Assembly (NCBI GenBank): GCA_021827865.1
Contig: JAKAUC010000009.1
Location: 186,001 to 250,000, forward strand
Length of the DNA: 64,000 nucleotides
Reading direction: 5' to 3'
From: an archaeon
Lineage (GTDB): Archaea > Thermoproteota > Nitrososphaeria > Nitrososphaerales > Gagatemarchaeaceae
The notes beneath the pieces were generated by a model that saw only the letters and a program-made list of their open reading frames with translations, was not told the DNA's origin and searched no databases. Position numbers and translations under genes: made by a program. This document shows, one piece after another, positions 1-64,000 of the stretch (positions within the stretch are counted from its first letter, which is position 1; the number at the start of each line of letters is the position of its first letter).

Positions 1-981
1 CGCCTGGCGTCGGGGCTGGAATGGAGGTTGGGGAAGTTGAAAGGCGTGCCGTGGATCATCCTCCTCAAGATTTTTCGGTTCGTAAATCTGATGGCGGGAC
101 GTGCACCGAGCCTCAGCTCTTCGTTGCTCTCCGATCTGAGGGAACTTTCCACGAACAGGGCGGTGACCAAGAGGGTGACGAAGAACGCTCCGAGGACACT
201 CGGTGTCGCTACGGTTGTGTTATAGACACTGAGGGCCCCCGAGCTGAGATAAGCCCCCACCACGATGATGTCGGCATTGCTTGCGACCGCAGAGACGATT
301 CCAGCTAGCCCGAGGGAGAGGGCGTATCGCGATACCTGCATAATGTGGGACCTGGCGCTCACCCGATGGAGAGGACCGAACACGACCGGGAGTGCGGCGA
401 GGCAGATGAGGAGAGCGAATGCGACTTGGGAAAAGACGACTATCGCCAGGCTCCGATAAAAGACCACTCCGATGACGGCTAACGTCACCGTCACGACCCT
501 GGTCCCGAGAAGCATCTCGGCGAGGAGGGCATACATTCGCATCCCCTGGATCATCGCTGGAAAGGGTCGGAAACGTCATTCGTGAAGTGCCACAGGGCGC
601 CGAATTCGAAGACCCAGGCGTAGGACGTCCCATTCGTGCAGCAGCTCGTGGGATATGGGGCCATGGCCGCGATGGTAACCGAGGCGAGCATGGAAAGGAC
701 GAAGGTGGTCAACGGCGCCCCTTTGGCCGGGCCTACCCCGAGCCTCTCTGCGGCGACTCCCGGGCCGGGTAGCGGACGACTGCATGGCCTAGGCCTAGCC
801 TCGTCACGACACTAGCCATTCCGACGGCATCTGCATGGAAGCATAGACACCGTGGGTGGGCCAGGGAAGGAACAAGGAAGACGAACGCAAGAACGGCGCT
901 TAGCGCGCTCTGAACTGTGAGCGAGCTGAGGCTTCGGACGATGTGGCGGCTCCGGTCGGTCGGGGGCTCTTGGGTGTTCAA
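1..981 (-). pseudogene. decayed polysaccharide flippase (Wzx-like), runs off left edge
   Basis: Reading the minus strand in shifting frames recovers a multi-pass flippase-like protein. The N-terminus starts at 981 (MNTQEPPTD, then RSLSSLTVQSALSAVLAF) and continues through GMASVVTRLGLGHAVVRY; it then breaks near 780. A second frame covers about 655-575 (SYAWVFEFGALWHFTND), and a third frame, open from about 572 to base 1, encodes hydrophobic segments such as AEMLLGTRVVTVTLAVIG and ADIIVVGAYLSSGALSVYN. At least two frameshifts separate these pieces and there is an in-frame stop, so the gene is probably dead. It lies in a glycan gene cluster where one flippase would be expected. Identity rests on pattern and hydrophobicity, not an alignment. 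Confidence 0.6.
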
Positions 982-1040
982 ATCCTACTACAACCGGAGT
1001 CCTCGAGCCTGAACCCTGCTCTAAGGGCTGAAGTTTGTGC

Positions 1041-1535
1041 CTAAAGCTCGCCTAGCCTGCGAAGGGCGGCGACGAACTCATGGGAACCTTCCTCAGGCGA
1101 CCCATGGACGGTGTCGACGATGTTGTCAGGGCGCGTCGGCACTTCGCACGGGTCCTGGCTCGAGCCCAAGACCACCCCTGTTGGGAATGTGTCAAAGCCC
1201 AGCGTATCCCTTCCCCAGATGAAGGAGAGTTCAGCCACCTGCGACACCAGCAAAGCGGATGCCAGGGTGGAGACGTTCGCTGAAACGACAACCATCATTG
1301 AGACATAGACGTTCCAAGAGTCTGTGTTGTATCTGCTATAACAGCCGATGGATGCCCTCTGAGGGTCAGCGCTGCTCACCTCTACCTCCATGTGGGTGAT
1401 GTTCCCAGACGTCGCGCCACCCACCAAAGACGGGAACGACTCGGTGCCTTTTTCGTAAGTCCCAGTGTGAGACTGAGGAGGGCATTCGGTGCCCAGCCTG
1501 CTAGTCCAGTTTGAAATCGTGCATAAGCCGCCCAA
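1041..1535 (-). CDS. hypothetical protein, possibly a remnant
   Basis: An open frame of 164 residues that I do not recognise. It has a short hydrophobic stretch in the middle (NVYVSMMVVVSANVSTLA) and several N-glycosylation sequons (NWTS, NITH, NVST), which would suit an extracytoplasmic domain. It lies just downstream of an epimerase gene and just upstream of a decayed flippase, in a region with much gene debris, so it may be part of a broken membrane protein. No ribosome site decides the start. Confidence 0.3.
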   Translation of the reverse strand: MGGLCTISNWTSRLGTECPPQSHTGTYEKGTESFPSLVGGATSGNITHMEVEVSSADPQRASIGCYSRYNTDSWNVYVSMMVVVSANVSTLASALLVSQVAELSFIWGRDTLGFDTFPTGVVLGSSQDPCEVPTRPDNIVDTVHGSPEEGSHEFVAALRRLGEL

Positions 1536-1546
1536 ATCCAGGGCGC

Positions 1547-2488
1547 CTAGTCTGCATTTGTTTGGATTTCACAGTTCTCCTGGTACCAGGTCAGGTACTC
1601 CCCCACGCCCTTGCGTAGTTCAAACGTGGGCGAATATTCAAGGACGCCCCTGGCCTTCGAAATGTCTGCGTAGCTGGCTTTGATTTCGGCCTTCCTCGCC
1701 GGGCCGTGCTCGATAGGTACTCGTTTGCCCCCTGCTGAGATGAAGAGTTCGGCCAGTCCGTTAATCGAGGTGGGGACACCGCTGCCGATGTTGAAGGTCT
1801 CGCCGACAGCCTTGGGATTGGTCATTGCTGCAGCTATTGAAGAAACGACGTCGCTCACATGGACAAAGTCTCTCTCTTGCTCCCCGTCCCCATATATCAT
1901 GAGTCCCTTGCCCTGTTGGAGCGCCTCTGCGAACTTGGTCATCACGCCGCTGTATGGCCCTCCGCTTCTTCGGGGGCCATACACGTTCATGAACCTCAGA
2001 ATGACGGTTTCTAAATCGTACGAGTTGGCGTAGGCGTGACAATATGCCTCTCCCGCAACCTTCGATGCGGCGTATGGCGAAAGAGGCTTGCAAGACATGT
2101 CTTCCTTCAGTGGAGGATTCGACTCCCCGTAAACGGCTGCAGAGGAGGCAAAGATGAATTTCTTCACCCCGTTTATCACACATTGATCAAGCAGCTTGAT
2201 GGTGCCCTCGGCGTTTGTGCGCCGCGAAGATTCGGGGTCGGCTACGGATTTAGTGACGCTCACCAGAGCGGCGAGATGTACCACAACGTCAGAGCCAGGG
2301 AGAAGTTCTGCCAGCGCCCGGGAGTCAGCAAAGTCTGCCCTGACCAACTCGACCTTTTGGCTCTTTAAGTGACCAGCGACGTTCCTGAGGTTGCCGTTCG
2401 ACAAGTCGTCAATCATGAGCACCTGGTGTCCGTCAAGGATTAACCGATCCACAAGGTGGCTTCCGATGAAGCCCGCTCCGCCGGTCAC
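1547..2488 (-). CDS. NAD-dependent sugar-nucleotide epimerase/dehydratase (extended SDR)
   Basis: A 313-residue extended short-chain dehydrogenase, the family of UDP-glucose 4-epimerases and dTDP-glucose dehydratases. The Rossmann glycine motif TGGAGFIGSH is at the extreme N-terminus, a conserved Asp-rich turn (MIDDLSNG) follows the second strand, the active-site serine is in FASSAAVYGE, and the YxxxK pair is in PYAASK near residue 145. NVYGPR after it is the usual substrate-loop motif. Length is normal. The start is GTG at 2488, because the frame is closed by a stop a few codons upstream and no ATG is available. It would act in the cytoplasm on a UDP- or dTDP-sugar for the surface glycan; the exact substrate cannot be told. 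Confidence 0.9.
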   Translation of the reverse strand: MTGGAGFIGSHLVDRLILDGHQVLMIDDLSNGNLRNVAGHLKSQKVELVRADFADSRALAELLPGSDVVVHLAALVSVTKSVADPESSRRTNAEGTIKLLDQCVINGVKKFIFASSAAVYGESNPPLKEDMSCKPLSPYAASKVAGEAYCHAYANSYDLETVILRFMNVYGPRRSGGPYSGVMTKFAEALQQGKGLMIYGDGEQERDFVHVSDVVSSIAAAMTNPKAVGETFNIGSGVPTSINGLAELFISAGGKRVPIEHGPARKAEIKASYADISKARGVLEYSPTFELRKGVGEYLTWYQENCEIQTNAD

Positions 2489-2784
2489 AACTACTCGGAT
2501 AACAGCTCACCAGCCTCCCTGTGCGTCGCACTTGATTGGCAACGCAGCAAGACTCTGAAGCTGGCGAATAAACCCTCCGTCCCGTTGCAGCTCGGTTCCC
2601 ACGCTTAGTGACACCTTGCTACCACGCCTCGATGGGAAAGTTGCTCCGCCTTCACCGGGAATCGACAGGCAGAGACAGTTGAGTGATGCCGTTACAGACC
2701 GCATCAGGAAGCTAGCCGGTCTTGCACCTGCCGCATCTCGAGGTTTGCTGCATTCCCAGGTAAAACAGCTTGAGAGCATGGAGC

Positions 2785-3972
2785 TTATACCATTCTACGC
2801 CCTGGCTTCGACTTCCCATCCTTCCATGTTGTCCTAGGAGCGATCGCGTCTCTCTTCGCGTCTATCCTGTCCTTGAACCGCAGAAGATCCCTCAACATGA
2901 TGTCGAGCTCATCTTCGAGGGTATGGGTAGGCCTGAAGCCGAGCTTCCTCAGGTTGTCGTGGTCAACCTCATAGAAGTGCTCCTGCGACTCGAATCTGGG
3001 GTCCGCAAGTGCTTGGATGCCTACATCTAGGCCAAGTGGGCGGCCTGCCCTCTTGACCTGCTCTGCGAGCTCATAAACGCCGTAGACTTCGTCAATCTGA
3101 TTGAATACCCTGTACTCGCCCTGCTTGGGAGGGTTCTCGACGGCCAAAGTGAGACACTGCATGGAGTCGACCAGCGCTATGAATGCTCTCTTCTGGCGCC
3201 CCGAACCGTATGGGGTGAGGGGGTAGCCGATCACCGCCTGGGCGCAGTACCTGTTTATCGCCGTCCCAAATGCTTCGTCGAAGTCGAATCTCGTCAAGAG
3301 AGAGTCGTCGTCTATGTCGTCGGTCCTGGTGCCATAGACTACTCCCTGCATTATGTCGGTGGAGCTGAGACCCCACACTTTACAAGCGAACATCACATTG
3401 GCGCTGTCGTGGACCTTGGTAAGGTGATAGAAGCTCCCGGGTTGCCGGGGGAAAGGCATCCAGTCCTTCCTGCCCCTGTATTCGACCTCGAAGAAACCTT
3501 CTGGGATGGCGATGTTCGGGGTACCATATTCGCCCATGGTCCCGAGCTTGACGAGGTGTGACTTTGGTGCGTACTCCTTCATGGCGAAAAGGAGGTTCAG
3601 GGTCCCCAGGACATTGTTCTGCTGAGTGTAGAAGGCGTGCTCCCTGTCGGCCATACTGAAGGGAGCCGAAGGCTGCTCGGCGAGGTGGACTACTACATCG
3701 GGATGTGATTTACCCATTACTTTTGAAAGGAAACCGTAATCGAGGGTGGAACCTTCCGCGAATGAGATTTCATACCCATGCCTCGACTTTGCTGACTTCA
3801 GTCGCTCGTTAATGTCACTGATTGGAGTGGCGCTCCAAGATCCTACTTCCTCGACGTTTTTCCTCCTTTCAAAGTTGTCGAGTCCGATGACTTCGTGCCC
3901 TCTGGAGCTGAGGTGAAGAGCAAGAGTCCAGCCAAGGTAGCCATCAATCCCACAAATCAGGACCTTAGACAT
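2785..3972 (-). CDS. agl3: UDP-sulfoquinovose synthase (SQD1/Agl3-like)
   Basis: The product resembles the SQD1/Agl3 branch of the extended SDRs, which joins sulfite to UDP-glucose to give UDP-sulfoquinovose. The NAD site is ICGIDGYLGW at the N-terminus, FERRKNVEEVGS follows, then LGTMGEYGTPN with the active-site Thr-Met, PGSFYHLTKVHDS with YxxxK, and DIMQGVVYGTRT. These last motifs are typical of this branch. Start chosen at ATG 3972 because AAGGTC lies just upstream; an in-frame ATG at 4005 would overlap the TrmB stop and give 11 extra residues unlike the family. It lies directly behind the TrmB-like gene and is probably cotranscribed with it. In Sulfolobus, Agl3 supplies the sulfosugar of the S-layer N-glycan. 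Confidence 0.9.
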   Translation of the reverse strand: MSKVLICGIDGYLGWTLALHLSSRGHEVIGLDNFERRKNVEEVGSWSATPISDINERLKSAKSRHGYEISFAEGSTLDYGFLSKVMGKSHPDVVVHLAEQPSAPFSMADREHAFYTQQNNVLGTLNLLFAMKEYAPKSHLVKLGTMGEYGTPNIAIPEGFFEVEYRGRKDWMPFPRQPGSFYHLTKVHDSANVMFACKVWGLSSTDIMQGVVYGTRTDDIDDDSLLTRFDFDEAFGTAINRYCAQAVIGYPLTPYGSGRQKRAFIALVDSMQCLTLAVENPPKQGEYRVFNQIDEVYGVYELAEQVKRAGRPLGLDVGIQALADPRFESQEHFYEVDHDNLRKLGFRPTHTLEDELDIMLRDLLRFKDRIDAKRDAIAPRTTWKDGKSKPGRRMV

Positions 3973-4004
3973 GCGTTGACCTTCATGGACTGGCGCTAAA
4001 AACA

Positions 4005-4862
4005 CTAGTCACCCATTTTCGGAGTGACAGATGCCCTTTCCCAGAGGGCCTCGAAGTAGATACGCAGCATTCGCAAGATAGCTCCGTTGCTGGTCACCGC
4101 CGCCTCCCGCAAGAGGAGGGGAACTCCCCGTTGCTGGGAGACGAAGACAGCCCTCCCAGGCAGATTTTGCGCATCACCTAGGGACATTCGGACAGGCACT
4201 TCGACTGAATATCGGATTTCCGTGTTCGGGTGATCCCTCTTGAAAAGGGAGACGACTGAACTCTGGATTTCTCTTTCGCCTTGATCTATTAGAGATGGTT
4301 CCACCAGGATCAATCTGATTTTGATTTTGTTTCCCCGAACTTTCGCGAAATCTCCTTTGAGCCGGCTGTAATACTCCAAGGCCTGAGACGCTACCAGTAT
4401 CTCTCGTTTGGCCCCCGATATTACCCGTCCAGTCTCGTGTTCAGAAGAAGCTCCAACCTGAACCAGCCGGAAAAGCTCTGGGACCAAGGCCTTGGAGTCA
4501 AGAAGAGGGAACCCCAATAACTCTTTTTCCAAATCCAAGAGAGCCTTCCTTTCGTCCTCGTAATTCTTCTGTAACCAGATTCCGAGGATGCGGGGAACGT
4601 CTTTCGGGTCAACGGAGTGGTAGACAGCGCTCGCTCGGCTTTCGTCTTTCGCCACCAAGCCCATCCTGAACAGGACACCCAAGACATCATAAACTCTGCT
4701 CCGGGGAACTCCAGACGAAGAAGCGATTCTGCTGGCGGTTGTAGGACCGAGGAAAGAGAGAGAGGAAAGTGCTCTCGCCTGATACACGTCCAGACCTAAC
4801 TTAAGGAAAATGTTGTATAGACGCAGTTGTTCATCGGACGCTGGGGTGATTGGCAACCTCAC
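4005..4862 (-). CDS. TrmB-family sugar-sensing transcriptional regulator
   Basis: A 285-residue protein with an N-terminal winged helix typical of TrmB: LGLDVYQARALSSLSFLGP then TTASRIASSSGVPRSRVYDV and LGVLFRMGLVAKDE, followed by a coiled region and a C-terminal domain of about 150 residues that would bind an effector. TrmB proteins control sugar uptake and metabolism genes in archaea. Start is GTG at 4862, about 25 bases below a TATA-like element, so the mRNA may be nearly leaderless. It is the first gene of a unit with UDP-sulfoquinovose synthase, which makes that gene the likely target or partner. The ligand is unknown. Confidence 0.82.
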   Translation of the reverse strand: MRLPITPASDEQLRLYNIFLKLGLDVYQARALSSLSFLGPTTASRIASSSGVPRSRVYDVLGVLFRMGLVAKDESRASAVYHSVDPKDVPRILGIWLQKNYEDERKALLDLEKELLGFPLLDSKALVPELFRLVQVGASSEHETGRVISGAKREILVASQALEYYSRLKGDFAKVRGNKIKIRLILVEPSLIDQGEREIQSSVVSLFKRDHPNTEIRYSVEVPVRMSLGDAQNLPGRAVFVSQQRGVPLLLREAAVTSNGAILRMLRIYFEALWERASVTPKMGD

Positions 4863-4884
4863 GCCGCGCCAGGGAGGGAAGAAT

Positions 4885-4895
4885 TGGTTTATGTG
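4885..4895 (-). promoter_or_regulatory. TATA-like promoter element of the TrmB gene
   Basis: On the minus strand the sequence reads ACATAAACC about 25 bases before the GTG start at 4862, the normal archaeal TATA-to-start spacing for a leaderless transcript. Sequence pattern only. Confidence 0.4.
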
Positions 4896-5199
4896 TATCC
4901 CTGTCTGGATTGGCCAACCCCGTCGCCACCTGAATTGTGTTATCGCCCTGGCGTAAGACTCACAGCAACTGGGTGACCCATCTTAGTTTTGTTGGCAGCC
5001 GATGCGGAAAATACAACCTGTCGTCCGATGTAAATAGTTGTAAGGCTTTCACATTCCACAAATATGACGAGTTACAACAAGGTATAAGGAACCAGGGTGA
5101 CGACCCAATTCGATATCAAAGTCGTCGCGAGGTACATTACCAGCGCAGGCGTCGCTGACGCTAGGAGTGCTTTCGCCAAGAGGAAGTACTTCCTCATCC
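4896..5199. other. gap with no recognisable gene
   Basis: Upstream of the TrmB promoter I see no frame with a recognisable product on either strand and no RNA gene. The stretch merges into the decayed flippase to the right and is probably non-coding debris. Confidence 0.4.
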
Positions 5200-5640
5200 C
5201 CTGAGTGGCAGCCTGCAGGACTCTAGCGAGAGGTTGCAAGCAGCCAGAGGGCGCCGAGGTAGAAGACCCAAGCGAACGAGGCCGCCTTCAGAAAATAGTC
5301 CGTGAAATAAGGGATTGGGGCCACCACAGCCCCGGAAGCAGAAAGCGATAAGAGCATTGAGCAAGATTGTGGCCTTGGCAGTTCCCCAGCCGGGACTCGC
5401 AGGCTCTGCCGAATCAGGAGCAAGGAATTTGACTAGCACAAATCCGAGGCCAAGAGTGGTAAGAATCGACGCGAGGTCAACGGCGACCTGGACAGCTGAA
5501 TAAGCCCCGTAGAAGTACGATGGAAGGAACCGCAGTGGGGAGCTGAGGCGTACAAGGCACAGTCGCGCAGGAGAAGACCCTGAATTGAAAGAGAGCCCAT
5601 TCCATATACCATGTTCTTTGCTCTTTCAGGCTCGCCCGAT
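5200..5640 (-). pseudogene. second decayed flippase (N-terminal remnant)
   Basis: Minus-strand frames give pieces of the N-terminal part of a polysaccharide flippase. The clearest is near 5525-5405: SYFYGAYSAVQVAVDLASIL then TTLGLGFVLVKFLAPDS, a typical flippase second-helix pattern. NMVYGMGSLSIQGLL in another frame upstream looks like the first helix, and AKATILLNALIAF follows downstream. The pieces need frameshifts to join and only about 150 residues survive out of the roughly 450 expected. It differs from the flippase remnant at the left edge, so two flippase genes have decayed in this cluster. Confidence 0.55.
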
Positions 5641-5762
5641 TCCCTTGTGCGCTCGGCAGGCAACCGTCAAGAGCCCCTGATTTTCCGCCTAGTATTGATG
5701 CTTAAGTCAACGTGACGAAGCAAGGAATTAAGGAGAAGTCCTCAAGATGGTGGACGCCAAGA

Positions 5763-6284
5763 TTAGAACTTCTGCGATATCCACGAGTTTCTCTTTCTGT
5801 CGTATTCTTTTTTCGTGTAGACTACCTTTGCTGGCGTTCCCATGACTACCCTCCGTCGGGGGACATCTCTTGTAACCACGGATCCCATGGCTACCACTGA
5901 TCCCTCCCCAATCTTGATTCCCGCTTTGATGACTGCTCTTGCGCAAATCACCGCGTTATCCCTGATCGTAACCCCAACGAGGCGTTTACTTGGCGGATAA
6001 GGATCGTTAGTAAGTACAACTGAAGGTCCAATGAAGACGTCTTTCCCAATTCTGGACAGAGGGGGTATGTAGACGAGTCCTTCTATTTTTGTCCCTCTCC
6101 CTATTCTCACCCCATAGTCTATGTGAGAAAGCGATCCGATTTGCACCGAGTCACCAATAACGCTTCCAGAACCGACATAGACGAAATTCCAAATCCTGAC
6201 ATCCTTTCCAATCCTCGCGTCAGGGGCTATGTAATTTATCAGGTGCATTTTGCGACGCTTCGAGAGTTCAGACTTGACTTCCAT
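5763..6284 (-). CDS. hexapeptide-repeat acyltransferase (left-handed beta-helix)
   Basis: A 173-residue acyltransferase built almost entirely of hexapeptide repeats: APDARIGKDVRIWNFVYVG, SGSVIGDSVQIG, YGVRIGRGTKIEGLVYIP, SRIGKDVFIGPSVVLTND and VTIRDNAVICARAVIKAG. The YPPS turn and final MGTPAKVV are typical of sugar N- or O-acetyltransferases of the WbbJ/FdtC type, which move acetyl from acetyl-CoA to an amino or hydroxyl group of a nucleotide sugar. Start at ATG 6284, six bases after the previous stop; MHLINY, twelve residues in, is an alternative and fits the family better. It forms a tight unit with the epimerase upstream of it. Confidence 0.85.
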   Translation of the reverse strand: MEVKSELSKRRKMHLINYIAPDARIGKDVRIWNFVYVGSGSVIGDSVQIGSLSHIDYGVRIGRGTKIEGLVYIPPLSRIGKDVFIGPSVVLTNDPYPPSKRLVGVTIRDNAVICARAVIKAGIKIGEGSVVAMGSVVTRDVPRRRVVMGTPAKVVYTKKEYDRKRNSWISQKF

Positions 6285-6290
6285 ATTAGG

Positions 6291-7262
6291 TCACGAAGAG
6301 AGAGTCCCTCTCCCAACTGCATTCCAGTTTTGTAATTGCTTTGCAGTCATCAGTACCGCTTCAGCGCTACTGTGTTTGGGTTGCCAGCCAAGTGATTGCA
6401 TCTTTCGGATGTCGAGAATCATATTTGTTACGTCGCCCTTCCAGCCCCTCCCGCCGTCTATGCCTCCGGTAAACTTGTATCGTGGCGTGAGGCCCATTAC
6501 TTTAGAGACGATGGCCGCTACCTGCTTGACATCTATCTGGTCCTTTGACCCCACATTGTAGACTGTAAGCCCACTTGCTGATTTCTCCGCCAAGGTGATG
6601 GCCGAAACACAGTCATCTATATACAAATAGGACTTTGTTTGGAGTCCATCGCCAAGAATCTCAAGCGCGTTCGGGTCGGCTTTGAGCTTTCGAACGAAAT
6701 CAGGTACAACCCCATGATTACTTCGTGGACCGATGACGTTGGCGAAGCGCAAGATTGTGGCGTTAAAGCCGTACGTCTTGGCGTAGCCCGAAATCAGAGC
6801 CTCCGATGCCAGCTTACACGCCCCATAAATTGAGATGGGTGCAGAAAGACAATATTCTTCAGGCGTGGGTTGTACCCTCGCTTCTCCGTACACTGTGCTT
6901 GAAGAGGCGAAGATAAGGGACCGAACTGAGGATTTTCTTGCCGCTTCTAGTACAACCTGGGTTGCGGCTACGTTCTCTTCGAAGCAGGTCTTTGGCTCGG
7001 ACTTATCCAGGCGGACCTCGGGATTAGCTGCGAAGTGGAAAACGGTATCCAAACTCCTGACGAGGCGTTCAATTTCAGGTTGCGATTTGACATCACACCT
7101 TACGACTGCAAAGCTGTTTCGAAATCCAACGGCCCAAGCAAGGTTTGAATTCGAACCAGAGGTAAAGTTGTCAATGACGGTCACCTCGTCACCCCTTAAA
7201 ACTAGGGACTCGCATAAGCTGCTTCCAATGAACCCTGCTCCGCCCGTCACAAGTGCCCTCAC
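6291..7262 (-). CDS. NAD-dependent UDP-sugar epimerase (extended SDR)
   Basis: A 323-residue extended SDR of UDP-glucose 4-epimerase type. It has TGGAGFIGSS at the N-terminus, VIDNFTSGSNSN after the second strand, the serine motif FASSSTVYGE, YxxxK in SIYGACK, and FANVIGPRSN. The C-terminal region has ILGDGLQTKSYLYIDD, a standard part of this family. It starts at GTG 7262 and runs into the acyltransferase with a six-base gap, so the two are probably one operon. It differs clearly from the SDR genes at 1547 and 13307, so the cluster uses several distinct epimerases or dehydratases. Confidence 0.9.
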   Translation of the reverse strand: MRALVTGGAGFIGSSLCESLVLRGDEVTVIDNFTSGSNSNLAWAVGFRNSFAVVRCDVKSQPEIERLVRSLDTVFHFAANPEVRLDKSEPKTCFEENVAATQVVLEAARKSSVRSLIFASSSTVYGEARVQPTPEEYCLSAPISIYGACKLASEALISGYAKTYGFNATILRFANVIGPRSNHGVVPDFVRKLKADPNALEILGDGLQTKSYLYIDDCVSAITLAEKSASGLTVYNVGSKDQIDVKQVAAIVSKVMGLTPRYKFTGGIDGGRGWKGDVTNMILDIRKMQSLGWQPKHSSAEAVLMTAKQLQNWNAVGRGTLSS

Positions 7263-8067
7263 AGTAGCGCTCTCTCATGGGCGATTGTAAACTTTTCTAG
7301 ATTCGTACGTGTTGAGGTCTACTTTGAACCGGTAGAGCAGACACAGCGTAAGGGAACATACCTCTTGCTCAACATCATACGAGATGGATGCAGGACGACC
7401 GCACTTTCGGATGACATCACCCCGTGCCCTTGGCTCGTCGTTACGAGAATGAGAACGAAGAAGATAGGCATTGCTCCCTGCGCGGAATCCCTCCGGGCAC
7501 CCACCGGATTCTGAACGACAGGGGTGAGGAATACTCTTGAGAGGAGTGAAAAAGGCGCGAGAGAAAGCCGAATCGAGTCAGCAGTTCTCACACTAGGAGA
7601 AGTCCGGTCCGCCTGCTTTGAGGAACGTTCCCTTCTACAGAGAGTTGGAGAACTGGCAGTAAGAAGAACGAGCCAACGACGACGAGAAGCTGGAATACAG
7701 AGCGGATGAGAGCTCCCGCACTCGAGAGGCCCGGAGGGAATGATGGTCATGCCCGCGCTACGAAGCTCTTCATCCCGACAGGAAGGCCTGTCGTCCACAA
7801 GATATACATGTGCACGAAGCGTGACTCAGAGACTGGTGGTCAAGGCCAGGGAAGGTTAGACCGTGGTGAAGGTGCCAGAGCCCTCCCTACACCATGAAAG
7901 ATTACGTGCTCAAGGTCTGTCTATGCACGGTTTACGGCGCTTCCGGATTTGACAGACAGGTTTCCACTTCGCGGTGCTCATGCATCCATAGTAATCCATA
8001 GCAAGCGATACAGGTACTACTTCCATAGCCATCTTTGGGAGTATGGCCAAGTACCGAGCCTGAGGGG
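7263..8067. other. gap with no convincing gene
   Basis: About 800 bases with only weak frames. A 159-residue minus-strand frame (7319-7798) has biased composition, no family pattern and no start signal, and I do not accept it. The stretch lies between an operon end and a transposase remnant and may be degraded mobile DNA. Confidence 0.4.
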
Positions 8068-8223
8068 CCGGTGACTGGGTTCTACGCGAGGATAGGAAGG
8101 AAGAAAGGGGGCCAAAAGGCGGTAGCGACTGCGTCGGTCAAGCTGCTTAAGGTCGCGGACTGGGTTCTGATAGAATGGAGACCGTGTAGCAGTTATGGGG
8201 TTCGGCCGCGGCCTGAGCTGTGA
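8068..8223 (+). pseudogene. possible IS110-type transposase C-terminal remnant
   Basis: The plus-strand frame reads TGFYARIGRKKGGQKAVATA followed by SVKLLKVADWVLIEWRPCSSYG. This matches the usual end of IS110/IS116/IS902 transposases, where a Tyr/Arg pair, a Lys-Gly-rich turn, an Ala-rich helix with Lys-Leu-Leu and a final Tyr recur. No N-terminal DEDD catalytic part can be read upstream, where frames are broken. It is a short fossil rather than a working gene. Confidence 0.4.
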
Positions 8224-8374
8224 GGTAAGCTTCGATTCTCTAAGCGTGGTAGGGCCCTTCAACAAGGTGCCTGAGACACGACAGTGTGGGAGAGCCCCGA
8301 ATAGGTAGTCGGTATACCACGTCTTCCAGAGAAGCGCTGAAGAAAAGTTCACATAGGTAATCCCTTATGAATTG

Positions 8375-10123
8375 ATGTCAAGGACAGGAGTAGTTCATAG
8401 GATGATGGCCCACCAAGCCGACCCTTGGAATAGACCGGAGGGATACCCAAAAGTCAGGGTCCGGACCATAAGTGTTGTCTTGGCTGTCGCGCTTTATCTC
8501 GTCGTTATTCTCGTTTCGATACTCGTATCGCCCAAAGGCAACCAAGTACAGAATTCTATCTACTACGGGCCATACTTGGGTATGTCCTTGGCAGTCCTAA
8601 TTCTATTCGCGACGTACCTGACGCTTTTCCCCGTGGGGGTGATTTCGGCGTCACGGAGTCCAGTACATTACAGTTTTTGCGCTGCGATATTGCTTGTAGC
8701 CGGTGGAGTGTTTTCAATTCTCCCTGCGGCGGAGGGATATTTTTTTTATGGCGGCCAAGGTGACATGTCGAACCACGTTGGTTCAATCCTCACTATCCTG
8801 AGAACAGGAAACACCTACCCTGGCGATATATATCCTCTGACGCATGTTATTGGCGCGGAACTAGTCAGCGTTGCTGGGGTGCCATTGTTCGCGATTCCGA
8901 CAGTTTTTGAAGAGATAATTTACGTTGTAACAGTTGCAGCACTTTATCTTGCCGTCAAACGCCGCTCTGCAGCGAATTCTTCTTACAGAATAGTCCTGCT
9001 GCTCCTTCCAGCGATCGTACCTCTAACATATCCAATCCCTCAGGATTTCGCTCTAATATTTGCTTCAATCATTGTCTTGCTTCTAGTAGTCGACAGAACT
9101 GGAGTCCCATTCGTGATTTCCATGGTTGCGCTTACACTCACCCATCCACTCGTGTCAGTTTTCATTAGTGGGATAATTTTAGCCTGGGGGGTCTTTCAGA
9201 GGAAAAAAAATCTGTACCTGGCGCTACCCTCAGTACTTGCGTTGGCTTGGATCGCCTACACTGCTGCCCTTGCAAACAGCTTAGCCACGTTCATTAATGG
9301 GTTCGCGGTTTCTTTGAACGCGACTCCCGCTGTCGCGGAGGCCTTATCGAGTCTTGGGATTCTAGAGTCCTTGGAGATTTTTGCTCGACAGTTTGGACCT
9401 TTGATTGTCGTCGGCGTGGTCGAGTGGGTAGTGCTTTTGTATCTATGGCTGAAAAGAGTACAGCCTTTTGATTCGTTTCTCTTCTTTATGCTCTCGTTCG
9501 GCCTGGCCCTCGTCCCAACATCGTTCCTAATCACGTCGTTCAGCCCTGGCTACTCGAGGTTCTTTCCGTATCTTTTCATGGGTGTGATTCTTTCGGCTCC
9601 CGCTTTGGTTTCATGGAGTTCCAAATCGAGATCGGGTAGAGCCATCGTAACATTAGCAATGCTTGCTTTGGTCTCGAGTTTGTTTCTTACATCCTATCCG
9701 TCTTGGTATACATATTCGCCGAACAATCAGGTGAGTCAAAACATGTATGTCTCTGATACTTGGTTGATTAATCATTTTTCTTATGGCACATCCATCGGTG
9801 GTCCTTTGTTTCCGTCAGGAAATGTGTGGAACATGGTCAAAGGCACTTATACGGTCCCAAGTCAACTCTACTTCAAATTTCCGTTCTATCAACTGACTTT
9901 TGGTGGACACTTTCAGGCGACTAACGGAATAAATGGGAGCAAGGAGATTCTTGTTTTAACAAAACTGGCAGTGTTGACATATGAGGGGATATATCGAACC
10001 ACAGGCATGTATAACGCGACTGACATCCGGAATTTAGGGAATTGCCCGTGCATCAACCTTATCTACTCTAGCCAAGATGAATCGTTGTATTTGAGTACAT
10101 CCGTGGTATTCCTGCCGCAGTAA
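8375..10123 (+). CDS. multi-pass membrane protein, GT-C or polymerase-like
   Basis: A 582-residue integral membrane protein with roughly twelve hydrophobic segments, the first at about residues 30-50 (ISVVLAVALYLVVILVSIL). A long extracytoplasmic loop near residue 120 has GGQGDMSNHVGS, an acidic loop motif like those in GT-C sugar transferases and polymerases, and the last 130 residues are a soluble domain with several Asn-x-Ser/Thr sites. A role in polymerising or transferring lipid-linked glycan outside the membrane is plausible but unproven. It is one of only two plus-strand genes in the cluster, so it has its own promoter. ATG at 8375 is preceded by a TTG. Confidence 0.75.
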   Translation: MSRTGVVHRMMAHQADPWNRPEGYPKVRVRTISVVLAVALYLVVILVSILVSPKGNQVQNSIYYGPYLGMSLAVLILFATYLTLFPVGVISASRSPVHYSFCAAILLVAGGVFSILPAAEGYFFYGGQGDMSNHVGSILTILRTGNTYPGDIYPLTHVIGAELVSVAGVPLFAIPTVFEEIIYVVTVAALYLAVKRRSAANSSYRIVLLLLPAIVPLTYPIPQDFALIFASIIVLLLVVDRTGVPFVISMVALTLTHPLVSVFISGIILAWGVFQRKKNLYLALPSVLALAWIAYTAALANSLATFINGFAVSLNATPAVAEALSSLGILESLEIFARQFGPLIVVGVVEWVVLLYLWLKRVQPFDSFLFFMLSFGLALVPTSFLITSFSPGYSRFFPYLFMGVILSAPALVSWSSKSRSGRAIVTLAMLALVSSLFLTSYPSWYTYSPNNQVSQNMYVSDTWLINHFSYGTSIGGPLFPSGNVWNMVKGTYTVPSQLYFKFPFYQLTFGGHFQATNGINGSKEILVLTKLAVLTYEGIYRTTGMYNATDIRNLGNCPCINLIYSSQDESLYLSTSVVFLPQ

Positions 10124-10222
10124 TGACTTTTCTTCCCTCCTCCGACCAGCAGCCTAAACTGGACGGGAGGGCGTTTGGTAGGTGGTGGTTATGGTACGTC
10201 AGATAGTAGGGAAATAATCACC

Positions 10223-11230
10223 CTAAGAAAGGAGCACTTTGTTTACACCAACCATGCTTCGTCGATAGAGTGCGTCGAAATTGCGCAGTAAGAAGAAATG
10301 CGAGGTGAGCAAGTCCAGTACGACCAAAGGCTTAGGGCCGTCGAAAAGTGCAAGAGCCAGGATCTCTACCGCTTCCCCCGCTAGAGAATATAGATAAGCC
10401 AAGAGGTTGAGGATTGAGTGGTCATAGAAATCCTTGAAGAAAACGTAGCAATTGTAGGCAAGTTTCATCCTAAGGAGTCGGCCACCCGTCATACGTCCTT
10501 CCGCAGACTCGTTGTGACGCACGCTGGTAGCAGGTAGGGCGACAAGGGAGTTGGGATGCATCTTATAGACCCTGAAACTGAAGTCCAAATCCTCATTGTA
10601 TGAATAGGACTCTAATTCTTCGTCAAATTCGAATCGCAAGAATACGTCACGGCGGAAGCAAAAACAACAACCCGAAAGCCTCTGCGCGTATGTAGTCCTT
10701 GCAAGCGCTGACGGAAACACCGAACGACCTGATCTTCTGACGGCAAGCGTGTTAGGTTTGCAATAAGAAAGCCACAAGGACTTGTGGAATGCATTAGCGA
10801 ATTGACCCTGCGGACGAGGTGTTACCACGAAAGGTTGCACACCAAGAACCGACGGTTGACTTTGGAGAAAACTCACGATGAGTTCTACTGTCTTTTCCTC
10901 CAGCGTGATATCATCATCAACGAAGAGTATGTATTCAGCCTGTGAAACGGCGATTCCTCTGTTTCGGGCTCCAGCAAGTCCTTGGTTCGTACCCCTGATG
11001 TACTTTAGCCGAAACCCTTGAGCGTCAAAAACCGAAACCAGCTCATGGACTAGGTCGCGAGACAAATTATTGGTCGAGTCGTCAACTACTATGACTTCTA
11101 ACAACGAATATGATTGGTGTAGAACTGTTCCCAGCAAGCGCGTCAAGTCCTCGGGCCGGTTGCGCGTGGGAACGACCAAGGAAATCATTCCCTTGATGAA
11201 GCCCGCTGGTGTTCTGCGCTCAGTTTTCAT
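10223..11230 (-). CDS. family 2 glycosyltransferase
   Basis: A 335-residue GT-A fold enzyme. The nucleotide-sugar half shows SLVVPTRNRPEDLTRLL, EVIVVDDSTNN and the metal motif FVDDDITL near residue 115; NQGLAGARNRG before it is the classic GT2 segment. The acceptor half has SGCCFCFRRDVFLRF and YNEDLDFSFRVY, the usual ED catalytic-base region. A hydrophobic pair near the C-terminus suggests membrane attachment. It overlaps the PIG-L-like gene by 11 bases, a coupled pair. It would add one sugar to the lipid-linked surface glycan; donor unknown. Confidence 0.9.
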   Translation of the reverse strand: MKTERRTPAGFIKGMISLVVPTRNRPEDLTRLLGTVLHQSYSLLEVIVVDDSTNNLSRDLVHELVSVFDAQGFRLKYIRGTNQGLAGARNRGIAVSQAEYILFVDDDITLEEKTVELIVSFLQSQPSVLGVQPFVVTPRPQGQFANAFHKSLWLSYCKPNTLAVRRSGRSVFPSALARTTYAQRLSGCCFCFRRDVFLRFEFDEELESYSYNEDLDFSFRVYKMHPNSLVALPATSVRHNESAEGRMTGGRLLRMKLAYNCYVFFKDFYDHSILNLLAYLYSLAGEAVEILALALFDGPKPLVVLDLLTSHFFLLRNFDALYRRSMVGVNKVLLS

Positions 11231-12038
11231 GGCCTTTGGCCGTTAAACGTGAGTACTGATGTTTGTCGCGGATTTCTCGCACGGCGCCATTTATGATTGG
11301 TTCTTTTGTGGCAAGTGCACCCAAGTATTCGTAGTCATTAACACTCCAGATTCGCTCATTGAATCCTCCCAAAACTCTCATCTGTTTGCCATAAAGGACT
11401 ATTCTAAGAGCGTCATACTGATTAAATTGCGATATGTAGTTGCTACACAATCTGAATTTTGTTACCGGGTTGAATCGAAGCATTTTAGGGTGCATTTGGT
11501 GACCTGACAGGCCTATGTCGAGGTAGCCGGCCCTGGATGGCGAGTGAATCGCGTACGGCATATCCTCATAGAAGTGAAAGTTTAACCCCGAGTTTTTACG
11601 CGTTGCAGTTTCTATCCCAATTTTGGAAACAATCATGTGGTCGACATGCCGGCCGATTGCAAGCGGAAAGAACACGTCCTTTGCATCTCGTATTCTGTCA
11701 AGTATCCTCCGCTCCGCCTCGATTGCAACCTCGATGTCCCGCCTCGACGGATTATCGCCCCAAATCTTGCCATCTGCCCCAATCTGATACCCTCTCAGTC
11801 CAGCTTCTGGCAAGCCAGAAAATTCGACGGCGCATCCTACCGCGGCTGCATTGATCAACTCTTCACGTCTTCTCTCTTTACCTATTTCCTTAACGGAATC
11901 GCCATATCGTGGCTTCGCGTATTTGCTCTGAGAGAACAAATTAAGGACCAATGCAGTTCCAAATTGCTTCTTTGAAAGCAAGCCGCCTAGTGAAAGAAAT
12001 GCATCGTCAACGTGTGGAGAGACTATAACGCAATCCAA
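11220..12038 (-). CDS. PIG-L/LmbE-family N-deacetylase
   Basis: A 272-residue protein of the zinc-dependent GlcNAc-PI de-N-acetylase family. The metal and catalytic motif SPHVDDAFLS lies at residues 7-16, and the second metal ligand is in AIGRHVDHM near residue 130. Family members remove acetyl from N-acetylglucosaminyl substrates in lipid or mycothiol precursors. Length and motif spacing are normal. Coupled by overlap with a GT2 gene, it may deacetylate an amino sugar on the growing glycan or on a precursor, giving a free amine. Confidence 0.88.
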   Translation of the reverse strand: MDCVIVSPHVDDAFLSLGGLLSKKQFGTALVLNLFSQSKYAKPRYGDSVKEIGKERRREELINAAAVGCAVEFSGLPEAGLRGYQIGADGKIWGDNPSRRDIEVAIEAERRILDRIRDAKDVFFPLAIGRHVDHMIVSKIGIETATRKNSGLNFHFYEDMPYAIHSPSRAGYLDIGLSGHQMHPKMLRFNPVTKFRLCSNYISQFNQYDALRIVLYGKQMRVLGGFNERIWSVNDYEYLGALATKEPIINGAVREIRDKHQYSRLTAKGHEN

Positions 12039-12061
12039 TTGTTCATACCCTGGCTCAACTT

Positions 12062-13231
12062 CTAAGTTTCGTGCCGGATGTTCTTTGCAACCAAATCCTT
12101 CAAGGTTGACTCCGCTTCTTGTATCGTATAATTCGTCTCAATTAATCTTCTCCCTTCAGTTGAAAGAACCCGGGCAAGTTGTACATTGGAAGTTATCTCG
12201 CTTAGGCACTTTGCGAGATCAAACTCGTTTCCCTTCTCAAACACCAATCCATTCTTTCTATGGCTTACAATTCTAGTATTGGGAGGAATATCTGAAACCA
12301 GGCAAACACACCCTACAGACAGTCCTTCCAGTAAAGCTGAGGACATTCCTTCGCGTCGAGACGGCAGGATAAAGATTGCAGCATCCGCCAGAAAGTGGGG
12401 GATAGATTCATGTTCCATAAAACCCATAATGGTGACAATGTCTCCAATTTCGCTTTTCAGGATAAATTTAGTGAGCGCCTCTTCCTGTGGTCCCGAGCCG
12501 ACCAAGAAGAGGTGAAAATCCTTCTCCCGAGCTTCATCACTGAAAAGAATGATTGCCTTTAGCAGAGTGAAGATATCCTTCTCTTCACTGAGTCTGGAAA
12601 CCGCAACAGCCTTCCAAAGCCTTTTCTTTTCGAACGAAAAGAACCGAAACACCGATGTGTCCACTCCGAAGTGCCGAACTACAGAGGGTTCACTTTTCAA
12701 AAGACGCTTAAGTCGCATGGCCCTTTCTTCGTCAAGCGCCGTGAGCTTTACACCCTTTCCAGTAAAGAACCTCAACAAAGCAACCACAGGCACGTGCGAA
12801 AGTAGTACATCCACATCGCCTCCATCAGTGTGAATGATTACAACGCGGCCAGTAATCACCCCAACCACGGAAGCAACTAGTCCATTCGGTACCGCCCACA
12901 CTGCGACAACGCAATCTGGGTTCAGTTCTCTCGCCGCGTTCAACGAGGTGATTATTGTTTTCAAAGTGTAGATTCCAAGACTCGCAATGTAAAGTGCCAT
13001 CCTTTCGATTTGGCCATAATAGGTGCCTTTCGGACTCCTAATCAGGGAGTTTATGCGAGCCTGCAATATTTCCCTAAGCCTGCTGCCGACTACAACCACA
13101 CCAAAGTTTTCACGTGGCGTTATGGACGCGTTTCTGGTGACATCGGTTACCTGAAATGTGAAGCTGCTGCCCCGTTTGTACATCTCTACTCCGGGATTGT
13201 TGTCAGCTATTAGCAGAACTCGAAAGGTCAT
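12062..13231 (-). CDS. family 4 glycosyltransferase
   Basis: A GT-B fold retaining glycosyltransferase of about 389 residues. The donor-binding half has KAVAVSRLSEEKDIFTLLKA, HLFLVGSGPQEEALTKFI and the hallmark EX7E region ILPSRREGMSSALLEGLSVG; VSDIPPNTRIV and NGLVFEKG close the domain. The N-terminal half has the odd motif HTDGGDVDVLLS. Start taken at ATG 13231 (MTFRVLLIADNN); ten further residues are open upstream. It is clearly related to the GT4 at 16621-17754, sharing the TDGGD segment and the C-terminal layout, so the two arose by duplication. Confidence 0.9.
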   Translation of the reverse strand: MTFRVLLIADNNPGVEMYKRGSSFTFQVTDVTRNASITPRENFGVVVVGSRLREILQARINSLIRSPKGTYYGQIERMALYIASLGIYTLKTIITSLNAARELNPDCVVAVWAVPNGLVASVVGVITGRVVIIHTDGGDVDVLLSHVPVVALLRFFTGKGVKLTALDEERAMRLKRLLKSEPSVVRHFGVDTSVFRFFSFEKKRLWKAVAVSRLSEEKDIFTLLKAIILFSDEAREKDFHLFLVGSGPQEEALTKFILKSEIGDIVTIMGFMEHESIPHFLADAAIFILPSRREGMSSALLEGLSVGCVCLVSDIPPNTRIVSHRKNGLVFEKGNEFDLAKCLSEITSNVQLARVLSTEGRRLIETNYTIQEAESTLKDLVAKNIRHET

Positions 13232-13306
13232 TCGTTCTATGGGTCTTGACACTCTCCACAACTGGTATATTGTGCTTTCGCAGCAAGCCCCTTCGGGAAA
13301 GTACTC

Positions 13307-14491
13307 TCAGTTTTCCAACAGGCGGCTATATTCCAACCACTTCTGAGTCACTCGCATGCCATATTCAAATGAATAGCGAGGATGATATCCTAGAAGTGAC
13401 TCCGCCTTCTGTGGATTGAACTTCGCCCTACTTGTGAAGATGTCCATCATCCCTGACGATGGTGCTTTGTGGACAGTGTCTCCAATAACTCTCAAGGATT
13501 CAGGCCCCCTCAAGAAATGGTCCTTAAGACTTGACGGAACAAGAGCCGCCAATGCCTGAACTCGCTTTGTCATACCATATTCGTTTAAGAAATTAATGAT
13601 TTGTCCTAGTGCATCCACTTGTTCCACCAGAGACGGCAGGACACCAATGCTAGATTTTGGTCCTTGCAAGAGGTGCCTAATACTAGACTGGAACTGCCTT
13701 CGAGTTTGTTCCTCAGCTTCTCTCCTAGTGGCACTATAGACTGGGAGTGGTGGAGTAAACATTCGCGCGTAAGAACCGAAGAAGTCACGCCACGACATCA
13801 ATTCTGTATCGGCGATGATGAATGTATGTCCAACCGCGGATTCGCTCGTAATCGCGAGCAATATCGCGTCAACTACATTGTCGACGTATACTGCGTTGGA
13901 AGGAGTATTACCCCCATCAATCAATACGACGTCGCGTCGTTTAAGCATGGAGATAGGACGAACAGTCCAGGGGCGGGAATATGGCCCGAAGATGTTTGTC
14001 GGCCTGAGAACAATGCCCGGAAGATTGTTCTCCCGAATCGCGTTCTGCACTAGTCTCTCTGACTCGATTTTAATGCGACAGTAAACATCACTTGTCTTTG
14101 GAAGAGGGGAGTTCTCGTCAGTATTTGGCGGCGCAGAGTAACCATGAACCGCAACTGAACTTATGTGCACGAATTTTTTTATCCCTTGTGACAATGACGC
14201 TCGGACCAGTGCTCGTGTGCCACTGATAGTTTCGAATTTTGTCCCAAGCGCACAATGCACCACCACTTGGGCGCCTCTAAGAGAATCGGATACCGACCTC
14301 TCCGAAGCAAGATCACACTTTATTATCTGGACCGGAAGTCTGCCCAATCTTGTAGCATGTGAGTAAGTGTGGATTAACCCCCGGATTTCACAATTGGAGT
14401 TAGCAAGTACCAACCGTTCAACAAAGCGCCCGCCAAGAAATCCTGATGCCCCAGTTACAAGCACTCTTAAATTCTCAATCTTCAGATTCAA
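13307..14491 (-). CDS. NAD-dependent epimerase/dehydratase (extended SDR)
   Basis: A 394-residue extended SDR, longer than usual. It has VTGASGFLGGRFVE at the start, the serine motif HISSVAVHG, YxxxK in VYCRIKIESE, and RPTNIFGPYSRP. An insert of about 70 residues around 240-330 (from PPLPVYSATRREAEEQ onward) is unlike ordinary UDP-glucose epimerases and resembles the C-terminal parts of 3-beta-HSD-like or NDUFA9-like SDRs. The C-terminus returns to the family with LGYHPRYSFEYGM. It probably acts on a sugar nucleotide in this cluster. It is transcribed with the oxidoreductase just upstream. Confidence 0.85.
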   Translation of the reverse strand: MNLKIENLRVLVTGASGFLGGRFVERLVLANSNCEIRGLIHTYSHATRLGRLPVQIIKCDLASERSVSDSLRGAQVVVHCALGTKFETISGTRALVRASLSQGIKKFVHISSVAVHGYSAPPNTDENSPLPKTSDVYCRIKIESERLVQNAIRENNLPGIVLRPTNIFGPYSRPWTVRPISMLKRRDVVLIDGGNTPSNAVYVDNVVDAILLAITSESAVGHTFIIADTELMSWRDFFGSYARMFTPPLPVYSATRREAEEQTRRQFQSSIRHLLQGPKSSIGVLPSLVEQVDALGQIINFLNEYGMTKRVQALAALVPSSLKDHFLRGPESLRVIGDTVHKAPSSGMMDIFTSRAKFNPQKAESLLGYHPRYSFEYGMRVTQKWLEYSRLLEN

Positions 14492-14513
14492 CGACCCCCT
14501 TTTAACGACCCCC

Positions 14514-15524
14514 TCAAGTCGTGCCGCGTACCCACTCTAAGTCCATGAGTTGTTTTTTCGAGTATGCTGCCTCAATAATTGACAAACTGCGCAACCCCTC
14601 TTCGCCGCTTACGAAAGGGGTTTTCTTGCTCCGCAAGACGTCGCGAAAGTCGGTGAGTTGGGTCGCAAAATAACGTAGTTTCTTGTACCCTGATGGGACA
14701 AGCTGGCGTTTAGTACAGGTTCGATTTTCTTTGCGAGATATCGTAATATCTTCGGTGCTATGTGGTGAATACTCTATAGAACCCTCCGTACCATATATGA
14801 GGTATGTATTCCGAAGTTCCCGATCTCTACTCAATTCTACGCGGCCCCGAACATTACCCGATTTCGTGTGGAAGGTCAAGTGCATTACGCAATTAGCTTC
14901 CACGCCCCCGAGATTGTCATCTTTGTATTCGTCAATAGTGAAAGAAGGCGCCAGCCACCAAGAAAGAAGATCCAAGACATGAGACCCGGTGTCAACCAAG
15001 ACTCCGCCTCCCGCCTGTTCCTTGTTAAAGAAGAAACCCGATTCGGTAGGCCACCCATAGGGCGAACCTTCTTCGGCGTCAAAACCTAGAACCGTTCCAA
15101 TCTCTGCCTTTTCGATAGAATTCTTTACAAGCCTTGAACTGTTGTAAAACCGCCTGACGAAACCCACAGCCAGACTTGCACCGGTCTTTCTGGCCGCTGC
15201 TATGGCACCTTGAGCCTCTTGAACTGATAGTGCAAGAGGCTTCTCCACCAGGACGGAAGTTCCCTCATTAAGGAATTCGCGAGAAAAGCGTGAGTGCAGG
15301 TAGTGTGGCAGGGCTAGAACGACCCCATCGACCTTCCCGATGCAGTCTCGAAAATCACTAGAGACTACATCGGCACCCAAGACGCTTCCGATGCTTCTAG
15401 CTCGGCCAAGGTCAGTGTCGACAACTGCCTTGACCCGTATGCCTGTTGTCAAGCGTAGAGCCGGCACGTAAACTGTCGAAACTACGGCGCCACAACCAAC
15501 TATGCCCAGCTCCACTTCTTTCAA
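14514..15524 (-). CDS. Gfo/Idh/MocA-family oxidoreductase
   Basis: A 336-residue NAD(P)-dependent sugar oxidoreductase. The nucleotide site is GIVGCGAVVSTVYVPAL, the key lysine is in VLVEKPLALSVQEAQ near residue 95, and the central GGGVLVDTGSHVLDLLSW segment with its conserved Asp and His is present. C-terminal GTEGSIEYSP is also typical. Enzymes of this type oxidise or reduce a sugar ring position, often C3, before transamination. The nearest neighbours are an SDR and a transposase remnant; no aminotransferase is adjacent, so its pathway partner is unclear. One of three family members here. Confidence 0.9.
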   Translation of the reverse strand: MKEVELGIVGCGAVVSTVYVPALRLTTGIRVKAVVDTDLGRARSIGSVLGADVVSSDFRDCIGKVDGVVLALPHYLHSRFSREFLNEGTSVLVEKPLALSVQEAQGAIAAARKTGASLAVGFVRRFYNSSRLVKNSIEKAEIGTVLGFDAEEGSPYGWPTESGFFFNKEQAGGGVLVDTGSHVLDLLSWWLAPSFTIDEYKDDNLGGVEANCVMHLTFHTKSGNVRGRVELSRDRELRNTYLIYGTEGSIEYSPHSTEDITISRKENRTCTKRQLVPSGYKKLRYFATQLTDFRDVLRSKKTPFVSGEEGLRSLSIIEAAYSKKQLMDLEWVRGTT

Positions 15525-15959
15525 GAATTCCCACTAATCCCGAAGGGCATTCTCTGCCCGTTATTTGTCTTGTGTGGCACCCCATAAAAACCCCATGGGT
15601 GATTTACACCTGTGATGAGGCCTACGTTTCCGAGTTGGTAACCAACCCGAGGACACTCGAGTCCCTCTCGAGCAATTTAGGCGATGCGAAAAACGCGATG
15701 TCTGATGCTTCTTCCGCAAATTTTGCCCCCAGATATAAGCACAGGACGATGATTGCAAACTCACTTAATTCGTTGTTTTTCATTGGTATTCTTTTCCATG
15801 AGTTGAAGGATGTGGCCTGAAGAAGTAGAAGTAAGACACGCAACTATGTTAGTATCCCTCTGGATGGCGTTGACGGGCGACTGTTCCCCATGCGATTTGC
15901 CTCCAGGCTCTCCTTGAGATTTCATAGTGGTTCGTTGGGCGGAGTTCTCTGTGGCGAGC
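15525..15959. other. gap with no recognisable gene
   Basis: Between the oxidoreductase start and the transposase remnant no frame encodes anything I recognise; the minus-strand open frame there is a tail of the broken transposase reading with Gln/Ser/Thr-rich nonsense. It probably belongs to the decayed element. Confidence 0.35.
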
Positions 15960-16560
15960 GTCCTCAAAAGCCCTAAGTCGGTTCTGTCGGATTCAGCTTG
16001 GAGGCATTCCTGGGAACGATTGCGAACTCGATATTGTGTTACGAAGCGTGGTTGAGTACCCTGTCCACGATGTGAGCAAAAGCACTGTCGTATGGTATAT
16101 AGAAAAGGACGAGTGCTGGATAGAAGCTCCTGAGGATCTTGAGGAAGGCGAGGAGCTCCGAGTTCGTCGATGGAGAGCACGGCAAAAGCCTGTCCGTTAC
16201 TATCGACAGAATAACTCCTATCGGCGCGCTTCCAGGCGTCCTTAGGGACGTTACGCTTCAACTCTACCATCCTTCTCTTTCCTATCAAGATCCTGGTCGC
16301 TGGACGCCTTCCAGACTTCGTCCTCTGGTGGGATATCACGCGCCCCTTCAGTCGCCTCGCTATCGCCTGGGCAGTGGAGTCCGGGTTCTAGGATTGCATC
16401 ACCTGCAGCCTCCTCCTCAATATGATCAAACCATCCCTGTGCCCTATGTCGTGTTGCGCCCTCCCTTCCTTTGGCGTCAAATCCCTAGCATAGATGCGCA
16501 TGAACCAGAGAGCGTCGTATATGTCAGCAATTGAACGAGAGACCCACTCGCTTCCCAAAC
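15960..16560 (-). pseudogene. decayed IS630/Tc1-type DDE transposase
   Basis: The minus strand, read with frame changes and stops, gives a HTH-like start (RSIADIYDALWFMRIYARDL, then RRRLQVMQS and STAQAIARRLKGR), a middle part (ELLAFLKILRSFYPALVLFY), an Asp strand followed by a His (YIPYDSAFAHIVDRVLNHAS) and finally IEFAIVPRNASKLNPTE. The last segment is the conserved block before the third acidic residue in IS630 and Tc1 transposases (PxxSPxLNPIE). A TAA lies inside the frame and others interrupt it, so it is inactive. No terminal repeats were identified. Confidence 0.55.
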
Positions 16561-16620
16561 AACTGAGAATGTTGGATGAGTCGTTTGGAACGGCCTAGGT
16601 CATAAATTCAACCTTAAAGC

Positions 16621-17754
16621 ATGAGCCAAAGCGGAGTGAAAGTGAAAGGATTGCGAATTCTAGTCATTGATGACCTTGGTATCGGAGGGTCGATTCAAAC
16701 CTACGCAAAAATCACGAAGATTGTGCTAATTACAAAACGCGCTGAGCTTCTAAAGCTTCAAAGTCCTGGTGTGGCGGTACACAGGATTCCGTCACGAAGA
16801 TTTGTCGAGAAATTCGAATTGCCAAGTGTCTTGGACTTCGTCAGCTACTTCGCTAGCGCCACTGCGATCTCCATCATAGCAGCTACAAAATACAGGGTAA
16901 AGAAGATAGTTGGAGTCTACTCTTTTCCCCAGGGCTTAGTAGCTATGCTTGTCGGCGCTCTGACCAAGAATGAGGTCCTGATCGATACCGACGGCGGAGA
17001 CATTGACCTGCTTCTTCGTAATAGATTCATCAGAGCAACTCTCAGAGCTTTCACGAAAAGGACGACCACCATACTAGCTCTAAATCCAAGCAAAGCCAAG
17101 GCCATTAAACGATTACTTGGTCATGACGCCCATGTCCTAAGCACAATAGGTGTGGATGCTGAGCGGTTTCCTTTCGTCCCATTTCGGTCTAAATCCAAGT
17201 GGAAAGCAATATGCGTAAGTAGATTCAGTCCAGAGAAAGGATTATTTGTACTACTCAACGCCGTGAAAGGTCTCGCCCCCCTCGCGAGACAGAGCAATAT
17301 CGAACTTTCCTTGATTGGATATGGTCCAGAGGAGAGCAGAATTCGTGAATACATTAGATTTAATGCGATCGAAGATATCGTACGAGTAGTTGGCCCAGTG
17401 GATCATGACTCCATATCAACTCAGTACTCCGAAGCCGCAATCTTCATTCTCCCCTCGTATAGAGAAGGTCTTTCCGTCGCCCTACTTGAAGCGATGAGTT
17501 CCGGCTGCTTGTGCGTGGTATCTGATATACCCAGTAACATGTATGTTATCAGTCCCGGCTCGAATGCAATCACTTTCCGCAGCGGCGATCATGTTGATCT
17601 TACAAAGAGGTTAAATTGGATTTTCAGCCACCAGAGTGAAGTTGCACTAATCAGTAAGAACGCAAGCCAGCATGTTGCGGAAAATTTTTCTAGGGAAAAG
17701 GCGATTAGAGACTTGGCAAAACTCCTGAGTCAGTCTCCATCCATTAGCAAGTAG
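16621..17754 (+). CDS. family 4 glycosyltransferase
   Basis: A 377-residue GT-B enzyme. It has VIDTDGGDIDLL in the first half and, in the donor half, KAICVSRFSPEKGLFVLLNA, LSLIGYGPEESRIREYI and the EX7E region ILPSYREGLSVALLEAMSSG. It is a paralogue of the GT4 at 12062-13231, with the same TDGGD segment and the same SDIPxN ending, but the N-terminal 60 residues are shorter and the usual glycine loop is IDDLGIGGS. It is on the plus strand against most of the cluster and lies between two transposase remnants, so it may have moved as a unit. It starts at ATG 16621. Confidence 0.9.
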   Translation: MSQSGVKVKGLRILVIDDLGIGGSIQTYAKITKIVLITKRAELLKLQSPGVAVHRIPSRRFVEKFELPSVLDFVSYFASATAISIIAATKYRVKKIVGVYSFPQGLVAMLVGALTKNEVLIDTDGGDIDLLLRNRFIRATLRAFTKRTTTILALNPSKAKAIKRLLGHDAHVLSTIGVDAERFPFVPFRSKSKWKAICVSRFSPEKGLFVLLNAVKGLAPLARQSNIELSLIGYGPEESRIREYIRFNAIEDIVRVVGPVDHDSISTQYSEAAIFILPSYREGLSVALLEAMSSGCLCVVSDIPSNMYVISPGSNAITFRSGDHVDLTKRLNWIFSHQSEVALISKNASQHVAENFSREKAIRDLAKLLSQSPSISK

Positions 17755-17849
17755 GTAAAGGTGAGTCGAAGTGGACCCGTCAATTTACATATGTTTCTGA
17801 GTGCTCCAAGCCTCACAAATTCCATCGTCACCGGATTATCTCCGCTTCC

Positions 17850-18840
17850 TCCAAAATGACATTTCCATGGTTCCAAGCGGTCAGTTACTCTGACGGCACG
17901 AGCTACCCCGGAGACGAATGAAACCTCCGATGGTTGAAGTCCTCGAACGTTTCGAGGATCGCGATTTCTGCCTCCTAATGGCTGTGGAAGCCTCTCGCCC
18001 AGGCGTACTCCTTTTTCAGCGTCTTAGCGAACGATGCAATGTACCCGTTCTGCTCAATGATGTGGTAGAAGATGCACTTACCCAGAGGCCGAGGGCTTCA
18101 GCGTGCCCTCGAATGCGTGAGTGGTGTACTGTGACCCGTTGTCTTCTGGCACGGCTTCGTCATGAGAGGCGACCGCGTTACTGACTGCCATTGAAGCGGG
18201 CTCCGTCACCGCTGACTTCTCTAGGGCGTAGCCTCGGCACTCCTTGTGGAAGACGTCCGGGACATTGAAGAGATGGCACCTCCTAGCGACATGTTCGTGA
18301 TAGGAGTCAAGGCCGCATCAACTTCCGCCCTTCGACTAGTATGCTGGTGATGAGAGAATTGGCAGGCGCAGGAGGAGCCCTCCTTAGGTCTGGTGCCGTT
18401 AACCATCTCCGCATCCTTCTCACCGTGGAACATGTAGTTTAGCCAGTCTAGGGTGCCAGTGATAGGCCGGTTCAGGGTCCCTTCTCCTCAGCTCTTCGAC
18501 GACAGAGTCGCTACTCTGCAGTTCGTACCTGCCGATGGTCTTGAAGCGCATAGAGCTGTGTCCGAGTTAGGGGCCTTCGTCCCGATCTTTTTCGAGGCGT
18601 TGCTCATTCCTTCGGCGTACCGGTTGAGTGCAGACGAGTTGGGCAAGGGAGCGTACACTGTTGCTTTTCGCGCGCATGCTACTAGGTTTCACCTCTAAGC
18701 AAGATAGCTCATGGAGACATCTCGGCGGGAAGGGTCGAAGCCTTTGACTAGGTCGGTGACCGTGGCCGAGGTTTCGGAGTGAAGGTTCCATTCGCCCGTG
18801 AAGCAAGCCCCGTTGGGCGACCACTAACATCCGAACTCAT
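17850..18840 (-). pseudogene. decayed rve-type (IS3/IS481-like) transposase
   Basis: The minus strand contains clear integrase-core pieces in different frames: PEDNGSQYTTHAFEGTLK, the motif around the second catalytic Asp of IS3 and IS481 transposases; then FYHIIEQNGYIASFAKTLKK followed by EYAWARGFHS, the region of the catalytic Glu; then TFEDFNHRRFHSSPG, the usual Arg-x-His-Ser-Ser-Leu-Gly end. Upstream pieces (about 18190-18440) fit the first half. Stops and frameshifts separate them all, so the gene is dead. No intact ends were found. Confidence 0.65.
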
Positions 18841-18888
18841 TCGGAGATACAATTAATCGCTTTTCTGATGGGCTCAACGTATCTCCAG

Positions 18889-20058
18889 TTATGTCATCGC
18901 GTAAAGAAGAGCCTCGTATTGCCTTGCCAAAGAAGACCAACTCCGCTTATACGCTAAGGAAATCTCTTCGGGTACCGGCGACTTACTGGACACCACTAGT
19001 TCTCTTATGACTCGATAGTATTCTTCCGTTGTCGTTGCGTATTTTACCAAACTACCACCGGGCGATGACATTATCCCAGGTAGCTTCGTAGAAATAACTG
19101 GCTTTCCTAACGCGAAATATTCCCAAAGTTTGTTAGGGACTGCAGCTTTTGAGACATCGTAATTAAGGTTAAAGGGAATGAGGCAAGCGTCCATGCTCTG
19201 TATGAATCTCGGAAGCATTCCATAGGGTACCCAACCATTTGTCCAACGAAGATGGTCTTGAATCCCAGCGCGCTCTGCTTTTTCTCTTATTCTACTCATC
19301 TGATTGGTATGGAATTCTCCACCGACGAGAAATAACTTAATCTCAAGTCCTTCTTCAATCAAGTACTTCATGGCCCCAATAACGGGGTCAAAATCAAGCC
19401 AGAATTCGATCATTCCAACGAACCCTAGCACAAAGTCGAGTTCACGCATACCAAACGAAGCACGAATGTCGGGGTGGTCCTCGGTATCCTTGTCGAAGAA
19501 TATGTCGCCCACACCGTTGGGTATCATACAAGTCTTTTTGGCGCCCATCTTGGTAGAATAATCCGCCAGGAAAGGCGCACAAGGGACAACGACATCAGTG
19601 TGACGAATTATGTGTCGCATGGCAGATTCAAGAGTGAATACTGCGGCCTTACCAACCGGGCTGCCCAAATTCACAAAATATCCCACAGCCGAAGTGGGAA
19701 AATGATCTGCAAGGTCTAGCACTGTCACGCTTGATCTCTGAACGTGTTTGATTGTCGAGAACACTGGCAGAATGTTGGAATTAATCACAGCGTCGAACTC
19801 GAATTCGTCACATAATTTTTGAATTGCAAGTTTGTGAGAAAGCAGATTTAAGGAGTAGTAGACAGCTGGATTGGAATTCAGGTACTCGTGAGGGACTTGG
19901 TGCACCTTGCAATTGGTTATTTGGGAGGTTCTGTTACCCATATTGAAGCGTAACACATGAACATCGTGGACGAGCGACAAGCAATCTGCTATGTGATGAA
20001 GCCTTCCCCTGTGAGGATGGCCTAACCAGTCGAACATTGGAATAATGAGGATCCTCAA
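18889..20058 (-). CDS. family 4 glycosyltransferase
   Basis: A 389-residue GT-B enzyme. The N-terminal half begins MRILIIPMFDWLGHPHRGR with HIADCLS and has LDLADHFPTS; the donor half has LGFVGMIEFWLDFDPVIGAM, IKLFLVGGEFHTNQMSRI and the acceptor-site block MDACLIPFNLNYDVSKAAVP followed by KLWEYFALGKPVIST. The last matches the family, although the first Glu of EX7E is replaced by an Asn-rich turn, as in many teichuronic- and WcaI-like enzymes. It overlaps the 2-epimerase gene by four bases and is expressed with it. Confidence 0.88.
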   Translation of the reverse strand: MRILIIPMFDWLGHPHRGRLHHIADCLSLVHDVHVLRFNMGNRTSQITNCKVHQVPHEYLNSNPAVYYSLNLLSHKLAIQKLCDEFEFDAVINSNILPVFSTIKHVQRSSVTVLDLADHFPTSAVGYFVNLGSPVGKAAVFTLESAMRHIIRHTDVVVPCAPFLADYSTKMGAKKTCMIPNGVGDIFFDKDTEDHPDIRASFGMRELDFVLGFVGMIEFWLDFDPVIGAMKYLIEEGLEIKLFLVGGEFHTNQMSRIREKAERAGIQDHLRWTNGWVPYGMLPRFIQSMDACLIPFNLNYDVSKAAVPNKLWEYFALGKPVISTKLPGIMSSPGGSLVKYATTTEEYYRVIRELVVSSKSPVPEEISLAYKRSWSSLARQYEALLYAMT

Positions 20059-21158
20059 CTTGTTTGCAGCAACCTCAGCGCGTGATCCGCAATCTTCTTA
20101 GGAGCGCCTTTCCTGAAAGGTACTCGCCAATTTCGCTTTCTGCTTATCATGCGCAAAGATTTCCTGAGTATATTTTCTGGATCAACGCCAGCCACAACGT
20201 TCGCCCCTACACGCAACGTTTCGGTCCACTCAATGTTGTCTCTAATCGTTACGCAGGGGACTTTCAATATGCAAGCTTCTTCTACCGCTCCTCCGCTATC
20301 TGTAAGCAACAAACGAGAATTGGACACAAGAACAAGAAAATCCATGTATCCTAATGGATTGATTAATTCGACACCGTCCGGCACTGCTAAGGAGAACTCC
20401 AAGATTCGCTTCAGTGTTCTCGGGTGAACCGGAAAGATTGCCCTAAGATGGGTTCTTTCACTTACCCTGGCCAAACCATTCAAAATGCTCTTGAGATTGT
20501 TCTTGTCATCTACATTCTCCTTCCTGTGAGATGTGCATACCAAGTACTCATCCTGGCGAAGACTTAGCAGCGACATGACTTTGCTCTTGCGACTCGCAAT
20601 CTTGAGGTTTTCTGATACTGCCTCGACTATTGGGTTTCCGACTACGAAGACTTCGCCATGAACTGACTCGCTTTCTACCTGTCGTTTTGCTTCTGAAGAT
20701 GGGACGTAAAGGTAGTCAGAGATATGATCTATGATTATTCGGTTGTGTTCTTCTGGCATGCGCCAATCGAAACTCCTCAACCCTGCTTCAACATGACCCA
20801 AGATGAGGTCAAGTTTCCTTGCTGCTAGTGCTCCTGCGAGGTTCGTATTTGCATCTCCTCCGACCAGAACCAGCTTCGGTCTCACCTCCATCAAGATTCT
20901 TTCAATCCCTCTTAGCATCGCCGCCGTTTGTTCCCCTGGATAACTCGATGGCTGAAAACATGCTCTAAGTCTCGGGGGCTTCAGATTCAATTGGTCGTAG
21001 AAAATTCGATCCATATTGTAAGAGTAATGCTGGCCCGAGTGAATTAGAAAAAACGGAATCTTCCGAGATTCGAATTCGCGAATTAGAGGACTGAATTTTA
21101 TGATGCTAGGTCTTGTTCCAGTTACAATCGCGACACTGTTCTTACTCAAGAGAAGCAC
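20055..21158 (-). CDS. UDP-N-acetylglucosamine 2-epimerase (WecB/WbpI-like)
   Basis: A 367-residue GT-B-fold epimerase without a transfer role. Motifs are VTGTRPSIIKFSPLIREF at the N-terminus, IHSGQHYSYNMDRIFYDQL, LVLVGGDANTNLAGALAARK, GHVEAGLRSFDWRMPEEHNR with the catalytic acids, TSHRKENVDD, and LLTDSGGAVEEACIL near the C-terminus. The enzyme inverts C2 of a UDP-GlcNAc-type sugar. With the Wbp-like genes of this cluster it could be a UDP-GlcNAc(3NAc)A epimerase like WbpI; plain UDP-ManNAc formation is the alternative. Start TTG or ATG is open; MLLLSKNS at 21158 is used. Confidence 0.92.
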   Translation of the reverse strand: MLLLSKNSVAIVTGTRPSIIKFSPLIREFESRKIPFFLIHSGQHYSYNMDRIFYDQLNLKPPRLRACFQPSSYPGEQTAAMLRGIERILMEVRPKLVLVGGDANTNLAGALAARKLDLILGHVEAGLRSFDWRMPEEHNRIIIDHISDYLYVPSSEAKRQVESESVHGEVFVVGNPIVEAVSENLKIASRKSKVMSLLSLRQDEYLVCTSHRKENVDDKNNLKSILNGLARVSERTHLRAIFPVHPRTLKRILEFSLAVPDGVELINPLGYMDFLVLVSNSRLLLTDSGGAVEEACILKVPCVTIRDNIEWTETLRVGANVVAGVDPENILRKSLRMISRKRNWRVPFRKGAPKKIADHALRLLQTS

Positions 21159-21213
21159 ATCAGATTACACGATATTGGAAGCAAGAGTGGAATTCGACTT
21201 ACTCCCGGATTTA

Positions 21214-22374
21214 TTACTTGTAATAGGCATAGACAACTTTCGTTAGAGCTTGAATTTCCCAGTCTAACTCCTTCTCGGACAAATGGGGATGAACTGGAAT
21301 CGAAAAAATCATTTTTGATAATGCCTCGGAGTTGGGCAGCTTAGTCTTAGGAAGTTGTGAAAAGATTGGTTGTTGACTTAGTGCATGGGGGTAATGCACA
21401 CCACAAGACACATTCTCAGCCTCGAGAGCCGCAACAATGCCGTCCCGATCCATTTTGAAACGACCCAAATCAACCTTCAATGAATACTGATGGAAAACGT
21501 GAAAAACATTAGGCGGAACTTCTTGCGGATGCAGGCCCTCTAACTTCGAAATGGCATCACTCAATTTCTTTGCATTTGCACGTCTCTTCATGTTAAATTC
21601 TTCAAGACTCTGGAGCTGACCTCGACCAAGTGCTGACTGCATCTCACTCATTCTGAAGTTGTATCCTATGGCAGTATGCCAATATTTACTAGATTGCCCC
21701 TGATTCTTCAAGAGCTCTATTCTTTCGAAGACGCCAGAATCTTGAGTGACAACCATGCCACCCTCGCCGGTAGTCATGTTCTTCGTCGGGTAAAAACTAT
21801 AACAGCTCGCATCTCCGAAGAATCCAACTGGTGTACCATCACATAAAGCTCCGTGAGCTTGTGCCGCATCATACACAACCTTAAGATGATAATCAGAAAC
21901 GAATTCAGAGATTTTCCTAATCTGGACAGGCTCTCCAAAAAGATGAACGGGGACCACTCCTTTGGTTGCAGCGCTACGAGATTTCTCCGCTGCTTCGCAT
22001 GTAATTAGGTAGGTGTCCTCGTCGGTATCGACGAGCTTTGGTTTCAAGCCGCTAGCAACAAGCATTGAGGCGGTAGAGACGTGAGTGAAATTTGATACGA
22101 GAACTTCCGAACCTTTGGGAAAGACTGCGCAATATGCTAGGAATAGAGCTGCAGTTCCAGAATTTACGGCGCTCCCGTATTGTGCCCCCGAATATTTCGC
22201 GAAGTCCTCAGAGAATTGTTTAGTGAGTTGCCCCTCTCTAAGCGTGCCATTTCTCATCACTTGGTCTACTAAATCTCTTTCCATCCTGTTGATTCGTACC
22301 CTTGAAATTGGGATCTTATACGGAGCAATGGATCGGCCACCATCAATAGCCAGTCTCTCAGTTTGTCCAGTCAA
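21214..22374 (-). CDS. DegT/DnrJ/EryC1-family sugar aminotransferase
   Basis: A 386-residue PLP-dependent aminotransferase acting on keto sugar nucleotides. The N-terminal GTLREGQLTKQFSEDFAKY is standard; NSGTAALFLAY binds the phosphate, YDAAQAHGA has the Asp that contacts the PLP ring nitrogen, and the Schiff-base lysine is in CYSFYPTKNMTTGEGG. The C-terminal half has SEMQSALGRGQLQSLEEFN and FHQYSLKV, both typical. It lies four bases into the oxidoreductase gene upstream of it, so the pair oxidise and then aminate the same sugar, probably at C3. Confidence 0.93.
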   Translation of the reverse strand: MTGQTERLAIDGGRSIAPYKIPISRVRINRMERDLVDQVMRNGTLREGQLTKQFSEDFAKYSGAQYGSAVNSGTAALFLAYCAVFPKGSEVLVSNFTHVSTASMLVASGLKPKLVDTDEDTYLITCEAAEKSRSAATKGVVPVHLFGEPVQIRKISEFVSDYHLKVVYDAAQAHGALCDGTPVGFFGDASCYSFYPTKNMTTGEGGMVVTQDSGVFERIELLKNQGQSSKYWHTAIGYNFRMSEMQSALGRGQLQSLEEFNMKRRANAKKLSDAISKLEGLHPQEVPPNVFHVFHQYSLKVDLGRFKMDRDGIVAALEAENVSCGVHYPHALSQQPIFSQLPKTKLPNSEALSKMIFSIPVHPHLSEKELDWEIQALTKVVYAYYK

Positions 22375-23402
22375 TTCTGACCGCTTCTCAACCCTACCGC
22401 CAATTCGGAGCGTCTCACCTTTGTTATCACGTTCGCAACGTCAGAGGAAGAATCAATTGGACATGGATTAGTGACAGAACTGCCGCCAACATAATTGACA
22501 AAGGATCCGATTTCTTCGCTAAGCATTTGCGTTGGTTCAAATTTCTTTAAGTTGAATCCCTTTGAGAACGGACTCCTAGCCTCGGTTAAGTAGACACTAA
22601 CCGGCATATGCTCCTGAATTCCTGCGAGAATCGACCCATTATCTCCCTGAATCTCCATGACATTCGAGTAACTAGGGGTCAGTTGGTCTGACTCAACAAT
22701 AACTCTCACGCCATTTTCACAATCAATGGAAACCAGCGAGTAATCTGCAGCAGTGACATCAATGGTATTTCCCGCGATTTTCCGCTTTGGAATAATTATA
22801 CCACTTTCCAGTAAATCTGCGTTGACGATGTGCCCAAAGAAGAACCAAGTCAGATCAATCATGTGGACGCCGAGTTCCAATAATGCACCCCCGTCCATGT
22901 TGACCATATGTGTCCAAGGCCTTTGGCCCCCTTTCCCCCCGATGCGGAACGTTGCCATTCTGGGGGAACCTATCACATCAGACAGGAGAATTGCTTTCAT
23001 GTATTTTGCCACCGGGTGACTTCGGTACAAGTAACCGATTGTTAGCCGCTTTAGGGACTCCGAGCTAAGTCTTGCAAGTGATTGTGCTTCAAGAATATCT
23101 GCGGTTAGTGGCTTCTCACAAAGCACGAATTTCCCGCTCTTCAGCAAACCATTGACTAGTTTATGATGAAAACCAGTGGGCACGCAAACACTTACGGCTT
23201 GGATTTCAGTGTCTAGCATGATTCTCAGGGGATCGTCTGTAAAGTTGGCGACTTTGAATCTCTTGCCTGCCTGGTCAGCCAAACTAATGTTTACGTCACA
23301 AAAGGCAACAAGTTTCACATTGGGTAGCGAACTGTAAATCTGAGCGTGTCTCATGCCCATTCGCCCGCAGCCAATTATGCCTACTGTAACCTCCTCTTGC
23401 AA
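22371..23402 (-). CDS. Gfo/Idh/MocA-family sugar oxidoreductase
   Basis: A 343-residue NAD(P)-linked oxidoreductase: VGIIGCGRMGMRHAQIYSSL, VSVCVPTGFHHKLVNGLL, the lysine motif FVLCEKPLTADILEAQSL, and MDGGALLELGVHMIDLTWFF with the conserved Asp/His pair. The C-terminal segment IQGDNGSILAGIQ is as expected. It overlaps the aminotransferase by four bases. The pair is the usual way to make a 3-amino sugar: C3 oxidation then transamination. Start is ATG at 23402. Confidence 0.92.
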   Translation of the reverse strand: MQEEVTVGIIGCGRMGMRHAQIYSSLPNVKLVAFCDVNISLADQAGKRFKVANFTDDPLRIMLDTEIQAVSVCVPTGFHHKLVNGLLKSGKFVLCEKPLTADILEAQSLARLSSESLKRLTIGYLYRSHPVAKYMKAILLSDVIGSPRMATFRIGGKGGQRPWTHMVNMDGGALLELGVHMIDLTWFFFGHIVNADLLESGIIIPKRKIAGNTIDVTAADYSLVSIDCENGVRVIVESDQLTPSYSNVMEIQGDNGSILAGIQEHMPVSVYLTEARSPFSKGFNLKKFEPTQMLSEEIGSFVNYVGGSSVTNPCPIDSSSDVANVITKVRRSELAVGLRSGQN

Positions 23403-23453
23403 GTGAAGTTCAAACTCCTAATCGAAACTTTCTTTGAATGCCATACCGCGATT

Positions 23454-24638
23454 TCAATGCCTAATATACCTTAGACTTGAAGGAATACTCGATTTCATTT
23501 CTTTCAACGACGAGATTAATTGCTTGTAATCTCCGAGTTCTTGCGAGAACGCGTAATCTGGATGGACAAGAAGAACTACGTCACCACCGAGCGAGAAGAT
23601 TCGCGATGCCTGTTGCGTCCAATACTTGACGGCCGCCTGGGTGCTCAGTCCAAATATCATTAGCAATTGGTGATCTTGCGGCAATGACAGAGGGTGCTCT
23701 ACCATTTTTCCGATGTGAAAGGGAACGGATGTCTGAATTCCGAATCCCCCCATAACAACAGGATTGCTACTCTCCCATGAGGGTAGGGAAAAGTCTTCTT
23801 CATAACCAGCAATTTCAAGCGCGTTCACAATCTCTCTGCTGAATTGCATCAAGGGAGCCCTGAATAGCTTGATTGGCCTGCCCGTTTTTTCTTCTAGTTG
23901 CGTTCTGCTCTTGGCCAGTCTCCTTGCTAGACGTGTCTTATCTCGCATATGGACAAGTGTGCCATCATGCTTCGTGTCATGGGAGCCGATTTGTGAACCC
24001 TCCGCCAGGTCCCGTATTACGATACCGTTTAATGGGAATTCCTCCGACGGAATAAACCAGGAGCTCTCGACGCCAAGGTCGTCCTCCACCGACTTCATCG
24101 CTTCAGCTCGCTCCAGCCCCTTTCTCGTATCTATGTCGTGTGTGATGATAAGGTCGGGGCTCTTCCTAGCTCTGAGCTTCATTCCTAATTGAGCGAAACA
24201 GTCCGTTAATGCGAGCCTGGTTTCATCGATCTTTATGAAGTTCTTCGGAATCCCAAAGCCGCTGGATTGTCTGAGAAGGGCACTCCGAATCTGAGGCGGA
24301 GCCCTGTTATACTTTATCGGAAGCCCTGTAAGAAGTCGGTAGATCAACGCGACGTTCGGGTTCATTACAGTGGTTATTATCTCGCGACATCTAACAATCT
24401 CACTCAGTGGAAAGAGGACGCACCCGGCCGTAGCTGAGCCCACACTTCCATTGTGCGTCCAACTCAATTCACACCGTCCACTTGATATCGTCAAGTCTCT
24501 TCCGTCCTTGCTAATCGAGACTAGAAAGTCGCATTGCTCAGACGTCGCTCTAGGATCTAGAGAGTACGGATGCAGTAGGAACCGTATTGTTTCAATCTCG
24601 GGCACATTCGTTCGAATGCAAATCCTGCACTTTGTCAC
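23454..24638 (-). CDS. polysaccharide deacetylase-like (NodB-fold) protein
   Basis: A 394-residue protein whose second half has the NodB-type motifs: DLIITHDIDTRKG (first acidic pair), IGSHDTKHDGTL (metal His), KLFRAPLMQFSREI, and VLLVHPDYAF at the end. The first 150 residues (RTNVPEIETIRFLLHPYSL onward) have no family I know and may be a recognition domain. The TKH spacing differs from the usual HSxxH, so metal ligands are partly altered; activity is likely but not certain. No signal peptide is visible, so it would act inside the cell, on an amino-sugar intermediate. Confidence 0.78.
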   Translation of the reverse strand: MTKCRICIRTNVPEIETIRFLLHPYSLDPRATSEQCDFLVSISKDGRDLTISSGRCELSWTHNGSVGSATAGCVLFPLSEIVRCREIITTVMNPNVALIYRLLTGLPIKYNRAPPQIRSALLRQSSGFGIPKNFIKIDETRLALTDCFAQLGMKLRARKSPDLIITHDIDTRKGLERAEAMKSVEDDLGVESSWFIPSEEFPLNGIVIRDLAEGSQIGSHDTKHDGTLVHMRDKTRLARRLAKSRTQLEEKTGRPIKLFRAPLMQFSREIVNALEIAGYEEDFSLPSWESSNPVVMGGFGIQTSVPFHIGKMVEHPLSLPQDHQLLMIFGLSTQAAVKYWTQQASRIFSLGGDVVLLVHPDYAFSQELGDYKQLISSLKEMKSSIPSSLRYIRH

Positions 24639-24644
24639 ACCAAT

Positions 24645-25409
24645 TCACTTCCTGACACCAAGAAAAAGAAGAACAAGTGGGGATAATATTGGCCACCAAT
24701 CCTTCAAAGGTTGTATTCTTGAGTAACCGCCCCTGTGGCCGAACAAGTATACCTTTGACACTGGTACCTCGATAATCCTGTAATCGAGGGTCAAAGCTTT
24801 GTAGTGAAGATAGTATTCGAGGCTGTATCCATTCAGCCATTCTTGGCGTAGATTGATTCGCCTATCCTTGAGCATGTCAAGCCTATAACACCGGTAACCG
24901 TTTGTGACATCGGTGCATTTCCTATCAGTCAGAATGGTCCACAATAAAGGGTAGAATCTGTTGAATACCTTCCTCACGAAAGGCATTCTTTCAGTACGAC
25001 CGCCCTTGAGGTATCTCGAACCTTGGACATAATCGACCCTACCGTTTACGACGGGCGTGAGAAGTCGGTCTACTTCTCGGGGGTCATCCTTCCCATTCCC
25101 AGAAATCGTAACTGCGATCGAGTGGTCTGTGTTGTTCAAGTATTCCATTCCTTGCCTCAAAGCATATCCCACCCCTCGCCGACTCTCGTTCTTGATGATA
25201 TGAACCGGAACTCCAGCTTCCTTCGCGGCAATTCTAATCTTCTCCATTACCGATTTAAGGGGAACATCTATGACAACACAAACGCTGCTGACCGGCAATC
25301 TCTTCAATTTCCCAAGTACAGAAATAATTGTTTCCGTCTCTCCGAAGACGGGAATGATGACTCCAGTCTTCGGGGGTCTCTTGAACGTTGGACTACTTGG
25401 AAGATTCAC
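24645..25409 (-). CDS. family 2 glycosyltransferase (dolichol-phosphate-sugar synthase-like)
   Basis: A 254-residue GT-A enzyme. VIIPVFGETETIISVLGKL begins the donor domain, NESRRGVGYALRQGMEYL is the acceptor-loop block, and VTISGNGKDDPREVDRLL holds the metal motif as a GNGKDDP variant of the usual DxD. It then has VDYVQGSRYLKGG and TDVTNGYRCYRLDML, close to DPM1 and undecaprenyl-phosphate transferases. The C-terminus ends with a hydrophobic stretch (ILSPLVLLFLGV). It probably loads a sugar on polyprenyl phosphate. Six bases separate it from the deacetylase. Confidence 0.88.
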   Translation of the reverse strand: MNLPSSPTFKRPPKTGVIIPVFGETETIISVLGKLKRLPVSSVCVVIDVPLKSVMEKIRIAAKEAGVPVHIIKNESRRGVGYALRQGMEYLNNTDHSIAVTISGNGKDDPREVDRLLTPVVNGRVDYVQGSRYLKGGRTERMPFVRKVFNRFYPLLWTILTDRKCTDVTNGYRCYRLDMLKDRRINLRQEWLNGYSLEYYLHYKALTLDYRIIEVPVSKVYLFGHRGGYSRIQPLKDWWPILSPLVLLFLGVRK

Positions 25410-25496
25410 GACTCATCATCATATTCTTAAGGGTCGCCAATCCCCAAAACTCTGTATCGATTGACGCGTTTTGTAGCCTTTGTTACGTACAAGCGC

Positions 25497-26243
25497 TCAG
25501 AAGCTTGTCCTGTTGACACTGGACAAGTATTCCGCAATCCCCCTAAAGATCCCGCGTGACCAAGCTCGTCCTTCATCACCGAAGGGAAAAAGCATCATAG
25601 CTAAGATAGGCAACAACCAGTAGAAGACTCTGACTGTTGGGCGAGGTCGCGCATATTCAAGGGCCTGGAGTATCCCAATCGTGGTGCGCGCCTTGTAAGC
25701 TACTTCATCTTTCATATACTTCGTCCTCGTGGTCGTGACAAACGAGTCTCCGCAGAATCTTGTGCTGTATCCAAGTTCTGACGCCTTGAATACAAAATAC
25801 GAATCTTCCGCCATGCATGGTGGGATGGGCATCAATTTGTCCATTGTGTGCTTCTCGATAACCATGAGTTCACCCATCGCAAAAATACTGAGAACCTTGT
25901 TCAATGGGTTGGCTATCCTGTAGAACCTCACCTGTGGCCCCTCGACTGGTTTCACTTCACCATACGTCACTGAGATGCCTTCAGAGGCTAAAGAAAGAAT
26001 GCCTCCCAAGTTGTGTATGTGGGTGTCGACGTCGTTCAAAACTACCACGCCAGTATCTGATGGAATCAAGCCATACCCAAAATTGATGGCGTCCCACTTT
26101 CCTGCGGGGTGTCTGAAAACCACCTCGGGTATTCCGGTAATACTTTTGCCACATACGACGATGAAAGGAAACCCAAGATTCCTAATTTCGTCCACCTTCT
26201 CTTGTACGTGCGTCTCGTCGCGAGCGAAGACCAAGATGAACAC
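25497..26243 (-). CDS. GT2-like glycosyltransferase with C-terminal membrane segment
   Basis: A 248-residue protein with a shortened GT-A fold. FILVFARDETHVQEKVDEI starts the Rossmann part, KWDAINFGYGLI and TGVVVLNDVDTHIHNLGG carry a DVD metal motif near residue 75, and MAEDSYFVFKASELGYSTR carries the ED catalytic region. A hydrophobic segment near residues 205-222 (FYWLLPILAMMLFPFG) should anchor it. The first strand lacks the usual PTxN, so it is a divergent member. It is separated from the neighbours by under 100 bases and is part of the same operon direction. Confidence 0.75.
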   Translation of the reverse strand: MFILVFARDETHVQEKVDEIRNLGFPFIVVCGKSITGIPEVVFRHPAGKWDAINFGYGLIPSDTGVVVLNDVDTHIHNLGGILSLASEGISVTYGEVKPVEGPQVRFYRIANPLNKVLSIFAMGELMVIEKHTMDKLMPIPPCMAEDSYFVFKASELGYSTRFCGDSFVTTTRTKYMKDEVAYKARTTIGILQALEYARPRPTVRVFYWLLPILAMMLFPFGDEGRAWSRGIFRGIAEYLSSVNRTSF

Positions 26244-26328
26244 TTTCAGCGCGGGTAACTCTCAAACGCCCCTTCGAAACCGATGATGAACCGGTTCACA
26301 AATGTGTCCTTGGCGGAGCAAGAGGTCA

Positions 26329-27015
26329 TTAGTTAGACTCCCGCACCATCTCTCGGGCAGGATTTCCTACCACAGTCGAGTTGTCCGGCACATCCTTAGT
26401 CACGACAGCACCGGCGCCTACGAGTCCATTCTTTCCTATCCTGATTCCTGGAAGTATGACCGAGTGTGCCCCAATCGAAGCGCCTTTAGCAACCAAAGTC
26501 CTGTTCAGCGACCATTCTCCCTTCGCATGTGGCATCTTGTCATTGGTGAAAGTGACATTTGGCCCGACGAACACGTCATCCTCGAGAGTGACCCCTGTCG
26601 GAATGTATACATTTGGTTTTATTTTACAATTGTTGCCGATGATAACTCCCTCTTCAATATAGACAAAGGACTCCACCTTGCAATTCTCCCCAATCGTGCA
26701 CTTGTACAGATTGACATGGTCTCTGATTTCGGTCCCCTTTCCTATTTTGACTCCTTCTACCCGCGAATGTCCAAGCCCAGACAACTTGTTGTCATCCAAG
26801 CCGTCAGGAAGAATATCCTCTGGTTCGAGATTCTGTTCGGGTTCTTCCTGCAAGTGAGCAGGAGGAGGTTCTGTGAGCAAAGTGTAACCAATCCAGGTAG
26901 TTATGACCAGCACAGCCAGAATTGCCAGAAGAGCCGTCAGCTGAAGAATTGGAAGAGCGGTGAAAAACACGCCGTAGAAGTACAAGATTGCTAGAACTGG
27001 GGAGCCGACTAGCAT
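26329..27015 (-). CDS. membrane-anchored hexapeptide N-acetyltransferase (WbpD-like)
   Basis: A 228-residue acyltransferase. Residues 1-50 are two hydrophobic segments (SPVLAILYFYGVFFTALPI; TALLAILAVLVITTWIGY), unusual for a soluble family. A linker follows, then about 150 residues of hexapeptide repeats: VKIGKGTEIRDHVNLYKCTI, VYIEEGVIIGNNCKIKPNV, FVGPNVTFTNDKMPHA and SIGAHSVILPGIRIGKNGLV, ending VVGNPAREM. The order with an oxidoreductase and an aminotransferase upstream is that of WbpB-WbpE-WbpD, suggesting it acetylates the 3-amino group of a UDP-GlcNAc-derived uronic acid. The anchor would place it at the membrane. Confidence 0.87.
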   Translation of the reverse strand: MLVGSPVLAILYFYGVFFTALPILQLTALLAILAVLVITTWIGYTLLTEPPPAHLQEEPEQNLEPEDILPDGLDDNKLSGLGHSRVEGVKIGKGTEIRDHVNLYKCTIGENCKVESFVYIEEGVIIGNNCKIKPNVYIPTGVTLEDDVFVGPNVTFTNDKMPHAKGEWSLNRTLVAKGASIGAHSVILPGIRIGKNGLVGAGAVVTKDVPDNSTVVGNPAREMVRESN

Positions 27016-27060
27016 GGTGAAACCGACAACCCTTGAACTAGGGAGTCTGGGTATGAGTTG

Positions 27061-28098
27061 TCACCTAGGTCCCTGTCCTACAGGCGTGAGGGGAAGTCGG
27101 AGGCTCAAATCATTTTTCCTCATGGCCGCCACTATGGCCTCCAGGCAGGAGACAGTTCTCGCTCCAACGAACCCGCTGTTGTACTGGGGAACCCGTCCCC
27201 TGGTGCTCTCGATGAAGTTGAGTTCCATATCGCGAATGGTATTGTTGGGAGCGTCGGTGGACTTGGCGCCAGCATCGGCCCCGTTCCTAGGCCCTGACGA
27301 AGGGAATTGGGACCTAGAGACGTTGGTTGGCCCTTGTTCGTTTGATATCATTATTGTCTGGTTTAGGGCATCACAGACTATCGTCCCTTTCTCTCCGACG
27401 ACCCTTATCATCCTGTCCTTCACGCCGTGCTGAATCCAACTGACATAGATGCTGGCCAGGATCCTGTCTGGAAACTCGAGGTTGATGAATGCCATCTCCT
27501 CCGCATGTTCAGTCTTTCTAAGGTATGACCCTCCAGTAGCTTCCACACTCGATGGCCACTCATCCAAGATGAAATTCAAGGCATCTACAGGATGAGGAGC
27601 GAGGTCGAAGACAATGTCTGTGTCTCTCGGCGGCGTGAGAGTGGCGGCCCAGTCGAGTTTCAGATAGAACGCCCGTCCTATCTTACCCTCACCAATCAGT
27701 CTTCGTACCATTCTCACTGCGTCATTAAAACGAAAGATGTGTCCGACCTGCAGGACTAAGCCGCTCTCTTCGGCAAGAGAGACGAGTTTGAAGGCATCAC
27801 GGGAATTCAACGCCATTGGCTTTTCAATCAAGACGTGTTTTCCTGCTTCCAATGCATCTCTTGCCACTTCATAGTGGAGCGAGTTGGGCAGGGCTATGTG
27901 CACGGCGTCGACTTTAGTATCTAAGACGGCACGGTAGTCTGACTCAAACCCTGTCTTGGTCCCTATTTCGCCCTTGATCCTTTCGAGCGCCAGCGTAGAT
28001 GAATCGACGACGTACTCGAGGTTGAAATCGGGCTGCGAAACTCCCAATCTCGCATATTCCCGTAGAATCTTTGTTCCCCAGTAGCCGGCCCCAAACAC
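27061..28098 (-). CDS. Gfo/Idh/MocA oxidoreductase (WbpB-like)
   Basis: A 345-residue enzyme with FGAGYWGTKILREYARLG at the N-terminus, HIALPNSLHYEVARDALEA, the catalytic lysine in VLIEKPMALNSRDA, and DIVFDLAPHPVDALNFIL with the family His. It is most like the branch that oxidises UDP-GlcNAcA at C3 (WbpB/WlbA). GTG at 28098 is the first standard start, but the codons before it (KVAV) complete the first beta strand, so translation may begin a little upstream, overlapping the aminotransferase stop, from a non-standard codon. It forms a pathway unit with the aminotransferase and acetyltransferase beside it. Confidence 0.9.
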   Translation of the reverse strand: MFGAGYWGTKILREYARLGVSQPDFNLEYVVDSSTLALERIKGEIGTKTGFESDYRAVLDTKVDAVHIALPNSLHYEVARDALEAGKHVLIEKPMALNSRDAFKLVSLAEESGLVLQVGHIFRFNDAVRMVRRLIGEGKIGRAFYLKLDWAATLTPPRDTDIVFDLAPHPVDALNFILDEWPSSVEATGGSYLRKTEHAEEMAFINLEFPDRILASIYVSWIQHGVKDRMIRVVGEKGTIVCDALNQTIMISNEQGPTNVSRSQFPSSGPRNGADAGAKSTDAPNNTIRDMELNFIESTRGRVPQYNSGFVGARTVSCLEAIVAAMRKNDLSLRLPLTPVGQGPR

Positions 28099-28118
28099 TG
28101 CAACTTTGGTCAGATGAA

Positions 28119-29240
28119 TCAGTGACCTCCTTTTCGGAAGAACTCTTTCGTTGTTTCGCAGATGTACTTCACGTCATCAACAGAAAGGAAGGGGTGCATT
28201 GGAAGGCTCAAGCAGGTCAACGAGAGTCTCTCACTCTTGGGATACGCCCCTTTCGTGTAACTGCGCTCTTTGACATATAGGGGTTGAAGGTGTATAGGGA
28301 TGGGGTAGTGCACTCCAGACTCGATTCCGGCCGACTGAAGGAATTGTCTGAGACCCTCCCTTTTCTCGGTTGTAATTACGAATTGGTGATACACACTCTC
28401 AGCACCTTCAGGTTCATTTCTGGGGAGGGATATGACTGGAATGTTTGACAACTCTCTCTTGTAGGCTGCTGCTACGCTGCGTCGCGCCGCGTTCCAGCCA
28501 TCTAGGTAGCGTAATTGCACCCTACCAATCGCAGCGTTGACAGTGTTGAGTCGGCAGGTGTAGCCTAGTAGATCGTGTTCGTAGCGTGTAACCCGCCCGC
28601 AGTCTCTCAACTTAGCTATTTTCTTCGCCACCTCGCTGTCATTGGTGGTGACCATGCCGCCATCTCCTAGGACAGTCATGTTCTTGCTCGGATAGAATGA
28701 GAAGCATCCAACATCGCCGAGGCTACCGACTTTCTTCCCTCTGTATGTGGCTCCGTGAGCTTGACAAGCATCTTCTACGACGAACTGGCCAGCTGACTCC
28801 GCGGTCTCGAGCATCGGGGCGATGTCGACAGGTAATCCGAACAAATGTACTGGCAGGAAACCCCTTACACCTTCTCCCGCTGCGCGTAGCGCTAGAATGA
28901 CGTCGATGTTGTAATTCTGACTGTCGATGTCGACGAACCTGGGGAACCCCCCTGCTTGGATTACAGAGTTGGCGGTTGCTATGAATGAAAACGGAGTTGT
29001 GACTACTTGATCACCATGAGATACCCCCAAAGCCAAGAGACTTAATTGCAGGGCCGCTGTCCCTGAGTTGGTCGAGACTGCGTACTTCACCCCGATGTAA
29101 CTCGCAAATTCCTCTTCGAATTTGTAAACGTTCTCGCCCATTGTGTATCTGTCGTTTTGCAGGGCTTGAACGGCGGCCTCTTTCATTTCTTCGTTGAACA
29201 TGGGCATTCCCTGCTGAATCCTAGTCACTTGCGTTACCAA
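28119..29240 (-). CDS. DegT/DnrJ/EryC1-family aminotransferase (WbpE-like)
   Basis: A PLP aminotransferase of about 373 residues. It has NDRYTMGENVYKFEEEFASY, NSGTAALQLSLLAL, VEDACQAHGATYRGKKVG with the ring-binding Asp, and the Schiff-base lysine in CFSFYPSKNMTVLGDGG. The C-terminal SGVHYPIPIHLQPLY is diagnostic of the WbpE/WlbC group, which makes UDP-GlcNAc3N-uronic acid. Start taken as TTG 29240 with GGAGGGG about 12 bases upstream; GTG 29228 or ATG 29207 are possible. The longer frame to 29321 would enter the neighbouring small gene. It is the first gene of the island at its right border. Confidence 0.9.
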   Translation of the reverse strand: MVTQVTRIQQGMPMFNEEMKEAAVQALQNDRYTMGENVYKFEEEFASYIGVKYAVSTNSGTAALQLSLLALGVSHGDQVVTTPFSFIATANSVIQAGGFPRFVDIDSQNYNIDVILALRAAGEGVRGFLPVHLFGLPVDIAPMLETAESAGQFVVEDACQAHGATYRGKKVGSLGDVGCFSFYPSKNMTVLGDGGMVTTNDSEVAKKIAKLRDCGRVTRYEHDLLGYTCRLNTVNAAIGRVQLRYLDGWNAARRSVAAAYKRELSNIPVISLPRNEPEGAESVYHQFVITTEKREGLRQFLQSAGIESGVHYPIPIHLQPLYVKERSYTKGAYPKSERLSLTCLSLPMHPFLSVDDVKYICETTKEFFRKGGH

Positions 29241-29241
29241 A

Positions 29242-29679
29242 CTAGTATTGGACCCCTCCTTGGGTCGACGAGCCAAGACTTTGCGTTTGTGACCCGAGAT
29301 ACCACGCGTAGTCCAGGTCATTCCTCCACCCCTTCGCGGCGTCGTTCCCCCAGGAGACGGCGGCCGACGAGAAGGCCCAGGCGAGCCTCATCCCGTCCAT
29401 TATGGCGGCGTAGGCCCTGTCCCCTGCCTCCTTCATCTTCTTCAGGGCGCCGACAAGCGCCCGGAGGAGCATCGCGCTCTCGAGCTTTACGTCCAGCCTC
29501 ATGGCGAGGCCGTACAGGGACCGCTCGACCCTTCCGAGCCTGAACCAGGAGCCGTTCCTCTTGGCCGCGAACATCTCGTGCTTGAAGAAGTCTCTGAGGT
29601 TGGGAGTGTCGCTACCCTTCAGTGTGTTGGTGGTCTGTGCGCCGAAGGCGCGAATGTGCCGTCGAGGACGTCTGTCCAA
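29242..29679 (-). CDS. small conserved protein of unknown function, copy 1
   Basis: A 145-residue protein that I cannot assign, but it has a clear relative at 42824-43258. Shared blocks are a Lys-Arg-x-Gly-x-Trp-Phe-Arg-Leu turn (KRNGSWFRLGRVERSLYGLA), a helix with LLRALVGALKKMKEAGD, and RLAWAFSSAAVSWGN followed by GWRNDLDYAWYLGS. It is helical, basic and Trp-rich with no membrane segment. After the YLGS block the tail differs between the copies, and here it runs into the edge of the low-GC glycan island, so the natural C-terminus may have been replaced. A family of archaeal accessory proteins is likely. Confidence 0.6.
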   Translation of the reverse strand: MDRRPRRHIRAFGAQTTNTLKGSDTPNLRDFFKHEMFAAKRNGSWFRLGRVERSLYGLAMRLDVKLESAMLLRALVGALKKMKEAGDRAYAAIMDGMRLAWAFSSAAVSWGNDAAKGWRNDLDYAWYLGSQTQSLGSSTQGGVQY

Positions 29680-29847
29680 GCTCTCCTGTCTCTTCCCGCC
29701 GGAACCTGCTTACTTAAGCGCGATGCCGAAGAGCGGTGCTCGCCCTTCCTTAATTCAGGGCCTGTCGACCGCCCCGCGAGTCCACCCCTAGGCGTCGGCC
29801 GGCAGCGCCAGGTCGTTCTTGGCGTCGACTTCCGGACGCGGCGCCGC

Positions 29848-30273
29848 CTAGGAGACTCGCCTGACGATGCCGTCGAAGCCACTGTCGAAGCTGACGAGGC
29901 TGTCGATCCCGGCCTGGCGCATGAGCGCGACCGTGGTCTGGTCGGTGAAGCTGAGGCCTCGGGACCGCTTCGACCGGAAGGCGGCCCAGGCGTCCGAGAA
30001 GGCGGCGGCGTCGACCCTGAGCAGCCGGGCGAGCGGCTTGACCGAGCTTTCCGGGGAGCCGAGTATGAGGCTCCCCGCCCTGACCGCGAGGTCGGGGTTG
30101 CCGGTGCGCGAGAGGGCGGTCGTGACGACCTCGTCGAACACGTAGTCCGACGTATACGGGACCCCCAGCTCCCCCCGCCTTAGCCTGTCGGCCAACTCTT
30201 CCGCGGCCGCGTGGTCCCTGTCCTTGACGTTGGCGAAGGCGACGAACACCCCGGTATCGACGAAGGCGCTCAT
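29848..30273 (-). CDS. vapC: VapC-type PIN-domain toxin
   Basis: A 141-residue PIN ribonuclease. The first acidic residue is in FVDTGVFVAFA, a glutamate is in VFDEVVTTALSRTG, and LSFTDQTTVALMRQAG supplies the third Asp; SLVSFDSGFDGIV closes the fold. Start at ATG 30273, overlapping the antitoxin stop in an ATGA; the longer open frame to 30327 lacks such coupling. The toxin at 37310-37738 has the same YTSDYVxDEVxTTALSRT and FDSGFDG blocks, so the two modules are paralogous. Confidence 0.9.
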   Translation of the reverse strand: MSAFVDTGVFVAFANVKDRDHAAAEELADRLRRGELGVPYTSDYVFDEVVTTALSRTGNPDLAVRAGSLILGSPESSVKPLARLLRVDAAAFSDAWAAFRSKRSRGLSFTDQTTVALMRQAGIDSLVSFDSGFDGIVRRVS

Positions 30274-30566
30274 CGGAGGCCCCTCCGCTTCGGCTCGCCG
30301 TACAGGACCCCGTCGATGTCCTCCCACCTCGTCTGGACCCCCCAGTCTCCGCAGAGGGAGCGCATCCGACCGAACTCGTCGTCAGCGAGAGGAGCCCAGG
30401 CGCCGAAGCGGGTCCCGATCTCGTCCCCCTTTGCGAGGGCGTCGTCTATCAGGGCAGAGAGTATGTCCTGCTGCGCCATCTTCTCGCCCAGCTTGAACGT
30501 GATCAGCGCCTGCAGCCGGTCGAGCTTCTTCTTCGCGTCTTCCCCCAGCTTCACTGACGTGGGCAA
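30270..30566 (-). CDS. vapB: VapB-type antitoxin
   Basis: A 98-residue protein before the PIN toxin. The first part (MPTSVKLGEDAKKKLDRL) looks like a short beta strand plus helix of a ribbon-helix-helix DNA-binding domain, followed by MAQQDILSALIDDALAKGD; the C-terminal 40 residues (TRFGAWAPL, WGVQTRWEDID) should wrap the toxin. The pair at 37719-37994 has the same plan. An inverted repeat lies immediately upstream, probably the operator at which it represses its own operon. Confidence 0.8.
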   Translation of the reverse strand: MPTSVKLGEDAKKKLDRLQALITFKLGEKMAQQDILSALIDDALAKGDEIGTRFGAWAPLADDEFGRMRSLCGDWGVQTRWEDIDGVLYGEPKRRGLR

Positions 30567-30570
30567 GGCA

Positions 30571-30594
30571 ATTAGGTAGAATAGTATTCCTAAT
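30571..30594 (-). promoter_or_regulatory. inverted repeat operator/promoter of vapBC
   Basis: ATTAGG and CCTAAT arms (6 bases) face each other across 12 AT-rich bases, ending five bases before the antitoxin start. The repeat covers the TATA-like region, so antitoxin binding would block transcription. Seen directly; function inferred. Confidence 0.5.
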
Positions 30595-30599
30595 ATCTT

Positions 30600-30977
30600 T
30601 TTCTACTGGCGAGGGCCGGCCCCGTCCGACCATGTGCGTCCAGCCGCCCGTCCGCGCGGTCCGGGAGGGAGATGGTGACGCCCTAAGCCCGACGCGCGGG
30701 ACGCCCGCTCATGGCCCGAGCGCGAACGCACGCGCCCGAGGCTCCTCGTTCATGCCGGGACGAAATCAGAGGCGGCGCCCTCATCCCGGAGGGGCGGGAG
30801 CTTCACCGAGGTCACACCCCGGCTCCCCGAAGGGACGAATTGGCGTCCTTCGGCGGGACCATGCCGGGTAGAGCGGGTTCGCGCATGACGTGGAGGACGG
30901 GGCCTTGATGAAGACGGCGCCCAGAGACTGCCCCGCCTAGACACGACGGTCACAGCCTGCGTCCTCCGCGGGGAGGA
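30600..30977. other. gap with no recognisable gene
   Basis: High-GC stretch with several overlapping open frames on both strands, all of them Arg/Pro/Gly-rich and without family patterns. It lies between the vapBC promoter and the 3' fragment of mazF. I see no RNA gene. Confidence 0.4.
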
Positions 30978-31216
30978 CTATGCCGTCTCGACGGTGGAGC
31001 CGGCAGGGCGGTCCGGAGAAGCCGCCGCGCTTTCCGCCGCCAGCTTCAGCCCGAGCACTTCTGCCAGACCAATCCTCGCCTCCATGAGCTTTTCCTGAGA
31101 GACCTTCCCGAATGGCTTGACCACCAGGGTCTTTTCGAGGGTGAAGACCTTGTCGTACTTGATCCTGCTCTTCAGAGGGAGCCGTCCCCTCACCATCCCT
31201 GACTGGTCCTCGACAG
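30978..31216 (-). pseudogene. mazF: mazF toxin, 3' fragment (split by the IS607 element)
   Basis: The minus-strand frame reads AVEDQSGMVRGRLPLKSRIK and then YDKVFTLEKTLVVKPFGKVS, followed by QEKLMEARIGLAEVLGL, the C-terminal half of a MazF/PemK ribonuclease (the SRIK..KIFTL..L...GKLS pattern). The frame is open upstream to about 31216 and then loses similarity where the IS607-type element begins. The missing N-terminal half, in the same orientation, is at 33549-33739 beyond the element. The last 25 residues are Ala/Pro-rich and unlike the family. Confidence 0.75.
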
Positions 31217-31269
31217 CTGTCGCGTCCGTTCATTGTCTTTATATACATAATAGTCAATATTATCATTGA

Positions 31270-31884
31270 TTGAAGTACTACAGGACCGGCTACGTTGCGA
31301 GGACATTGCGGGTGTCGCCGATAACCATCTTCAGGTGGATACATCAGGGGAGAATCAAGGCCGAGATGACCCCTGCAAAGAGATGGCTCATCCCTGAATC
31401 AGAGCTGAACAGGCTGATGGGGGTAGAGCCCTCCGAAGTGAAGAAAGTGATAATCTACGCGAGAGTCTCTTCGAGCGAACAGAAGGCTCACTTGGCAAGC
31501 CAGGCCAGGCGGTTGGAGAAATATGCCGATGAGAGGGGGTACGAGGTCGTCAAAGTATACGAAGAGCTCGCGTCTGGTCTGAACGAGAACAGGAGGAAGC
31601 TCGAATCTGCGTATAGGATGCTGAAAGAGAAGAAGGCAGACCTTATCCTCGTCGAGTTCAGTGACAGGTTGTCGAGGTTCGGGTTCAACTATCTGGCGAG
31701 GCTGGCTGAGAGCTATGACGCTTCCGTGGAGGTTGTCAATGGCGACGCGAAGAAGGACGCCATGCAAGAGTTGGTTGAGGACATGATTTCAATCGTTACG
31801 ATATTCTCGGCGAGGCTGTACGGGCTGAGGAGCCAGAAGTTCAGGCAGGTCACAAGGGTGATGAAGAGTGCAGTACACGGTTAG
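31270..31884 (+). CDS. tnpA: IS607-family serine recombinase (TnpA)
   Basis: A 204-residue transposase of the IS607 serine recombinase type. Residues 1-50 are a MerR-like helix-turn-helix (YVARTLRVSPITIFRWIHQG, then KRWLIPESELNRL); the resolvase catalytic domain follows with VIIYARVSSSEQKAHLASQ, where the first Ser of the SSS run is the likely nucleophile, YEELASGLNENR, and LVEFSDRLSRFGF with the conserved Arg pair. The C-terminus ends at about 204 residues, normal for the family. Start is TTG at 31270. It carries out a circular-intermediate excision and integration with little target sequence demand. Confidence 0.93.
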   Translation: MKYYRTGYVARTLRVSPITIFRWIHQGRIKAEMTPAKRWLIPESELNRLMGVEPSEVKKVIIYARVSSSEQKAHLASQARRLEKYADERGYEVVKVYEELASGLNENRRKLESAYRMLKEKKADLILVEFSDRLSRFGFNYLARLAESYDASVEVVNGDAKKDAMQELVEDMISIVTIFSARLYGLRSQKFRQVTRVMKSAVHG

Positions 31885-33547
31885 GGCGTTCGTAGAAGGA
31901 AGTGACGCGAGGATCGACGAAATCTGTAGGGTGTTCTCCTCGATGGAGCGGGCCGCATACAACCTCCTACGAGAGGACGCGAAGGAGGGTCAGGTCAAGG
32001 CGGTCCTCCGTGACAGGTATGGGGTGACTAACGCCAGGTGGTGCCAGTCAGCGACCAACCAGGCCAAGGCTGCGATGGAGGCACAGAAGGAGGGGTTACG
32101 GTACCGGATAGAGCAGTGCACAGCGAAGGCAAGGAACGAGAGGGAGAAAATGAAACACGTCTCCAACCCGCTCAAAGTCCGTGGGTGCCTGATGAAGGTC
32201 AAGAAGTACATGGCGAGGGCAGACGAGTTGAGGAGCCAGCTGAGAGACGGGTCTTACCCAACGGCCGTATTCGGCTCAGCGAGGCTGCTGCGACAGCTCG
32301 CCGTCGCTAGAGGCGAAAAGTACTACGACCTTAGGAGAGAATGGAAGGAGGCGAGGTCGAACCACCTCTTTTCAGTCGGGCAGGCAAACCAGCGCGGGAA
32401 CGGGAACACAAGATTGTCGTATGACGACGATGGCAAATTCCACCTCGAGTTCAGGAACTGGCACCAAGAGGATTTCATGACGACGTTCCACGTCCCTGAG
32501 CATACAGGAGACATAATCAAGGATGTGGTCGCTAGAGCATCGTCCGTCAGGCTCGGCAAGAAGGGGGGAGGGCTGCTGCTAGGTGGCCGGAAGGGGCTCC
32601 CATACTCCGTGAGGCTTATCCGCTCCAAAAAGGGGTACCAGGTCTTCGTCTCCTTCGAGCTTGAGGCACCTGCCGTCGTAGAATGGACGGGCCGGATTGC
32701 GGGAGTAGACATCAACCCAGAGGGGCTAGCTTGCACGGCGGTTTCGGAGGACGGGAACCTCGTGGCGACCAGATTCTTGCGGGACAGCAGGCTCATCACT
32801 GCGTCGAAGAACAAGCGGAAGTGGGTGCTCGAGAATCTCGTCAACAGGATGCTGAGGTGGGCGAGGGACACCCACGGGTGCGACGCCATCGCCCTGGAGG
32901 AGCTGAAGTTCAAGGGCGCCTACGACTCCTCTCCAAGGACGAACTTCAAGCTCTCCAACTTCATGAAGAGGAAGATGCTCGAGAGGATCAGGCTTAGCGC
33001 CTTGAAGATGAGAATGCTGACAGTGGGCGTGGACCCCGCATACACGAGCATGGTCGCAACTGCGAAGTATGGTAGACGGTTCGGGGGCTTCAACAGGCAC
33101 CAGCTCGCGGCGTTCGTAATCGGGAGGAGGGCGCTCGGGTACGGGGAGGCGCCCGTGATGGACTGCCTCCCGAAGACTGGGAGGGAGAGGGCGATGTGGA
33201 ATCACTCGATCAGGCATTACGGTCATCAGCCCGCAATCCGAACTCTGACCCGGCGCGAACCTTTGGAACGGAAGAACGCCGGGGATGCCAACGGAGGAGG
33301 GCTGGCGACGAAGCTGCTCACAGCACCCCCCGCTAACACCCCATCTCAGATGGGGTCAAGCCACTCTACTTCGAAAGAAGGCGTCGTTGCAACTGAAGCC
33401 ATCAGCCGGCAAGCGGGTAGGGCCAGTCCAAATCCCCCCACCAGGGAGGGAGGCTGGGCTAGAGGGCGTAGAGCGAACCCTCCTGATACCACCAGGCATC
33501 AGTCAGCAGTCATCTTCCATGCTAAGGAAGATAATGCAATTAGCTAG
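31868..33547 (+). CDS. tnpB: TnpB RNA-guided nuclease-like protein (IS607-associated)
   Basis: A 559-residue TnpB. The N-terminal helical/beta part ends near residue 270; the RuvC-like core has IAGVDINPEGLACTA (first Asp), AIALEELKFKGAY (Glu), and TVGVDPAYTSMVATAKYG followed by RHQLAAFVIGRRALG. There are no CxxC pairs between YTS and the final helix, so the usual zinc ribbon is missing, and the DxNAA block is HQLAA. After residue about 440 the frame continues 120 residues through low-complexity, hairpin-rich sequence that probably encodes the guide RNA. Start is GTG at 31868, overlapping tnpA. Active TnpB proteins cut DNA matching the RNA guide at the donor site and so help keep the element. 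Confidence 0.88.
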   Translation: MQYTVRAFVEGSDARIDEICRVFSSMERAAYNLLREDAKEGQVKAVLRDRYGVTNARWCQSATNQAKAAMEAQKEGLRYRIEQCTAKARNEREKMKHVSNPLKVRGCLMKVKKYMARADELRSQLRDGSYPTAVFGSARLLRQLAVARGEKYYDLRREWKEARSNHLFSVGQANQRGNGNTRLSYDDDGKFHLEFRNWHQEDFMTTFHVPEHTGDIIKDVVARASSVRLGKKGGGLLLGGRKGLPYSVRLIRSKKGYQVFVSFELEAPAVVEWTGRIAGVDINPEGLACTAVSEDGNLVATRFLRDSRLITASKNKRKWVLENLVNRMLRWARDTHGCDAIALEELKFKGAYDSSPRTNFKLSNFMKRKMLERIRLSALKMRMLTVGVDPAYTSMVATAKYGRRFGGFNRHQLAAFVIGRRALGYGEAPVMDCLPKTGRERAMWNHSIRHYGHQPAIRTLTRREPLERKNAGDANGGGLATKLLTAPPANTPSQMGSSHSTSKEGVVATEAISRQAGRASPNPPTREGGWARGRRANPPDTTRHQSAVIFHAKEDNAIS

Positions 33548-33548
33548 C
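33240..33548 (+). ncRNA. putative omega (re)RNA overlapping the 3' end of tnpB
   Basis: In TnpB elements a guide RNA scaffold overlaps the tnpB end and runs to the right end of the element. Here a perfect 8-base hairpin (ACCCCATC, loop TCA, GATGGGGT) lies at 33338-33356, a G/C stem region at about 33440-33465, and a second hairpin (CTGAT..ATCAG) at 33483-33502, all inside a coding tail that looks non-protein-like. The guide would then be the first 15-20 bases of mazF beyond the right end. Boundaries are estimates. Confidence 0.5.
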
Positions 33549-33739
33549 TCTAGCAGGACAGAGTTGCGGCGGTTCGAGAGCTTCGATGTGATTCCGCAGC
33601 AGACGAAGCCTCTGGAGGTCCGGTTGTGCTCGGATTCAGACAGCACCAACAACGGGCGCCTCCTCTTCCGCGAGAGGTCGGTGAAAGGAAACGGAACCAG
33701 GAGCACTCCTCCAGGTTCAAACTCTGTCCCAGATTTCAT
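33549..33739 (-). pseudogene. mazF: mazF toxin, 5' fragment (split by the IS607 element)
   Basis: The frame opens at 33739 with MKSGTEFEPGGVLLVPFPFT, then DLSRKRRRPLLVLSESE and CCGITSKLSNRRNSVLLEL, a textbook MazF/PemK N-terminus (GxVxxxxFPFTD...RPxLVxS...ITS). Similarity stops near 33549; the frame then reads a few element codons and ends at 33503. Together with the fragment at 30978-31216 it would rebuild one complete toxin of about 125-130 residues. Its start overlaps the end of the AbrB-type antitoxin gene, the standard TA arrangement. Confidence 0.82.
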
Positions 33740-33983
33740 CCTCGGGGTTCTCCCATAGGGCGGCCGCGGCCTTCTCGGACAGGCGGACCATGTGGTCGAA
33801 CTCGCCCTCCATCAGCTTGGCTAGGTCCGCTGACTTCTCCATCAGGACCTTGTTTCCCTTCACCGCGAGCAGCAGCTTCTCTCCCTCCTTGATGTCGAGC
33901 TTCCGTCTGATGTCGATGGGGATCACGACCTGTCCCTTCTCTGACACCGTGACCGACACCATCTGGAGCCCCTTTTCTGTCAT
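33717..33983 (-). CDS. AbrB/SpoVT-type antitoxin (MazE-like)
   Basis: An 88-residue protein with a swapped-hairpin DNA-binding domain: VTVSEKGQVVIPIDIRRKL then DIKEGEKLLLAVKGNKVLM, followed by an acidic helical tail ending ENPEDEIWDRV that would bind the toxin. It overlaps the start of the split mazF by 23 bases. Because the toxin is broken, this is now an orphan antitoxin. MTEKGLQ at 33983 or the internal ATG at 33962 may start it. An inverted repeat lies just upstream. Confidence 0.85.
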   Translation of the reverse strand: MTEKGLQMVSVTVSEKGQVVIPIDIRRKLDIKEGEKLLLAVKGNKVLMEKSADLAKLMEGEFDHMVRLSEKAAAALWENPEDEIWDRV

Positions 33984-33991
33984 GCTGGCTG

Positions 33992-34007
33992 GTAAGAAAA
34001 TGCTTAC
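33992..34007 (-). promoter_or_regulatory. inverted repeat operator upstream of the AbrB antitoxin
   Basis: GTAAG and CTTAC arms around a six-base centre, beside CTTAAGTAAG on the minus strand, which resembles a TATA box. It lies 9-25 bases before the antitoxin start and likely serves as its autoregulatory site. Confidence 0.45.
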
Positions 34008-34400
34008 TTAAGAGCGCGTCATTCCGCTGTCTCCTTCACCGGGGAGGTCAACGATGGAACCGACGACCCTCTGGTCGACCGTGAGGAGCCTTAGGCCGTT
34101 CTCCACCGAGGACGCATAGGGGATGTTGTCTATCATGTCCTGGCGGCCCAGGTCCCTGAGCTCGTTCGCCCTGCTGAACGAACCCGCCCCTTCCTCCGAC
34201 CGCTCGTAGGTGCCTCCGTCGATGACGCTCCTAAGCCCGTCTTCGAACCTCGCCTTGTCGAACGTGGAGCTCCTCTTGAACTTCGCCACGTCGTAGAGCG
34301 GCTCCAAGACGCTGAACTTGGAATAGTACACCTGCACCTTCGTGCGGGCAAGGTTCTCGAGGCCCTTCGCGACCTCGCACTTGGCGTCGATGCCGATCGC
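34008..34400 (-). pseudogene. PIN-domain toxin, 5'-truncated
   Basis: The frame encodes the middle and end of a PIN domain: IDAKCEVAKGLENLARTKVQ, YYSKFSVLEPLYDVAKFK with the Glu, and ELRDLGRQDMIDNIPYASSV then LRLLTVDQRVV with the late Asp residues. A TAG stands at 34401-34403 and no start codon or first-Asp motif (xxVDTNxL) lies in frame, so the N-terminal 20-30 residues are missing. Probably a dead vapC; its own antitoxin is not recognisable. Confidence 0.6.
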
Positions 34401-34463
34401 CTAAGCCGCGTAGCATAAGAATCGCCCAGGCGTGTCACAGATGCTACGAAAGTCGAAGGCAAG

Positions 34464-34865
34464 CTAGAATATTCGCCTCGTCCCTTCGATGGCGTCGAAG
34501 TCGGAGTCGTTCGAATACACTTCCTTCGTCCCCGACCTCTCCATCTGGGCGGCGATGACGTAGTCGTCCCACGCCCTCCAGTCCCCTCCGTCGCCCATCT
34601 TCTCCCGGGCCCTGACGAAGTCGGCGAACGTCGTCTCGACCTTGGACATGCTCGGCATCGACCTGAGGAGTGAAAGGAACGCGGGGATCCGGTCGGCCTT
34701 CTTCTTCCACTTCATGTAGCCGCACACCTGGGCTATCGCCAGGGTGGAGGTGACGGCCGCCTCCCCGTCCTGTATGGCCTTGAGGATGGACCTCGCCCTC
34801 TCGCCGTAGGCGGGGTCGTCGGAAAGGTGGTACACGAACACGTTCGAGTCTACGAACCTCGTCAG
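34464..34865 (-). CDS. vapC: VapC-type PIN-domain toxin (CTG start likely)
   Basis: A 133-residue PIN ribonuclease. FVDSNVFVYHLSDDP has the first Asp, TSTLAIAQVCGYM the Glu region, WRAWDDYVIAAQMERSG the next acidic pair and VYSNDSDFDAIEG the end. The first ATG or GTG in frame would leave out the first catalytic Asp, so translation very likely begins at CTG 34863-34865, which overlaps the antitoxin TGA as CTGA. The pair is one operon with the AbrB antitoxin before it. Confidence 0.85.
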   Translation of the reverse strand: MTRFVDSNVFVYHLSDDPAYGERARSILKAIQDGEAAVTSTLAIAQVCGYMKWKKKADRIPAFLSLLRSMPSMSKVETTFADFVRAREKMGDGGDWRAWDDYVIAAQMERSGTKEVYSNDSDFDAIEGTRRIF

Positions 34866-35086
34866 GCTTCGTCCCTCCCGAGCGCACCCTCGACCTCTTC
34901 GAGGTCCACCTTGGAACGGCCGATGATCCCTCTCACCTCGTCCACGTCGACGGAAAGGTCCGGCCTGAGGACGATGGCGCCGTTCTCGAGCTCCACTTCA
35001 AAGACGTCCCCCTCGTGGAGGGCCATGGCCTCTCTCACCTGAGCGGGCAGCGTCAGCCTCCCCTTTTCCCTGATAGCCACCTTCAT
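34862..35086 (-). CDS. vapB: AbrB-type antitoxin
   Basis: A 74-residue protein: KVAIREKGRLTLPAQVREAM and HEGDVFEVELENGAIVLRPD make the AbrB-like swapped hairpin; a short acidic tail (VDVDEVRGIIGRSKVDLEEV) would block the toxin. Start at ATG 35086; upstream codons are not family-like. It lies below repeated TGGGAA motifs. Confidence 0.85.
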   Translation of the reverse strand: MKVAIREKGRLTLPAQVREAMALHEGDVFEVELENGAIVLRPDLSVDVDEVRGIIGRSKVDLEEVEGALGRDEA

Positions 35087-35121
35087 CTGTTCATTCCCAC
35101 TGCTCGTTGGGAAGAGCAAAT

Positions 35122-35140
35122 TGGGATAAAAATATTCCCA
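35122..35140 (-). promoter_or_regulatory. inverted repeat operator/promoter of the vapBC pair
   Basis: TGGGA and TCCCA arms flank nine AT-rich bases (AATATTTTT type) that also serve as TATA region. A further GTGGGAAT lies just before the antitoxin ATG, so there may be a third half site. Confidence 0.5.
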
Positions 35141-35189
35141 CCGCTGCGCCAGCGACCGACGGGAGAGGCCGGGGCGAAAGCGTAGATCT

Positions 35190-35384
35190 TCAGCCACGAA
35201 GCTCCGTCGTTGCGGTGAAGGTGCGCCTGGCCACCAGGAGTATCCCGCGCTCTTCTTCCCGCACCTCGAGGGTCGCGCCTTCCTCCAGCCCCAGGCCCCT
35301 CCTTATGTTCGAGGGGATGGTGACCTGCCCCTTGCGTTTGACCCCACGATCGGCGACTTTGGTATGACGTTCTGAATGTTCGAT
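35190..35384 (-). pseudogene. AbrB-type antitoxin fragment without start codon
   Basis: Between a TAA and a TGA the frame reads VKRKGQVTIPSNIRRGLGLE and then EGATLEVREEERGILLVARR, a nearly full AbrB domain. There is no ATG, GTG or TTG in frame before it (only ATC, GTC and sense codons), and no toxin follows. It is either the remnant of a lost module or uses a rare start codon. Similar in sequence to the antitoxin at 39334-39564. Confidence 0.6.
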
Positions 35385-35439
35385 TTAAGGACTGTCTGGC
35401 ACGGGCCCACCGTCAGGCCTGCCTTCATCCTGTTGACGC

Positions 35440-35892
35440 TCATCGAAAGTCCATCGAAGTCATGAACCTGAACTCGGGTCTCCGCTCTCGGACGAACCTG
35501 AGGAGCCCCTCGTCGGTCGCGAAGTCGTCTTCCGACACCAAGGCGTCGCAATGCTCCATTGCCGACGCTATTATCAGGCAGTCTACGAAGTCGTTGTGGA
35601 AGCGCCTCAGACCGATCGAAGCCGCCGCGACCTGCTCCCCGTAGGCCGACGCCTTTTCCACTGTGTCGTCCGCCATTATGCTCCTGACCCCCGCCATCAG
35701 CTTCTCCTCCGGCAGCTTGCCGGCCTTCACCAGCTTGGCGCCCTTTGCGAGGAGCTCGAAGAGAGAGATGTCCGAAACCCAGGTCTCGTGGCCGGCGTCC
35801 TGGGCGGCGGCGAGGGTGTGGTCGAGCCGCTCTCCGACCCCCACGCCGACCGCAGGGAGCATGTAGGTCGTATCCAGGAGGACGCGAGACAA
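35440..35892 (-). CDS. vapC: VapC-type PIN-domain toxin
   Basis: A 150-residue PIN protein. VLLDTTYMLPAVGVGV contains the first Asp, SDISLFELLAKGAKL the Glu, RRFHNDFVDCLIIASAMEH the third and fourth acids, and DALVSEDDFATDEG the last. It is longer than standard VapC by an insert near residue 25. ATG at 35892; the antitoxin stop is four bases upstream. The pair is one operon. Confidence 0.85.
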   Translation of the reverse strand: MSRVLLDTTYMLPAVGVGVGERLDHTLAAAQDAGHETWVSDISLFELLAKGAKLVKAGKLPEEKLMAGVRSIMADDTVEKASAYGEQVAAASIGLRRFHNDFVDCLIIASAMEHCDALVSEDDFATDEGLLRFVRERRPEFRFMTSMDFR

Positions 35893-35896
35893 GGGG

Positions 35897-36157
35897 TCAC
35901 GCCCGCCTCTTGCGGCCGTCCTCGAGCCTGCGCGAAAGCTCCCTTCGGTCCTCCCGCAGCTCCTCCAACGTGACGGTCGTCACGGGCTCCATCTCCATCA
36001 GCTCCCTGACCTTGGGGATGGGCTCCACGACGAGGCGGCGCCCCTCCACCCTGAAGCGGACCTTCATCCCAGGCTTGAGGCCGAGGGCATCCCTGATGCT
36101 CTTTGGAGGGTAGAGCTCTTCTTTCGACCCGACGACGCTTTCGGATTGGGTTGACAT
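35897..36157 (-). CDS. vapB: AbrB-like antitoxin
   Basis: An 86-residue protein. GSKEELYPPKSIRDALGLKP and GMKVRFRVEGRRLVVEPI form an AbrB-like hairpin with a divergent first strand, then an acidic/basic helix (TLEELREDRRELSRRLEDG) for toxin binding. Leaderless transcription is likely, because a TATA-like box lies about 26 bases before the ATG. Confidence 0.8.
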   Translation of the reverse strand: MSTQSESVVGSKEELYPPKSIRDALGLKPGMKVRFRVEGRRLVVEPIPKVRELMEMEPVTTVTLEELREDRRELSRRLEDGRKRRA

Positions 36158-36182
36158 GTCCGGATTCAGTCTATCTTCCGGG

Positions 36183-36190
36183 TATTTAAT
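36183..36190 (-). promoter_or_regulatory. TATA-like promoter element
   Basis: ATTAAATAC on the minus strand, about 26 bases before the ATG of the antitoxin at 36157, in otherwise GC-rich sequence. It stands out clearly. Confidence 0.5.
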
Positions 36191-36302
36191 CGCTTGCCGG
36201 ACCGAGTGGCCTGCTCCGGCCGACGACGGGCCGGCGGCCGCGAAAGGTCGAGCGCCAGAGTTTAGCTCTCCCCCCTCGCCCTTCCCCGGGCGTGGACAAC
36301 CC

Positions 36303-36331
36303 TTAAGTATACACTATTGAATATCGTATAC
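36303..36331 (+). promoter_or_regulatory. promoter/operator with twin GTATAC sites
   Basis: TTAAGTATAC is a TATA-like element about 25 bases before the antitoxin ATG at 36333. GTATAC palindromes at 36307-36312 and 36326-36331 are 19 bases apart centre to centre; the first overlaps the TATA box and the second touches the start codon. A likely autoregulatory operator. Confidence 0.5.
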
Positions 36332-36332
36332 C

Positions 36333-36647
36333 ATGTCAGAAGTGCTCTCAGTGAAGGTCGAGAAGGAGAAGCTGAGGCAGCTCGAGGAGATAGCGAAAGA
36401 AGAGCAGAGCGACCGGTCGACGGTGGCCAGGCGTCTGTTGGACGCGGGGATACGCGGGTGGAAGGTGGACAGGGCCGCTGAGAGGTTCCAGAGGGGGAAG
36501 GTGTCTCTCTGGAAGGCGTCGCAGGAGTCCGGGCTGTCGCTGAGGGAGTTCATGGACGTCCTCGAGGAGAGGAAAGCCCCGACGGTCGGGGTCACGGTGG
36601 CCGAGCTGGAGAAGGAAGTCGGGGCCCTGGCCGGCGAAACCGGGTGA
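36333..36647 (+). CDS. UPF0175-family antitoxin
   Basis: A 104-residue protein. A ribbon-helix-helix start (LSVKVEKEKLRQLEEIAKEE, then SDRSTVARRLLDAGIRGW) is followed by the UPF0175-type helix-turn-helix VDRAAERFQRGKVSLWKASQ and SGLSLREFMDVLEER. Proteins of this kind usually precede DUF3368 PIN-like genes, exactly as here. It is the only TA module on the plus strand in this island. Overlap with the next gene is four bases (GTGA). Confidence 0.85.
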   Translation: MSEVLSVKVEKEKLRQLEEIAKEEQSDRSTVARRLLDAGIRGWKVDRAAERFQRGKVSLWKASQESGLSLREFMDVLEERKAPTVGVTVAELEKEVGALAGETG

Positions 36648-37177
36648 AGACGAAGTTCGTCTTCGACGCTACCCCTCTGATACACCTGGCCAAGGCGGGG
36701 CTGGCCCCACTCCTCGTCGGCCTCGCGGGGGACAAGTTCACGGTCCCGGCTGTGGTGCGGGAGGTCGTGGGCAGGGTGGAGGAAGAAAGAGAGTTCGAGC
36801 ATCCAGATGCCGGCATCGTTTCTTCCCTCATCGACCGAGGGGTCATTCAGGTGAGAAGTCCCACCCCCAAGGACTCGGAAGTGGTGGCCCGCCTGCACAG
36901 GGACGTGCATGCCGGGGAGGCCGAGGTGTTGGCATTGGCCAAGGCGCTGGAAGCCATCGCAGTCATCGACGACCGGGCCGCCAGGTCGGCCGCGAAGATC
37001 CAGGGGGTGAGGCTCGAAGGGACCTACGGGGTCGTCTTCCGCGCGGTCAAGGAGGGCTCGATCACGGCTCGCGAGGCTGAAGAGGACCTCGACAGGCTGG
37101 TGTCGTCCGGGTGGAGGTGCGACGCGGAGCTATACGCTGCGCTGTTAAGGTCTCTCAAGAGGGTCGCGGTCAAGTGA
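36644..37177 (+). CDS. DUF3368 PIN-like toxin
   Basis: A 177-residue PIN-superfamily protein. FVFDATPLIHLAKAG holds the first Asp, VPAVVREVVGR the Glu, HAGEAEVLALAKALEAIAVI and DDRAARSAAKIQGV the following acids, and RLEGTYGVVFRAVKEGSI is the diagnostic DUF3368 block. An extra C-terminal helix pair of about 40 residues follows. Start is GTG at 36644. It would cut RNA when not held by the UPF0175-type partner. Confidence 0.87.
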   Translation: MKTKFVFDATPLIHLAKAGLAPLLVGLAGDKFTVPAVVREVVGRVEEEREFEHPDAGIVSSLIDRGVIQVRSPTPKDSEVVARLHRDVHAGEAEVLALAKALEAIAVIDDRAARSAAKIQGVRLEGTYGVVFRAVKEGSITAREAEEDLDRLVSSGWRCDAELYAALLRSLKRVAVK

Positions 37178-37309
37178 GGTCTCGCCACCGAAGTCCTTCA
37201 CGAGGTTCGACGGCCGGACCTGTCCGCTTCCCCTCCCCTCGGGAACGATGACGGAACCCAGCCTAGCCAGGAATCAGCGCTTTGATGCCCTGCCCCTCTC
37301 TCGAAGCCA

Positions 37310-37738
37310 TCAGTGAATCCGGGTAGTCAGCCCGTCGAACCCTGAGTCGAAGCTCATGATCCCGCCGAGCCCGCGCCTCTCTATGTGGGTCAGCGAGACG
37401 CAGTCTGTGAAGCTCATCGGCTTGCTTCCAAGCTTCTGGAACCGCTTCCATGAGCTTTGGAACTCCGCGGGTCCTGTGTAGAGCTTCTCGATCCTCGGCG
37501 AATCCAATGCCAGCCGTCCTACGTTGACGGCAACGCGGAAGTCCCTGGTGCGGGACAGGGCCGTGGTGACCGCCTCGTCTACGACGTAATCAGAGGTGTA
37601 GACGGCCCCGAACTCCCCTTTCAATGCCCTCTCGACGAGCTGGGACGCCCTTTTGTGGTTGGTGTCCCGGCTGTTTCTTGCGGCGACGAATATCCCGGTG
37701 TCCAGGAAGATCGCCAAGTCAACTCTTCCCGTAGACAT
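37310..37738 (-). CDS. vapC: VapC-type PIN-domain toxin
   Basis: A 142-residue PIN ribonuclease with IFLDTGIFVAARNSRD, YTSDYVVDEAVTTALSRTR, MSFTDCVSLTHIERRG and IMSFDSGFDGLTTR. The four acidic positions are in place. It is a close paralogue of the toxin at 29848-30273. ATG at 37738 gives a 20-base overlap with the antitoxin; TTG at 37717 just before the first strand is another possible start. Confidence 0.9.
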   Translation of the reverse strand: MSTGRVDLAIFLDTGIFVAARNSRDTNHKRASQLVERALKGEFGAVYTSDYVVDEAVTTALSRTRDFRVAVNVGRLALDSPRIEKLYTGPAEFQSSWKRFQKLGSKPMSFTDCVSLTHIERRGLGGIMSFDSGFDGLTTRIH

Positions 37739-37994
37739 ACTCGTCCACGCGCTCCGAAGCGTCGTCGACCCCCCAGTCTTCGGGCCGGTGGAGGAGCGTC
37801 CAGGCAGGGTCCTTTTCCAGGGGCGGGAGCCTCTTGAGCCGCTTCACTATCTCCTCTCTGTTCTCCATCGAGTAGTCCACCATGAGTCCCAGAGCTTCCT
37901 GGAAGGTCACCTTCACCCCTTCTTCGAGTATCAGGGACGCCACGAAGCGCTCTACTTCATCCTTTCTTCTTCTGTCCAGCTTGACGGTCAGGGA
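37719..37994 (-). CDS. vapB: VapB-type antitoxin
   Basis: A 91-residue protein starting MSLTVKLDRRRKDEVERFV at ATG 37994, a ribbon-helix-helix-like start, then KVTFQEALGLMVDYSMENRE and a C-terminal part (DPAWTLLHRPEDWGVDDASE) that resembles the WGVQTRWEDID tail of the antitoxin at 30270. A TATA-like box 27 bases upstream suggests a leaderless message. Confidence 0.8.
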   Translation of the reverse strand, partial: SLTVKLDRRRKDEVERFVASLILEEGVKVTFQEALGLMVDYSMENREEIVKRLKRLPPLEKDPAWTLLHRPEDWGVDDASERVDEYVYGKS

Positions 37995-38020
37995 CATGAC
38001 TCGCCTGAGGCTTCTTCTAC

Positions 38021-38042
38021 TATTATACTTTGCTACTAGTAG
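38021..38042 (-). promoter_or_regulatory. TATA box and CTACTAGTAG palindrome before vapBC
   Basis: AAGTATAATA at 38021-38030 (minus) lies 27 bases before the antitoxin start, and the perfect palindrome CTACTAGTAG at 38033-38042 adjoins it on the upstream side, a probable BRE-overlapping operator. Confidence 0.5.
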
Positions 38043-38090
38043 CGATACTATGTGACATGAGATGGGCACTTGAAACTGGGAGCGATGCAA

Positions 38091-38187
38091 GCTTGTCCAC
38101 CGCCGTGACCTCGCATCCCTCCTCGGGCAGCCTGTCGACGACGTGGCTCCCGATGGACCCTGCCCCGCCGGTCACCAGCGCTCCCAT
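38091..38187 (-). pseudogene. truncated nucleotide-sugar epimerase (5' fragment)
   Basis: The frame starts at ATG 38187, one base after the nucleotidyltransferase stop, with MGALVTGGAGSIGSHVVDRL and PEEGCEVTAVDKLASL, the first 36 residues of an extended SDR. Similarity ends near 38090, and the promoter of the vapBC module begins there; the open frame goes on to 38023 with unrelated residues. The remaining 270 residues are absent, so the vapBC module has replaced the rest of the gene. Confidence 0.75.
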
Positions 38188-38188
38188 G

Positions 38189-38917
38189 CTAACGACCCCC
38201 CTTCGCCCCTTCATGCCTCCTTGCCGGGAGCCCGCCAACGAACGACCGGAACTCCTCCAGGCTCCTCTCTGACCCTATCTCGTAGAACCTCTCCGCCACC
38301 TCGAAGGCCCGGAGCTGCCCGTCCTTCACCAGCCCGCCATAGAAAGTCGGCTCGTCGCAGACCCGCCCCCTTTCCACCCTGTCGAGCGCCCCCCTCTTCA
38401 GGGCGGTCACGCCGTAGTTGATCCACTCCATCCCGGGGGCGCCGTTCACCTTGTCGTAGGCGGCCACGAAGCCGTCCTTCACCACCACGTCGCTCCTCCC
38501 GAACCTCCCCTCGTTCCTGTACACCGCCATCAGCCCAAGCTCCTCCTGTCCCTCGAGGGCGTCCATCATCCCCCGGTAGTCCAGCGTTAGGTACGCGTCC
38601 CCATAGGTCACGAAGAACTCCTCCCTGAGCATCCGCTCCGCCATCTTCAGCGCCCCCACGGGCCCCAGCAGCCTCTCCCCCTCGGAGGAGTAGCGTATCC
38701 TCACGCCGAAGCCCGACCCGTCCCCGAAGTGCCCGCGTATCGCCTCCCCCTTGTACCCCACGCAGAGCACTATGTCGTCGACCCCGTGGCTCGCCAGGAG
38801 CTCCAGCTCGTACTCGAGGAACGGCCTCCCGTTGACCGGGGCCATCGCCTTGGGCATCCTGTCGGTGAGGGGCCTGAGCCTTGTCCCCAGCCCTCCGGCG
38901 AGTATCGCCGCCTGCAT
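38189..38917 (-). CDS. sugar-1-phosphate nucleotidyltransferase (HddC/GmhC-like)
   Basis: A 242-residue nucleotidyltransferase. AAILAGGLGTRLRPLTDRMP is the nucleotide loop, KAMAPVNGRPFLEYELELL the lysine block, VGYKGEAIRGHFGDGSGFG follows, and FVTYGDAYLTLDY has the Mg-binding Asp. The length and YEIGSERSLEEFRSFV ending fit HddC-type GDP- or ADP-heptose pyrophosphorylases. In line with the phosphatase at 40781 and the remains of the kinase and isomerase at 42260-42798, it probably activated a heptose phosphate. It is intact. Confidence 0.85.
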   Translation of the reverse strand: MQAAILAGGLGTRLRPLTDRMPKAMAPVNGRPFLEYELELLASHGVDDIVLCVGYKGEAIRGHFGDGSGFGVRIRYSSEGERLLGPVGALKMAERMLREEFFVTYGDAYLTLDYRGMMDALEGQEELGLMAVYRNEGRFGRSDVVVKDGFVAAYDKVNGAPGMEWINYGVTALKRGALDRVERGRVCDEPTFYGGLVKDGQLRAFEVAERFYEIGSERSLEEFRSFVGGLPARRHEGAKGGR

Positions 38918-38941
38918 CTGTGCTTCACCGCCTCCCTTCGG

Positions 38942-39337
38942 CTAGAACCACTTTGACCTGGCCCCGAGCTCGCGAAAGTGCGGGTCGTCGGTGACCACGT
39001 ACTCGGCTTCGCCGGCGACGACGAATGATGCGATCAGCGCGTCGGCCACAGGGGCGCCGCGGCTCGACAGCATCAGCCTGCCCGCCTCCAAAGCGTGCCC
39101 TTCGTCGATAGGGACCACCCTCATCCCCCGCTCCTTGAACTGGCCTATGCGGGCCCTGGCGGCGGACTCCCCCATCCTCCCCCCGGCGACCTTCATGAAC
39201 TCGCTCAGCACGACGGAGGGGGCGATCAGGCGCGACGCCAGCTCGTTCCGGAAGAGGGCCCTGACGCGGTCCCTGGACTCCTCGTCCGCAGGGAACTCCA
39301 GCTCCAGGAGCAGGCGCGTGTCTGCGACGGCGGTCAT
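38942..39337 (-). CDS. vapC: VapC-type PIN-domain toxin
   Basis: A 131-residue PIN protein: AVADTRLLLELEFPADEE (first Asp), APSVVLSEFMKVAGGRMG (Glu), GAPVADALIASFVVAGEAEY (third Asp) and VVTDDPHFRELG at the end. It overlaps the antitoxin stop by four bases. Normal length. Confidence 0.9.
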   Translation of the reverse strand: MTAVADTRLLLELEFPADEESRDRVRALFRNELASRLIAPSVVLSEFMKVAGGRMGESAARARIGQFKERGMRVVPIDEGHALEAGRLMLSSRGAPVADALIASFVVAGEAEYVVTDDPHFRELGARSKWF

Positions 39338-39564
39338 CTCCAGTTTCTCCTCAGCTCGTCGAGCTCGCGCATCACTCTGTCATGCTCGGCCTTCCCCACC
39401 GGCTTCCCTGCGTCTATCGGAGACCGGGCTTCCAGCCGGATCCCCCCATCGGATACCTTCACCTCAAGCACAGAGCCTTCTTCGAGGCCGAGCTCCTCCC
39501 TCATCTCGGCCGGGATGGTGACCTGCCCCTTGTGTTTGACTCTTACCAGGGATGACTTACCCAT
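39334..39564 (-). CDS. vapB: AbrB-type antitoxin
   Basis: A 76-residue AbrB-domain protein: SSLVRVKHKGQVTIPAEMRE and LGLEEGSVLEVKVSDGGIRL, then a helical tail KAEHDRVMRELDELRRNW. A CTTAAGTT box about 25 bases upstream suggests leaderless transcription. Confidence 0.88.
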   Translation of the reverse strand: MGKSSLVRVKHKGQVTIPAEMREELGLEEGSVLEVKVSDGGIRLEARSPIDAGKPVGKAEHDRVMRELDELRRNWR

Positions 39565-39721
39565 AGTCTGACTTTCTTAGAGTCCAACTTAAGCCTTTGC
39601 GCCCTGAGGAGCGACCCGCGGGGAGGGAAGGGTGAAAGCGTCTCCGGCGCGGTCTCTTTGAGGTCGGCCCCGTCCCCAGCCACTCCGCCCGCGAGTCTTG
39701 CCGCCTGCACCTTCTCAGCCC

Positions 39722-40147
39722 CTACGGGACCCGCAGTTCCTCAGGCGGCTGCCGTCTGAGGCCCGGGACTTTCTCGAAGACCGCGTCGGTGGAGATGATG
39801 GTGTGGTCCGGGACAGAGGGAGAAAGGGCGGTCGCCGCGTAGAGCGCGTCGAAGACGGAGGAGATCTTGTAGGTCTCGGCCAGATGCAGGGCGGAGAGAC
39901 ATGTTTCGGCGTCCGGGTTAAGGAACTTCAGGTTCTTCATTGTGGTTACGCGGGCGAAGTCGACCAGGATCGTGTGCAAGGGCGCGTTCCCCGAGAACAC
40001 GTAGTACATCTCCTGGAGGGTGGCCGCGGAGCAGGCGACCTCCCCCAGCCTCCCGGCCTCGACCGCGCCGATCACACGCTCTGCCGTTGGTTTGAGCCAG
40101 TCGTCCTTCTTGAGATAAGCTATGAGCATGTCCGACTCGAGCAGCAT
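39722..40147 (-). CDS. vapC: PIN-domain toxin
   Basis: A 141-residue PIN-fold protein. LLESDMLIAYLKKDDWLKPT has the first Asp, SAATLQEMYYVFSGN the Glu, ETYKISSVFDALYAATALS the third Asp and IISTDAVFEKVPGL the last. It is divergent in that the first motif is ESDML rather than VDTNxL. The antitoxin ends six bases upstream. Confidence 0.82.
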   Translation of the reverse strand: MLLESDMLIAYLKKDDWLKPTAERVIGAVEAGRLGEVACSAATLQEMYYVFSGNAPLHTILVDFARVTTMKNLKFLNPDAETCLSALHLAETYKISSVFDALYAATALSPSVPDHTIISTDAVFEKVPGLRRQPPEELRVP

Positions 40148-40153
40148 CGGGTT

Positions 40154-40384
40154 TCACCCTGTACGTCTGCGGCGCCGCTCCGACGCGTCCTCCCTGGCCC
40201 TCGCCTCGGCCCTCGCCTTCAGGGCCCCGACGCCTTCCTTGACATCGATGGGGATTGGCTTCCGGGGGACAGGGATGAGGAGGAGGGCCTCGCCCTGCCT
40301 CACCATGACGGCTTCGTCGGCGTCGAATTCGATGTCCCTGGGGACGTATACCCGCCTATGCGCGTCAATCTTTACCACAGACAT
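40154..40384 (-). CDS. vapB: AbrB-like antitoxin
   Basis: A 76-residue protein. VVKIDAHRRVYVPRDIEFDA and DEAVMVRQGEALLLIPVPRK form a reduced AbrB hairpin; the tail is very basic and helical (KARAEARAREDASERRRRR). CATTAAGTAG, a TATA-like sequence, lies about 45 bases upstream. Confidence 0.75.
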   Translation of the reverse strand: MSVVKIDAHRRVYVPRDIEFDADEAVMVRQGEALLLIPVPRKPIPIDVKEGVGALKARAEARAREDASERRRRRTG

Positions 40385-40634
40385 ATGTTTTTCCCACTGA
40401 TAGCGGTCTTGTGGTTCTACTTAATGGTTTGTGGTATGCGCTGGAGTCGGAGCAGCTGGCTTCGTGATCCAGAACCTGTCGCGCCCGTCGCGGAGACGAG
40501 GGCCACCCCTGGGGTTCCCCCATCGCCATTTCCACCCGGCTCGTCAGGCTCGCGGACGAACCTGTCGCGCTCTGGGCGCCCCGCGACTTCCGGCTAAGCC
40601 GAGGTTGGGACCTGCACTTCGTTCCTGGGGGGAT

Positions 40635-40784
40635 TCACTTCTGGCTCCCCTTCTTGATTATCTCCACCGAGTTGGCGAGCATGGTGTAGTCCACCCCCGA
40701 GCTGTTGAGGGCTTCCTCCACCTTCTTTCGGACGCTCTTCTCGTCCCTGTTCTCGCAGTCGACCCACACCTCGATGCGCTTCAA
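40635..40784 (-). CDS. 49-residue protein coupled to the HAD phosphatase
   Basis: A small frame starting at TTG 40784 that overlaps the phosphatase stop as TTGA, a strong sign of translational coupling. The product begins MKRIEVWVDCENRDEKSVRK, then KVEEALNSSGVDYTMLANS and ends KKGSQK: two beta strands with a helix, like a half ferredoxin fold. I do not recognise a family. It may be a partner of the phosphatase or a truncated domain. Confidence 0.55.
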   Translation of the reverse strand: MKRIEVWVDCENRDEKSVRKKVEEALNSSGVDYTMLANSVEIIKKGSQK

Positions 40785-41509
40785 CGCGAGGGCATCCCCG
40801 ATGCCATCTTCTTAACGATATCAGCCGCCTCGGCGACGTTGCGCGCGACGAATTCAGGCTGGGCGCCCAGCTCGTCCATCTTGCTGCTCAGGGTCCCGTT
40901 GAGGGTCGCCACCAGGATGGTCTTGCAACCGGCCCTCTTCCCCGCCAGCACGTCGTACAGGCCGTCCCCGACCATCACCGAGCGTCCCAGGTCCAGCCCG
41001 AGGTCGCGGGCGGCGTCGAGGAGCATCCCGGGCTTCGGCTTCCTGCAGGCGCAGTCGGCCTTGTACGCCGCGACCCTCGCCTGGGGGTGGTGGAAGCAGT
41101 AGTACTCGGCGTCGAGGCTGACCCCCTCGGCGGCCAGGAGCCTCCGCATCTTCGCCTGTATCTTCCTGAACGCTGCCATGGTCATGTGCTTCTTGGCCAT
41201 GCCCGGCTGGTTCGAGACCAGGACCAGCTTGTAGCCGGCGGCCCTCATGGTCCTCAGCGCCTGGCCTATCCCCTCGGCCAGGACGAACTGCCTCGGGGTG
41301 AAGGGGCTGTCGACGATCCCGGGGTCGGGGTAGTAGACCATCTCGTTGACCACCCCGTCGCGGTCAATCAGCGCCGCTCTGGCCACGTTTTCCGCCTCGT
41401 TCGGGCGGACATGACCCCGGGCCTCCTTTTCGGCATTCATCCTGGAGCCATCGACGGACCCTTTCGGCCGGTCCGCGAAATCGAGGGCTTCGGTCTTCAT
41501 CGGGGTCAA
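40781..41509 (-). CDS. gmhB: HAD-IIIA phosphatase (GmhB/HisB-N-like)
   Basis: A HAD hydrolase related to D-glycero-D-manno-heptose 1,7-bisphosphate phosphatase. LIDRDGVVNEMVYYPDPG carries the nucleophile Asp, LVSNQPGMAKKHMTMAAF is motif II, YYCFHHPQARVAAYKADCAC provides a Cys/His zinc loop typical of GmhB, and RKPKPGML plus VMVGDGLYDVLAGKRAG complete the site. The frame to 41509 gives about 45 residues before the catalytic strand, more than the family needs; GTG at 41383 is a plausible true start. It would make heptose 1-phosphate for the nucleotidyltransferase at 38189. Confidence 0.85.
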   Translation of the reverse strand: MTPMKTEALDFADRPKGSVDGSRMNAEKEARGHVRPNEAENVARAALIDRDGVVNEMVYYPDPGIVDSPFTPRQFVLAEGIGQALRTMRAAGYKLVLVSNQPGMAKKHMTMAAFRKIQAKMRRLLAAEGVSLDAEYYCFHHPQARVAAYKADCACRKPKPGMLLDAARDLGLDLGRSVMVGDGLYDVLAGKRAGCKTILVATLNGTLSSKMDELGAQPEFVARNVAEAADIVKKMASGMPSR

Positions 41510-41537
41510 AGCCGACTCTCTTCCAGGAGCATGTCCA

Positions 41538-41915
41538 TCAAAGCGGAGTTACGCCCAACCGCTGGGCATCTCGCTTTAGGCCCGCGTCGAAGGTCAGGAT
41601 AGAGGCGCCCAACCTCTTCGCGTGGGAGAGGATCAGGTAGTCGTTGTATCTGGAGAACGACGAGGCCTCCCGCGTGGCGAACAGGATGTCGTCCTGGGAG
41701 TCCGAGCTGTATTTCGCCTTCTCTGACAGCAGGTATTCTTCCGCCTTGTCCCGGGCGAAGGAGAAGTCTGCTTTCAGGCCCCGGAGCGCCCACAGGTACT
41801 CGTGGAGGACGATCGCCGGCAGGACCCAGCCGTCGGCTTCCTCCAGCTTGCTCCTCGCCTGCTCGTGCTGGTCGCTGTCCTCATAGGTGTCGAAGACCAG
41901 GACGTTGGTGTCCAC
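41538..41915 (-). CDS. vapC: VapC-type PIN-domain toxin
   Basis: A 125-residue PIN ribonuclease beginning at GTG 41915 (TAGTG overlap with the antitoxin stop): MDTNVLVFDTYEDSDQHEQA, LPAIVLHEYLWALRGL, SFSRYNDYLILSHAKRLGAS and ILTFDAGLKRDAQ. The acidic residues are all present. Confidence 0.9.
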   Translation of the reverse strand: MDTNVLVFDTYEDSDQHEQARSKLEEADGWVLPAIVLHEYLWALRGLKADFSFARDKAEEYLLSEKAKYSSDSQDDILFATREASSFSRYNDYLILSHAKRLGASILTFDAGLKRDAQRLGVTPL

Positions 41916-42160
41916 TACCGCAGCGATTCTCTCATCCCCTCCGCGATGGCATCTTCTATCTCCTTCAGGCCTATCCTCCTCCCCAGCCTGGCGACCCGCC
42001 TCGGCCCCCTCCTGGGCGGCATGAGTCTGATGGTGCCGGAGCCTTCGTCGTAGTCGACCAGGAGGATGTCCCCTTTTTCGACGGCAGCCCTGCTGCGGAC
42101 GTCTGCCGGGATGGTGACCTGGAAGTTGCGCGTCACCTTCGTTGTAGGCATAATTGGCAT
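41915..42160 (-). CDS. vapB: AbrB-type antitoxin
   Basis: An 81-residue AbrB-domain protein starting at ATG 42160: PTTKVTRNFQVTIPADVRSR and EKGDILLVDYDEGSGTIRLM, then a basic Arg/Pro segment and a helix (LKEIEDAIAEGMRESL) for the toxin. An imperfect palindrome covers the start codon. Confidence 0.87.
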   Translation of the reverse strand: MPIMPTTKVTRNFQVTIPADVRSRAAVEKGDILLVDYDEGSGTIRLMPPRRGPRRVARLGRRIGLKEIEDAIAEGMRESLR

Positions 42161-42177
42161 AGTAGGCCTCCTAGTAT
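42159..42177 (-). promoter_or_regulatory. palindromic operator at the vapB start
   Basis: ATACTAGG and CCTACTAT (minus-strand reading) face each other over three bases with one mismatch, overlapping the ATG, and a TATATAC sequence lies just upstream of it. Confidence 0.45.
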
Positions 42178-42259
42178 ATAACAACAGTTGGGAGGGAATC
42201 CCACGCGAGGCCCACACCCTCGTCGAACGTGTTAGGCGAGGCGTTCGGGGACGCTCCTT

Positions 42260-42490
42260 TCAATACCGCTTGCTCTTGTTCCCTATGGCTTCCTTGAGCC
42301 TGGACGCTATGAGGTGCGTCAGGACCAGGTGGAACCCCTCGACCTGGGGCGTGGAGTCGGCGGGGACCACTATCGAAGCGTCCGCCAGCTTCCTGAGCAT
42401 CCCCCCGTCGAACCCGATCAGCCCGACGACCTTCCCCTTCTTCTCCTTCGCCACCTTCACCGCCTTCAGGAGGTTCTGGCTCCAGGGCCC
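42260..42490 (-). pseudogene. gmhA: phosphoheptose isomerase gmhA, 3' fragment
   Basis: The frame reads DKAGPWSQNLLKAVKVAKEK then KGKVVGLIGFDGGMLRKLAD and ASIVVPADSTPQVEGFHLVL, followed by THLIASRLKEAIGN. This is the last third of a GmhA-type SIS-domain isomerase, with the GFDGG turn and the VPxDSTPxVE block that binds sedoheptulose 7-phosphate. The upstream two thirds are missing and the frame joins a kinase fragment at about 42490. Confidence 0.75.
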
Positions 42491-42798
42491 CGCCTTGTCC
42501 CCCCCGGAGCCGCCGGGGCGTCGGCCACTGACACGATCTCTATCCCTTTCTTTATCCCGACCACGTCCAGCCCCTCCCTGACCAGGGGGTGCTCCAGCTT
42601 GCTGGCGTCGTCCACTATCTCCGTCTTCGAGTAGCTCACCCTGATGCTGTCCTGCTCAAAGCGCGGGTTGACCGCGACGTGGACGTACTTGTCCACGGCC
42701 CCGCTGACGAAGAAGCCCCCCCGCTGAGAGTAGTAGCTGGGGAGGTCTGTCCCGCCCCCGCCCAGTGAGAGCCTGAAAGGCGTCTGGGTGATGATCAA
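42491..42798 (-). pseudogene. hddA: heptose kinase hddA (GHMP family), 5' fragment
   Basis: It starts at TTG 42798 with MIITQTPFRLSLGGGGTDLP, then YYSQRGGFFVSGAVDKYVHV and ends at IEIVSVADAPAAPGG. This is the N-terminus of a D-glycero-D-manno-heptose 7-phosphate kinase; the ATP-loop block GTGLGSS should follow DAPA but the sequence changes there to the gmhA fragment. About 220-250 residues of kinase are missing. Confidence 0.78.
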
Positions 42799-42823
42799 GA
42801 AAACTCTTCGCTCGCCAGGAGGG

Positions 42824-43258
42824 TCACAGTCGCGACCCCCAGCACATGTGCGAGCCCAGGTACTTGGCGTACTCCAGGTCGTCCTTCCACTCCTTGGCGC
42901 GGAGGTTCCCCCACCGGGCGCAGTTGCTCGCGAACGCCCAGGCCATCTGGACCCCGCGCGTGAGCGGGGTGCACACCGCGTCGGAGGCTTCCGCGAGCTT
43001 CCTGAGGACGTCGAACATCGCATTCAGGAGCCGGCTCCCCTTGAAGGTGGCGTTGAGCCGCAGCGCCAGAGAGAACATGGACCTCTCCCGCTTCTCGAGG
43101 CGGAACCACCCACCCCTCCGCTTGGATACGGTCATCTGCTTCTTGAGGTAGCTGTGTAGCAGGTTCGACGCGCTTTGTGATGCGTCATTTTGGAGTCGTT
43201 GCACGGTGTCGGTCGCAGATGGTCCGCTCCCCATCAGCCTGGGTGTGGGCGTGCCCAT
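42824..43258 (-). CDS. small conserved protein of unknown function, copy 2
   Basis: A 144-residue protein related to the one at 29242-29679: KRRGGWFRLEKRERSMFSLA, LLNAMFDVLRKLAEASDAV, VQMAWAFASNCARWGNLRAK and EWKDDLEYAKYLGS align with it block for block without large gaps. Trp, Arg and Gly positions in the WFRL and AWAFAS motifs are kept, and no membrane segment is seen. The N-terminal 45 residues differ. It lies 26 bases upstream of the hddA fragment and points the same way, which makes a role in envelope-glycan work possible, but no function can be assigned. Confidence 0.65.
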   Translation of the reverse strand: MGTPTPRLMGSGPSATDTVQRLQNDASQSASNLLHSYLKKQMTVSKRRGGWFRLEKRERSMFSLALRLNATFKGSRLLNAMFDVLRKLAEASDAVCTPLTRGVQMAWAFASNCARWGNLRAKEWKDDLEYAKYLGSHMCWGSRL

Positions 43259-43369
43259 GCGAGCGCGAGGTGCGAATGTGGTGACAAAAGCATTCGTGGG
43301 CTCGATGGCGATTCCGCTGAACCTGGCGGGAGCAGGGGGAGGGGCCCCTCGGAAGCGCGGCGCCGGGGG

Positions 43370-44725
43370 TCAGGCGGCGGCCGAGACAGCCCAGCTGGGT
43401 ATCCCCTTGACCCTGGGCAGCTTGAGCGGGATGACGCCCATGAGGCACCCGGTCCTGGCGGCGTAGTCCAGCATCTTCTCGTGGGAGGACTGGAGGGTGT
43501 ACGCCTCGGCAAGGCTCGAAGCGTCCTTCCATGGCTTGGGGGGGTACACCAGGGTCGTCTCCACACGCCTGAACCTGAGGTCCTCGATTATCTCTGCGAG
43601 CACGTCCCTGTTGGACACCAGGCTGCTCAGGATGATGAAGGAGGACTGGACGTCCGGGGACGCGAGGCTGGCGACTAGGCTGCGGAAATCCGAGACAAGG
43701 GCCTGGCGCTTCCCCCCTGCCCTGCCCAGGAGCTCCGCGAACCTCCCCTTCCCCGCGAGTATGAGCTCCCTCCTCTCCCTGCTCAGGGACGAGACGTCGA
43801 GCATGGAGTAGAGGTCGTCGTAGGTGATGCGGCTCTCGGCCATGACCAGGTTCAGGGTGTTGATGACGACCTCCCACCCCTTCCCCTGCAGGGTGGTGAG
43901 CCTGGACCCCCCCTCGTAGGCGGTCACGGATATGGGGGTGATCCTGGCCGCCGAGGAGACGACCAGGTCCAGGAGCTGGGTGGCGAGCTCGTCGTGGGTC
44001 GCCCGGCCCGGGGTCTCGACGAAGTAGATGACGTGGACCGCGCCGCCCCCCTCGCTGTAGTACTTCTTGATCATCAGCGAGCTGGAGCCCGACCGGGCCG
44101 TCGCCTTCCAGTCGACCCTGCGGAGGCTGTCCCCGGAGGAGTACTCCCTGGTCTCCGCGTACTCGAGCCCCGCCCCGATGGTTTCCTTCTCAACCTCCCC
44201 CTCGGCCCCGGCGCCGACCCGGGTCAGGTACTCCAGGGCCGCCACGGCGGCGGCTATCAGCCTGGGGTAAGCCCTCCCCTTCACCTCCGCCGGGATGACC
44301 GCCCTGGAGGAGAAGAGGCCGTACCTGCTGCTCGCCCGGGCAGGGATGCCGTCGAGGGAGTAGGCCCCGGCGAGGTCGAAGGTCAGGGTGAAGCGGAAGG
44401 GCCAGGTCCCGGCTGGGTAGGACCCGCGCTCGGCCCGGAACCAGCCCACGGAGCCAAGGTCGAGGGTGACGCCCCGGGACGCCCGGAGGACTGATACGAA
44501 GCTCCTGCTGTTCCCTCTTAGAGCCCTGGCCTCGAAGGCAGAGGGCTGGAGGGCGAAGCTCCCGGCCCGCCTGGGGGTCAGGTACCCGTCGAGCAGGTCG
44601 TAGACGACGAAGACCGACACCGAGGCCGCGGCCGCCAGGAGGAGTGGGTCCACGAAGAGCGCCCCGGCGCCCAGCAGCAGGAGGAGCCCAGCAGCCACCC
44701 GCTTCCCGCGGTCGGTCAGGTTCAT
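43370..44725 (-). CDS. DUF58-domain membrane protein
   Basis: A 451-residue protein. Two hydrophobic segments at residues 8-45 (VAAGLLLLLGAGALFVDPLL) anchor it; near residue 200 is the DUF58 hallmark EYSSGDSLRRVDWKATARSG with SSLMIKKYY, then a vWA-like fold region. DUF58 proteins are nearly always paired with MoxR ATPases, as here (ATGA overlap). The role in archaea is not settled; assembly or maturation of surface or enzyme complexes is proposed for relatives. Confidence 0.9.
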   Translation of the reverse strand: MNLTDRGKRVAAGLLLLLGAGALFVDPLLLAAAASVSVFVVYDLLDGYLTPRRAGSFALQPSAFEARALRGNSRSFVSVLRASRGVTLDLGSVGWFRAERGSYPAGTWPFRFTLTFDLAGAYSLDGIPARASSRYGLFSSRAVIPAEVKGRAYPRLIAAAVAALEYLTRVGAGAEGEVEKETIGAGLEYAETREYSSGDSLRRVDWKATARSGSSSLMIKKYYSEGGGAVHVIYFVETPGRATHDELATQLLDLVVSSAARITPISVTAYEGGSRLTTLQGKGWEVVINTLNLVMAESRITYDDLYSMLDVSSLSRERRELILAGKGRFAELLGRAGGKRQALVSDFRSLVASLASPDVQSSFIILSSLVSNRDVLAEIIEDLRFRRVETTLVYPPKPWKDASSLAEAYTLQSSHEKMLDYAARTGCLMGVIPLKLPRVKGIPSWAVSAAA

Positions 44726-45705
44726 TCCTTGGGGACCGGGACCGTGCTCAGGGCCTCGGCGACGACCCTCTCCGGGGTGACCCCCTCGCTCTCCGCGTCC
44801 GGGGTGAGGATGGCCCTGTGGGTGATCACGTCCGCCGCCACGAACTTCACGTCGTCTGGGAGGGCGAAGTCCCGCCCCTCGAGGACTGCCTTGGCCCTGG
44901 CGAGCTTGTAGAGCCAGATGGTGGCCCTGGGGCTGGGCCCGGACCGCACGCTCTGGTTCGAGCGGAGGGCGTTGACCAGGGAGACGGCGTAGGCCCTGAC
45001 CCTGTCGGAGACGACGACGGAGCGGGTCTTCTCGGAGATCTTGAGAATCTGGTCGAGCTTCACCGCCGCCCTGGTCGTCCTGCTGTCGAGGGCGTCGATG
45101 TTCGAGAGTATCAGCCCCTCCTCCTCGGGGGACGGGTAGCCCATGGATATCCTCATGGCGAAGCGGTCGTTCTGCACCTCGGTGAGCGGGTAGGTCCCGG
45201 CGGAGCCCGAGGGGAGCTGGGTCGCTACGGCGATGAAGGGCTTGGGGAGGGCGATGGTCGAGCCCTCGATTGTGACCTGGCCCTCGGCCATGGCCTCGAG
45301 CATGGCGGCCTGGGTCCGCGGGGTCGCCCTGTTCAGCTCGTCCAGCATGACCACGTTGGCGAAGATCGGCCCCTCCCTCACCTCGAAGGCGCCTGTCCTC
45401 TGGTTGAAGACGTTGGAGCCGAGGATGTCGGCCGGGAGGAGGTCCGGGGTGAGCTGGAGCCTCTTGAAGGTCCCCCCGATGGTCCCCGAGAATGTCTTCG
45501 CTATGGTGGTCTTCCCTATCCCAGGGGGCCCCTCGAGGAGGACGTGCCCCCCGGCCATGAGGGCCATCAGCAGCTTGACTATCACGTCCTTCTTCCCGAC
45601 TATGACCGACTCCACGCTGTCGGTGATCTTCGCGGTGACGTCCGGCTCTGCTACCGTTTTTGTTTCATCTCCTCTCTTAGCCTGCGGAGCCTCTCTTGGC
45701 TCCAT
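44722..45705 (-). CDS. MoxR-family AAA+ ATPase
   Basis: A 327-residue AAA+ ATPase. Walker A is in HVLLEGPPGIGKTTIAKTFS, Walker B in FANVVMLDELNRATPRTQAA, sensor 1 in FIAVATQLPSGSAGTYPLTE, and the C-terminal lid has SGPSPRATIWLYKLARAKAV. The order fits the MoxR proper branch. It overlaps the DUF4350 gene upstream by 55 bases, more than usual, and DUF58 downstream by four. Together these make a chaperone-like unit acting on membrane or surface proteins. Confidence 0.93.
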   Translation of the reverse strand: MEPREAPQAKRGDETKTVAEPDVTAKITDSVESVIVGKKDVIVKLLMALMAGGHVLLEGPPGIGKTTIAKTFSGTIGGTFKRLQLTPDLLPADILGSNVFNQRTGAFEVREGPIFANVVMLDELNRATPRTQAAMLEAMAEGQVTIEGSTIALPKPFIAVATQLPSGSAGTYPLTEVQNDRFAMRISMGYPSPEEEGLILSNIDALDSRTTRAAVKLDQILKISEKTRSVVVSDRVRAYAVSLVNALRSNQSVRSGPSPRATIWLYKLARAKAVLEGRDFALPDDVKFVAADVITHRAILTPDAESEGVTPERVVAEALSTVPVPKE

Positions 45706-46637
45706 TCTGGGTGGTCACGGAGTAGCTCCTTTAACTCCTCCTCTTCGGCCGGGGGCTCCTCCCTGAACCTGTAGGCGACGACCCCGGCGAGGCCGACGAG
45801 GACGAGGGAGTACTTGAACTCCCACAGGGAGACCACGGAGTAGACCGAGACCTCGAAACCCCTCGCCACGGTCGCGGGGCTGACCGCGAAGTGTGAGGTG
45901 TCGAGGATCATGGTCCCGGTGGTGAGGTCCTTCAGGAGGTTGGCGTTGCCGTCCCTGTAGATCATTGAGTTGATGAAGACCGAGTCGTCTGAGATGAGGT
46001 AGACGGTCCCCCTCCCGTCGGGGATCTCCGCCACCACAGGGAAGGGCCCGTGGGGGGCGCTGGCTATGCTCTCCCCCGGCTGGGTGGGGTAGAGGTAGGA
46101 GAAGTCGCTGGAGTAGGCGAGGACCCTGGCCCCGGGGTCGGAGACGGTCAGGGTGGTGGCGTAGTTGAAGGCGATGCTCGAGACGTTGTGCATGTGGACG
46201 GTGGGGGCGACGACGAGGAAGGAGTTCCTGAAGTTGAACAGGGGGTCGGTGAGGACCCCGCCCGTGAACCGCGACGAGAGGCCCATCCCGGAGAGGAGGG
46301 TGTTGGCTATGGCGGCCTGGCCGTCGGCGACGACGAGGGTCCCTCCGCTCGCGACGAACGACGAGACCTGGGCGGCCTCGGCCGGGGTGTAGGGGCTGGA
46401 GGGGCCGTCCTCCAGCAGGACGTAGCCCGTCCCGTCCCGTGGGAGGGAGGAGACGTGGTTGATGATCGTCGGGTGCTCGACGGCCACGAAGGTGCTGAAC
46501 CCGTTCCAGGCCGTGTTCGAGGGCCGGAAGTCCCCGGGGTTCCCCAGGAGGCTGACCGTGGCGGCGAAGTAGACGAGGACGGAGACGAACAGCAGGGCGA
46601 CCACCACCCCGGCCAGGACCGCGGTCCTAGGCTTCAT
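45651..46637 (-). CDS. DUF4350-type membrane-anchored protein
   Basis: A 328-residue protein with an N-terminal membrane segment (AVLAGVVVALLFVSVLVYFA), a Rossmann-like extracytoplasmic part with GYVLLEDGPSSPYTPAEAAQ and VASGGTLVVADGQAAIANTL, a second segment near residue 280 (YSLVLVGLAGVVAYRF), and a short charged cytoplasmic tail. The middle matches DUF4350, commonly next to MoxR/DUF58. It overlaps the gene before it by 11 bases. Confidence 0.82.
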   Translation of the reverse strand: MKPRTAVLAGVVVALLFVSVLVYFAATVSLLGNPGDFRPSNTAWNGFSTFVAVEHPTIINHVSSLPRDGTGYVLLEDGPSSPYTPAEAAQVSSFVASGGTLVVADGQAAIANTLLSGMGLSSRFTGGVLTDPLFNFRNSFLVVAPTVHMHNVSSIAFNYATTLTVSDPGARVLAYSSDFSYLYPTQPGESIASAPHGPFPVVAEIPDGRGTVYLISDDSVFINSMIYRDGNANLLKDLTTGTMILDTSHFAVSPATVARGFEVSVYSVVSLWEFKYSLVLVGLAGVVAYRFREEPPAEEEELKELLRDHPEWSQERLRRLREEMKQKR

Positions 46638-48495
46638 CCTCTCTCCTCATCGCTTCGAGCTCGGCCTCGGCCCTCCCCTGGTCCCCGGGGTCGCGCGCCC
46701 CGGCGTAGAGGTGGCGCTCGAGGAGCGAGGATATCGCCCGGAAGTGCTCGAACCCCTTCAGCTTCCCCAGGAGGGCGGCGAGGTACTCGCGGACGGTCAT
46801 GTGCGGGAGGAGGGGGACCCCTGTCGCCTTCTCGGCCAGCTCGGCGGCCCTGTAGTAGACGGCGGGGAGGCCGGTGAGGGGTGGGCGGGGGGTCTGGGCA
46901 GCCCGCGGCTCGGCCTCCTCCTCGAGAGGGGCGAAGGCGAGGCCCTGGCCGGCGGAGCGCCTGCGGCGGACCACCAGGAGGAGCATCCCCGCGCTGGAGG
47001 CGGGGAAGACCAGGACGAGGGGGTTGATCACGAAGACGGTCACCGACACCGGGGCCGAGGATATCCAGGTCTGGGAGGGGTAGACCCCCAGGGAGTAGGT
47101 CCAGGCCCCGTTGGAGGTGGTCAGGGGAGGGGTGACTGTGAAGCTGAATGAGCCGGAGGCCGAAGTGTTGGTGTCGACCCCGGGGCTGGGGGTGGTGTTG
47201 AGGACCTGGGCCCCGGAGAGGGCCAGGCCGCCTACAAGGGCCGTGCCGGATACTGTCACCGGGAGCCCGGCGATGGCCACCGTGGGGGCGCTGGAGGTGA
47301 CCTGGACGCTCTCCTTGGTCACGTTGACGTCGAAGGGGTAGCTGAGCGGCCCCACGGTGCCGTTGCTCGGGGTGGCGAGGGTCAGGGCGTAGGTGCCGCC
47401 GCTAAGGCTCGAAGGCGGGGTGATGGAGAGGGAGAACGAGCCGTCTGCCGAGGTGACCCCCGTCGCGACCTCCTCGGGGCCCAGGGGGGACGTGCTGAAC
47501 CCTGACATGGACACCGTGTAGCCTCCGACGGGGAGGCCGCCGACGGTGAGGGTGCCGTTCACGCCCATGGGCTGCCCCGCGTAGGCCCTGTGTGGGAGAG
47601 TGACGTACGGCGTCGGGGTGGCGAACTCGATGTGCACGGAGACGGCGGCCGAGGTGGCGGGGGCGTAGACCAGGGAGTCGGCGCCGGAGGGGACGAAGGA
47701 AGCGAACATGGTGGCGTTCGCCCTGTAGTATAGAGGGGTCGACAGCACGGCGGAGTACAGGCCGGACGAGCCGGTGGTGGCGTTCCCCACGGGGGACCCG
47801 CCCAGGTAGACTGTCACGGTCCGGCCCGCCAGGGGGACGGAGCCGGCGGAGAGGGACCCGCTGACCGTGACGTTGGAGCCGACCTCGAAGGACCGCTGGC
47901 CGACCCCCAGGGTGACCGCCGTGGGCTCGAGCTTCGTGAGGCCGGTGAGGACGACGAGGAGGCGGTTGGCCTCGGCGGAGTACCCGGAGTACTGCACCTC
48001 AAGCGGCTGGAGCTTCTGGAGGAAGAGGGAGGAGGGGATCCCCGTCAGAGAGGCGAGTGCGGGGGCCGCAGCGAAGAGCTGGGTGAGTGTCTGGTTGACG
48101 CTCCTGAGGCCGGCGACAGCCGCGGTAAGGTTCGCCCGGGCGAGGGCGACCCTCCCGGTCTCAAGGTAGGTCGACGCGTTGTCGAGCTGGGAGTCGATGA
48201 CGAGGAAATGTCCTGCGGTGGAGTTGACCAGGCCGTTGAAGGTGTCGACGGCGCTGAGGATGTCAGACGGTATGTGGATGAACGGGGCGACGTGGAGGAG
48301 GGCCTTGGCTCCGGAGAAGTTCCCGCCGCTGATGGCGGCGACGACGGAGCCGTAGAAGAGGTAGAGCCCCTGGCCGTAGACGGGGTCGGAGGGGGCAGTG
48401 GCCGGGTCCACCTGGCGGGGGAACTGGATGGCGATGGCGACCGGGGCTGAGATGAGGATGAGGGCGACCAGGAAGAGCGCCACGAGCTTCTTCAA
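46627..48495 (-). CDS. secreted Ig-like/DUF4129-like membrane protein
   Basis: A 622-residue protein starting at TTG 48495 with a signal segment (KKLVALFLVALILISAPVAI). Residues 40-200 are helical; then come at least three Ig-like repeats with VTVSGSLSAGSVPLAGRTV, MGVNGTLTVGGLPVGGYTV and VTVSGTALVGGLALSGAQV. A membrane segment follows (VLVFPASSAGMLLLVV) with a basic stop-transfer. The tail has MTVREYLAALLGKLKGFEHF, like the DUF4129 end. Many Asn-x-Ser/Thr sites suggest glycosylation. Its Ig repeats would face outward. Confidence 0.82.
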   Translation of the reverse strand: MKKLVALFLVALILISAPVAIAIQFPRQVDPATAPSDPVYGQGLYLFYGSVVAAISGGNFSGAKALLHVAPFIHIPSDILSAVDTFNGLVNSTAGHFLVIDSQLDNASTYLETGRVALARANLTAAVAGLRSVNQTLTQLFAAAPALASLTGIPSSLFLQKLQPLEVQYSGYSAEANRLLVVLTGLTKLEPTAVTLGVGQRSFEVGSNVTVSGSLSAGSVPLAGRTVTVYLGGSPVGNATTGSSGLYSAVLSTPLYYRANATMFASFVPSGADSLVYAPATSAAVSVHIEFATPTPYVTLPHRAYAGQPMGVNGTLTVGGLPVGGYTVSMSGFSTSPLGPEEVATGVTSADGSFSLSITPPSSLSGGTYALTLATPSNGTVGPLSYPFDVNVTKESVQVTSSAPTVAIAGLPVTVSGTALVGGLALSGAQVLNTTPSPGVDTNTSASGSFSFTVTPPLTTSNGAWTYSLGVYPSQTWISSAPVSVTVFVINPLVLVFPASSAGMLLLVVRRRRSAGQGLAFAPLEEEAEPRAAQTPRPPLTGLPAVYYRAAELAEKATGVPLLPHMTVREYLAALLGKLKGFEHFRAISSLLERHLYAGARDPGDQGRAEAELEAMRREDEA

Positions 48496-48496
48496 A

Positions 48497-48739
48497 TCAG
48501 ATCGCCAGGATCGCCAGCACCCTGAGGGCAACAATGTAGGCGAAGACGATGAAGAGGACCACCCCGACGAAGTCGAAGGTGAGCCTGCGCGGGCGGAAGA
48601 CGGTGGAGGCGACGAAGTAGCATATCGTGAACATCGAGACGTAGACGTCCAGGGTGTAACCTCCTATCATGGACAGGCCGGCCGTGGAGAGGAGGAGGAG
48701 CGAGGCCAGTGTCATCAGGTAGAGGTTCTGGCGCTCCAA
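48497..48739 (-). CDS. small membrane protein, two segments
   Basis: An 80-residue protein with hydrophobic segments at about residues 5-25 (LYLMTLASLLLLSTAGLSMI), 33-50 and 60-80 (VGVVLFIVFAYIVALRVLAI). No family assigned. Its stop lies one base before the TTG of the Ig-like gene, so it is first in the MoxR operon. It may be a partner of that membrane complex. Confidence 0.65.
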   Translation of the reverse strand: MERQNLYLMTLASLLLLSTAGLSMIGGYTLDVYVSMFTICYFVASTVFRPRRLTFDFVGVVLFIVFAYIVALRVLAILAI

Positions 48740-48958
48740 TTCCCCCTCGGCTCCGGCCGATGATTATTTTAGCCTCGCGGGGCCGGTCGAGTGGAGGATC
48801 CTGGGGGTCCGGCTTGTCCCCGGCTCATCATGAGGAGGTCCCCATGTCTCGCTCGAAGGCAGCTTCCGCCGCCGGATGATTAGGGTGGTTCGGTAGTCTT
48901 GGTCCGTCGGCCAGGCCCGTGGTTACTGTTATGAGGCGTCGGGCGCCGCTCAGCCTGG

Positions 48959-51127
48959 TCAGCTGCACGCGGGCTCGGACGGCCAGCCCTGGGCGGGGGT
49001 CAGGAACGACTGGTAGTCGCTGAAGACGAATTCAGTGGAGTTCGCGCCCCCTCCCCCCCACGTGGAGGAGAAGAAGCCGCTGACCCTGATGTAGGCGGTG
49101 CGGTGGATGGTGATTGAACAGTCGGACACGGCGCTGGGGAGGAGGGTGAGGTTCCCCTGGGCGAGCTCCTGGCTGAGGAGGGTCTGGTTGATCGACGGGA
49201 AGTTGTAGACGGCGTGGGTGATGTCAAGGGAGACGAGGTTCCCCGTGACGCTGCTCCCCCCGCCCGTGGTGAGGGTGTATTTCGTCGGGGCGGCTCCAGG
49301 GGGTATGGCATTAGGGGGTTGGGTAGCCTGGGAGAACCCCCGGTACTCGTAGATGGCGTTGTTCGAATAATCTGAGACCCAGACGTTCGACCCTGAAACA
49401 ATCGCGTAGTACGGGGCGGACAGGGCGAGGGAACTGCTCGCGTTGGTGTAGACTTTGATCGGGGACCCGGTGTATGGGGCCGAGTACTCGTAGGCGCCCT
49501 GGGGGCTGTAGCCTGTGAGGGAGTCGTAGTTGCCGATCCACATGTTCCCCGAGGAGTCGAAAGAGATGCCCCATGGGCAGTACATTGGGAGCCCCCCGGA
49601 GCCTTGGAGGGTGACCGAGGTCCCGGTGCTGGAGCTCGTGATGGGCGCGGCGAATTTCAGGAGCGCGCCGGTACAGGCTTCGGCGCCCCAGAGGTTCCCG
49701 TTGGAGTCGAAGGCAAGGGTGTACACAGGGGACGAAGGCGTCAGGGTGATCGCCGCGTTGGCCGTTGTGATCGTCCCTGACCCGGAGAGGGCGCTGGCCG
49801 TGAACTCGTAGACGGTGGAATATGCGCTCACCCAGAGGTTCCCCGAGTTGAACGCCATGCCGTCGGCGCTCATGCTGATGGTCTCGAATGCCGCACCCGT
49901 GTAGGGGGCGTGGTACCCGTAGATGCTCCCGTCGTAGGCCATGACCCAGAGGTTCCCGCTGGAGTCGAAGCCCACCTCCCAGGCGTTGACGACGGTCTGA
50001 AGGACGGTGGGAGTCCCGGTGTAAGGAGCGGTAAACTCCAGCACCTGACCGCTGCCGTACGAGGGGACGTAGAGGTTCCCGCTGGAGTCGAAGGCTAACT
50101 TACCAGGATACGAGAGACCGCTGCTTATCGTGAGGAGAGGCAGATTGGGGTTGGAGCTGGAGTTGGAGCTAGACCCGGCGTACTCCGAGATCGATGAGTT
50201 GCCGCAGTTGGACACCCAGATGTTTGCACCGCTGGCCGTCACATCATAGGGACGGTTGAGCCCCGAGGTGATCGAAAAGATGGGCGCACCGGTGTAGGGG
50301 GAGGCGTATTCGTACACCGCGTCCCCGGAGTAGTCGATGACCCACATGTTGCCGCTGGAGTCGAAGGCTATGCCGTATGGGTAATAATAGGTCCCGCCGA
50401 CCCCGTTAGTCTCAGTCACCGTCATGGTCCCTGTGCTCGTGTCAGTGATCGGGGCTGCGACTTCTTCCACCCCCTTGGAAGAACTCGGGCCGGTAGTGGA
50501 TGTCCCCCAGAGGTTCCCATTGCTGTCGAATGCCATCCCGTAGAATATCCCGGTGCTCGCTGTCACAGCCGCGTTGGAGCTGGTCAGGGTCCCGCTCCCT
50601 GCGAGCGAGCTCGAAGCGAACTCCAGAAGCTGGCCGGTGCTTGTGGAGACCCAGAGGTTCCCGCTAGAATCGAAAGCCATCGAGATGGCAGCGACGCTGA
50701 TCGTCTTGAAGGGGGAGCCGGTGTAGGGGGCGGCGTACCCATAGATTGCCCCCGCATAGCCAGAGACCCACATGTTCCCCGCCGAATCGAAGGCGACGCT
50801 CCAGGCGTTGGTGAACGACGACAGCAAGACGCTGGGCGTTCCTGTGTAGGGAGACGCCAGCTCGGCCACGTAGCCGGAGGATCCGCTCGCGTAGTTGGTG
50901 ATGTACATGGTACCCGAGTTGAACGCGATCTGCCCGGGGCAGTTCAGCCCGGAGGTCACAGACATCGTCGGGGTCGTAGAGTAGGCGTGCCCGACCCTGA
51001 CGGTGGACGAGACGGCGAGGAAGACCATGAGACCGATGGCGAATGCGGCCCACCCCGCACCCGCGCTGCGCGCAAAAAGACGCACTTTGATACGAAGCGA
51101 ACCCTCTTCTGTTCGGTAATTAAGCAT
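48959..51127 (-). CDS. secreted beta-propeller surface protein with two tandem propellers
   Basis: A 722-residue protein from ATG 51127 with an N-terminal signal/anchor (AAFAIGLMVFLAVSSTVRVG). Then come a dozen repeats with the core AFDSSGNLWVS (variants GNMWVSG, GNLYVPS, GNLWGAE) and APYTGTP turns, as in NHL and streptogramin-lyase-like propellers. The second half (from about residue 330) repeats the first almost block for block. The C-terminal 90 residues are a separate domain with no repeats. It is Ser/Thr/Tyr-rich, outward-facing and likely adhesive or structural; no enzymatic residues are evident. Confidence 0.82.
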   Translation of the reverse strand: MLNYRTEEGSLRIKVRLFARSAGAGWAAFAIGLMVFLAVSSTVRVGHAYSTTPTMSVTSGLNCPGQIAFNSGTMYITNYASGSSGYVAELASPYTGTPSVLLSSFTNAWSVAFDSAGNMWVSGYAGAIYGYAAPYTGSPFKTISVAAISMAFDSSGNLWVSTSTGQLLEFASSSLAGSGTLTSSNAAVTASTGIFYGMAFDSNGNLWGTSTTGPSSSKGVEEVAAPITDTSTGTMTVTETNGVGGTYYYPYGIAFDSSGNMWVIDYSGDAVYEYASPYTGAPIFSITSGLNRPYDVTASGANIWVSNCGNSSISEYAGSSSNSSSNPNLPLLTISSGLSYPGKLAFDSSGNLYVPSYGSGQVLEFTAPYTGTPTVLQTVVNAWEVGFDSSGNLWVMAYDGSIYGYHAPYTGAAFETISMSADGMAFNSGNLWVSAYSTVYEFTASALSGSGTITTANAAITLTPSSPVYTLAFDSNGNLWGAEACTGALLKFAAPITSSSTGTSVTLQGSGGLPMYCPWGISFDSSGNMWIGNYDSLTGYSPQGAYEYSAPYTGSPIKVYTNASSSLALSAPYYAIVSGSNVWVSDYSNNAIYEYRGFSQATQPPNAIPPGAAPTKYTLTTGGGSSVTGNLVSLDITHAVYNFPSINQTLLSQELAQGNLTLLPSAVSDCSITIHRTAYIRVSGFFSSTWGGGGANSTEFVFSDYQSFLTPAQGWPSEPACS

Positions 51128-51332
51128 CGCGTTTTCGAGGCCCGAAAAAGAGTCGCGACGCATTGGATATCGCGGAGCCCCCGGCGGGGACGCGTCGCCT
51201 GCGAGCCGAGCCAGCCATGGCATGCCGGGTCTGGGGGAGCGGGAGATGGTCCGCGCCTGTCCCGGGGCCAAGCGGCACCCCTAGGACCGGGGTCTCGATG
51301 AGGACGACCCGACAGGGCCCCGCCTGGTCCCA

Positions 51333-52043
51333 CTAGAGCAGCCTGAAGGTGGCGGCCGAGTTCTTCCCCTCTATCGACTCCGAGGCCAGGGACACCCCCC
51401 TCTTCAGGACGGCCGAGGCGACCGACGCCGCTATGCTCGCGGGGATGCTCCCCAGGGTGACGAGGTACTTCGCCGCCTCGGTCTTCACCTTGACCCCTTT
51501 CATCTCCACCACGAGGGTGTCCCCGGTGACCACCGCCTTGGCCGATGAGCAGAGCTCTGAGACCTCGGTGAGGACGTACTGGATGGCGTCCTCCAGCCCC
51601 GAGGCCTCGGAGAGCTCGGAGGCCCTGACCAGCTCCGAGCCAGGGGGGACAACCAGGAGGACCGGGACCCCGTCCGCCTCGGACACGAGCCTCCGGGGGG
51701 CGTCCAGGAGGGAGGCGACGGAAGGCGCTCTGGGGTTGGCAGCCAGGGGGACGTAGGCAAGGGACTCGCCTTCCTTGGGCGGGAGGTAGACCGCCTTCTC
51801 CCGGGCGTCGAACTCCTCCAGGAGGGCCTCCACGTTCATCACCGAGGCGTGGATCACCCCCCTGACCGCGCCGCTGGGGACCGGGGACTCTGGCAGCGTG
51901 AGGGTGGCCCCGCCGAGTATGACGCAGGCGACACCCAGGGCCGCGAAGGGGGCGCTGAAGAGGACGTAGTAGGAGATGAGGGCCACGACGGCGCCGAAGG
52001 CGCCGATGCCAGCGCCGAAGGAGAAGTACCTGATCTTGGCCAA
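51333..52043 (-). CDS. membrane-anchored protein of unknown function
   Basis: A 236-residue protein with two N-terminal hydrophobic segments (FGAGIGAFGAVVALISYYVL; ALGVACVILGGATLTL), then a soluble domain with VMNVEALLEEFDAREKAVYL, VPVLLVVPPGSELVRASEL and GVKVKTEAAKYLVTLGSIPA. I know of similar archaeal proteins without a function. Start is TTG 52043. It lies four bases after the DUF1616-type gene and is in the same operon. Confidence 0.7.
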   Translation of the reverse strand: MAKIRYFSFGAGIGAFGAVVALISYYVLFSAPFAALGVACVILGGATLTLPESPVPSGAVRGVIHASVMNVEALLEEFDAREKAVYLPPKEGESLAYVPLAANPRAPSVASLLDAPRRLVSEADGVPVLLVVPPGSELVRASELSEASGLEDAIQYVLTEVSELCSSAKAVVTGDTLVVEMKGVKVKTEAAKYLVTLGSIPASIAASVASAVLKRGVSLASESIEGKNSAATFRLL

Positions 52044-52047
52044 GGCC

Positions 52048-52650
52048 CTACCCCGCCCTCGCCGCGAGCTTGACGTAGGACTCCTTCCTCACGGCCGCGA
52101 CCAGCGCCAGGGCCAGGCCGAGGGCAACCAGGGAGACGACTATGGGGTCGAGGCGTATCCCCCAGGGGGTGTAGTTGAGGAGCAGCCCCACCAGTGGGAC
52201 CAGGGCCAGGCTAAGGCCGATGGAGAGGGCGAGGCGCTCCAGGCTGTCGAGGTCCTCCTTCTTGGGGTAGAGGGCCTCGATGAGGGTGTAGCCCGGGAAG
52301 TAGAGCACAGCTATGGCGCCGAAGACGTACCTGACGTAGACGAAGGGGGGGTACTGCGGGAGGAGGTAGATCGAGCTCACAGTCACCGCGAGGAACGCCA
52401 CCGTCACCCAGAACCAGGAGGAGTAGGCGCGGCCCAGGTACTCGAAGGTCGAGGCCGGGGGGGATGGGTCGGCGAGCGCAGCCTTCTTCTCCTCCAGGAG
52501 CGAGTAGAGCGCCCTCGAGGCGTCGACGGGGGTGGCCCCGGTCCCCTGGGTCGCCCTTGAGAGGGCGTCCTTGACGGACATCTCGCTGGCGAGGACGGAG
52601 CTCAGGACCTCCTTCGCGCGCTTCTGCCTGGGGTTGACCTGGTCGCTCAT
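52048..52650 (-). CDS. DUF1616-type membrane protein, N-terminal module
   Basis: A 200-residue protein. A short cytoplasmic helical part (AKEVLSSVLASEMSVKDALS) is followed by four hydrophobic segments with the DUF1616 signature: YFPGYTLIEALYPKKEDLDS, then LERLALSIGLSLALVPLVGL and LNYTPWGIRLDPI. The usual DUF1616 protein carries this and an extracytoplasmic domain in one chain; here the second part is the next gene (52647-53129). The two overlap by four bases. Confidence 0.85.
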   Translation of the reverse strand: MSDQVNPRQKRAKEVLSSVLASEMSVKDALSRATQGTGATPVDASRALYSLLEEKKAALADPSPPASTFEYLGRAYSSWFWVTVAFLAVTVSSIYLLPQYPPFVYVRYVFGAIAVLYFPGYTLIEALYPKKEDLDSLERLALSIGLSLALVPLVGLLLNYTPWGIRLDPIVVSLVALGLALALVAAVRKESYVKLAARAG

Positions 52651-53129
52651 ACCGAGGGCCCCGTGACGTTGAGGTACAGCCAGTTGGAGGTGTAGAACTG
52701 GAAGGAGCTCGAGTTCGTCTCGTAGATCCAGAGCTCGAAGACGAGGCGGACGTTGGTCCCGTTCTGGCCCAGGCTCAGTGTGATGGGCTCTGTGACGTTC
52801 TGGTTGTTGAGCAGGACCATGCCGTAGGAGGCTATGGGGGGCGCGGCGAGGGGGACGCTCTGGTTGGCATTGGCCCTGGTGCCGAGCTTGGTCAGGACCT
52901 GGTAGTAGGACACCTGGCCCTCGTGGTTCCCGACGTAGAGGTAGAGGGAGAAGTTCTGGCCGGTGAAGACGCTGGTGGGGTAGTTGGCTATCTTCTGGCC
53001 GGGGCCGAGGATGCCCAGCTCGGAGAAGGGCTCGACGTTCCTGTTGGCGAAGTAGTAGCCTGAGACGTTGAAGACGGCGATGAGGACTATGACCCCCACG
53101 GCCGCGACCTTCATGTCGTCGTCGATCAC
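52647..53129 (-). CDS. DUF1616-type extracytoplasmic module with membrane anchor
   Basis: A 160-residue protein, GTG start, with an N-terminal anchor (MKVAAVGVIVLIAVFNVSGY) and an outer domain including FSELGILGPGQKIANYPTSV, FSLYLYVGNHEGQVSYYQVL and LVFELWIYETNSSSFQFYTS, the DUF1616 C-terminal pattern. Overlaps its neighbours on both sides (GTGA and ATGA). The split of DUF1616 into two genes is worth noting. Confidence 0.82.
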   Translation of the reverse strand: MIDDDMKVAAVGVIVLIAVFNVSGYYFANRNVEPFSELGILGPGQKIANYPTSVFTGQNFSLYLYVGNHEGQVSYYQVLTKLGTRANANQSVPLAAPPIASYGMVLLNNQNVTEPITLSLGQNGTNVRLVFELWIYETNSSSFQFYTSNWLYLNVTGPSV

Positions 53130-53623
53130 GGCTTCTTCACCCTCCAGTCGCTGTGGGTCCTCGACCAGTAGCGCCAGAAGAGGCGGGGGATGTAAAGATA
53201 GGCGAGGGCCGCCAGAGCAACCAGAACGACGGTCTCGACCCCGAGTTCAACCTGGGCCGTCCTGACGGATGCGGCACCAGCCGAAGCCACCCCCGGGGCG
53301 GCCTGGAGCACGTGCGAAGCGCTGTTGTACGCTTGGGTGTAGAGTGATGCTGCCAGTGCGGGGTCGGTCGAGTTAAGCCGGTCGGCCTCCTGGAGAAGAG
53401 AGATGGCTGTGTTAAGCTGAGCCACGAGCGATGTCACATTGCCCCCGCTCCTCTCGGCTGAGAGGACCGCGGCGTAGGCTTGGCTTACCTCACTATCTGC
53501 CTGAGAGGTCTGCGAATGGACAGCTGGGACCATTACGAAGGCTAGCATGACCGTTACTGCGGTAAGAATTGCGAGGCACCTGCGTCGTCGGAGTCCAAAG
53601 GTAGCCGCTGACCGACTCACCAT
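53126..53623 (-). CDS. secreted, C-terminally anchored helical protein
   Basis: A 165-residue protein. A signal peptide (LAILTAVTVMLAFVMVPAV) is followed by a helical extracytoplasmic part (QADSEVSQAYAAVLSAERSG; LVAQLNTAISLLQEADRLN) and a membrane segment (GVETVVLVALAALAYLYIP) with a basic tail. Helical repeats of this type are also in the N-terminal part of the Ig-like protein at 46627. No family assigned. First gene of the DUF1616 unit. Confidence 0.7.
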   Translation of the reverse strand: MVSRSAATFGLRRRRCLAILTAVTVMLAFVMVPAVHSQTSQADSEVSQAYAAVLSAERSGGNVTSLVAQLNTAISLLQEADRLNSTDPALAASLYTQAYNSASHVLQAAPGVASAGAASVRTAQVELGVETVVLVALAALAYLYIPRLFWRYWSRTHSDWRVKKP

Positions 53624-53683
53624 TCCCGCCCGCCACCGTTTCCACGCATAAAACTATGATTATAGAGAGAATCCGTCACGATA

Positions 53684-53692
53684 GGGCTTAAG
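53684..53692 (+). promoter_or_regulatory. TATA-like element of the archaeosortase gene
   Basis: GGCTTAAGT lies 37-45 bases before the TTG start at 53729. It is the only AT-rich hexamer close to the start on this strand. Weak evidence. Confidence 0.3.
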
Positions 53693-53728
53693 TGGGCCCA
53701 CCCTTTCACGCGTATAGCTCAGCCTAGC

Positions 53729-54733
53729 TTGAACCACGTCAACCAGAATCTATCTCGTCTGTGGCCCCTGGTAGCGGCTGTCGCTTTCACTTTGGTCGTT
53801 TATGGCGCGCCGGTGTTCCTCCTCGTCTCGAAAGTGGGCGAAGTGCTCGGGGGAGTCTTCGATACCTCTGTCCCGGCGTATCCGCTTGCAGGGATGTTCT
53901 TCGTGCTTGTGTTCGTGTCATTTAGGAGGAAGGAGCTAGAACGGCTTTTGGCAGACCAAAGTCGCGACTGGGCCACGACTCTGGCAGGGGTCGTCATAGC
54001 CTTCGCTCCCTTCGCAATTCAGCTTACATTGGGAACTCAAGTCGACGCCTCATACTCTTATGCCGGACTGGCAGTTGTCTGTTCGTTTTTCGGGATCCTG
54101 ACCGCGATCAGGCCTTCACTTTTCCGGTTTCTGGCCCCCTACTTCATGCTCTATGCACTGGCGGTGGGATTTGTCGGCGCGCTGACGGCCTCGTTCGGAG
54201 ACCCACTTGCAGTCGTCGTTGCGGTGATAAGCAGCGGTTTCACAAGAGCGCTCGGAGAACCTGTTCAGTGGTCGTCGGTCTACATAACATTCACAGGGGC
54301 GGGAGGGCAAGCCGTCAATCTAGAGATCTCCCAGGAGTGCTCGGGCATCGCTTCGATGTCCATATTCCTTCTCATTCTCGGGATGATGCATCTCGACATG
54401 AACTCGAGCGTGACCAAGAGCGCCTTCTTCGCCTTTGGTGGCTCTGCGTTATTCGTCCTCCTCAACTCTCTCAGGGTAGTCGGCCTCGTGACCGCTGGCA
54501 TCTATTCGGGCACCAACCTCATGTGGAACCTGCATGGTTGGCTCGGGTATGTACTTTACATCGTCGGGTACACTCTTCTTCTCTTTCTTTACCTCGGAGC
54601 TAAGAAGGTTCCAGGACGCTCGAGAAACGCCACTGAAGCAGGGACGCTCGTTGGCCAGGGGCTGGGCAATGGCCAGGAGGACAAAAGGGGTTTGGATCCT
54701 TTAGAATCCAGGGAGGGGCTAGACGACGATTGA
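53729..54733 (+). CDS. exosortase/archaeosortase-family transpeptidase
   Basis: A 334-residue membrane enzyme with about eight hydrophobic segments. The catalytic triad is visible: Cys in EISQECSGIASMSIFLLIL, Arg in LFVLLNSLRVVGLVTAGIY and His in MWNLHGWLGYVLYIVGYTL, in the usual order and spacing. Such enzymes remove a C-terminal sorting helix from surface proteins and attach them to a lipid or another carrier. It faces two exported proteins, one of which (55147-56025) has the right C-terminal signal. Start is TTG 53729. The last 45 residues are a charged cytoplasmic tail, running into the end of the opposing gene. Confidence 0.92.
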   Translation: MNHVNQNLSRLWPLVAAVAFTLVVYGAPVFLLVSKVGEVLGGVFDTSVPAYPLAGMFFVLVFVSFRRKELERLLADQSRDWATTLAGVVIAFAPFAIQLTLGTQVDASYSYAGLAVVCSFFGILTAIRPSLFRFLAPYFMLYALAVGFVGALTASFGDPLAVVVAVISSGFTRALGEPVQWSSVYITFTGAGGQAVNLEISQECSGIASMSIFLLILGMMHLDMNSSVTKSAFFAFGGSALFVLLNSLRVVGLVTAGIYSGTNLMWNLHGWLGYVLYIVGYTLLLFLYLGAKKVPGRSRNATEAGTLVGQGLGNGQEDKRGLDPLESREGLDDD

Positions 54734-55150
54734 GGCGGTGTACACGAGGGTGCCGTTCTGGTCGGAGCCGTTGTAGACCTGTGCTGTTGCGACGGTCACT
54801 CCGTTGGACGGGGCGGGGATGTTCACATATGCCCGGAACACCGCAAGGTCTGAGACCGAGGCAGTCCCGTGGCCTGCTACGATGTACCCGCTGGTTGAGT
54901 TGTAGCTGATTACGTAATAGTATTGACCCATCCCGCCTCCGGTGTAGTTGATCTGAAGGTAGGCTGTAGGTAGAAACGTCCCAGGGGTGTACAAGGCAGG
55001 CTGCGCCCAGTATGATTGGAAAGAGTACGCGACGTGGGTCCCAACAGCGTTGTCGTAGGAGCTCAGACCGATGAACACTATCGCAGCTACAGTGACTCCT
55101 AAAGCTAGGAGTCTCTGCTTTCTCTTTTTCCCGTTCAAGTATCGCGTCAT
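54719..55150 (-). CDS. exported protein, archaeosortase neighbour
   Basis: A 143-residue protein starting at ATG 55150 with a basic N-terminus (TRYLNGKKRKQRLLALG) and a membrane segment (VTVAAIVFIGLSS). The outer part is a small beta domain with TFLPTAYLQINYTGGGMGQY and VFRAYVNIPAPSNGVTVATA. It overlaps the sorted-protein gene by four bases (ATGA) and its end meets the archaeosortase gene end (15-base convergent overlap). It may be a companion subunit or pilin-like partner. No C-terminal sorting signal. Confidence 0.7.
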   Translation of the reverse strand: MTRYLNGKKRKQRLLALGVTVAAIVFIGLSSYDNAVGTHVAYSFQSYWAQPALYTPGTFLPTAYLQINYTGGGMGQYYYVISYNSTSGYIVAGHGTASVSDLAVFRAYVNIPAPSNGVTVATAQVYNGSDQNGTLVYTASIVV

Positions 55151-56025
55151 GGGCTCTCTCCGAGGACGGGTTCTGACTTCCTCCATCGAGCCGCTAGGTA
55201 GTAAAGTAAGGGCAACGTGACAAGAATCGGAAGAACCCCTGAAGGAAATAGTGGGACGGCCGTCGGCGTCGAAGATTTGACCGCAACCACGCCTTCGCTC
55301 CAAGAGCCCGATGCAGCGCTGAAGGCCAGAGTGTAAGATCCCCCGCCCCCTCCGTTCTGATAACCAGCTGCGGTGTACACCGTCCCCGTGTTTGCAACGA
55401 TGAGCGTAGTTGCCCCCGTCGCGGAGAGCGTGCCACCACTGGTCGTTACACCGGCGAAAATGAAGTCGTTGCCATCCGACAAGGAGCTTACCGTCTGAGA
55501 CGGCGTAGTCCCGCTCCCAGCTACCGGGGTGCACGTCCCGTCAAATGGGCTCGCGTCGGTCGTGTCATAGTTGCTTATCCCGAACGCGACCATCCCTCCG
55601 GTGGCGCTCCCCGCGTTTCCGCTTTCTGTCTCTGAAACCGTAGCACTGGAAAGCGTAGAGGCCGCCTTGCCTGCGTAGATGGCGATTATCGGCGCGCTGT
55701 TAGTGAGAGTGCAGACGCTTGAGAATGTTACTCCGGACAGAGTTGGAGTGGCAGGAGTGTCGCCCGTCACGTCTCCGGTGACAATGACGACTATCAAATC
55801 GGGCGAACTGGAGGTGCTGAGGGACCCTGACATCGTTATGGGATGTGATGATCCCCCACTTGCCGAGCCTACGGTCGCAACACATGCAACCCCACCGCAA
55901 TCTAGCGCAGGGGTCGCAGCTAGAGTGACAGGAACCGCTGCCAAGGTTGAAGTGGCGAACAATGCCACTACCAACAGCACGATTGGGATGTTTCTTATCT
56001 TTGGTTCGCGCCTCGAGGGACTCAT
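55147..56025 (-). CDS. surface protein with archaeosortase-type C-terminal sorting signal
   Basis: A 292-residue secreted protein. The signal peptide is IPIVLLVVALFATSTLAAVP. The outer part is rich in Ser, Thr, Gly and Ala with a repeated beta layout (SGSLSTSSSPDLIVVIVTGD; GGTLSATGATTLIVANTG). The C-terminus has the three-part sorting signal: TAVPLFPSG, a hydrophobic helix (VLPILVTLPLLYYLAA), then RWRKSEP. The VPxFP-like motif resembles VPEFP-type signals of archaeal surface proteins. The archaeosortase gene 430 bases away is the likely processing enzyme. Confidence 0.85.
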   Translation of the reverse strand: MSPSRREPKIRNIPIVLLVVALFATSTLAAVPVTLAATPALDCGGVACVATVGSASGGSSHPITMSGSLSTSSSPDLIVVIVTGDVTGDTPATPTLSGVTFSSVCTLTNSAPIIAIYAGKAASTLSSATVSETESGNAGSATGGMVAFGISNYDTTDASPFDGTCTPVAGSGTTPSQTVSSLSDGNDFIFAGVTTSGGTLSATGATTLIVANTGTVYTAAGYQNGGGGGSYTLAFSAASGSWSEGVVAVKSSTPTAVPLFPSGVLPILVTLPLLYYLAARWRKSEPVLGESP

Positions 56026-56231
56026 CTTCTACGTTTGATCCTCCTCTTGCTGACCATCCCCCAGATCGACTCCGTCGTCCCGTTGCCTTCGAAGTAGTCG
56101 TCCAGGATGGCGTTGACTATCTCGCTCCGGTCGACCTGAAGCTCCTCGAGCTTCTTCGCATGAATGTCCAGCGCGACCACCACTTCTCCGTCGAATGAGA
56201 CGCCTGCCCGGATCTTCTTCGAAGACATCAT
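56022..56231 (-). CDS. ribbon-helix-helix-like regulator, copy 1
   Basis: A 69-residue basic protein. KKIRAGVSFDGEVVVALDIH is a beta strand plus helix, then ELQVDRSEIVNAILDDYFEG is the second helix, in the layout of CopG/RHH dimers; a basic tail (SKRRIKRRR) follows. It overlaps the surface protein gene by four bases, so it could control that unit. ATG pair at 56231 and 56228. A related gene is just upstream. Confidence 0.65.
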   Translation of the reverse strand: MMSSKKIRAGVSFDGEVVVALDIHAKKLEELQVDRSEIVNAILDDYFEGNGTTESIWGMVSKRRIKRRR

Positions 56232-56322
56232 GGGACCCCCTTCGCGGACTTGTCCGGCAGCCCGCCGCTCCTCGGTTCGAGCCTGCGCGGCAGAGCGCCG
56301 TGGACCGTCCAAGGTGGGTTGG

Positions 56323-56538
56323 TCATGAAGCCCTCCGCATGGTCCACCGCCCGCTGACGCCCTCCCAGCCCGATTCCGTTGTGCATCCCCCCGCCTCGAA
56401 GAATTCGGTCAGTACCGCGTTCACCGCCTCGCCCCGATTGGCCCCGAACCCCTTCGGCTGGGGAGAGCGCTTCCCGATTGGCTCCGCTAGTCCGCTGTCG
56501 AAAGAGACTCCTGCGTTCGCGGTCATTCTGGTAGCCAC
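56323..56538 (-). CDS. ribbon-helix-helix-like regulator, copy 2 (degenerate)
   Basis: A 71-residue protein related to the one at 56022-56231: AGVSFDSGLAEPIG aligns with AGVSFDGEVVVALD, and RGEAVNAVLTEFFEAGGCTT with RSEIVNAILDDYFEGNGTT. Here the first helix holds two Pro residues (KRSPQPKGFGA), which should break it, so the copy may be inactive. Preceded by a palindromic operator. Confidence 0.5.
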   Translation of the reverse strand: MATRMTANAGVSFDSGLAEPIGKRSPQPKGFGANRGEAVNAVLTEFFEAGGCTTESGWEGVSGRWTMRRAS

Positions 56539-56548
56539 TGCCCGCTGC

Positions 56549-56574
56549 TGTGCACGTTATGCACACCGTGCACA
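56549..56574 (-). promoter_or_regulatory. TGTGCAC inverted repeat operator
   Basis: TGTGCAC and GTGCACA form perfect 7-base arms around a 12-base centre that contains a third TGCAC. It lies 11 bases upstream of the degenerate RHH gene, next to a CTATACTG TATA-like sequence on the minus strand. Multiple half sites suit RHH dimers binding side by side. Confidence 0.55.
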
Positions 56575-56649
56575 GTATAGGCACGAGGTGAAAAATGTCT
56601 GATAATTGCATCAAATACGCCCTTTTCTGGTAAAGGCGGCGAAAAGGAA

Positions 56650-56662
56650 GGTATTTATCTGT
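56650..56662 (+). promoter_or_regulatory. AT-rich promoter-like element
   Basis: GGTATTTATCTG stands out in the 280-base space between the divergent RHH gene and the plus-strand membrane gene. It could drive either direction; distance to the ATG at 56818 is about 160 bases, so a leader would be transcribed. Weak. Confidence 0.25.
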
Positions 56663-56817
56663 TTAACAATTCAACAGGAAACAAGCAAACTCGTGGGCGG
56701 TCACGGCTCTTTTCCCACAAAATCAGACAGAACCCGGCTCGATCATCCAGTTTCCCCGCCACGCAAGGGTACCAAGCCTATTGACATGGGCACCGCACAC
56801 CCATCATATCAGGCACA

Positions 56818-57156
56818 ATGGTTATCTTTCGGCTGCCGACGCTACCTAACAGGTTGGGCTTTGCCCTCGGCCTGCTGGATGCCTTTGACCTGGTGGTCGT
56901 GCTCGTGATGTTCTTCTTCGCCGCGAGGCTCGTCTTCACGTTCCGCGGCGGGAAGCACCAGAGGCCCTGGACCCTGCTTGCCGCCGGTTCCGGGTGCATC
57001 GCAGCCGCCACCCTCGTCTTTGCTCTGTCGACGGCGATCGTGGGAACCGCCGCCAGCGACCTCCTGTACGCCGGGGCGTTGATCGACTCCATCGCAGGCA
57101 TCTTGTTCACCATCGCATTCGTCGACCAGTACCGAATCTGGAGCCGGCGCGAGTAA
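56818..57156 (+). CDS. small membrane protein, three segments
   Basis: A 112-residue protein with hydrophobic segments FDLVVVLVMFFFAARLVF, LLAAGSGCIAAATLVFALST and IDSIAGILFTIAFVDQY. Between the first two is a basic loop (RGGKHQRPW). No known family. It heads the plus-strand group that ends with the actin-like gene. Confidence 0.6.
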   Translation: MVIFRLPTLPNRLGFALGLLDAFDLVVVLVMFFFAARLVFTFRGGKHQRPWTLLAAGSGCIAAATLVFALSTAIVGTAASDLLYAGALIDSIAGILFTIAFVDQYRIWSRRE

Positions 57157-57206
57157 GCCAGGACGGGGTCTTGTCTGACGAATCGCATACAACCGGGGTC
57201 TGACTT

Positions 57207-58055
57207 GTGCAGGACGTAGACGACGGAGTAGGGCGGGCGGCTGTCGCGATGACCGGAGAAGAAGGGTTGGGACCCAAAGACGTGATCGCGGTTCTCTACG
57301 ACCCGGGGAAGACCTTCTTCCATGTGGTGGTCACCATGAAGAACGAGCCAGGGGCCCTGGCCGACGTCGCGAAGAAGGTCAGCTCTGCTGGCATCAACGT
57401 CCTCGGGGGGTTCACGAGGGCATCCCCCCAGGAGCCGACCGGGGTCTGGAGTTTCTTCGCCGAGCCCCAGGGGGAGGGTCAGGACTCAGAGAAGGTCAGG
57501 CGCGCGATCGAATCCTCAAAGTATTGCGAGAGGGTGGACGTGAACACCAGCAGGTCGGGGCTGCTCGTCGACTCCTATCACTTCCCGATCAGGTACAACC
57601 CCGGGGAGAGGGCGGTGATGATATCCCCGGCGACCCTGAGGCTGATCTTCGACCGTCTGATATCCTGGTTCGGGACCGGAGGCGAAGCGATCGTGTACGA
57701 GATGGGGCGGACGGCAGGGCTCTATGGAGGCCAGAGGATGATCAGTCTCATGGGAATGGAGGCCTATGGCGCGCTTCGCGCAGAGATGGTCGGGATCTAT
57801 GCGGCGGTGGGATGGGGGAAGGTGACATTGGTAGAAGAGGGGGAAGACAGGGAAGTCTACAGGGTGTCGGGGAGCTTCGAATGCGCCGGGGTAGAGTCGG
57901 CGAAGCCCAAGGCCCAGTTCATGCGCGGGGCGATAGCAGGCTTCGTGCAGGCGAGGAAGGAAGGCGTGCCGAAGTGCGTGGAGACGAAGTGCGAAGCCAT
58001 GGGGGAATCCTTCTGCGAGTTCGTGGTGGAGTCGAAGAGGCACGCCGGCTCGTAG
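57207..58055 (+). CDS. ACT-V4R domain protein
   Basis: A 282-residue soluble protein with two domains. Residues 30-110 form an ACT domain (FFHVVVTMKNEPGALADVAK, then VSSAGINVLGG), a small-ligand sensor fold. Residues 120-280 form a V4R domain (AIVYEMGRTAGLYGGQRMIS; EDREVYRVSGSFECAG; GVPKCVETKCEAMGESFCEF), with the cysteine group that may hold a metal or small hydrophobic ligand. V4R proteins serve as sensors or carriers. Start is GTG 57207. It is 50 bases after the small membrane gene. Confidence 0.85.
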   Translation: MQDVDDGVGRAAVAMTGEEGLGPKDVIAVLYDPGKTFFHVVVTMKNEPGALADVAKKVSSAGINVLGGFTRASPQEPTGVWSFFAEPQGEGQDSEKVRRAIESSKYCERVDVNTSRSGLLVDSYHFPIRYNPGERAVMISPATLRLIFDRLISWFGTGGEAIVYEMGRTAGLYGGQRMISLMGMEAYGALRAEMVGIYAAVGWGKVTLVEEGEDREVYRVSGSFECAGVESAKPKAQFMRGAIAGFVQARKEGVPKCVETKCEAMGESFCEFVVESKRHAGS

Positions 58056-58252
58056 AGCCTGGCGTCCTGGCAGCCAACCCATTAGGTAGCGGCGCGACCG
58101 GGCCCCTGACTCCCGGCGCGGGCTAATGCGCGTCGAGGCAGGAGTAAAGCACTGCTCCGCCAGGTGGAGCGTCATGTGGTTGGCCTCCCAGCAGGGGAGT
58201 GCGAAGGACCCGTCGAACGCAAATATCTATGCCGGCTATCCCCGGAGGCGCC

Positions 58253-59197
58253 ATGTGGGACATACTGTACGCCATCGACGCCTCATCCAGCATGGCCGAC
58301 ACCCACAAGTCCCCCAGGGGGACAAGCTTCGTCAAGATGGGCCTGGTGACGGAGACCATAGTCGGCCTCCTCGACGGGGGCCAGCTCCCCTTCGGGAGCA
58401 GGCTGGGGGTGATGACGTTCCAGGCGCCCACGAGGCTGGGTGGGATGTTCCTCAAGGGCGGGGAGGAGATGACCAAGGAGGCGATACCCATGGCCCCCAT
58501 CGACTCCCTCGCCAAGGACGCCATGAAGCAGAAGCTGGCGGCCATACAGGTCGGTGGGGCGACCCCTTCGGGGATCGCCATCGAGGAAGGGCTCCGGGTG
58601 CTTTACGCCGCCGACGACGGGCCCCTGCGGCGCATCAAGAAGCTGGTGATGATCACAGACGAGAAGTCCAACGTCGGCCCGAAGCCTGAGAGGGTGGTCA
58701 GCGACGAGGTGGCCCTGAAGGCGATAATCGACGTCATAGCCATCGGGAGCAAGATCAACAGGTCGACCCTCGAGAAGGTGGCGTCCAAGACAGGGGGGAA
58801 GTTCATGGTGGTGGAGAGCGCCGAGGAGCTCCTCCAGGCGATGAGGCCGAGGATAGACGTGAGGGGGCTCGGGGTCGACGCCGGGCTCCTGGCGGACGTG
58901 GGGAGGTCCGAGCTGGACCTGGACAAGGGGAGGGGGCTGGGGACCACATCCATGGAGTACCGCCAGGCCCTGGAGAAGGCGAGGGAGGTGAGGGCGAGGG
59001 CGAACAAGCGCCTGATGGAGGTGATGATGCTCAGGGCCCAGGCGGACTCGGACGTGAAGGTCCTGGTCTCCGAGCTCCAGAAGGGGATGCCCATGGCCGA
59101 CTACGCCCGCAGGGTCTGGCCCAGGGCCTCCGAGCTGGACCAGGCTGAGAAGGTGGAGAAGGAGCTGAAGGCAGCCATGGATAAGCTGGCAGCCTAG
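58253..59197 (+). CDS. von Willebrand A-domain protein with helical C-terminus
   Basis: A 314-residue cytoplasmic protein. MWDILYAIDASSSMADTHK carries the MIDAS DxSxS at the start, GATPSGIAIEEGLRVLYAAD is the second metal-site loop, and VMITDEKSNVGPKPE the third. From about residue 220 it is a long charged helix pair (YRQALEKAREVRARANKRLM; LDQAEKVEKELKAAMDKL), likely a coiled coil. GGAGG lies seven bases before ATG 58253; ATG 58229 is also in frame. vWA domains bind partner proteins through the metal; the partner may be among the downstream membrane proteins or the actin-like protein. Confidence 0.88.
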   Translation: MWDILYAIDASSSMADTHKSPRGTSFVKMGLVTETIVGLLDGGQLPFGSRLGVMTFQAPTRLGGMFLKGGEEMTKEAIPMAPIDSLAKDAMKQKLAAIQVGGATPSGIAIEEGLRVLYAADDGPLRRIKKLVMITDEKSNVGPKPERVVSDEVALKAIIDVIAIGSKINRSTLEKVASKTGGKFMVVESAEELLQAMRPRIDVRGLGVDAGLLADVGRSELDLDKGRGLGTTSMEYRQALEKAREVRARANKRLMEVMMLRAQADSDVKVLVSELQKGMPMADYARRVWPRASELDQAEKVEKELKAAMDKLAA

Positions 59198-59588
59198 GCG
59201 CAGGGAGACGGGGGGAGCGCGCTCGGGCAGGCCGTGAGCGCCTGGTCCACATCTGCGATGCGGCTCCATTCTACCCTCCTGACTCTTCCACCAGCTCCCT
59301 GAGCCGGCGGACGGCTTTGTCCGGGAGTTAGGGCGCGATGCTGGTCATCACACAATCAAAACACAGATGCAAAGCCCCTGCCCCGGCCCCAATGAGAGAT
59401 TGAAGCTCTGAGCTGGCTCAGTCAGATGCGGCTCCGCTCTGAGTACTTAAGCCGGGACCACTTCGTCATATAAGCCGGCCCTAACATCTTAGGGGAGTAG
59501 TGTAAACGGAGCCTCCGAGCCGGCAAAATTAGGGGATTAGCATATACCACCGCGTAGGGTGCATCCTAACTCATTAGGTGGCCATGCA
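59198..59588. other. regulatory gap before the membrane-actin operon
   Basis: Non-coding. It has GAGTACTTAAGCC (59438-59450) and CATATAAGCC (59468-59477), both TATA-like, and two copies of TTAGGGGA at 59490-59497 and 59529-59536, in the short region before the GTG start at 59589. I see no RNA gene. The paired TTAGGGGA sequence may be a regulator site. Confidence 0.45.
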
Positions 59589-60302
59589 GTGAAGTCGTTT
59601 TCCTTCAACGCGGCGGCGATGTTGGTAATCTTCGCTTTCAGCGGACTCATTTTCCTCGGCCTCGGCATCCAGTCCCCCCTGGTCGTCTACGGGACCGGGG
59701 GCACCCTAATTCTCGTCACGATAGCCTTCGCCCTCCGGAACGCGAGGCGGGGCCACCCTGCCGAAGGGGAGTCGGAGAGCGAGAGGACCAGGGAGATCCT
59801 CCACAGGCTGTTCCTCCTCCTCTACGTCCAGTACGCCTACTACTGGGGGACCTTCGCCGCAGGGATGTTCACCAACTACTACTTCGTGGTCCCGCAGAGC
59901 CTGCAGTCGACGGCCCCGTCCATAGTGACCGAGGTGCTCATGGCCCCGGACCTCTTCACCCACGTCCTGATGGCGATCCTCAGCACCAGCATGAGCATCC
60001 CGGTGATCTACCTGGCGAGGGGGATCAAGCTGAGGGACGTCACCAGGCTCCACATGAGCGCCATCAGCGTCAGGCTGATCGGCTTCGTCATGGGCCCGCT
60101 CTACATCTACTACATGACCTCCTCGATATCCATCGCCTTCTCCGGGAGCGTGGCCTCGCTGATCATGGTGTCCGTCTTCGGGGTGGCCGTGTTCCTCACC
60201 CTCCTGAGCAGGATATTCATCGTCAGGGAGGACGTCCGGCTGAAGTCCGTCGCCATATCCCAGCAGGCCCTCAGGGCGCCGGCTGGAGGGGAGGGGAGGT
60301 AG
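59589..60302 (+). CDS. six-segment membrane protein, paralogue 1
   Basis: A 237-residue protein with about six membrane segments; GTG start 59589. After two N-terminal segments it has a four-segment module: LLYVQYAYYWGTFAAGMFTN, then DLFTHVLMAILSTSMSIPVI with a His at the start of the helix, then HMSAISVRLIGFVMGPLYIY and IMVSVFGVAVFLTLLSRIF. The same module, with the His in the same place, is seen in the next two genes. No family name known to me; it may hold a cofactor or act as a membrane scaffold. Confidence 0.72.
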   Translation: MKSFSFNAAAMLVIFAFSGLIFLGLGIQSPLVVYGTGGTLILVTIAFALRNARRGHPAEGESESERTREILHRLFLLLYVQYAYYWGTFAAGMFTNYYFVVPQSLQSTAPSIVTEVLMAPDLFTHVLMAILSTSMSIPVIYLARGIKLRDVTRLHMSAISVRLIGFVMGPLYIYYMTSSISIAFSGSVASLIMVSVFGVAVFLTLLSRIFIVREDVRLKSVAISQQALRAPAGGEGR

Positions 60303-60815
60303 TTGGGAGCAGACCAGTCCGCCCGGCTCATCGAAGGTGAGGAGCTGGGGAGCCTCGGGCTCCGGGGGCTCAGGATGACCCTCAGCCTGAGCTACGCGAA
60401 CTTCGTCATGTACTTCATGCTGCTCGTCACCGGCATGTTCGTCAACATATTCATCACGTCTGGGGTGAGCACCGTCGGCATCAGCAACCCGTCCAACCTC
60501 GTCCACATGCTCTTCGCCATCGGGAACTTCTCGCTGACCTTCGTCATCATGATGGTGGGGCTGGTCTACGGGATGAAGAAGGTCGCCATGTACAGCTTCG
60601 GCGCCATCGTCGCCCTGGTGGCGGCGACGGCCGGGGGGGCCCTCTTCCTTGTCACCGGGGGCTCCAGGGTCTCCGGGTCCATCACCCTGGCCGCGGGCTG
60701 GGAGATGTCCCTGCTGTTCATGCTCGCCATATTCCTGTCCTACTACGCCACGCTGAAGATCATGAGGGCGGTCAGGCTCATCGAGGCCCTGGCCCCGAAG
60801 ACGGAGGCCCCTTAG
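60303..60815 (+). CDS. four-segment membrane protein, paralogue 2
   Basis: A 170-residue protein, TTG start directly after the previous stop. Four segments: YANFVMYFMLLVTGMFVNIF, LVHMLFAIGNFSLTFVIMMV with the His at the helix start, MYSFGAIVALVAATAGGALF and MSLLFMLAIFLSYYATLKIM. The segment order and the first two motifs match the second module of the previous gene. Translationally coupled to it. Confidence 0.72.
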   Translation: MGADQSARLIEGEELGSLGLRGLRMTLSLSYANFVMYFMLLVTGMFVNIFITSGVSTVGISNPSNLVHMLFAIGNFSLTFVIMMVGLVYGMKKVAMYSFGAIVALVAATAGGALFLVTGGSRVSGSITLAAGWEMSLLFMLAIFLSYYATLKIMRAVRLIEALAPKTEAP

Positions 60816-60817
60816 AG

Positions 60818-61795
60818 ATGGCTAAGCAGGGGTTCACCAACACCTCGGTCGAGACCCTCCCGGGGCTCCTCGTCCGCCAGTCGAGGCGCCTCCTTCGCAT
60901 CATGTACCTCCAGGCCCTCCTCCTGGCGGTCACCTACGTCATGGGGGTCTGGCTGGCCACGGTGATGGCGGCCCAGATAACTGTCACCGAGCCCGAGGTG
61001 GTGCTGCACGTCACCCTGGCCTGCACCTTCGCCAGCATCACGGCAGCCCTGGGGTTCCTCGCGATGCTGCAGCGGCAGAGGGACGTGGCAGTGCTCAACC
61101 TGCTGCTCTTCCTGGCCATGGTGGTCGCAGGGGTCACGGGGTTCGCGCTCCTCGGCGACCTGTCCAGCGGGGCCCAGGTCACCATGACCAACCTCACCAT
61201 GGCGACGGTCGCCGGCTTCGGGATGCCCGTCACCGGGTACTCGATGGCCAAGGAGGCGAGGATAGTCAGGTCCGGGAGGGCTGACGTGATGGTCGAGCCC
61301 TCGGCGGCCTCCGCCCTGGCCATGATTGCCCTGGTGGCCCTCGCCCTGACCGTCGTCGCCGGGGTCTCCACCATGACCATCGCCCTCTCTGCCTCCCTCG
61401 CGGCGCTCTACGCCACGGCGGTGGCCATCCACTTCGGCCTGGCCGCGGTGACGATATCACTCTCCCTCGGCGTCTTCGTCCTGGCCATCCTGGAAGGGCC
61501 CAGCAACGGGACCCGGCCTTCGAAGGTCACCATGCAGAGGGCCCTGTTCGGGATGTTCGCCCTGGCCGCCGCCTCGCTCGCAGGGGGGGCGGGGGTGATC
61601 GCCGCGGGGCTGGTCCCCGGGGCAGGCGGGGGGCTTTCCTACATCGTGATGATGGGCGAAACCGTCTCGGTCGTCTACGGGTTCCTGATCCTGGTCCTCG
61701 CCTCGCCCTTCGGGGGGCCCAGGGCGCACGAAGGGGACGCGGCGGGCGGGGCTCCGCGCGCGAGGGCCGCTGATGGCGACGGGGGCTCCCCATGA
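60818..61795 (+). CDS. multi-segment membrane protein, paralogue 3 with internal duplication
   Basis: A 325-residue protein with eight or so membrane segments. The first module has LQALLLAVTYVMGVWLATVM, VVLHVTLACTFASITAALGF and VLNLLLFLAMVVAGVTGFAL; the second has ALAMIALVALALTVVAGVST, VAIHFGLAAVTISLSLGVFV and MFALAAASLAGGAGVIAAGL. A His at the start of the second helix occurs in both. So the four-segment unit of the neighbours is present twice. Starts two bases after the previous stop. Confidence 0.72.
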   Translation: MAKQGFTNTSVETLPGLLVRQSRRLLRIMYLQALLLAVTYVMGVWLATVMAAQITVTEPEVVLHVTLACTFASITAALGFLAMLQRQRDVAVLNLLLFLAMVVAGVTGFALLGDLSSGAQVTMTNLTMATVAGFGMPVTGYSMAKEARIVRSGRADVMVEPSAASALAMIALVALALTVVAGVSTMTIALSASLAALYATAVAIHFGLAAVTISLSLGVFVLAILEGPSNGTRPSKVTMQRALFGMFALAAASLAGGAGVIAAGLVPGAGGGLSYIVMMGETVSVVYGFLILVLASPFGGPRAHEGDAAGGAPRARAADGDGGSP

Positions 61796-61941
61796 CCCTC
61801 TTCGACCTGCTGCTGTTCCTTTTCCTGTTCTGCACCGGGTTCTTCTCCTTCCTGGTGGTGTTCTACCAGGCCTGGAGGGGTAACAACGTAGTGAAGGCGA
61901 GCCCCGGGGCCGGCCGGGCCCGCGAAACCTCAAACACTTAA
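61792..61941 (+). CDS. 49-residue single-pass membrane protein
   Basis: A short gene starting at ATG 61792 and overlapping the preceding stop (ATGA). The product is MTLFDLLLFLFLFCTGFFSF followed by LVVFYQAWRGNNVVKASP and a short polar tail. One membrane segment, with an outer or inner basic end. It lies immediately before the actin-like gene and is coupled to the membrane protein operon, so it may be a linker or a regulatory micropeptide. Confidence 0.65.
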   Translation: MTLFDLLLFLFLFCTGFFSFLVVFYQAWRGNNVVKASPGAGRARETSNT

Positions 61942-61944
61942 AGG
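61934..61944 (+). promoter_or_regulatory. TATA-like element before the actin-like gene
   Basis: ACACTTAAAGG lies about 27 bases before the TTG start at 61971, the usual leaderless spacing, and GGGAGGAGAGG adds a ribosome site just before the TTG. The gene could therefore be expressed both within the operon and on its own. Confidence 0.45.
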
Positions 61945-61970
61945 GACTACGAGAACGCTGGGAGGAGAGG

Positions 61971-63245
61971 TTGTCTGCACCAAAGGAACTCTCAGTTTTC
62001 GGCGAGGACTACGGGACTTCCGAGCTGAAGTTCGGCCCCGCGACCCTGGGTAACATCCCCGACGTGATCGAGAACCGCGGGTACTTCCCCGACACCAGGA
62101 GCTCGATGGTCAGGATGACCGGCGGCCCCGACAAGAAGCTCCTCGTCGTAGGCCCCGACGTCTCGAACTTCGTGGAGGCGAAGAGGGACATAGCGGAGAG
62201 GATGGTCTACCCCATGCGCAGCGGCGTCATAGACAGGGACGACGACAGGTCCTGGTCCGTGGTGAAGGAGCTGACGAGGTACGCGCTCCTCAGGCACGTC
62301 CCCGACAGCCCGGGGTTCGAAGGGGTGAAGGCCGTGGCGGCCCTCTCTGCGGCCGCGCCGAGGTTCATGTACGAGAGGCTCTTCGACATACACCGGGAGC
62401 TGAACCAGGAGGAGGGGAGGAAGGTGGTGAAGGCGGTCTCTGTCATCCCCCAGCCCTTCGCTGTGGCCATCTCCCAGAAGGTGCTGGCTTGCACCGTCCT
62501 CGAGGCCGGGGCCGGGAACGTGCAGATCGCGCCTGTCAGCAGCGGCATGATATTCAACGCGCTCATCACCCTCAACAGGGCCGGAGGGGACTGCGACCTC
62601 GTCGCGGCGGAGATACTCAGGGACGCCGGCTACGGGGACCTCGCCAGGGAGCCCAAGCTGGTGAAGCTGTTCAAGGAGTCCCTGGGGCTCGTCCCGAAGA
62701 GCCTGAAGGACGTGATGGCCGACAAGAGCAACCCGAAGTACGGCGCCGTCTTCAGGGTCCCCAACACCAGGATATCCATAGACCTGGACAAGAACAGCTG
62801 GCAGCGCTTCCTCATCGGGGAGTACTTCTTCGACCCGTCCAACGAGTACTTCTCGTCCTACTACCGCAGGGGGTTCCCCAAGCCGGCCGACTCCTACGCC
62901 GAGGGGAGGCTTGTCTCCGGGACCACGGACATGGCCGAGGTGATCATCCAGTCGGTCCAGAAGTGCAGCTTCGAGATCCAGCCGGCCCTGTACCGCTCGA
63001 TATTCCTCTCCGGAGGGGGCTTCTCCTGGCAGGTCCCCCAGGGGATGGAGGGCTCGGCCGTCGACTCGTCCACGAAGCTGAAGCTGATGCTGGAGGCGAA
63101 GGGGATCCAGGGGGTCAACGTCACCCTGACCAAGAACCCGGTCTACAACGTCTGGCAGGGGTGCGTGGCCTACGGGATGTACATCCCCGACGACTTCACC
63201 TGGGACTGGGACGAGCGCGAAGGCTGGCAGTACCTAGACAGGTGA
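61971..63245 (+). CDS. archaeal actin-like ATPase (ParM/crenactin/Ta0583 fold)
   Basis: A 424-residue actin-fold protein, TTG start. Phosphate-1 loop is in VFGEDYGTSELKFGP; phosphate-2 in VLEAGAGNVQIAPVSSGMI; the adenosine motif in SIFLSGGGFSWQVPQG; connect-2-like KNPVYNVWQGCVAYGMY near the C-terminus. Residues 215-300 hold an insertion (ILRDAGYGDLAREPKLVKLF; NSWQRFLIGEYFFDPSNEY) that is not in ParM. It lacks the usual first strand length of crenactin. It is likely a filament-forming or ATP-switched protein, coupled with membrane proteins and a vWA protein. Which actin-like branch it belongs to needs a tree. Confidence 0.85.
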   Translation: MSAPKELSVFGEDYGTSELKFGPATLGNIPDVIENRGYFPDTRSSMVRMTGGPDKKLLVVGPDVSNFVEAKRDIAERMVYPMRSGVIDRDDDRSWSVVKELTRYALLRHVPDSPGFEGVKAVAALSAAAPRFMYERLFDIHRELNQEEGRKVVKAVSVIPQPFAVAISQKVLACTVLEAGAGNVQIAPVSSGMIFNALITLNRAGGDCDLVAAEILRDAGYGDLAREPKLVKLFKESLGLVPKSLKDVMADKSNPKYGAVFRVPNTRISIDLDKNSWQRFLIGEYFFDPSNEYFSSYYRRGFPKPADSYAEGRLVSGTTDMAEVIIQSVQKCSFEIQPALYRSIFLSGGGFSWQVPQGMEGSAVDSSTKLKLMLEAKGIQGVNVTLTKNPVYNVWQGCVAYGMYIPDDFTWDWDEREGWQYLDR

Positions 63246-63252
63246 GGCCGCG

Positions 63253-64000
63253 TTGACGTTCGAAGAGACGGAGAAGAGGCGGGCCGCCCTGCTCCGGGGC
63301 CCCAGGAGCCCGAGGAAGGCCGCGAGGCCCCTGCTGGTCGTCTTCGTCGCGCTCACCCTCGCCCTGATCTACCTCATCGCGGCCCCCTACGTCGGCCAGC
63401 TGTCCAACGACTACGCGGCCACGGCCGGGGTGGGGGCCCTCGGCGCCCTGGTCCTCCTGGGCCTGAGGTACCCGTACTACAGGAAGGTCCACACGCCGTC
63501 CGGGTCGCTGTCCATCGCGTTCCTCGACGTCATGGCCTGGGTCGGGGTCGTGGGGGTCCTCGTCTGGAGCTTCGTCTTCCCCACCCTGCACTCGTTCCCA
63601 GCCAGCATGGTCCTCTACCTGTTCTACCTCCCCCAGTTCCCCATAGGGGTCTACTCGCTGACGTTCATCTGGGCGATGCTCATCGTCCTCAGGGTGGTCC
63701 TCCAGCCGTTCACCAAGCCGCCGTCGGAGAGGGTGTACGCAGACATCGAGTCGTCCCTCCGCAAGCTCACCGAAACGGTGAACCAGGTCGGCCTGCAGAT
63801 GAGGGGGACGGACCGCAAGGTCGACCCGGCCCTGGCGGACAAGGTGTCGTCGATAATGTCGGAGATAACCGCCGTGAGGAAGGACCTCTCCACGATAAAG
63901 ACCGCGGGGCCCGCCGTCTACTCCGCCCCGGCTCCCCCCAGCGTCTCCAGCGTGAGGGTCGTGGCCACCCAGGCCCCCCCGCCCCGCCCGAGGGAGCAGG
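63253..64000 (+). CDS. membrane protein with coiled-coil and Pro-rich tail (partial, runs off right edge)
   Basis: TTG start at 63253, eight bases after the actin-like gene; the frame is open to the end of the window. Basic N-terminus (KRRAALLRGPRSPRKAARP), membrane segments LLVVFVALTLALIYLIAAPY, VGALGALVLLGLRY, FLDVMAWVGVVGVLVWSFVF and LPQFPIGVYSLTFIWAMLIV, then a coiled region (ESSLRKLTETVNQVGLQMRG; VSSIMSEITAVRKDLSTIK) and a Pro/Ala-rich stretch. The long tail faces the cytoplasm if the positive-inside rule holds and could touch the actin-like filament. Confidence 0.75.
   Translation, partial: MTFEETEKRRAALLRGPRSPRKAARPLLVVFVALTLALIYLIAAPYVGQLSNDYAATAGVGALGALVLLGLRYPYYRKVHTPSGSLSIAFLDVMAWVGVVGVLVWSFVFPTLHSFPASMVLYLFYLPQFPIGVYSLTFIWAMLIVLRVVLQPFTKPPSERVYADIESSLRKLTETVNQVGLQMRGTDRKVDPALADKVSSIMSEITAVRKDLSTIKTAGPAVYSAPAPPSVSSVRVVATQAPPPRPREQ

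What the first reader, a model, noticed from the sequence alone, without database searches (positions are those of the whole stretch)
30978..33739. An IS607-type element splits a mazF toxin gene
The N-terminal half of a MazF protein (ending NSVLLEL) lies at 33549-33739 and the C-terminal half (EDQSGMVRG onward) at 30978-31216, same strand and frame logic, with the serine recombinase and tnpB between. This pinpoints the element ends without any repeats, gives the pre-insertion sequence, and leaves the AbrB antitoxin as an orphan. Excision would restore a live toxin beside its antitoxin, so element loss could be linked to TA function.
Basis: seen in the sequence. Interest (0 to 1): 0.75.

Follow-up and report, generated by a model that had tools for sequence, protein, structure and literature searches.

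The report
IS607 transposon splits archaeal mazF gene
In an uncultured archaeon, a small mobile element carrying an RNA-guided protein has inserted cleanly into the middle of a toxin gene and left the antitoxin gene intact; intact copies of the toxin in sister species show exactly where, and the insertion point (TC instead of the usual GG) is the unusual part.

Summary
The pieces flanking tnpA-tnpB match residues 1-63 and 64-139 of one 139-aa MazF/PemK protein that is intact, beside the same AbrB antitoxin, in a genome of the same genus (81% and 86% identity, no gap, no overlap). The insert is an IS607-family element (serine recombinase TnpA plus TnpB, about 2.34 kb). Nine related right ends and four related left ends fix its ends at a shared TC (31207-31208, 33549-33550). 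Studied IS607 elements cross over at GG, so TC is a modest new variant. The last 250 bp is a covarying structured RNA (candidate omegaRNA) whose guide would read into mazF. The element sits in a toxin-antitoxin island (6 of the genome's 15 PIN genes within 12 kb). A related TnpB-only element splits a vapC in another genome, but most copies lie outside toxins, so a preference for toxins is not shown. Excision restoring the gene fits the geometry, but excision, TnpB activity and toxicity are untested; TnpB's third RuvC Asp is replaced in all copies. Overall: a well-supported, mostly ordinary insertion with an interesting crossover site.

The parts
33551..33739 (-). N-terminal half of mazF/pemK (63 codons)
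   Evidence: PF02452 positions 2-52; residues 1-63 of intact L003 homologue, 81%
30978..31208 (-). C-terminal half of mazF/pemK (76 codons and stop)
   Evidence: PF02452 positions 68-109; residues 64-139 of intact L003 homologue, 86%
33717..33983 (-). AbrB/MazE-type antitoxin, intact, overlaps the mazF start
   Evidence: PF04014 39.3 bits; same gene beside intact mazF in L003 and L004
31207..31208 (+). TC crossover dinucleotide at the left junction (flank GACTGGTC; element interior starts at 31209)
   Evidence: left-end comparison with L028, L029, L035, L063; homologue L003
33549..33550 (+). TC crossover dinucleotide at the right junction (element ends GCTAGCTC; flank starts at 33551)
   Evidence: 10 of 10 right ends end in CTC followed by a pyrimidine
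31209..31222 (+). left-end motif CTCGACAGCTGTCG, related to TTGCAAGCAGCTGCC of relatives; possible TnpA site
   Evidence: binding is inference
31270..31884 (+). tnpA, IS607-family serine recombinase, 204 aa, intact
   Evidence: NF033518 191 bits (cut-off 110); HTH_17 then Resolvase domain
31868..33547 (+). tnpB, RNA-guided nuclease family, 559-aa frame, overlaps the end of tnpA; its C-terminal part overlaps the candidate omegaRNA
   Evidence: NF040570 38.5 bits, below its cut-off of 100; relatives aligned
33300..33550 (+). candidate omegaRNA/reRNA scaffold
   Evidence: 9 right ends: 40 consensus pairs, 15 with changes on both sides
33551..33570 (+). inferred guide segment; lies in mazF, antisense to its mRNA
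   Evidence: inference from the right-end position and IS607 TnpB biology (PMC10711439)

Best explanation
An IS607-family element (TnpA + TnpB, about 2.34 kb) integrated by serine-recombinase strand exchange at a TC dinucleotide (context GGTC|Y) inside a MazF/PemK toxin gene, in the direction opposite to the toxin. Shown: the split, the identity of both halves as one gene, the element ends, the intact antitoxin. Inferred: the toxin is inactive; precise excision would leave the target unchanged; the right-end RNA carries a guide that matches the target gene, so an active TnpB would act on uninterrupted copies and favour keeping the element. The insertion persists because losing a toxin while keeping its antitoxin costs the host little.
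For: Both halves map without gap or overlap onto one intact homologue that sits beside the same antitoxin in L003. TnpA passes the NCBI IS607 model. The left junction follows RGTC in 5 of 5 left ends; 10 of 10 right ends finish in CTC then a pyrimidine; TC is the only dinucleotide common to all. Intact mazF (L003) reads GACTGGTC|CAGCAGG at the site. Right-end RNA has 15 covarying pairs. Neither mazF half has a stop or frameshift relative to L003, so the insertion is probably not old. tnpA and tnpB are both unbroken here, unlike in the genus relatives seen.
Against: No empty site from the same species was available. The homologue is only about 90% identical in DNA, so the exact pre-insertion base at one position is inferred. 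TnpB lacks a clear third RuvC Asp (Asn in the window and six of seven aligned relatives, Gln in one), and the structure model is too poor there to judge (pLDDT below 50 from residue 336 on). The TnpB family matches are weak.
Confidence: 0.9

Rival explanations
1. The element acts as a reversible switch: TnpA excises it in some cells and turns the toxin-antitoxin pair back on.
For: tnpA is intact, the ends are intact, and the halves add up to the full protein length with nothing lost; IS607 transposition leaves no duplication, hence no scar on removal (PMC6188088).
Against: No empty site seen; no other genome keeps this element at this site. N-half dN/dS of 1.07 on 16 changes gives no sign of selection on the toxin.
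Confidence: 0.05
2. This element lineage prefers toxin genes or toxin-antitoxin islands as targets.
For: Two of ten right ends lie in toxin genes (mazF here; vapC in G020/L030 with intact homologue L080). The window copy sits in an island with 6 of the genome's 15 PIN genes.
Against: The window copy is the one that prompted the question; of the other nine only one is in a toxin. Others lie at a nucleotidyltransferase 3' end (L029), at the end of pyrE (L061) and before a large gene (L062). The target motif is only RGTC|Y, found 291 times on one strand of 64 kb.
Confidence: 0.1
3. The two mazF pieces are separate small genes or old relics unrelated to the element.
For: Each has an open frame of its own.
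Against: Each half matches only part of one family and both point to the same intact gene, adjoining exactly at the element's ends.
Confidence: 0.01

Closest known systems
IS607 family (IS607, IS1535, ISC1926)
   Same: TnpA with N-terminal helix-turn-helix and serine-recombinase domain, followed by tnpB; no terminal inverted repeats, no target duplication, two-base crossover (PMC6188088, PMC4058570)
   Different: Crossover dinucleotide TC in context RGTC|Y here; GG in the studied members (PMC6188088, PMC4058570)
IS607 TnpB with reRNA (ISXfa1)
   Same: structured RNA at the right end reaching the boundary, guide reading into the flank (PMC10711439)
   Different: TnpB frame here is 559 aa, shows no zinc ribbon and has Asn at the third RuvC acidic position; activity unknown
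MazEF/PemIK toxin-antitoxin
   Same: PF02452 toxin downstream of and overlapping an AbrB-type antitoxin
   Different: toxin gene is split, antitoxin alone remains
Cas12m2
   Same: a TnpB relative with a non-canonical RuvC triad that binds without cutting (PMC10442227)
   Different: different substitutions, and a CRISPR effector; only an analogy

Membership tests
IS607 family | serine recombinase with N-terminal DNA-binding domain | tested here: met
   NF033518 191.4 bits (cut-off 110); HTH_17 residues 3-50, Resolvase 60-193
IS607 family | no target-site duplication beyond a shared dinucleotide | tested here: met
   junctions against the intact homologue and relatives share only TC
IS607 family | GG crossover dinucleotide, as in the studied members | tested here: not met
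   TC in 5 of 5 left and 10 of 10 right ends; GG is a property of the studied members, and papers define the family by its transposase, so membership by transposase stands
IS607 family | transposition through a circular intermediate | not testable with these tools
   needs experiment
TnpB RNA-guided nuclease | RuvC D-E-D triad | tested here: inconclusive
   first D and E kept; third position Asn in the window and six relatives, Gln in one; a rearranged site is not excluded (model too poor)
TnpB RNA-guided nuclease | structured right-end RNA reaching the element boundary | tested here: met
   40 pairs, 15 covarying, 9 sequences; expression not tested
MazF/PemK toxin | full-length PF02452 domain | tested here: not met
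   present only as two pieces in the window; full length in L003 and L004

The most novel reading that the evidence does not exclude
A lineage of archaeal IS607 elements has switched its crossover dinucleotide from GG to TC, and its TnpB has a non-canonical RuvC site, so it might bind without cutting and silence uninterrupted copies of the gene it sits in.
Probability: 0.12. Interest if true: 0.65.

Novelty: new variant of a known kind. Interest (0 to 1): 0.35.

Why it matters
It gives a base-level definition of an archaeal IS607-type element with a TC crossover, an intact reference for its target, and a candidate guide RNA whose target is known. That makes crossover specificity and TnpB action in this lineage directly testable. 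The toxin-antitoxin angle mainly illustrates why such an insertion is tolerated.

Tried and rejected
Rejected: separate genes for the two halves; GG or CC as the crossover (not shared by left and right ends); CT (does not fit the window's left end). An Rfam search of the region gave nothing above a family threshold. A PDB sequence search with TnpB gave nothing meaningful. The AlphaFold model of TnpB was too poor in the RuvC part to place catalytic residues, so no fold search was run. A first reading of the G020 left end as a clean TC junction was dropped: the intact vapC (L080) shows about 36 codons missing there. No search was made with a pattern built from both flanks, because that would join flanks inside a toxin gene. 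Literature searches for IS607 or TnpB elements in toxin-antitoxin genes found no direct precedent in the held library, which misses most subscription journals.

Full report
Observation. The window piece 33551-33739 (-) matches PF02452 positions 2-52 and the piece 30978-31208 (-) matches positions 68-109. Searched one by one across 31 genomes of the genus, both halves hit the same intact gene in G010 and in G008. In G010 (L003) the gene encodes 139 aa beside the same 88-aa AbrB antitoxin; the window halves match residues 1-63 and 64-139 with no gap or overlap. The intact protein covers the whole PF02452 profile. The mazF is the only PemK match in the window's genome.

Ends. L003 reads GACTGGTC then CAGCAGG on the plus strand. 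The window's left flank ends GACTGGTC and its right flank begins TAGCAGG. Left ends of relatives (L028, L035, L029, L063) also follow RGTC and begin with a related motif. Right ends of nine copies, plus a tenth in L094 read on its minus strand, finish in CTC followed by a pyrimidine. TC is the only dinucleotide common to all left and right ends, so I assign it as the crossover: 31207-31208 and 33549-33550.

Element. tnpA passes the NCBI IS607 model. tnpB is a weak but consistent TnpB match, with relatives or fragments in 13 other genomes of 400 in the order. The window has the only copy seen with both genes unbroken, and most relatives lack tnpA. The right 250 bp fold into a consensus with 40 pairs, 15 showing changes on both sides, which supports a structured omegaRNA/reRNA. 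By analogy with ISXfa1 (PMC10711439) its guide would read from about 33551 into mazF. This last step is inference.

Comparison with known elements. IS607, IS1535 and ISC1926 carry GG at their termini and GG at the unoccupied target (PMC6188088; PMC4058570 for IS607). TC here is a departure. Only five left ends were available and no transposition was observed, so I call it a variant, not a new kind.

TnpB activity. The first Asp and the Glu of RuvC are kept; the third Asp position is Asn in the window and six aligned relatives and Gln in a distant one. Cas12m2 shows that a non-canonical triad can go with binding without cutting (PMC10442227), but that is analogy. The AlphaFold model is unusable there.

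Toxin-antitoxin context. Six of the genome's 15 PIN-domain genes lie in window 29872-41918, with AbrB- and UPF0175-type partners. In G020 (L030) a TnpB-only relative splits a vapC whose intact homologue is in G008 (L080), with about 36 codons missing beside the left end. Other copies are elsewhere: a nucleotidyltransferase 3' end, next to the pyrE stop, upstream of a large gene, or in unannotated sequence. Tolerance of toxin loss, plus an island rich in toxins, is enough to explain the pattern.

Age and selection. No stop or frameshift separates either half from L003. dN/dS is 1.07 for the N-half, 0.33 for the C-half and 0.48 for the antitoxin, from few changes; too few to conclude more than that the insertion is not ancient.

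Host. Named relatives of the element lie in metagenome-assembled genomes called Thaumarchaeota archaeon REEA66 and archaeon YP1.bin46, so the window is from an uncultured archaeon of that group.

Verdict. Observation confirmed; an ordinary kind of event, well defined, with a TC crossover as the main novelty. Excision, toxin revival and guide action remain inferences.

Noticed in passing
window 29872-41918: Toxin-antitoxin island: 6 of the genome's 15 PIN-domain genes in 12 kb, with AbrB and UPF0175 partners.
   Followed up: partly
L030 3000-5250: TnpB-only IS607 relative splits a vapC gene in G020 (REEA66); the AbrB antitoxin upstream is intact and about 36 vapC codons are missing at the left end.
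   Followed up: partly
window 32700-33160: TnpB lineage lacks a zinc ribbon and has Asn (once Gln) at the third RuvC acidic position in all aligned copies.
   Followed up: partly
window 34008-34337: Reading frame next to the antitoxin that looks like a remnant of a broken gene within the island.
   Followed up: no
window 31238-31245: TTTATATA about 30 bp before the tnpA start, archaeal TATA-box-like.
   Followed up: no

Follow-up and report, generated by a model that had tools for sequence, protein, structure and literature searches.

Several described sorting systems resemble the locus reported here. Archaeosortase A (ArtA) of Haloferax volcanii, paired with PGF-CTERM proteins, is a Cys-dependent enzyme which recognises a tripartite tail and acts on many proteins, among them the S-layer glycoprotein. 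In Haloferax, cleavage by ArtA is coupled to lipid attachment, and homologues of archaetidylserine synthase and decarboxylase are needed (PMC7157517). Archaeosortase C (ArtC) and its PEF-CTERM targets (TIGR03762, TIGR03024) belong to the same superfamily as the enzyme considered here and share with our locus a P-x-F tail before a C-terminal helix, while the thaumarchaeal PEFG-CTERM tail (TIGR04296), from the same phylum, combines P-x-F with a nearby Gly. Single-target, or 'dedicated', sorting systems, in which one enzyme and one target are encoded by adjoining genes, have been described for rhombosortase (PMC3237569).

The DNA analysed (the window; 64,000 nucleotides of genome G000, from an uncultured archaeon) quite probably encodes a dedicated archaeosortase together with an adjoining target, which the enzyme would cleave and anchor. 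The sorting motif, VPLFPSG, differs from that of the ArtA system and departs from PEF-CTERM in having Leu for Glu and a fixed Gly two residues past FP. Unlike the rhombosortase systems, the enzyme is of the archaeosortase type, and the same cell contains a second, general archaeosortase.

The locus and its enzyme

The features of the locus are listed below.

51333..53623 (-): conserved neighbours, in the same order at seven loci: a 165-amino acid membrane protein, DUF1616 in two genes and a 236-amino acid protein
53729..54733 (+): archaeosortase of clade A (see below), TTG start
54338..54340 (+): codon of the putative catalytic Cys204 (QECSG)
54473..54475 (+): codon of the putative catalytic Arg249 (NSLR)
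54533..54535 (+): codon of the putative catalytic His269 (HGWLG)
54719..55150 (-): coupled gene, encoding an N-terminal helix and an Ig-like domain without a sorting tail; homologues at loci L061, L065, L066 and L064, broken in L063
55147..56025 (-): target, with a signal segment, a beta sandwich and a C-terminal sorting tail
55177..55236 (-): C-terminal hydrophobic helix (residues 264-283, from model and sequence), followed by basic residues
55237..55257 (-): putative VPLFPSG sorting motif
56022..56312 (-): first operon gene, a probable ribbon-helix-helix DNA-binding protein; homologues in the same place at other loci

By profile matching, the 53729-54733 product is a member of the exosortase/archaeosortase superfamily, scoring 60.5 bits against PF09721 (cut-off 25.7) and 45.2 bits against TIGR04178 (cut-off 23). 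The Cys-Arg-His triad noticed in the initial annotation was confirmed: Cys204, Arg249 and His269 do not vary across 19 aligned relatives, and their catalytic roles would be those of the family. The TTG start coincides with the TTG starts of orthologues at L061, L062 and L065. The enzyme profile matched no solved structure. The enzyme reached the cut-off of no named subfamily, scoring 31.2 bits against the Exosortase model (TIGR02602; cut-off 105.55) and 24.3 bits against Archaeosortase C (TIGR03762; cut-off 100). Placement in a known branch with another motif was to count against the pair; the enzyme lies in no named branch.

The target stop codon overlaps the start of the coupled gene as ATGA, and the stop of the 56022-56312 gene overlaps the target start in the same way; from these two junctions we read the three genes as one minus-strand operon. 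The 3' end of the coupled gene overlaps that of the enzyme gene by 15 bases. The ribbon-helix-helix fold of the first gene was assigned by eye, Pfam matches to it not being significant. Just upstream of it, positions 56332-56514 hold a second stretch, 41% similar, and G018 has two tandem copies.

The target and its sorting tail

The target begins with an N-terminal signal segment and carries the tail STPTAVPLFPSGVLPILVTLPLLYYLAARWRKSEPVLGESP, which is tripartite (VPLFPSG, helix and basic end); its C-terminal sequence ends ...TAVPLFPSGVLPILVTLPLLYYLAARWRKSEPVLGESP. In the AlphaFold2 model a signal helix is followed by a beta sandwich (approximately residues 60-250) and the C-terminal helix, with the sorting motif in a low-confidence linker. 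Foldseek returned no match to the target at E 0.001 or below, and in fold comparison VIA Z did not exceed 6.6, the matches being unrelated beta domains. No convincing relative of solved structure emerged for the target or for the coupled gene, and no Pfam or NCBIfam family reached its cut-off on either.

The description of a convergent gene ending in VPLFPSG, a helix and a basic end was borne out. The P, F, P and G of the motif are invariant in six family members, although the exported domain drops to approximately 35% identity. The full tail profile recovered four tails from the whole genome at E 4e-11 or better, the next match being at E 0.15; since this profile contains the target tail, a leave-one-out test was run, in which the target was found with E 7e-6 among the 477 open reading frames of the window (next frame, E 0.8). 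The recommended genome scan for similar tails gave 44 DNA-level matches to P-x-F-P-x-G in this 99%-complete genome (65 for a reversed-pattern control), all of which were read; only the match in the target lies in a C-terminal tail that has the helix and the basic end. Contamination, estimated at 7.47% in G000, was rejected as the source of the locus: an identical 13.6 kb contig occurs in G008 and orthologous loci in the genus.

The other three tails in the genome are all of a second type, class B (see below): IPVFPFQ, IPEFPLQ on a 1499-amino acid frame and VPEFPFS on a 447-amino acid frame. They outnumber the target tail three to one, a situation which, had the VPLFPSG type been missing, was to count against the pair; that type is present, and the others go with a different enzyme. 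Thus G000 has one tail of the target's class (class A), encoded next to the enzyme, and the initial proposal of a signal dedicated to one protein holds in the window genome. Elsewhere it does not: G022, G009 and G018 have two class A tails each.

Two archaeosortase clades and two tail classes

The second archaeosortase of G000 lies on contig C11 and is 33% identical to the window enzyme. Its gene (L068, 9740-11351) adjoins that of its partner, the IPVFPFQ protein, whose tail carries Val at a position that is Glu in nearly all relatives. A tree of 51 relatives placed the window enzyme in clade A (8 rows, support 100/100), with G009 and G018 enzymes branching first. Its neighbour, clade B, comprises 26 rows (99/96); the fork joining the two is weak (89/59). 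Clade A is marked by [QE]ECSG, N[SA][LV]R and HGW[LV]G, clade B mostly by TPGCSS and HNW[IV]G. Clade A enzymes occur in 9 of 61 near genomes, all within the genus; outside it, a sample of 398 genomes from the phylum gave no match. Of the two archaeosortases in the genus, that of clade B is widespread and accompanied by several tailed proteins per genome.

The tails fall into two classes. Class A reads [VI]P[LSE]FPxG and has a shorter helix than class B, whose members are mostly GG[IV]PEFP[FYLM]Q and number up to eight per genome. Clade B enzymes mostly adjoin a Ser/Thr/Gly-rich protein with a class B tail. The arrangement of enzyme, coupled gene and target recurs in other genomes: a target-family protein adjoins the clade A enzyme in G000, G008, G012, G022 and G004, and a class A protein of a different kind does so in G018 and G009. 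The tails at clade A loci are VPLFPSG (G000, G008), IPLFPEG (G012), IPLFPQG (G022), VPLFPFG (G004), IPSFPQG (G029, cut by the contig end), APEFPVG (G018) and IPEFPDG (G009), and G022 has a second target-family protein ending in VPEFPLG. VPLFPSG was therefore rejected as a species-unique motif, orthologous tails reading otherwise. What stood of the proposed variant enzyme-signal pair is the dedicated pair itself, with its single genomic tail, conserved adjacency and two tail classes tracking two enzyme clades; VPLFPSG as the defining motif was abandoned. From the alignments, VPLFPSG is one local spelling of a relaxed PEF-type signal in which P-x-F-P-x-G and the helix spacing are the constant parts.

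Among the 30 genus genomes, several of them incomplete, class A tails occur in eight of the nine with a clade A enzyme and in one of the 21 without (Fisher P 1e-5, kinship ignored); class A was first defined next to clade A enzymes, and the genus-wide tail search used both classes together. Full-length target homologues are found in 6/9 and 0/21, respectively. Two genomes are exceptions. G023 has a clade A enzyme, class B tails only and a frameshifted coupled gene. In G003 (L174, 2271-4089, contig C1) a third, distant exosortase-like enzyme adjoins a VPEFPLG protein with class A-like helix spacing. Large tail-less proteins of 813 and 815 amino acids, with repeats related to the target domain, were also seen in G015 and G016 (L196, 6668-9109; L197, 3798-6245), that of G015 lying approximately 8 kb from its DUF1616 cluster.

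Motif position three is L, S, E or D in class A and mostly E, but also V, A, Q, D or F, in class B. Since the earliest clade A branches (G009, G018) keep Glu, Leu most plausibly arose in the clade A crown and so looks derived, an assignment with few lineages behind it and with VPEFPLG also present in G022. This variability would also suit an unrecognised member of the ArtC/PEF-CTERM family in which Leu has drifted neutrally at a position that tolerates change, and ArtC is the commonest named archaeosortase match, found for 17 of the 19 relatives of the enzyme. We regard that explanation as doubtful: the enzyme reaches 24.3 of the 100 bits required for ArtC, and the target tail gives no match to PEF-CTERM (TIGR03024, cut-off 23 bits) even at E 10. 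Against PEFG-CTERM (TIGR04296, cut-off 25 bits) the window tail likewise had no match at E 10, and the G004 tail scored 14.3 bits.

It is less likely still that the two archaeosortases have no separate specificity and take any P-x-F-P tail, the pairing being one of gene neighbourhood only. The P-x-F-P core is indeed common to all 23 aligned tails of both classes, position three varies in each, and G023 combines a clade A enzyme with class B tails. However, leave-one-out profiles assigned every training tail to its own class (8/8 A and 12/12 B, i.e. 20/20), class A tails track the clade A enzyme, and the tail class of a neighbouring protein nearly always matches the clade of its adjoining enzyme. 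That the C-terminal helix is a plain, never processed membrane anchor and the enzyme acts elsewhere is most improbable, given the invariance of the motif residues beside so divergent an exported domain and the same tail type on unrelated proteins next to clade A enzymes.

Divergence of the cassette and proposed mechanism

The enzyme, target and coupled gene together are, on sequence comparison, a fast-changing cassette, more divergent than the flanking genes. Between genomes, target orthologues share 32-39% identity, one pair excepted, as against 26-47% for the coupled genes and 43-66% for the enzymes. The DUF1616 genes and the 236-amino acid protein show 82-94% identity among G000, G022, G004 and G029; for the VWA gene the range within the crown, leaving G023 aside, is 83-99%. 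In 21/21 genome pairs the enzymes of clade A resemble each other less than do those of clade B (means 55% and 71%). In the excepted pair, G022 and G029, the targets are 91% identical and the enzymes 62%, which suggests exchange; in G029 the two genes are on different contigs. Compared with G012, DNA identity drops from 92% to no alignment at position 56040, at the head of the target gene; as the 92% flank exceeds the 70-80% at the clade B locus of the same genomes, the flank may itself be the exchanged part.

The cassette adjoins a cluster (43370-53129) of DUF58, MoxR ATPase, DUF4350, DUF4129-like and split DUF1616 genes. The G009 enzyme is encoded at the opposite end of the DUF58/MoxR/DUF1616 cluster. 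Among genus genomes without clade A, 2/12 have a DUF1616 gene, namely G001 and G015. Within the window cluster, 48959-51271 encodes a secreted beta-propeller (NHL-like) protein with no homologue in the other loci compared. Also adjoining the cassette is a V4R domain protein (57207-58055; weak ACT match, below cut-off), which is 95% identical in G012 and was not seen at the loci of G022 and G004.

The coupled gene usually travels with the target. It has, as initially noted, no sorting signal, and the helper role offered for it is unproven: G009 has enzyme and partner without it, and G001 keeps it with no adjoining enzyme, directly before the genes for the small membrane protein and DUF1616. The G001 arrangement suggests that it may be part of the neighbouring cluster rather than the enzyme's helper. 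A pilin was also considered and rejected; the best Foldseek match (E 5e-3) was to one archaeal pilin among generic Ig-like domains, and inspection by eye showed no consistent class III pilin signal.

Returning to the dedicated pair, we propose that the target would cross the membrane by Sec via its N-terminal signal, and that its C-terminal helix would stall there. Cys204, aided by Arg249 and His269, would attack at or near P-x-F-P-x-G; the helix and basic end would be removed, and the new C terminus would be joined to a lipid amine in the manner proposed for ArtA. The beta domain would then be held outside the cell by its lipid. For this system we infer both processing and lipid attachment. 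Recognition would rest on P-x-F-P-x-G with the short helix spacing, a combination that would separate this system from that of the clade B enzyme with its PEFP[FYL]Q targets. As a tentative extension, the genes may form an allelic surface-protein cassette, co-diversifying and exchanged between related archaea at one chromosomal site, with its tail class insulated from general PEF-type sorting.

With two archaeosortases and two separable tail classes in the same cell, nature provides a test of signal reading in this family. Most PEF-type tails have Glu at position three; here that position varies, and P-x-F-P-x-G and the helix spacing are fixed. The faster divergence of the cassette, next to stable neighbours, suggests that something which the anchored protein encounters outside the cell favours change in it.
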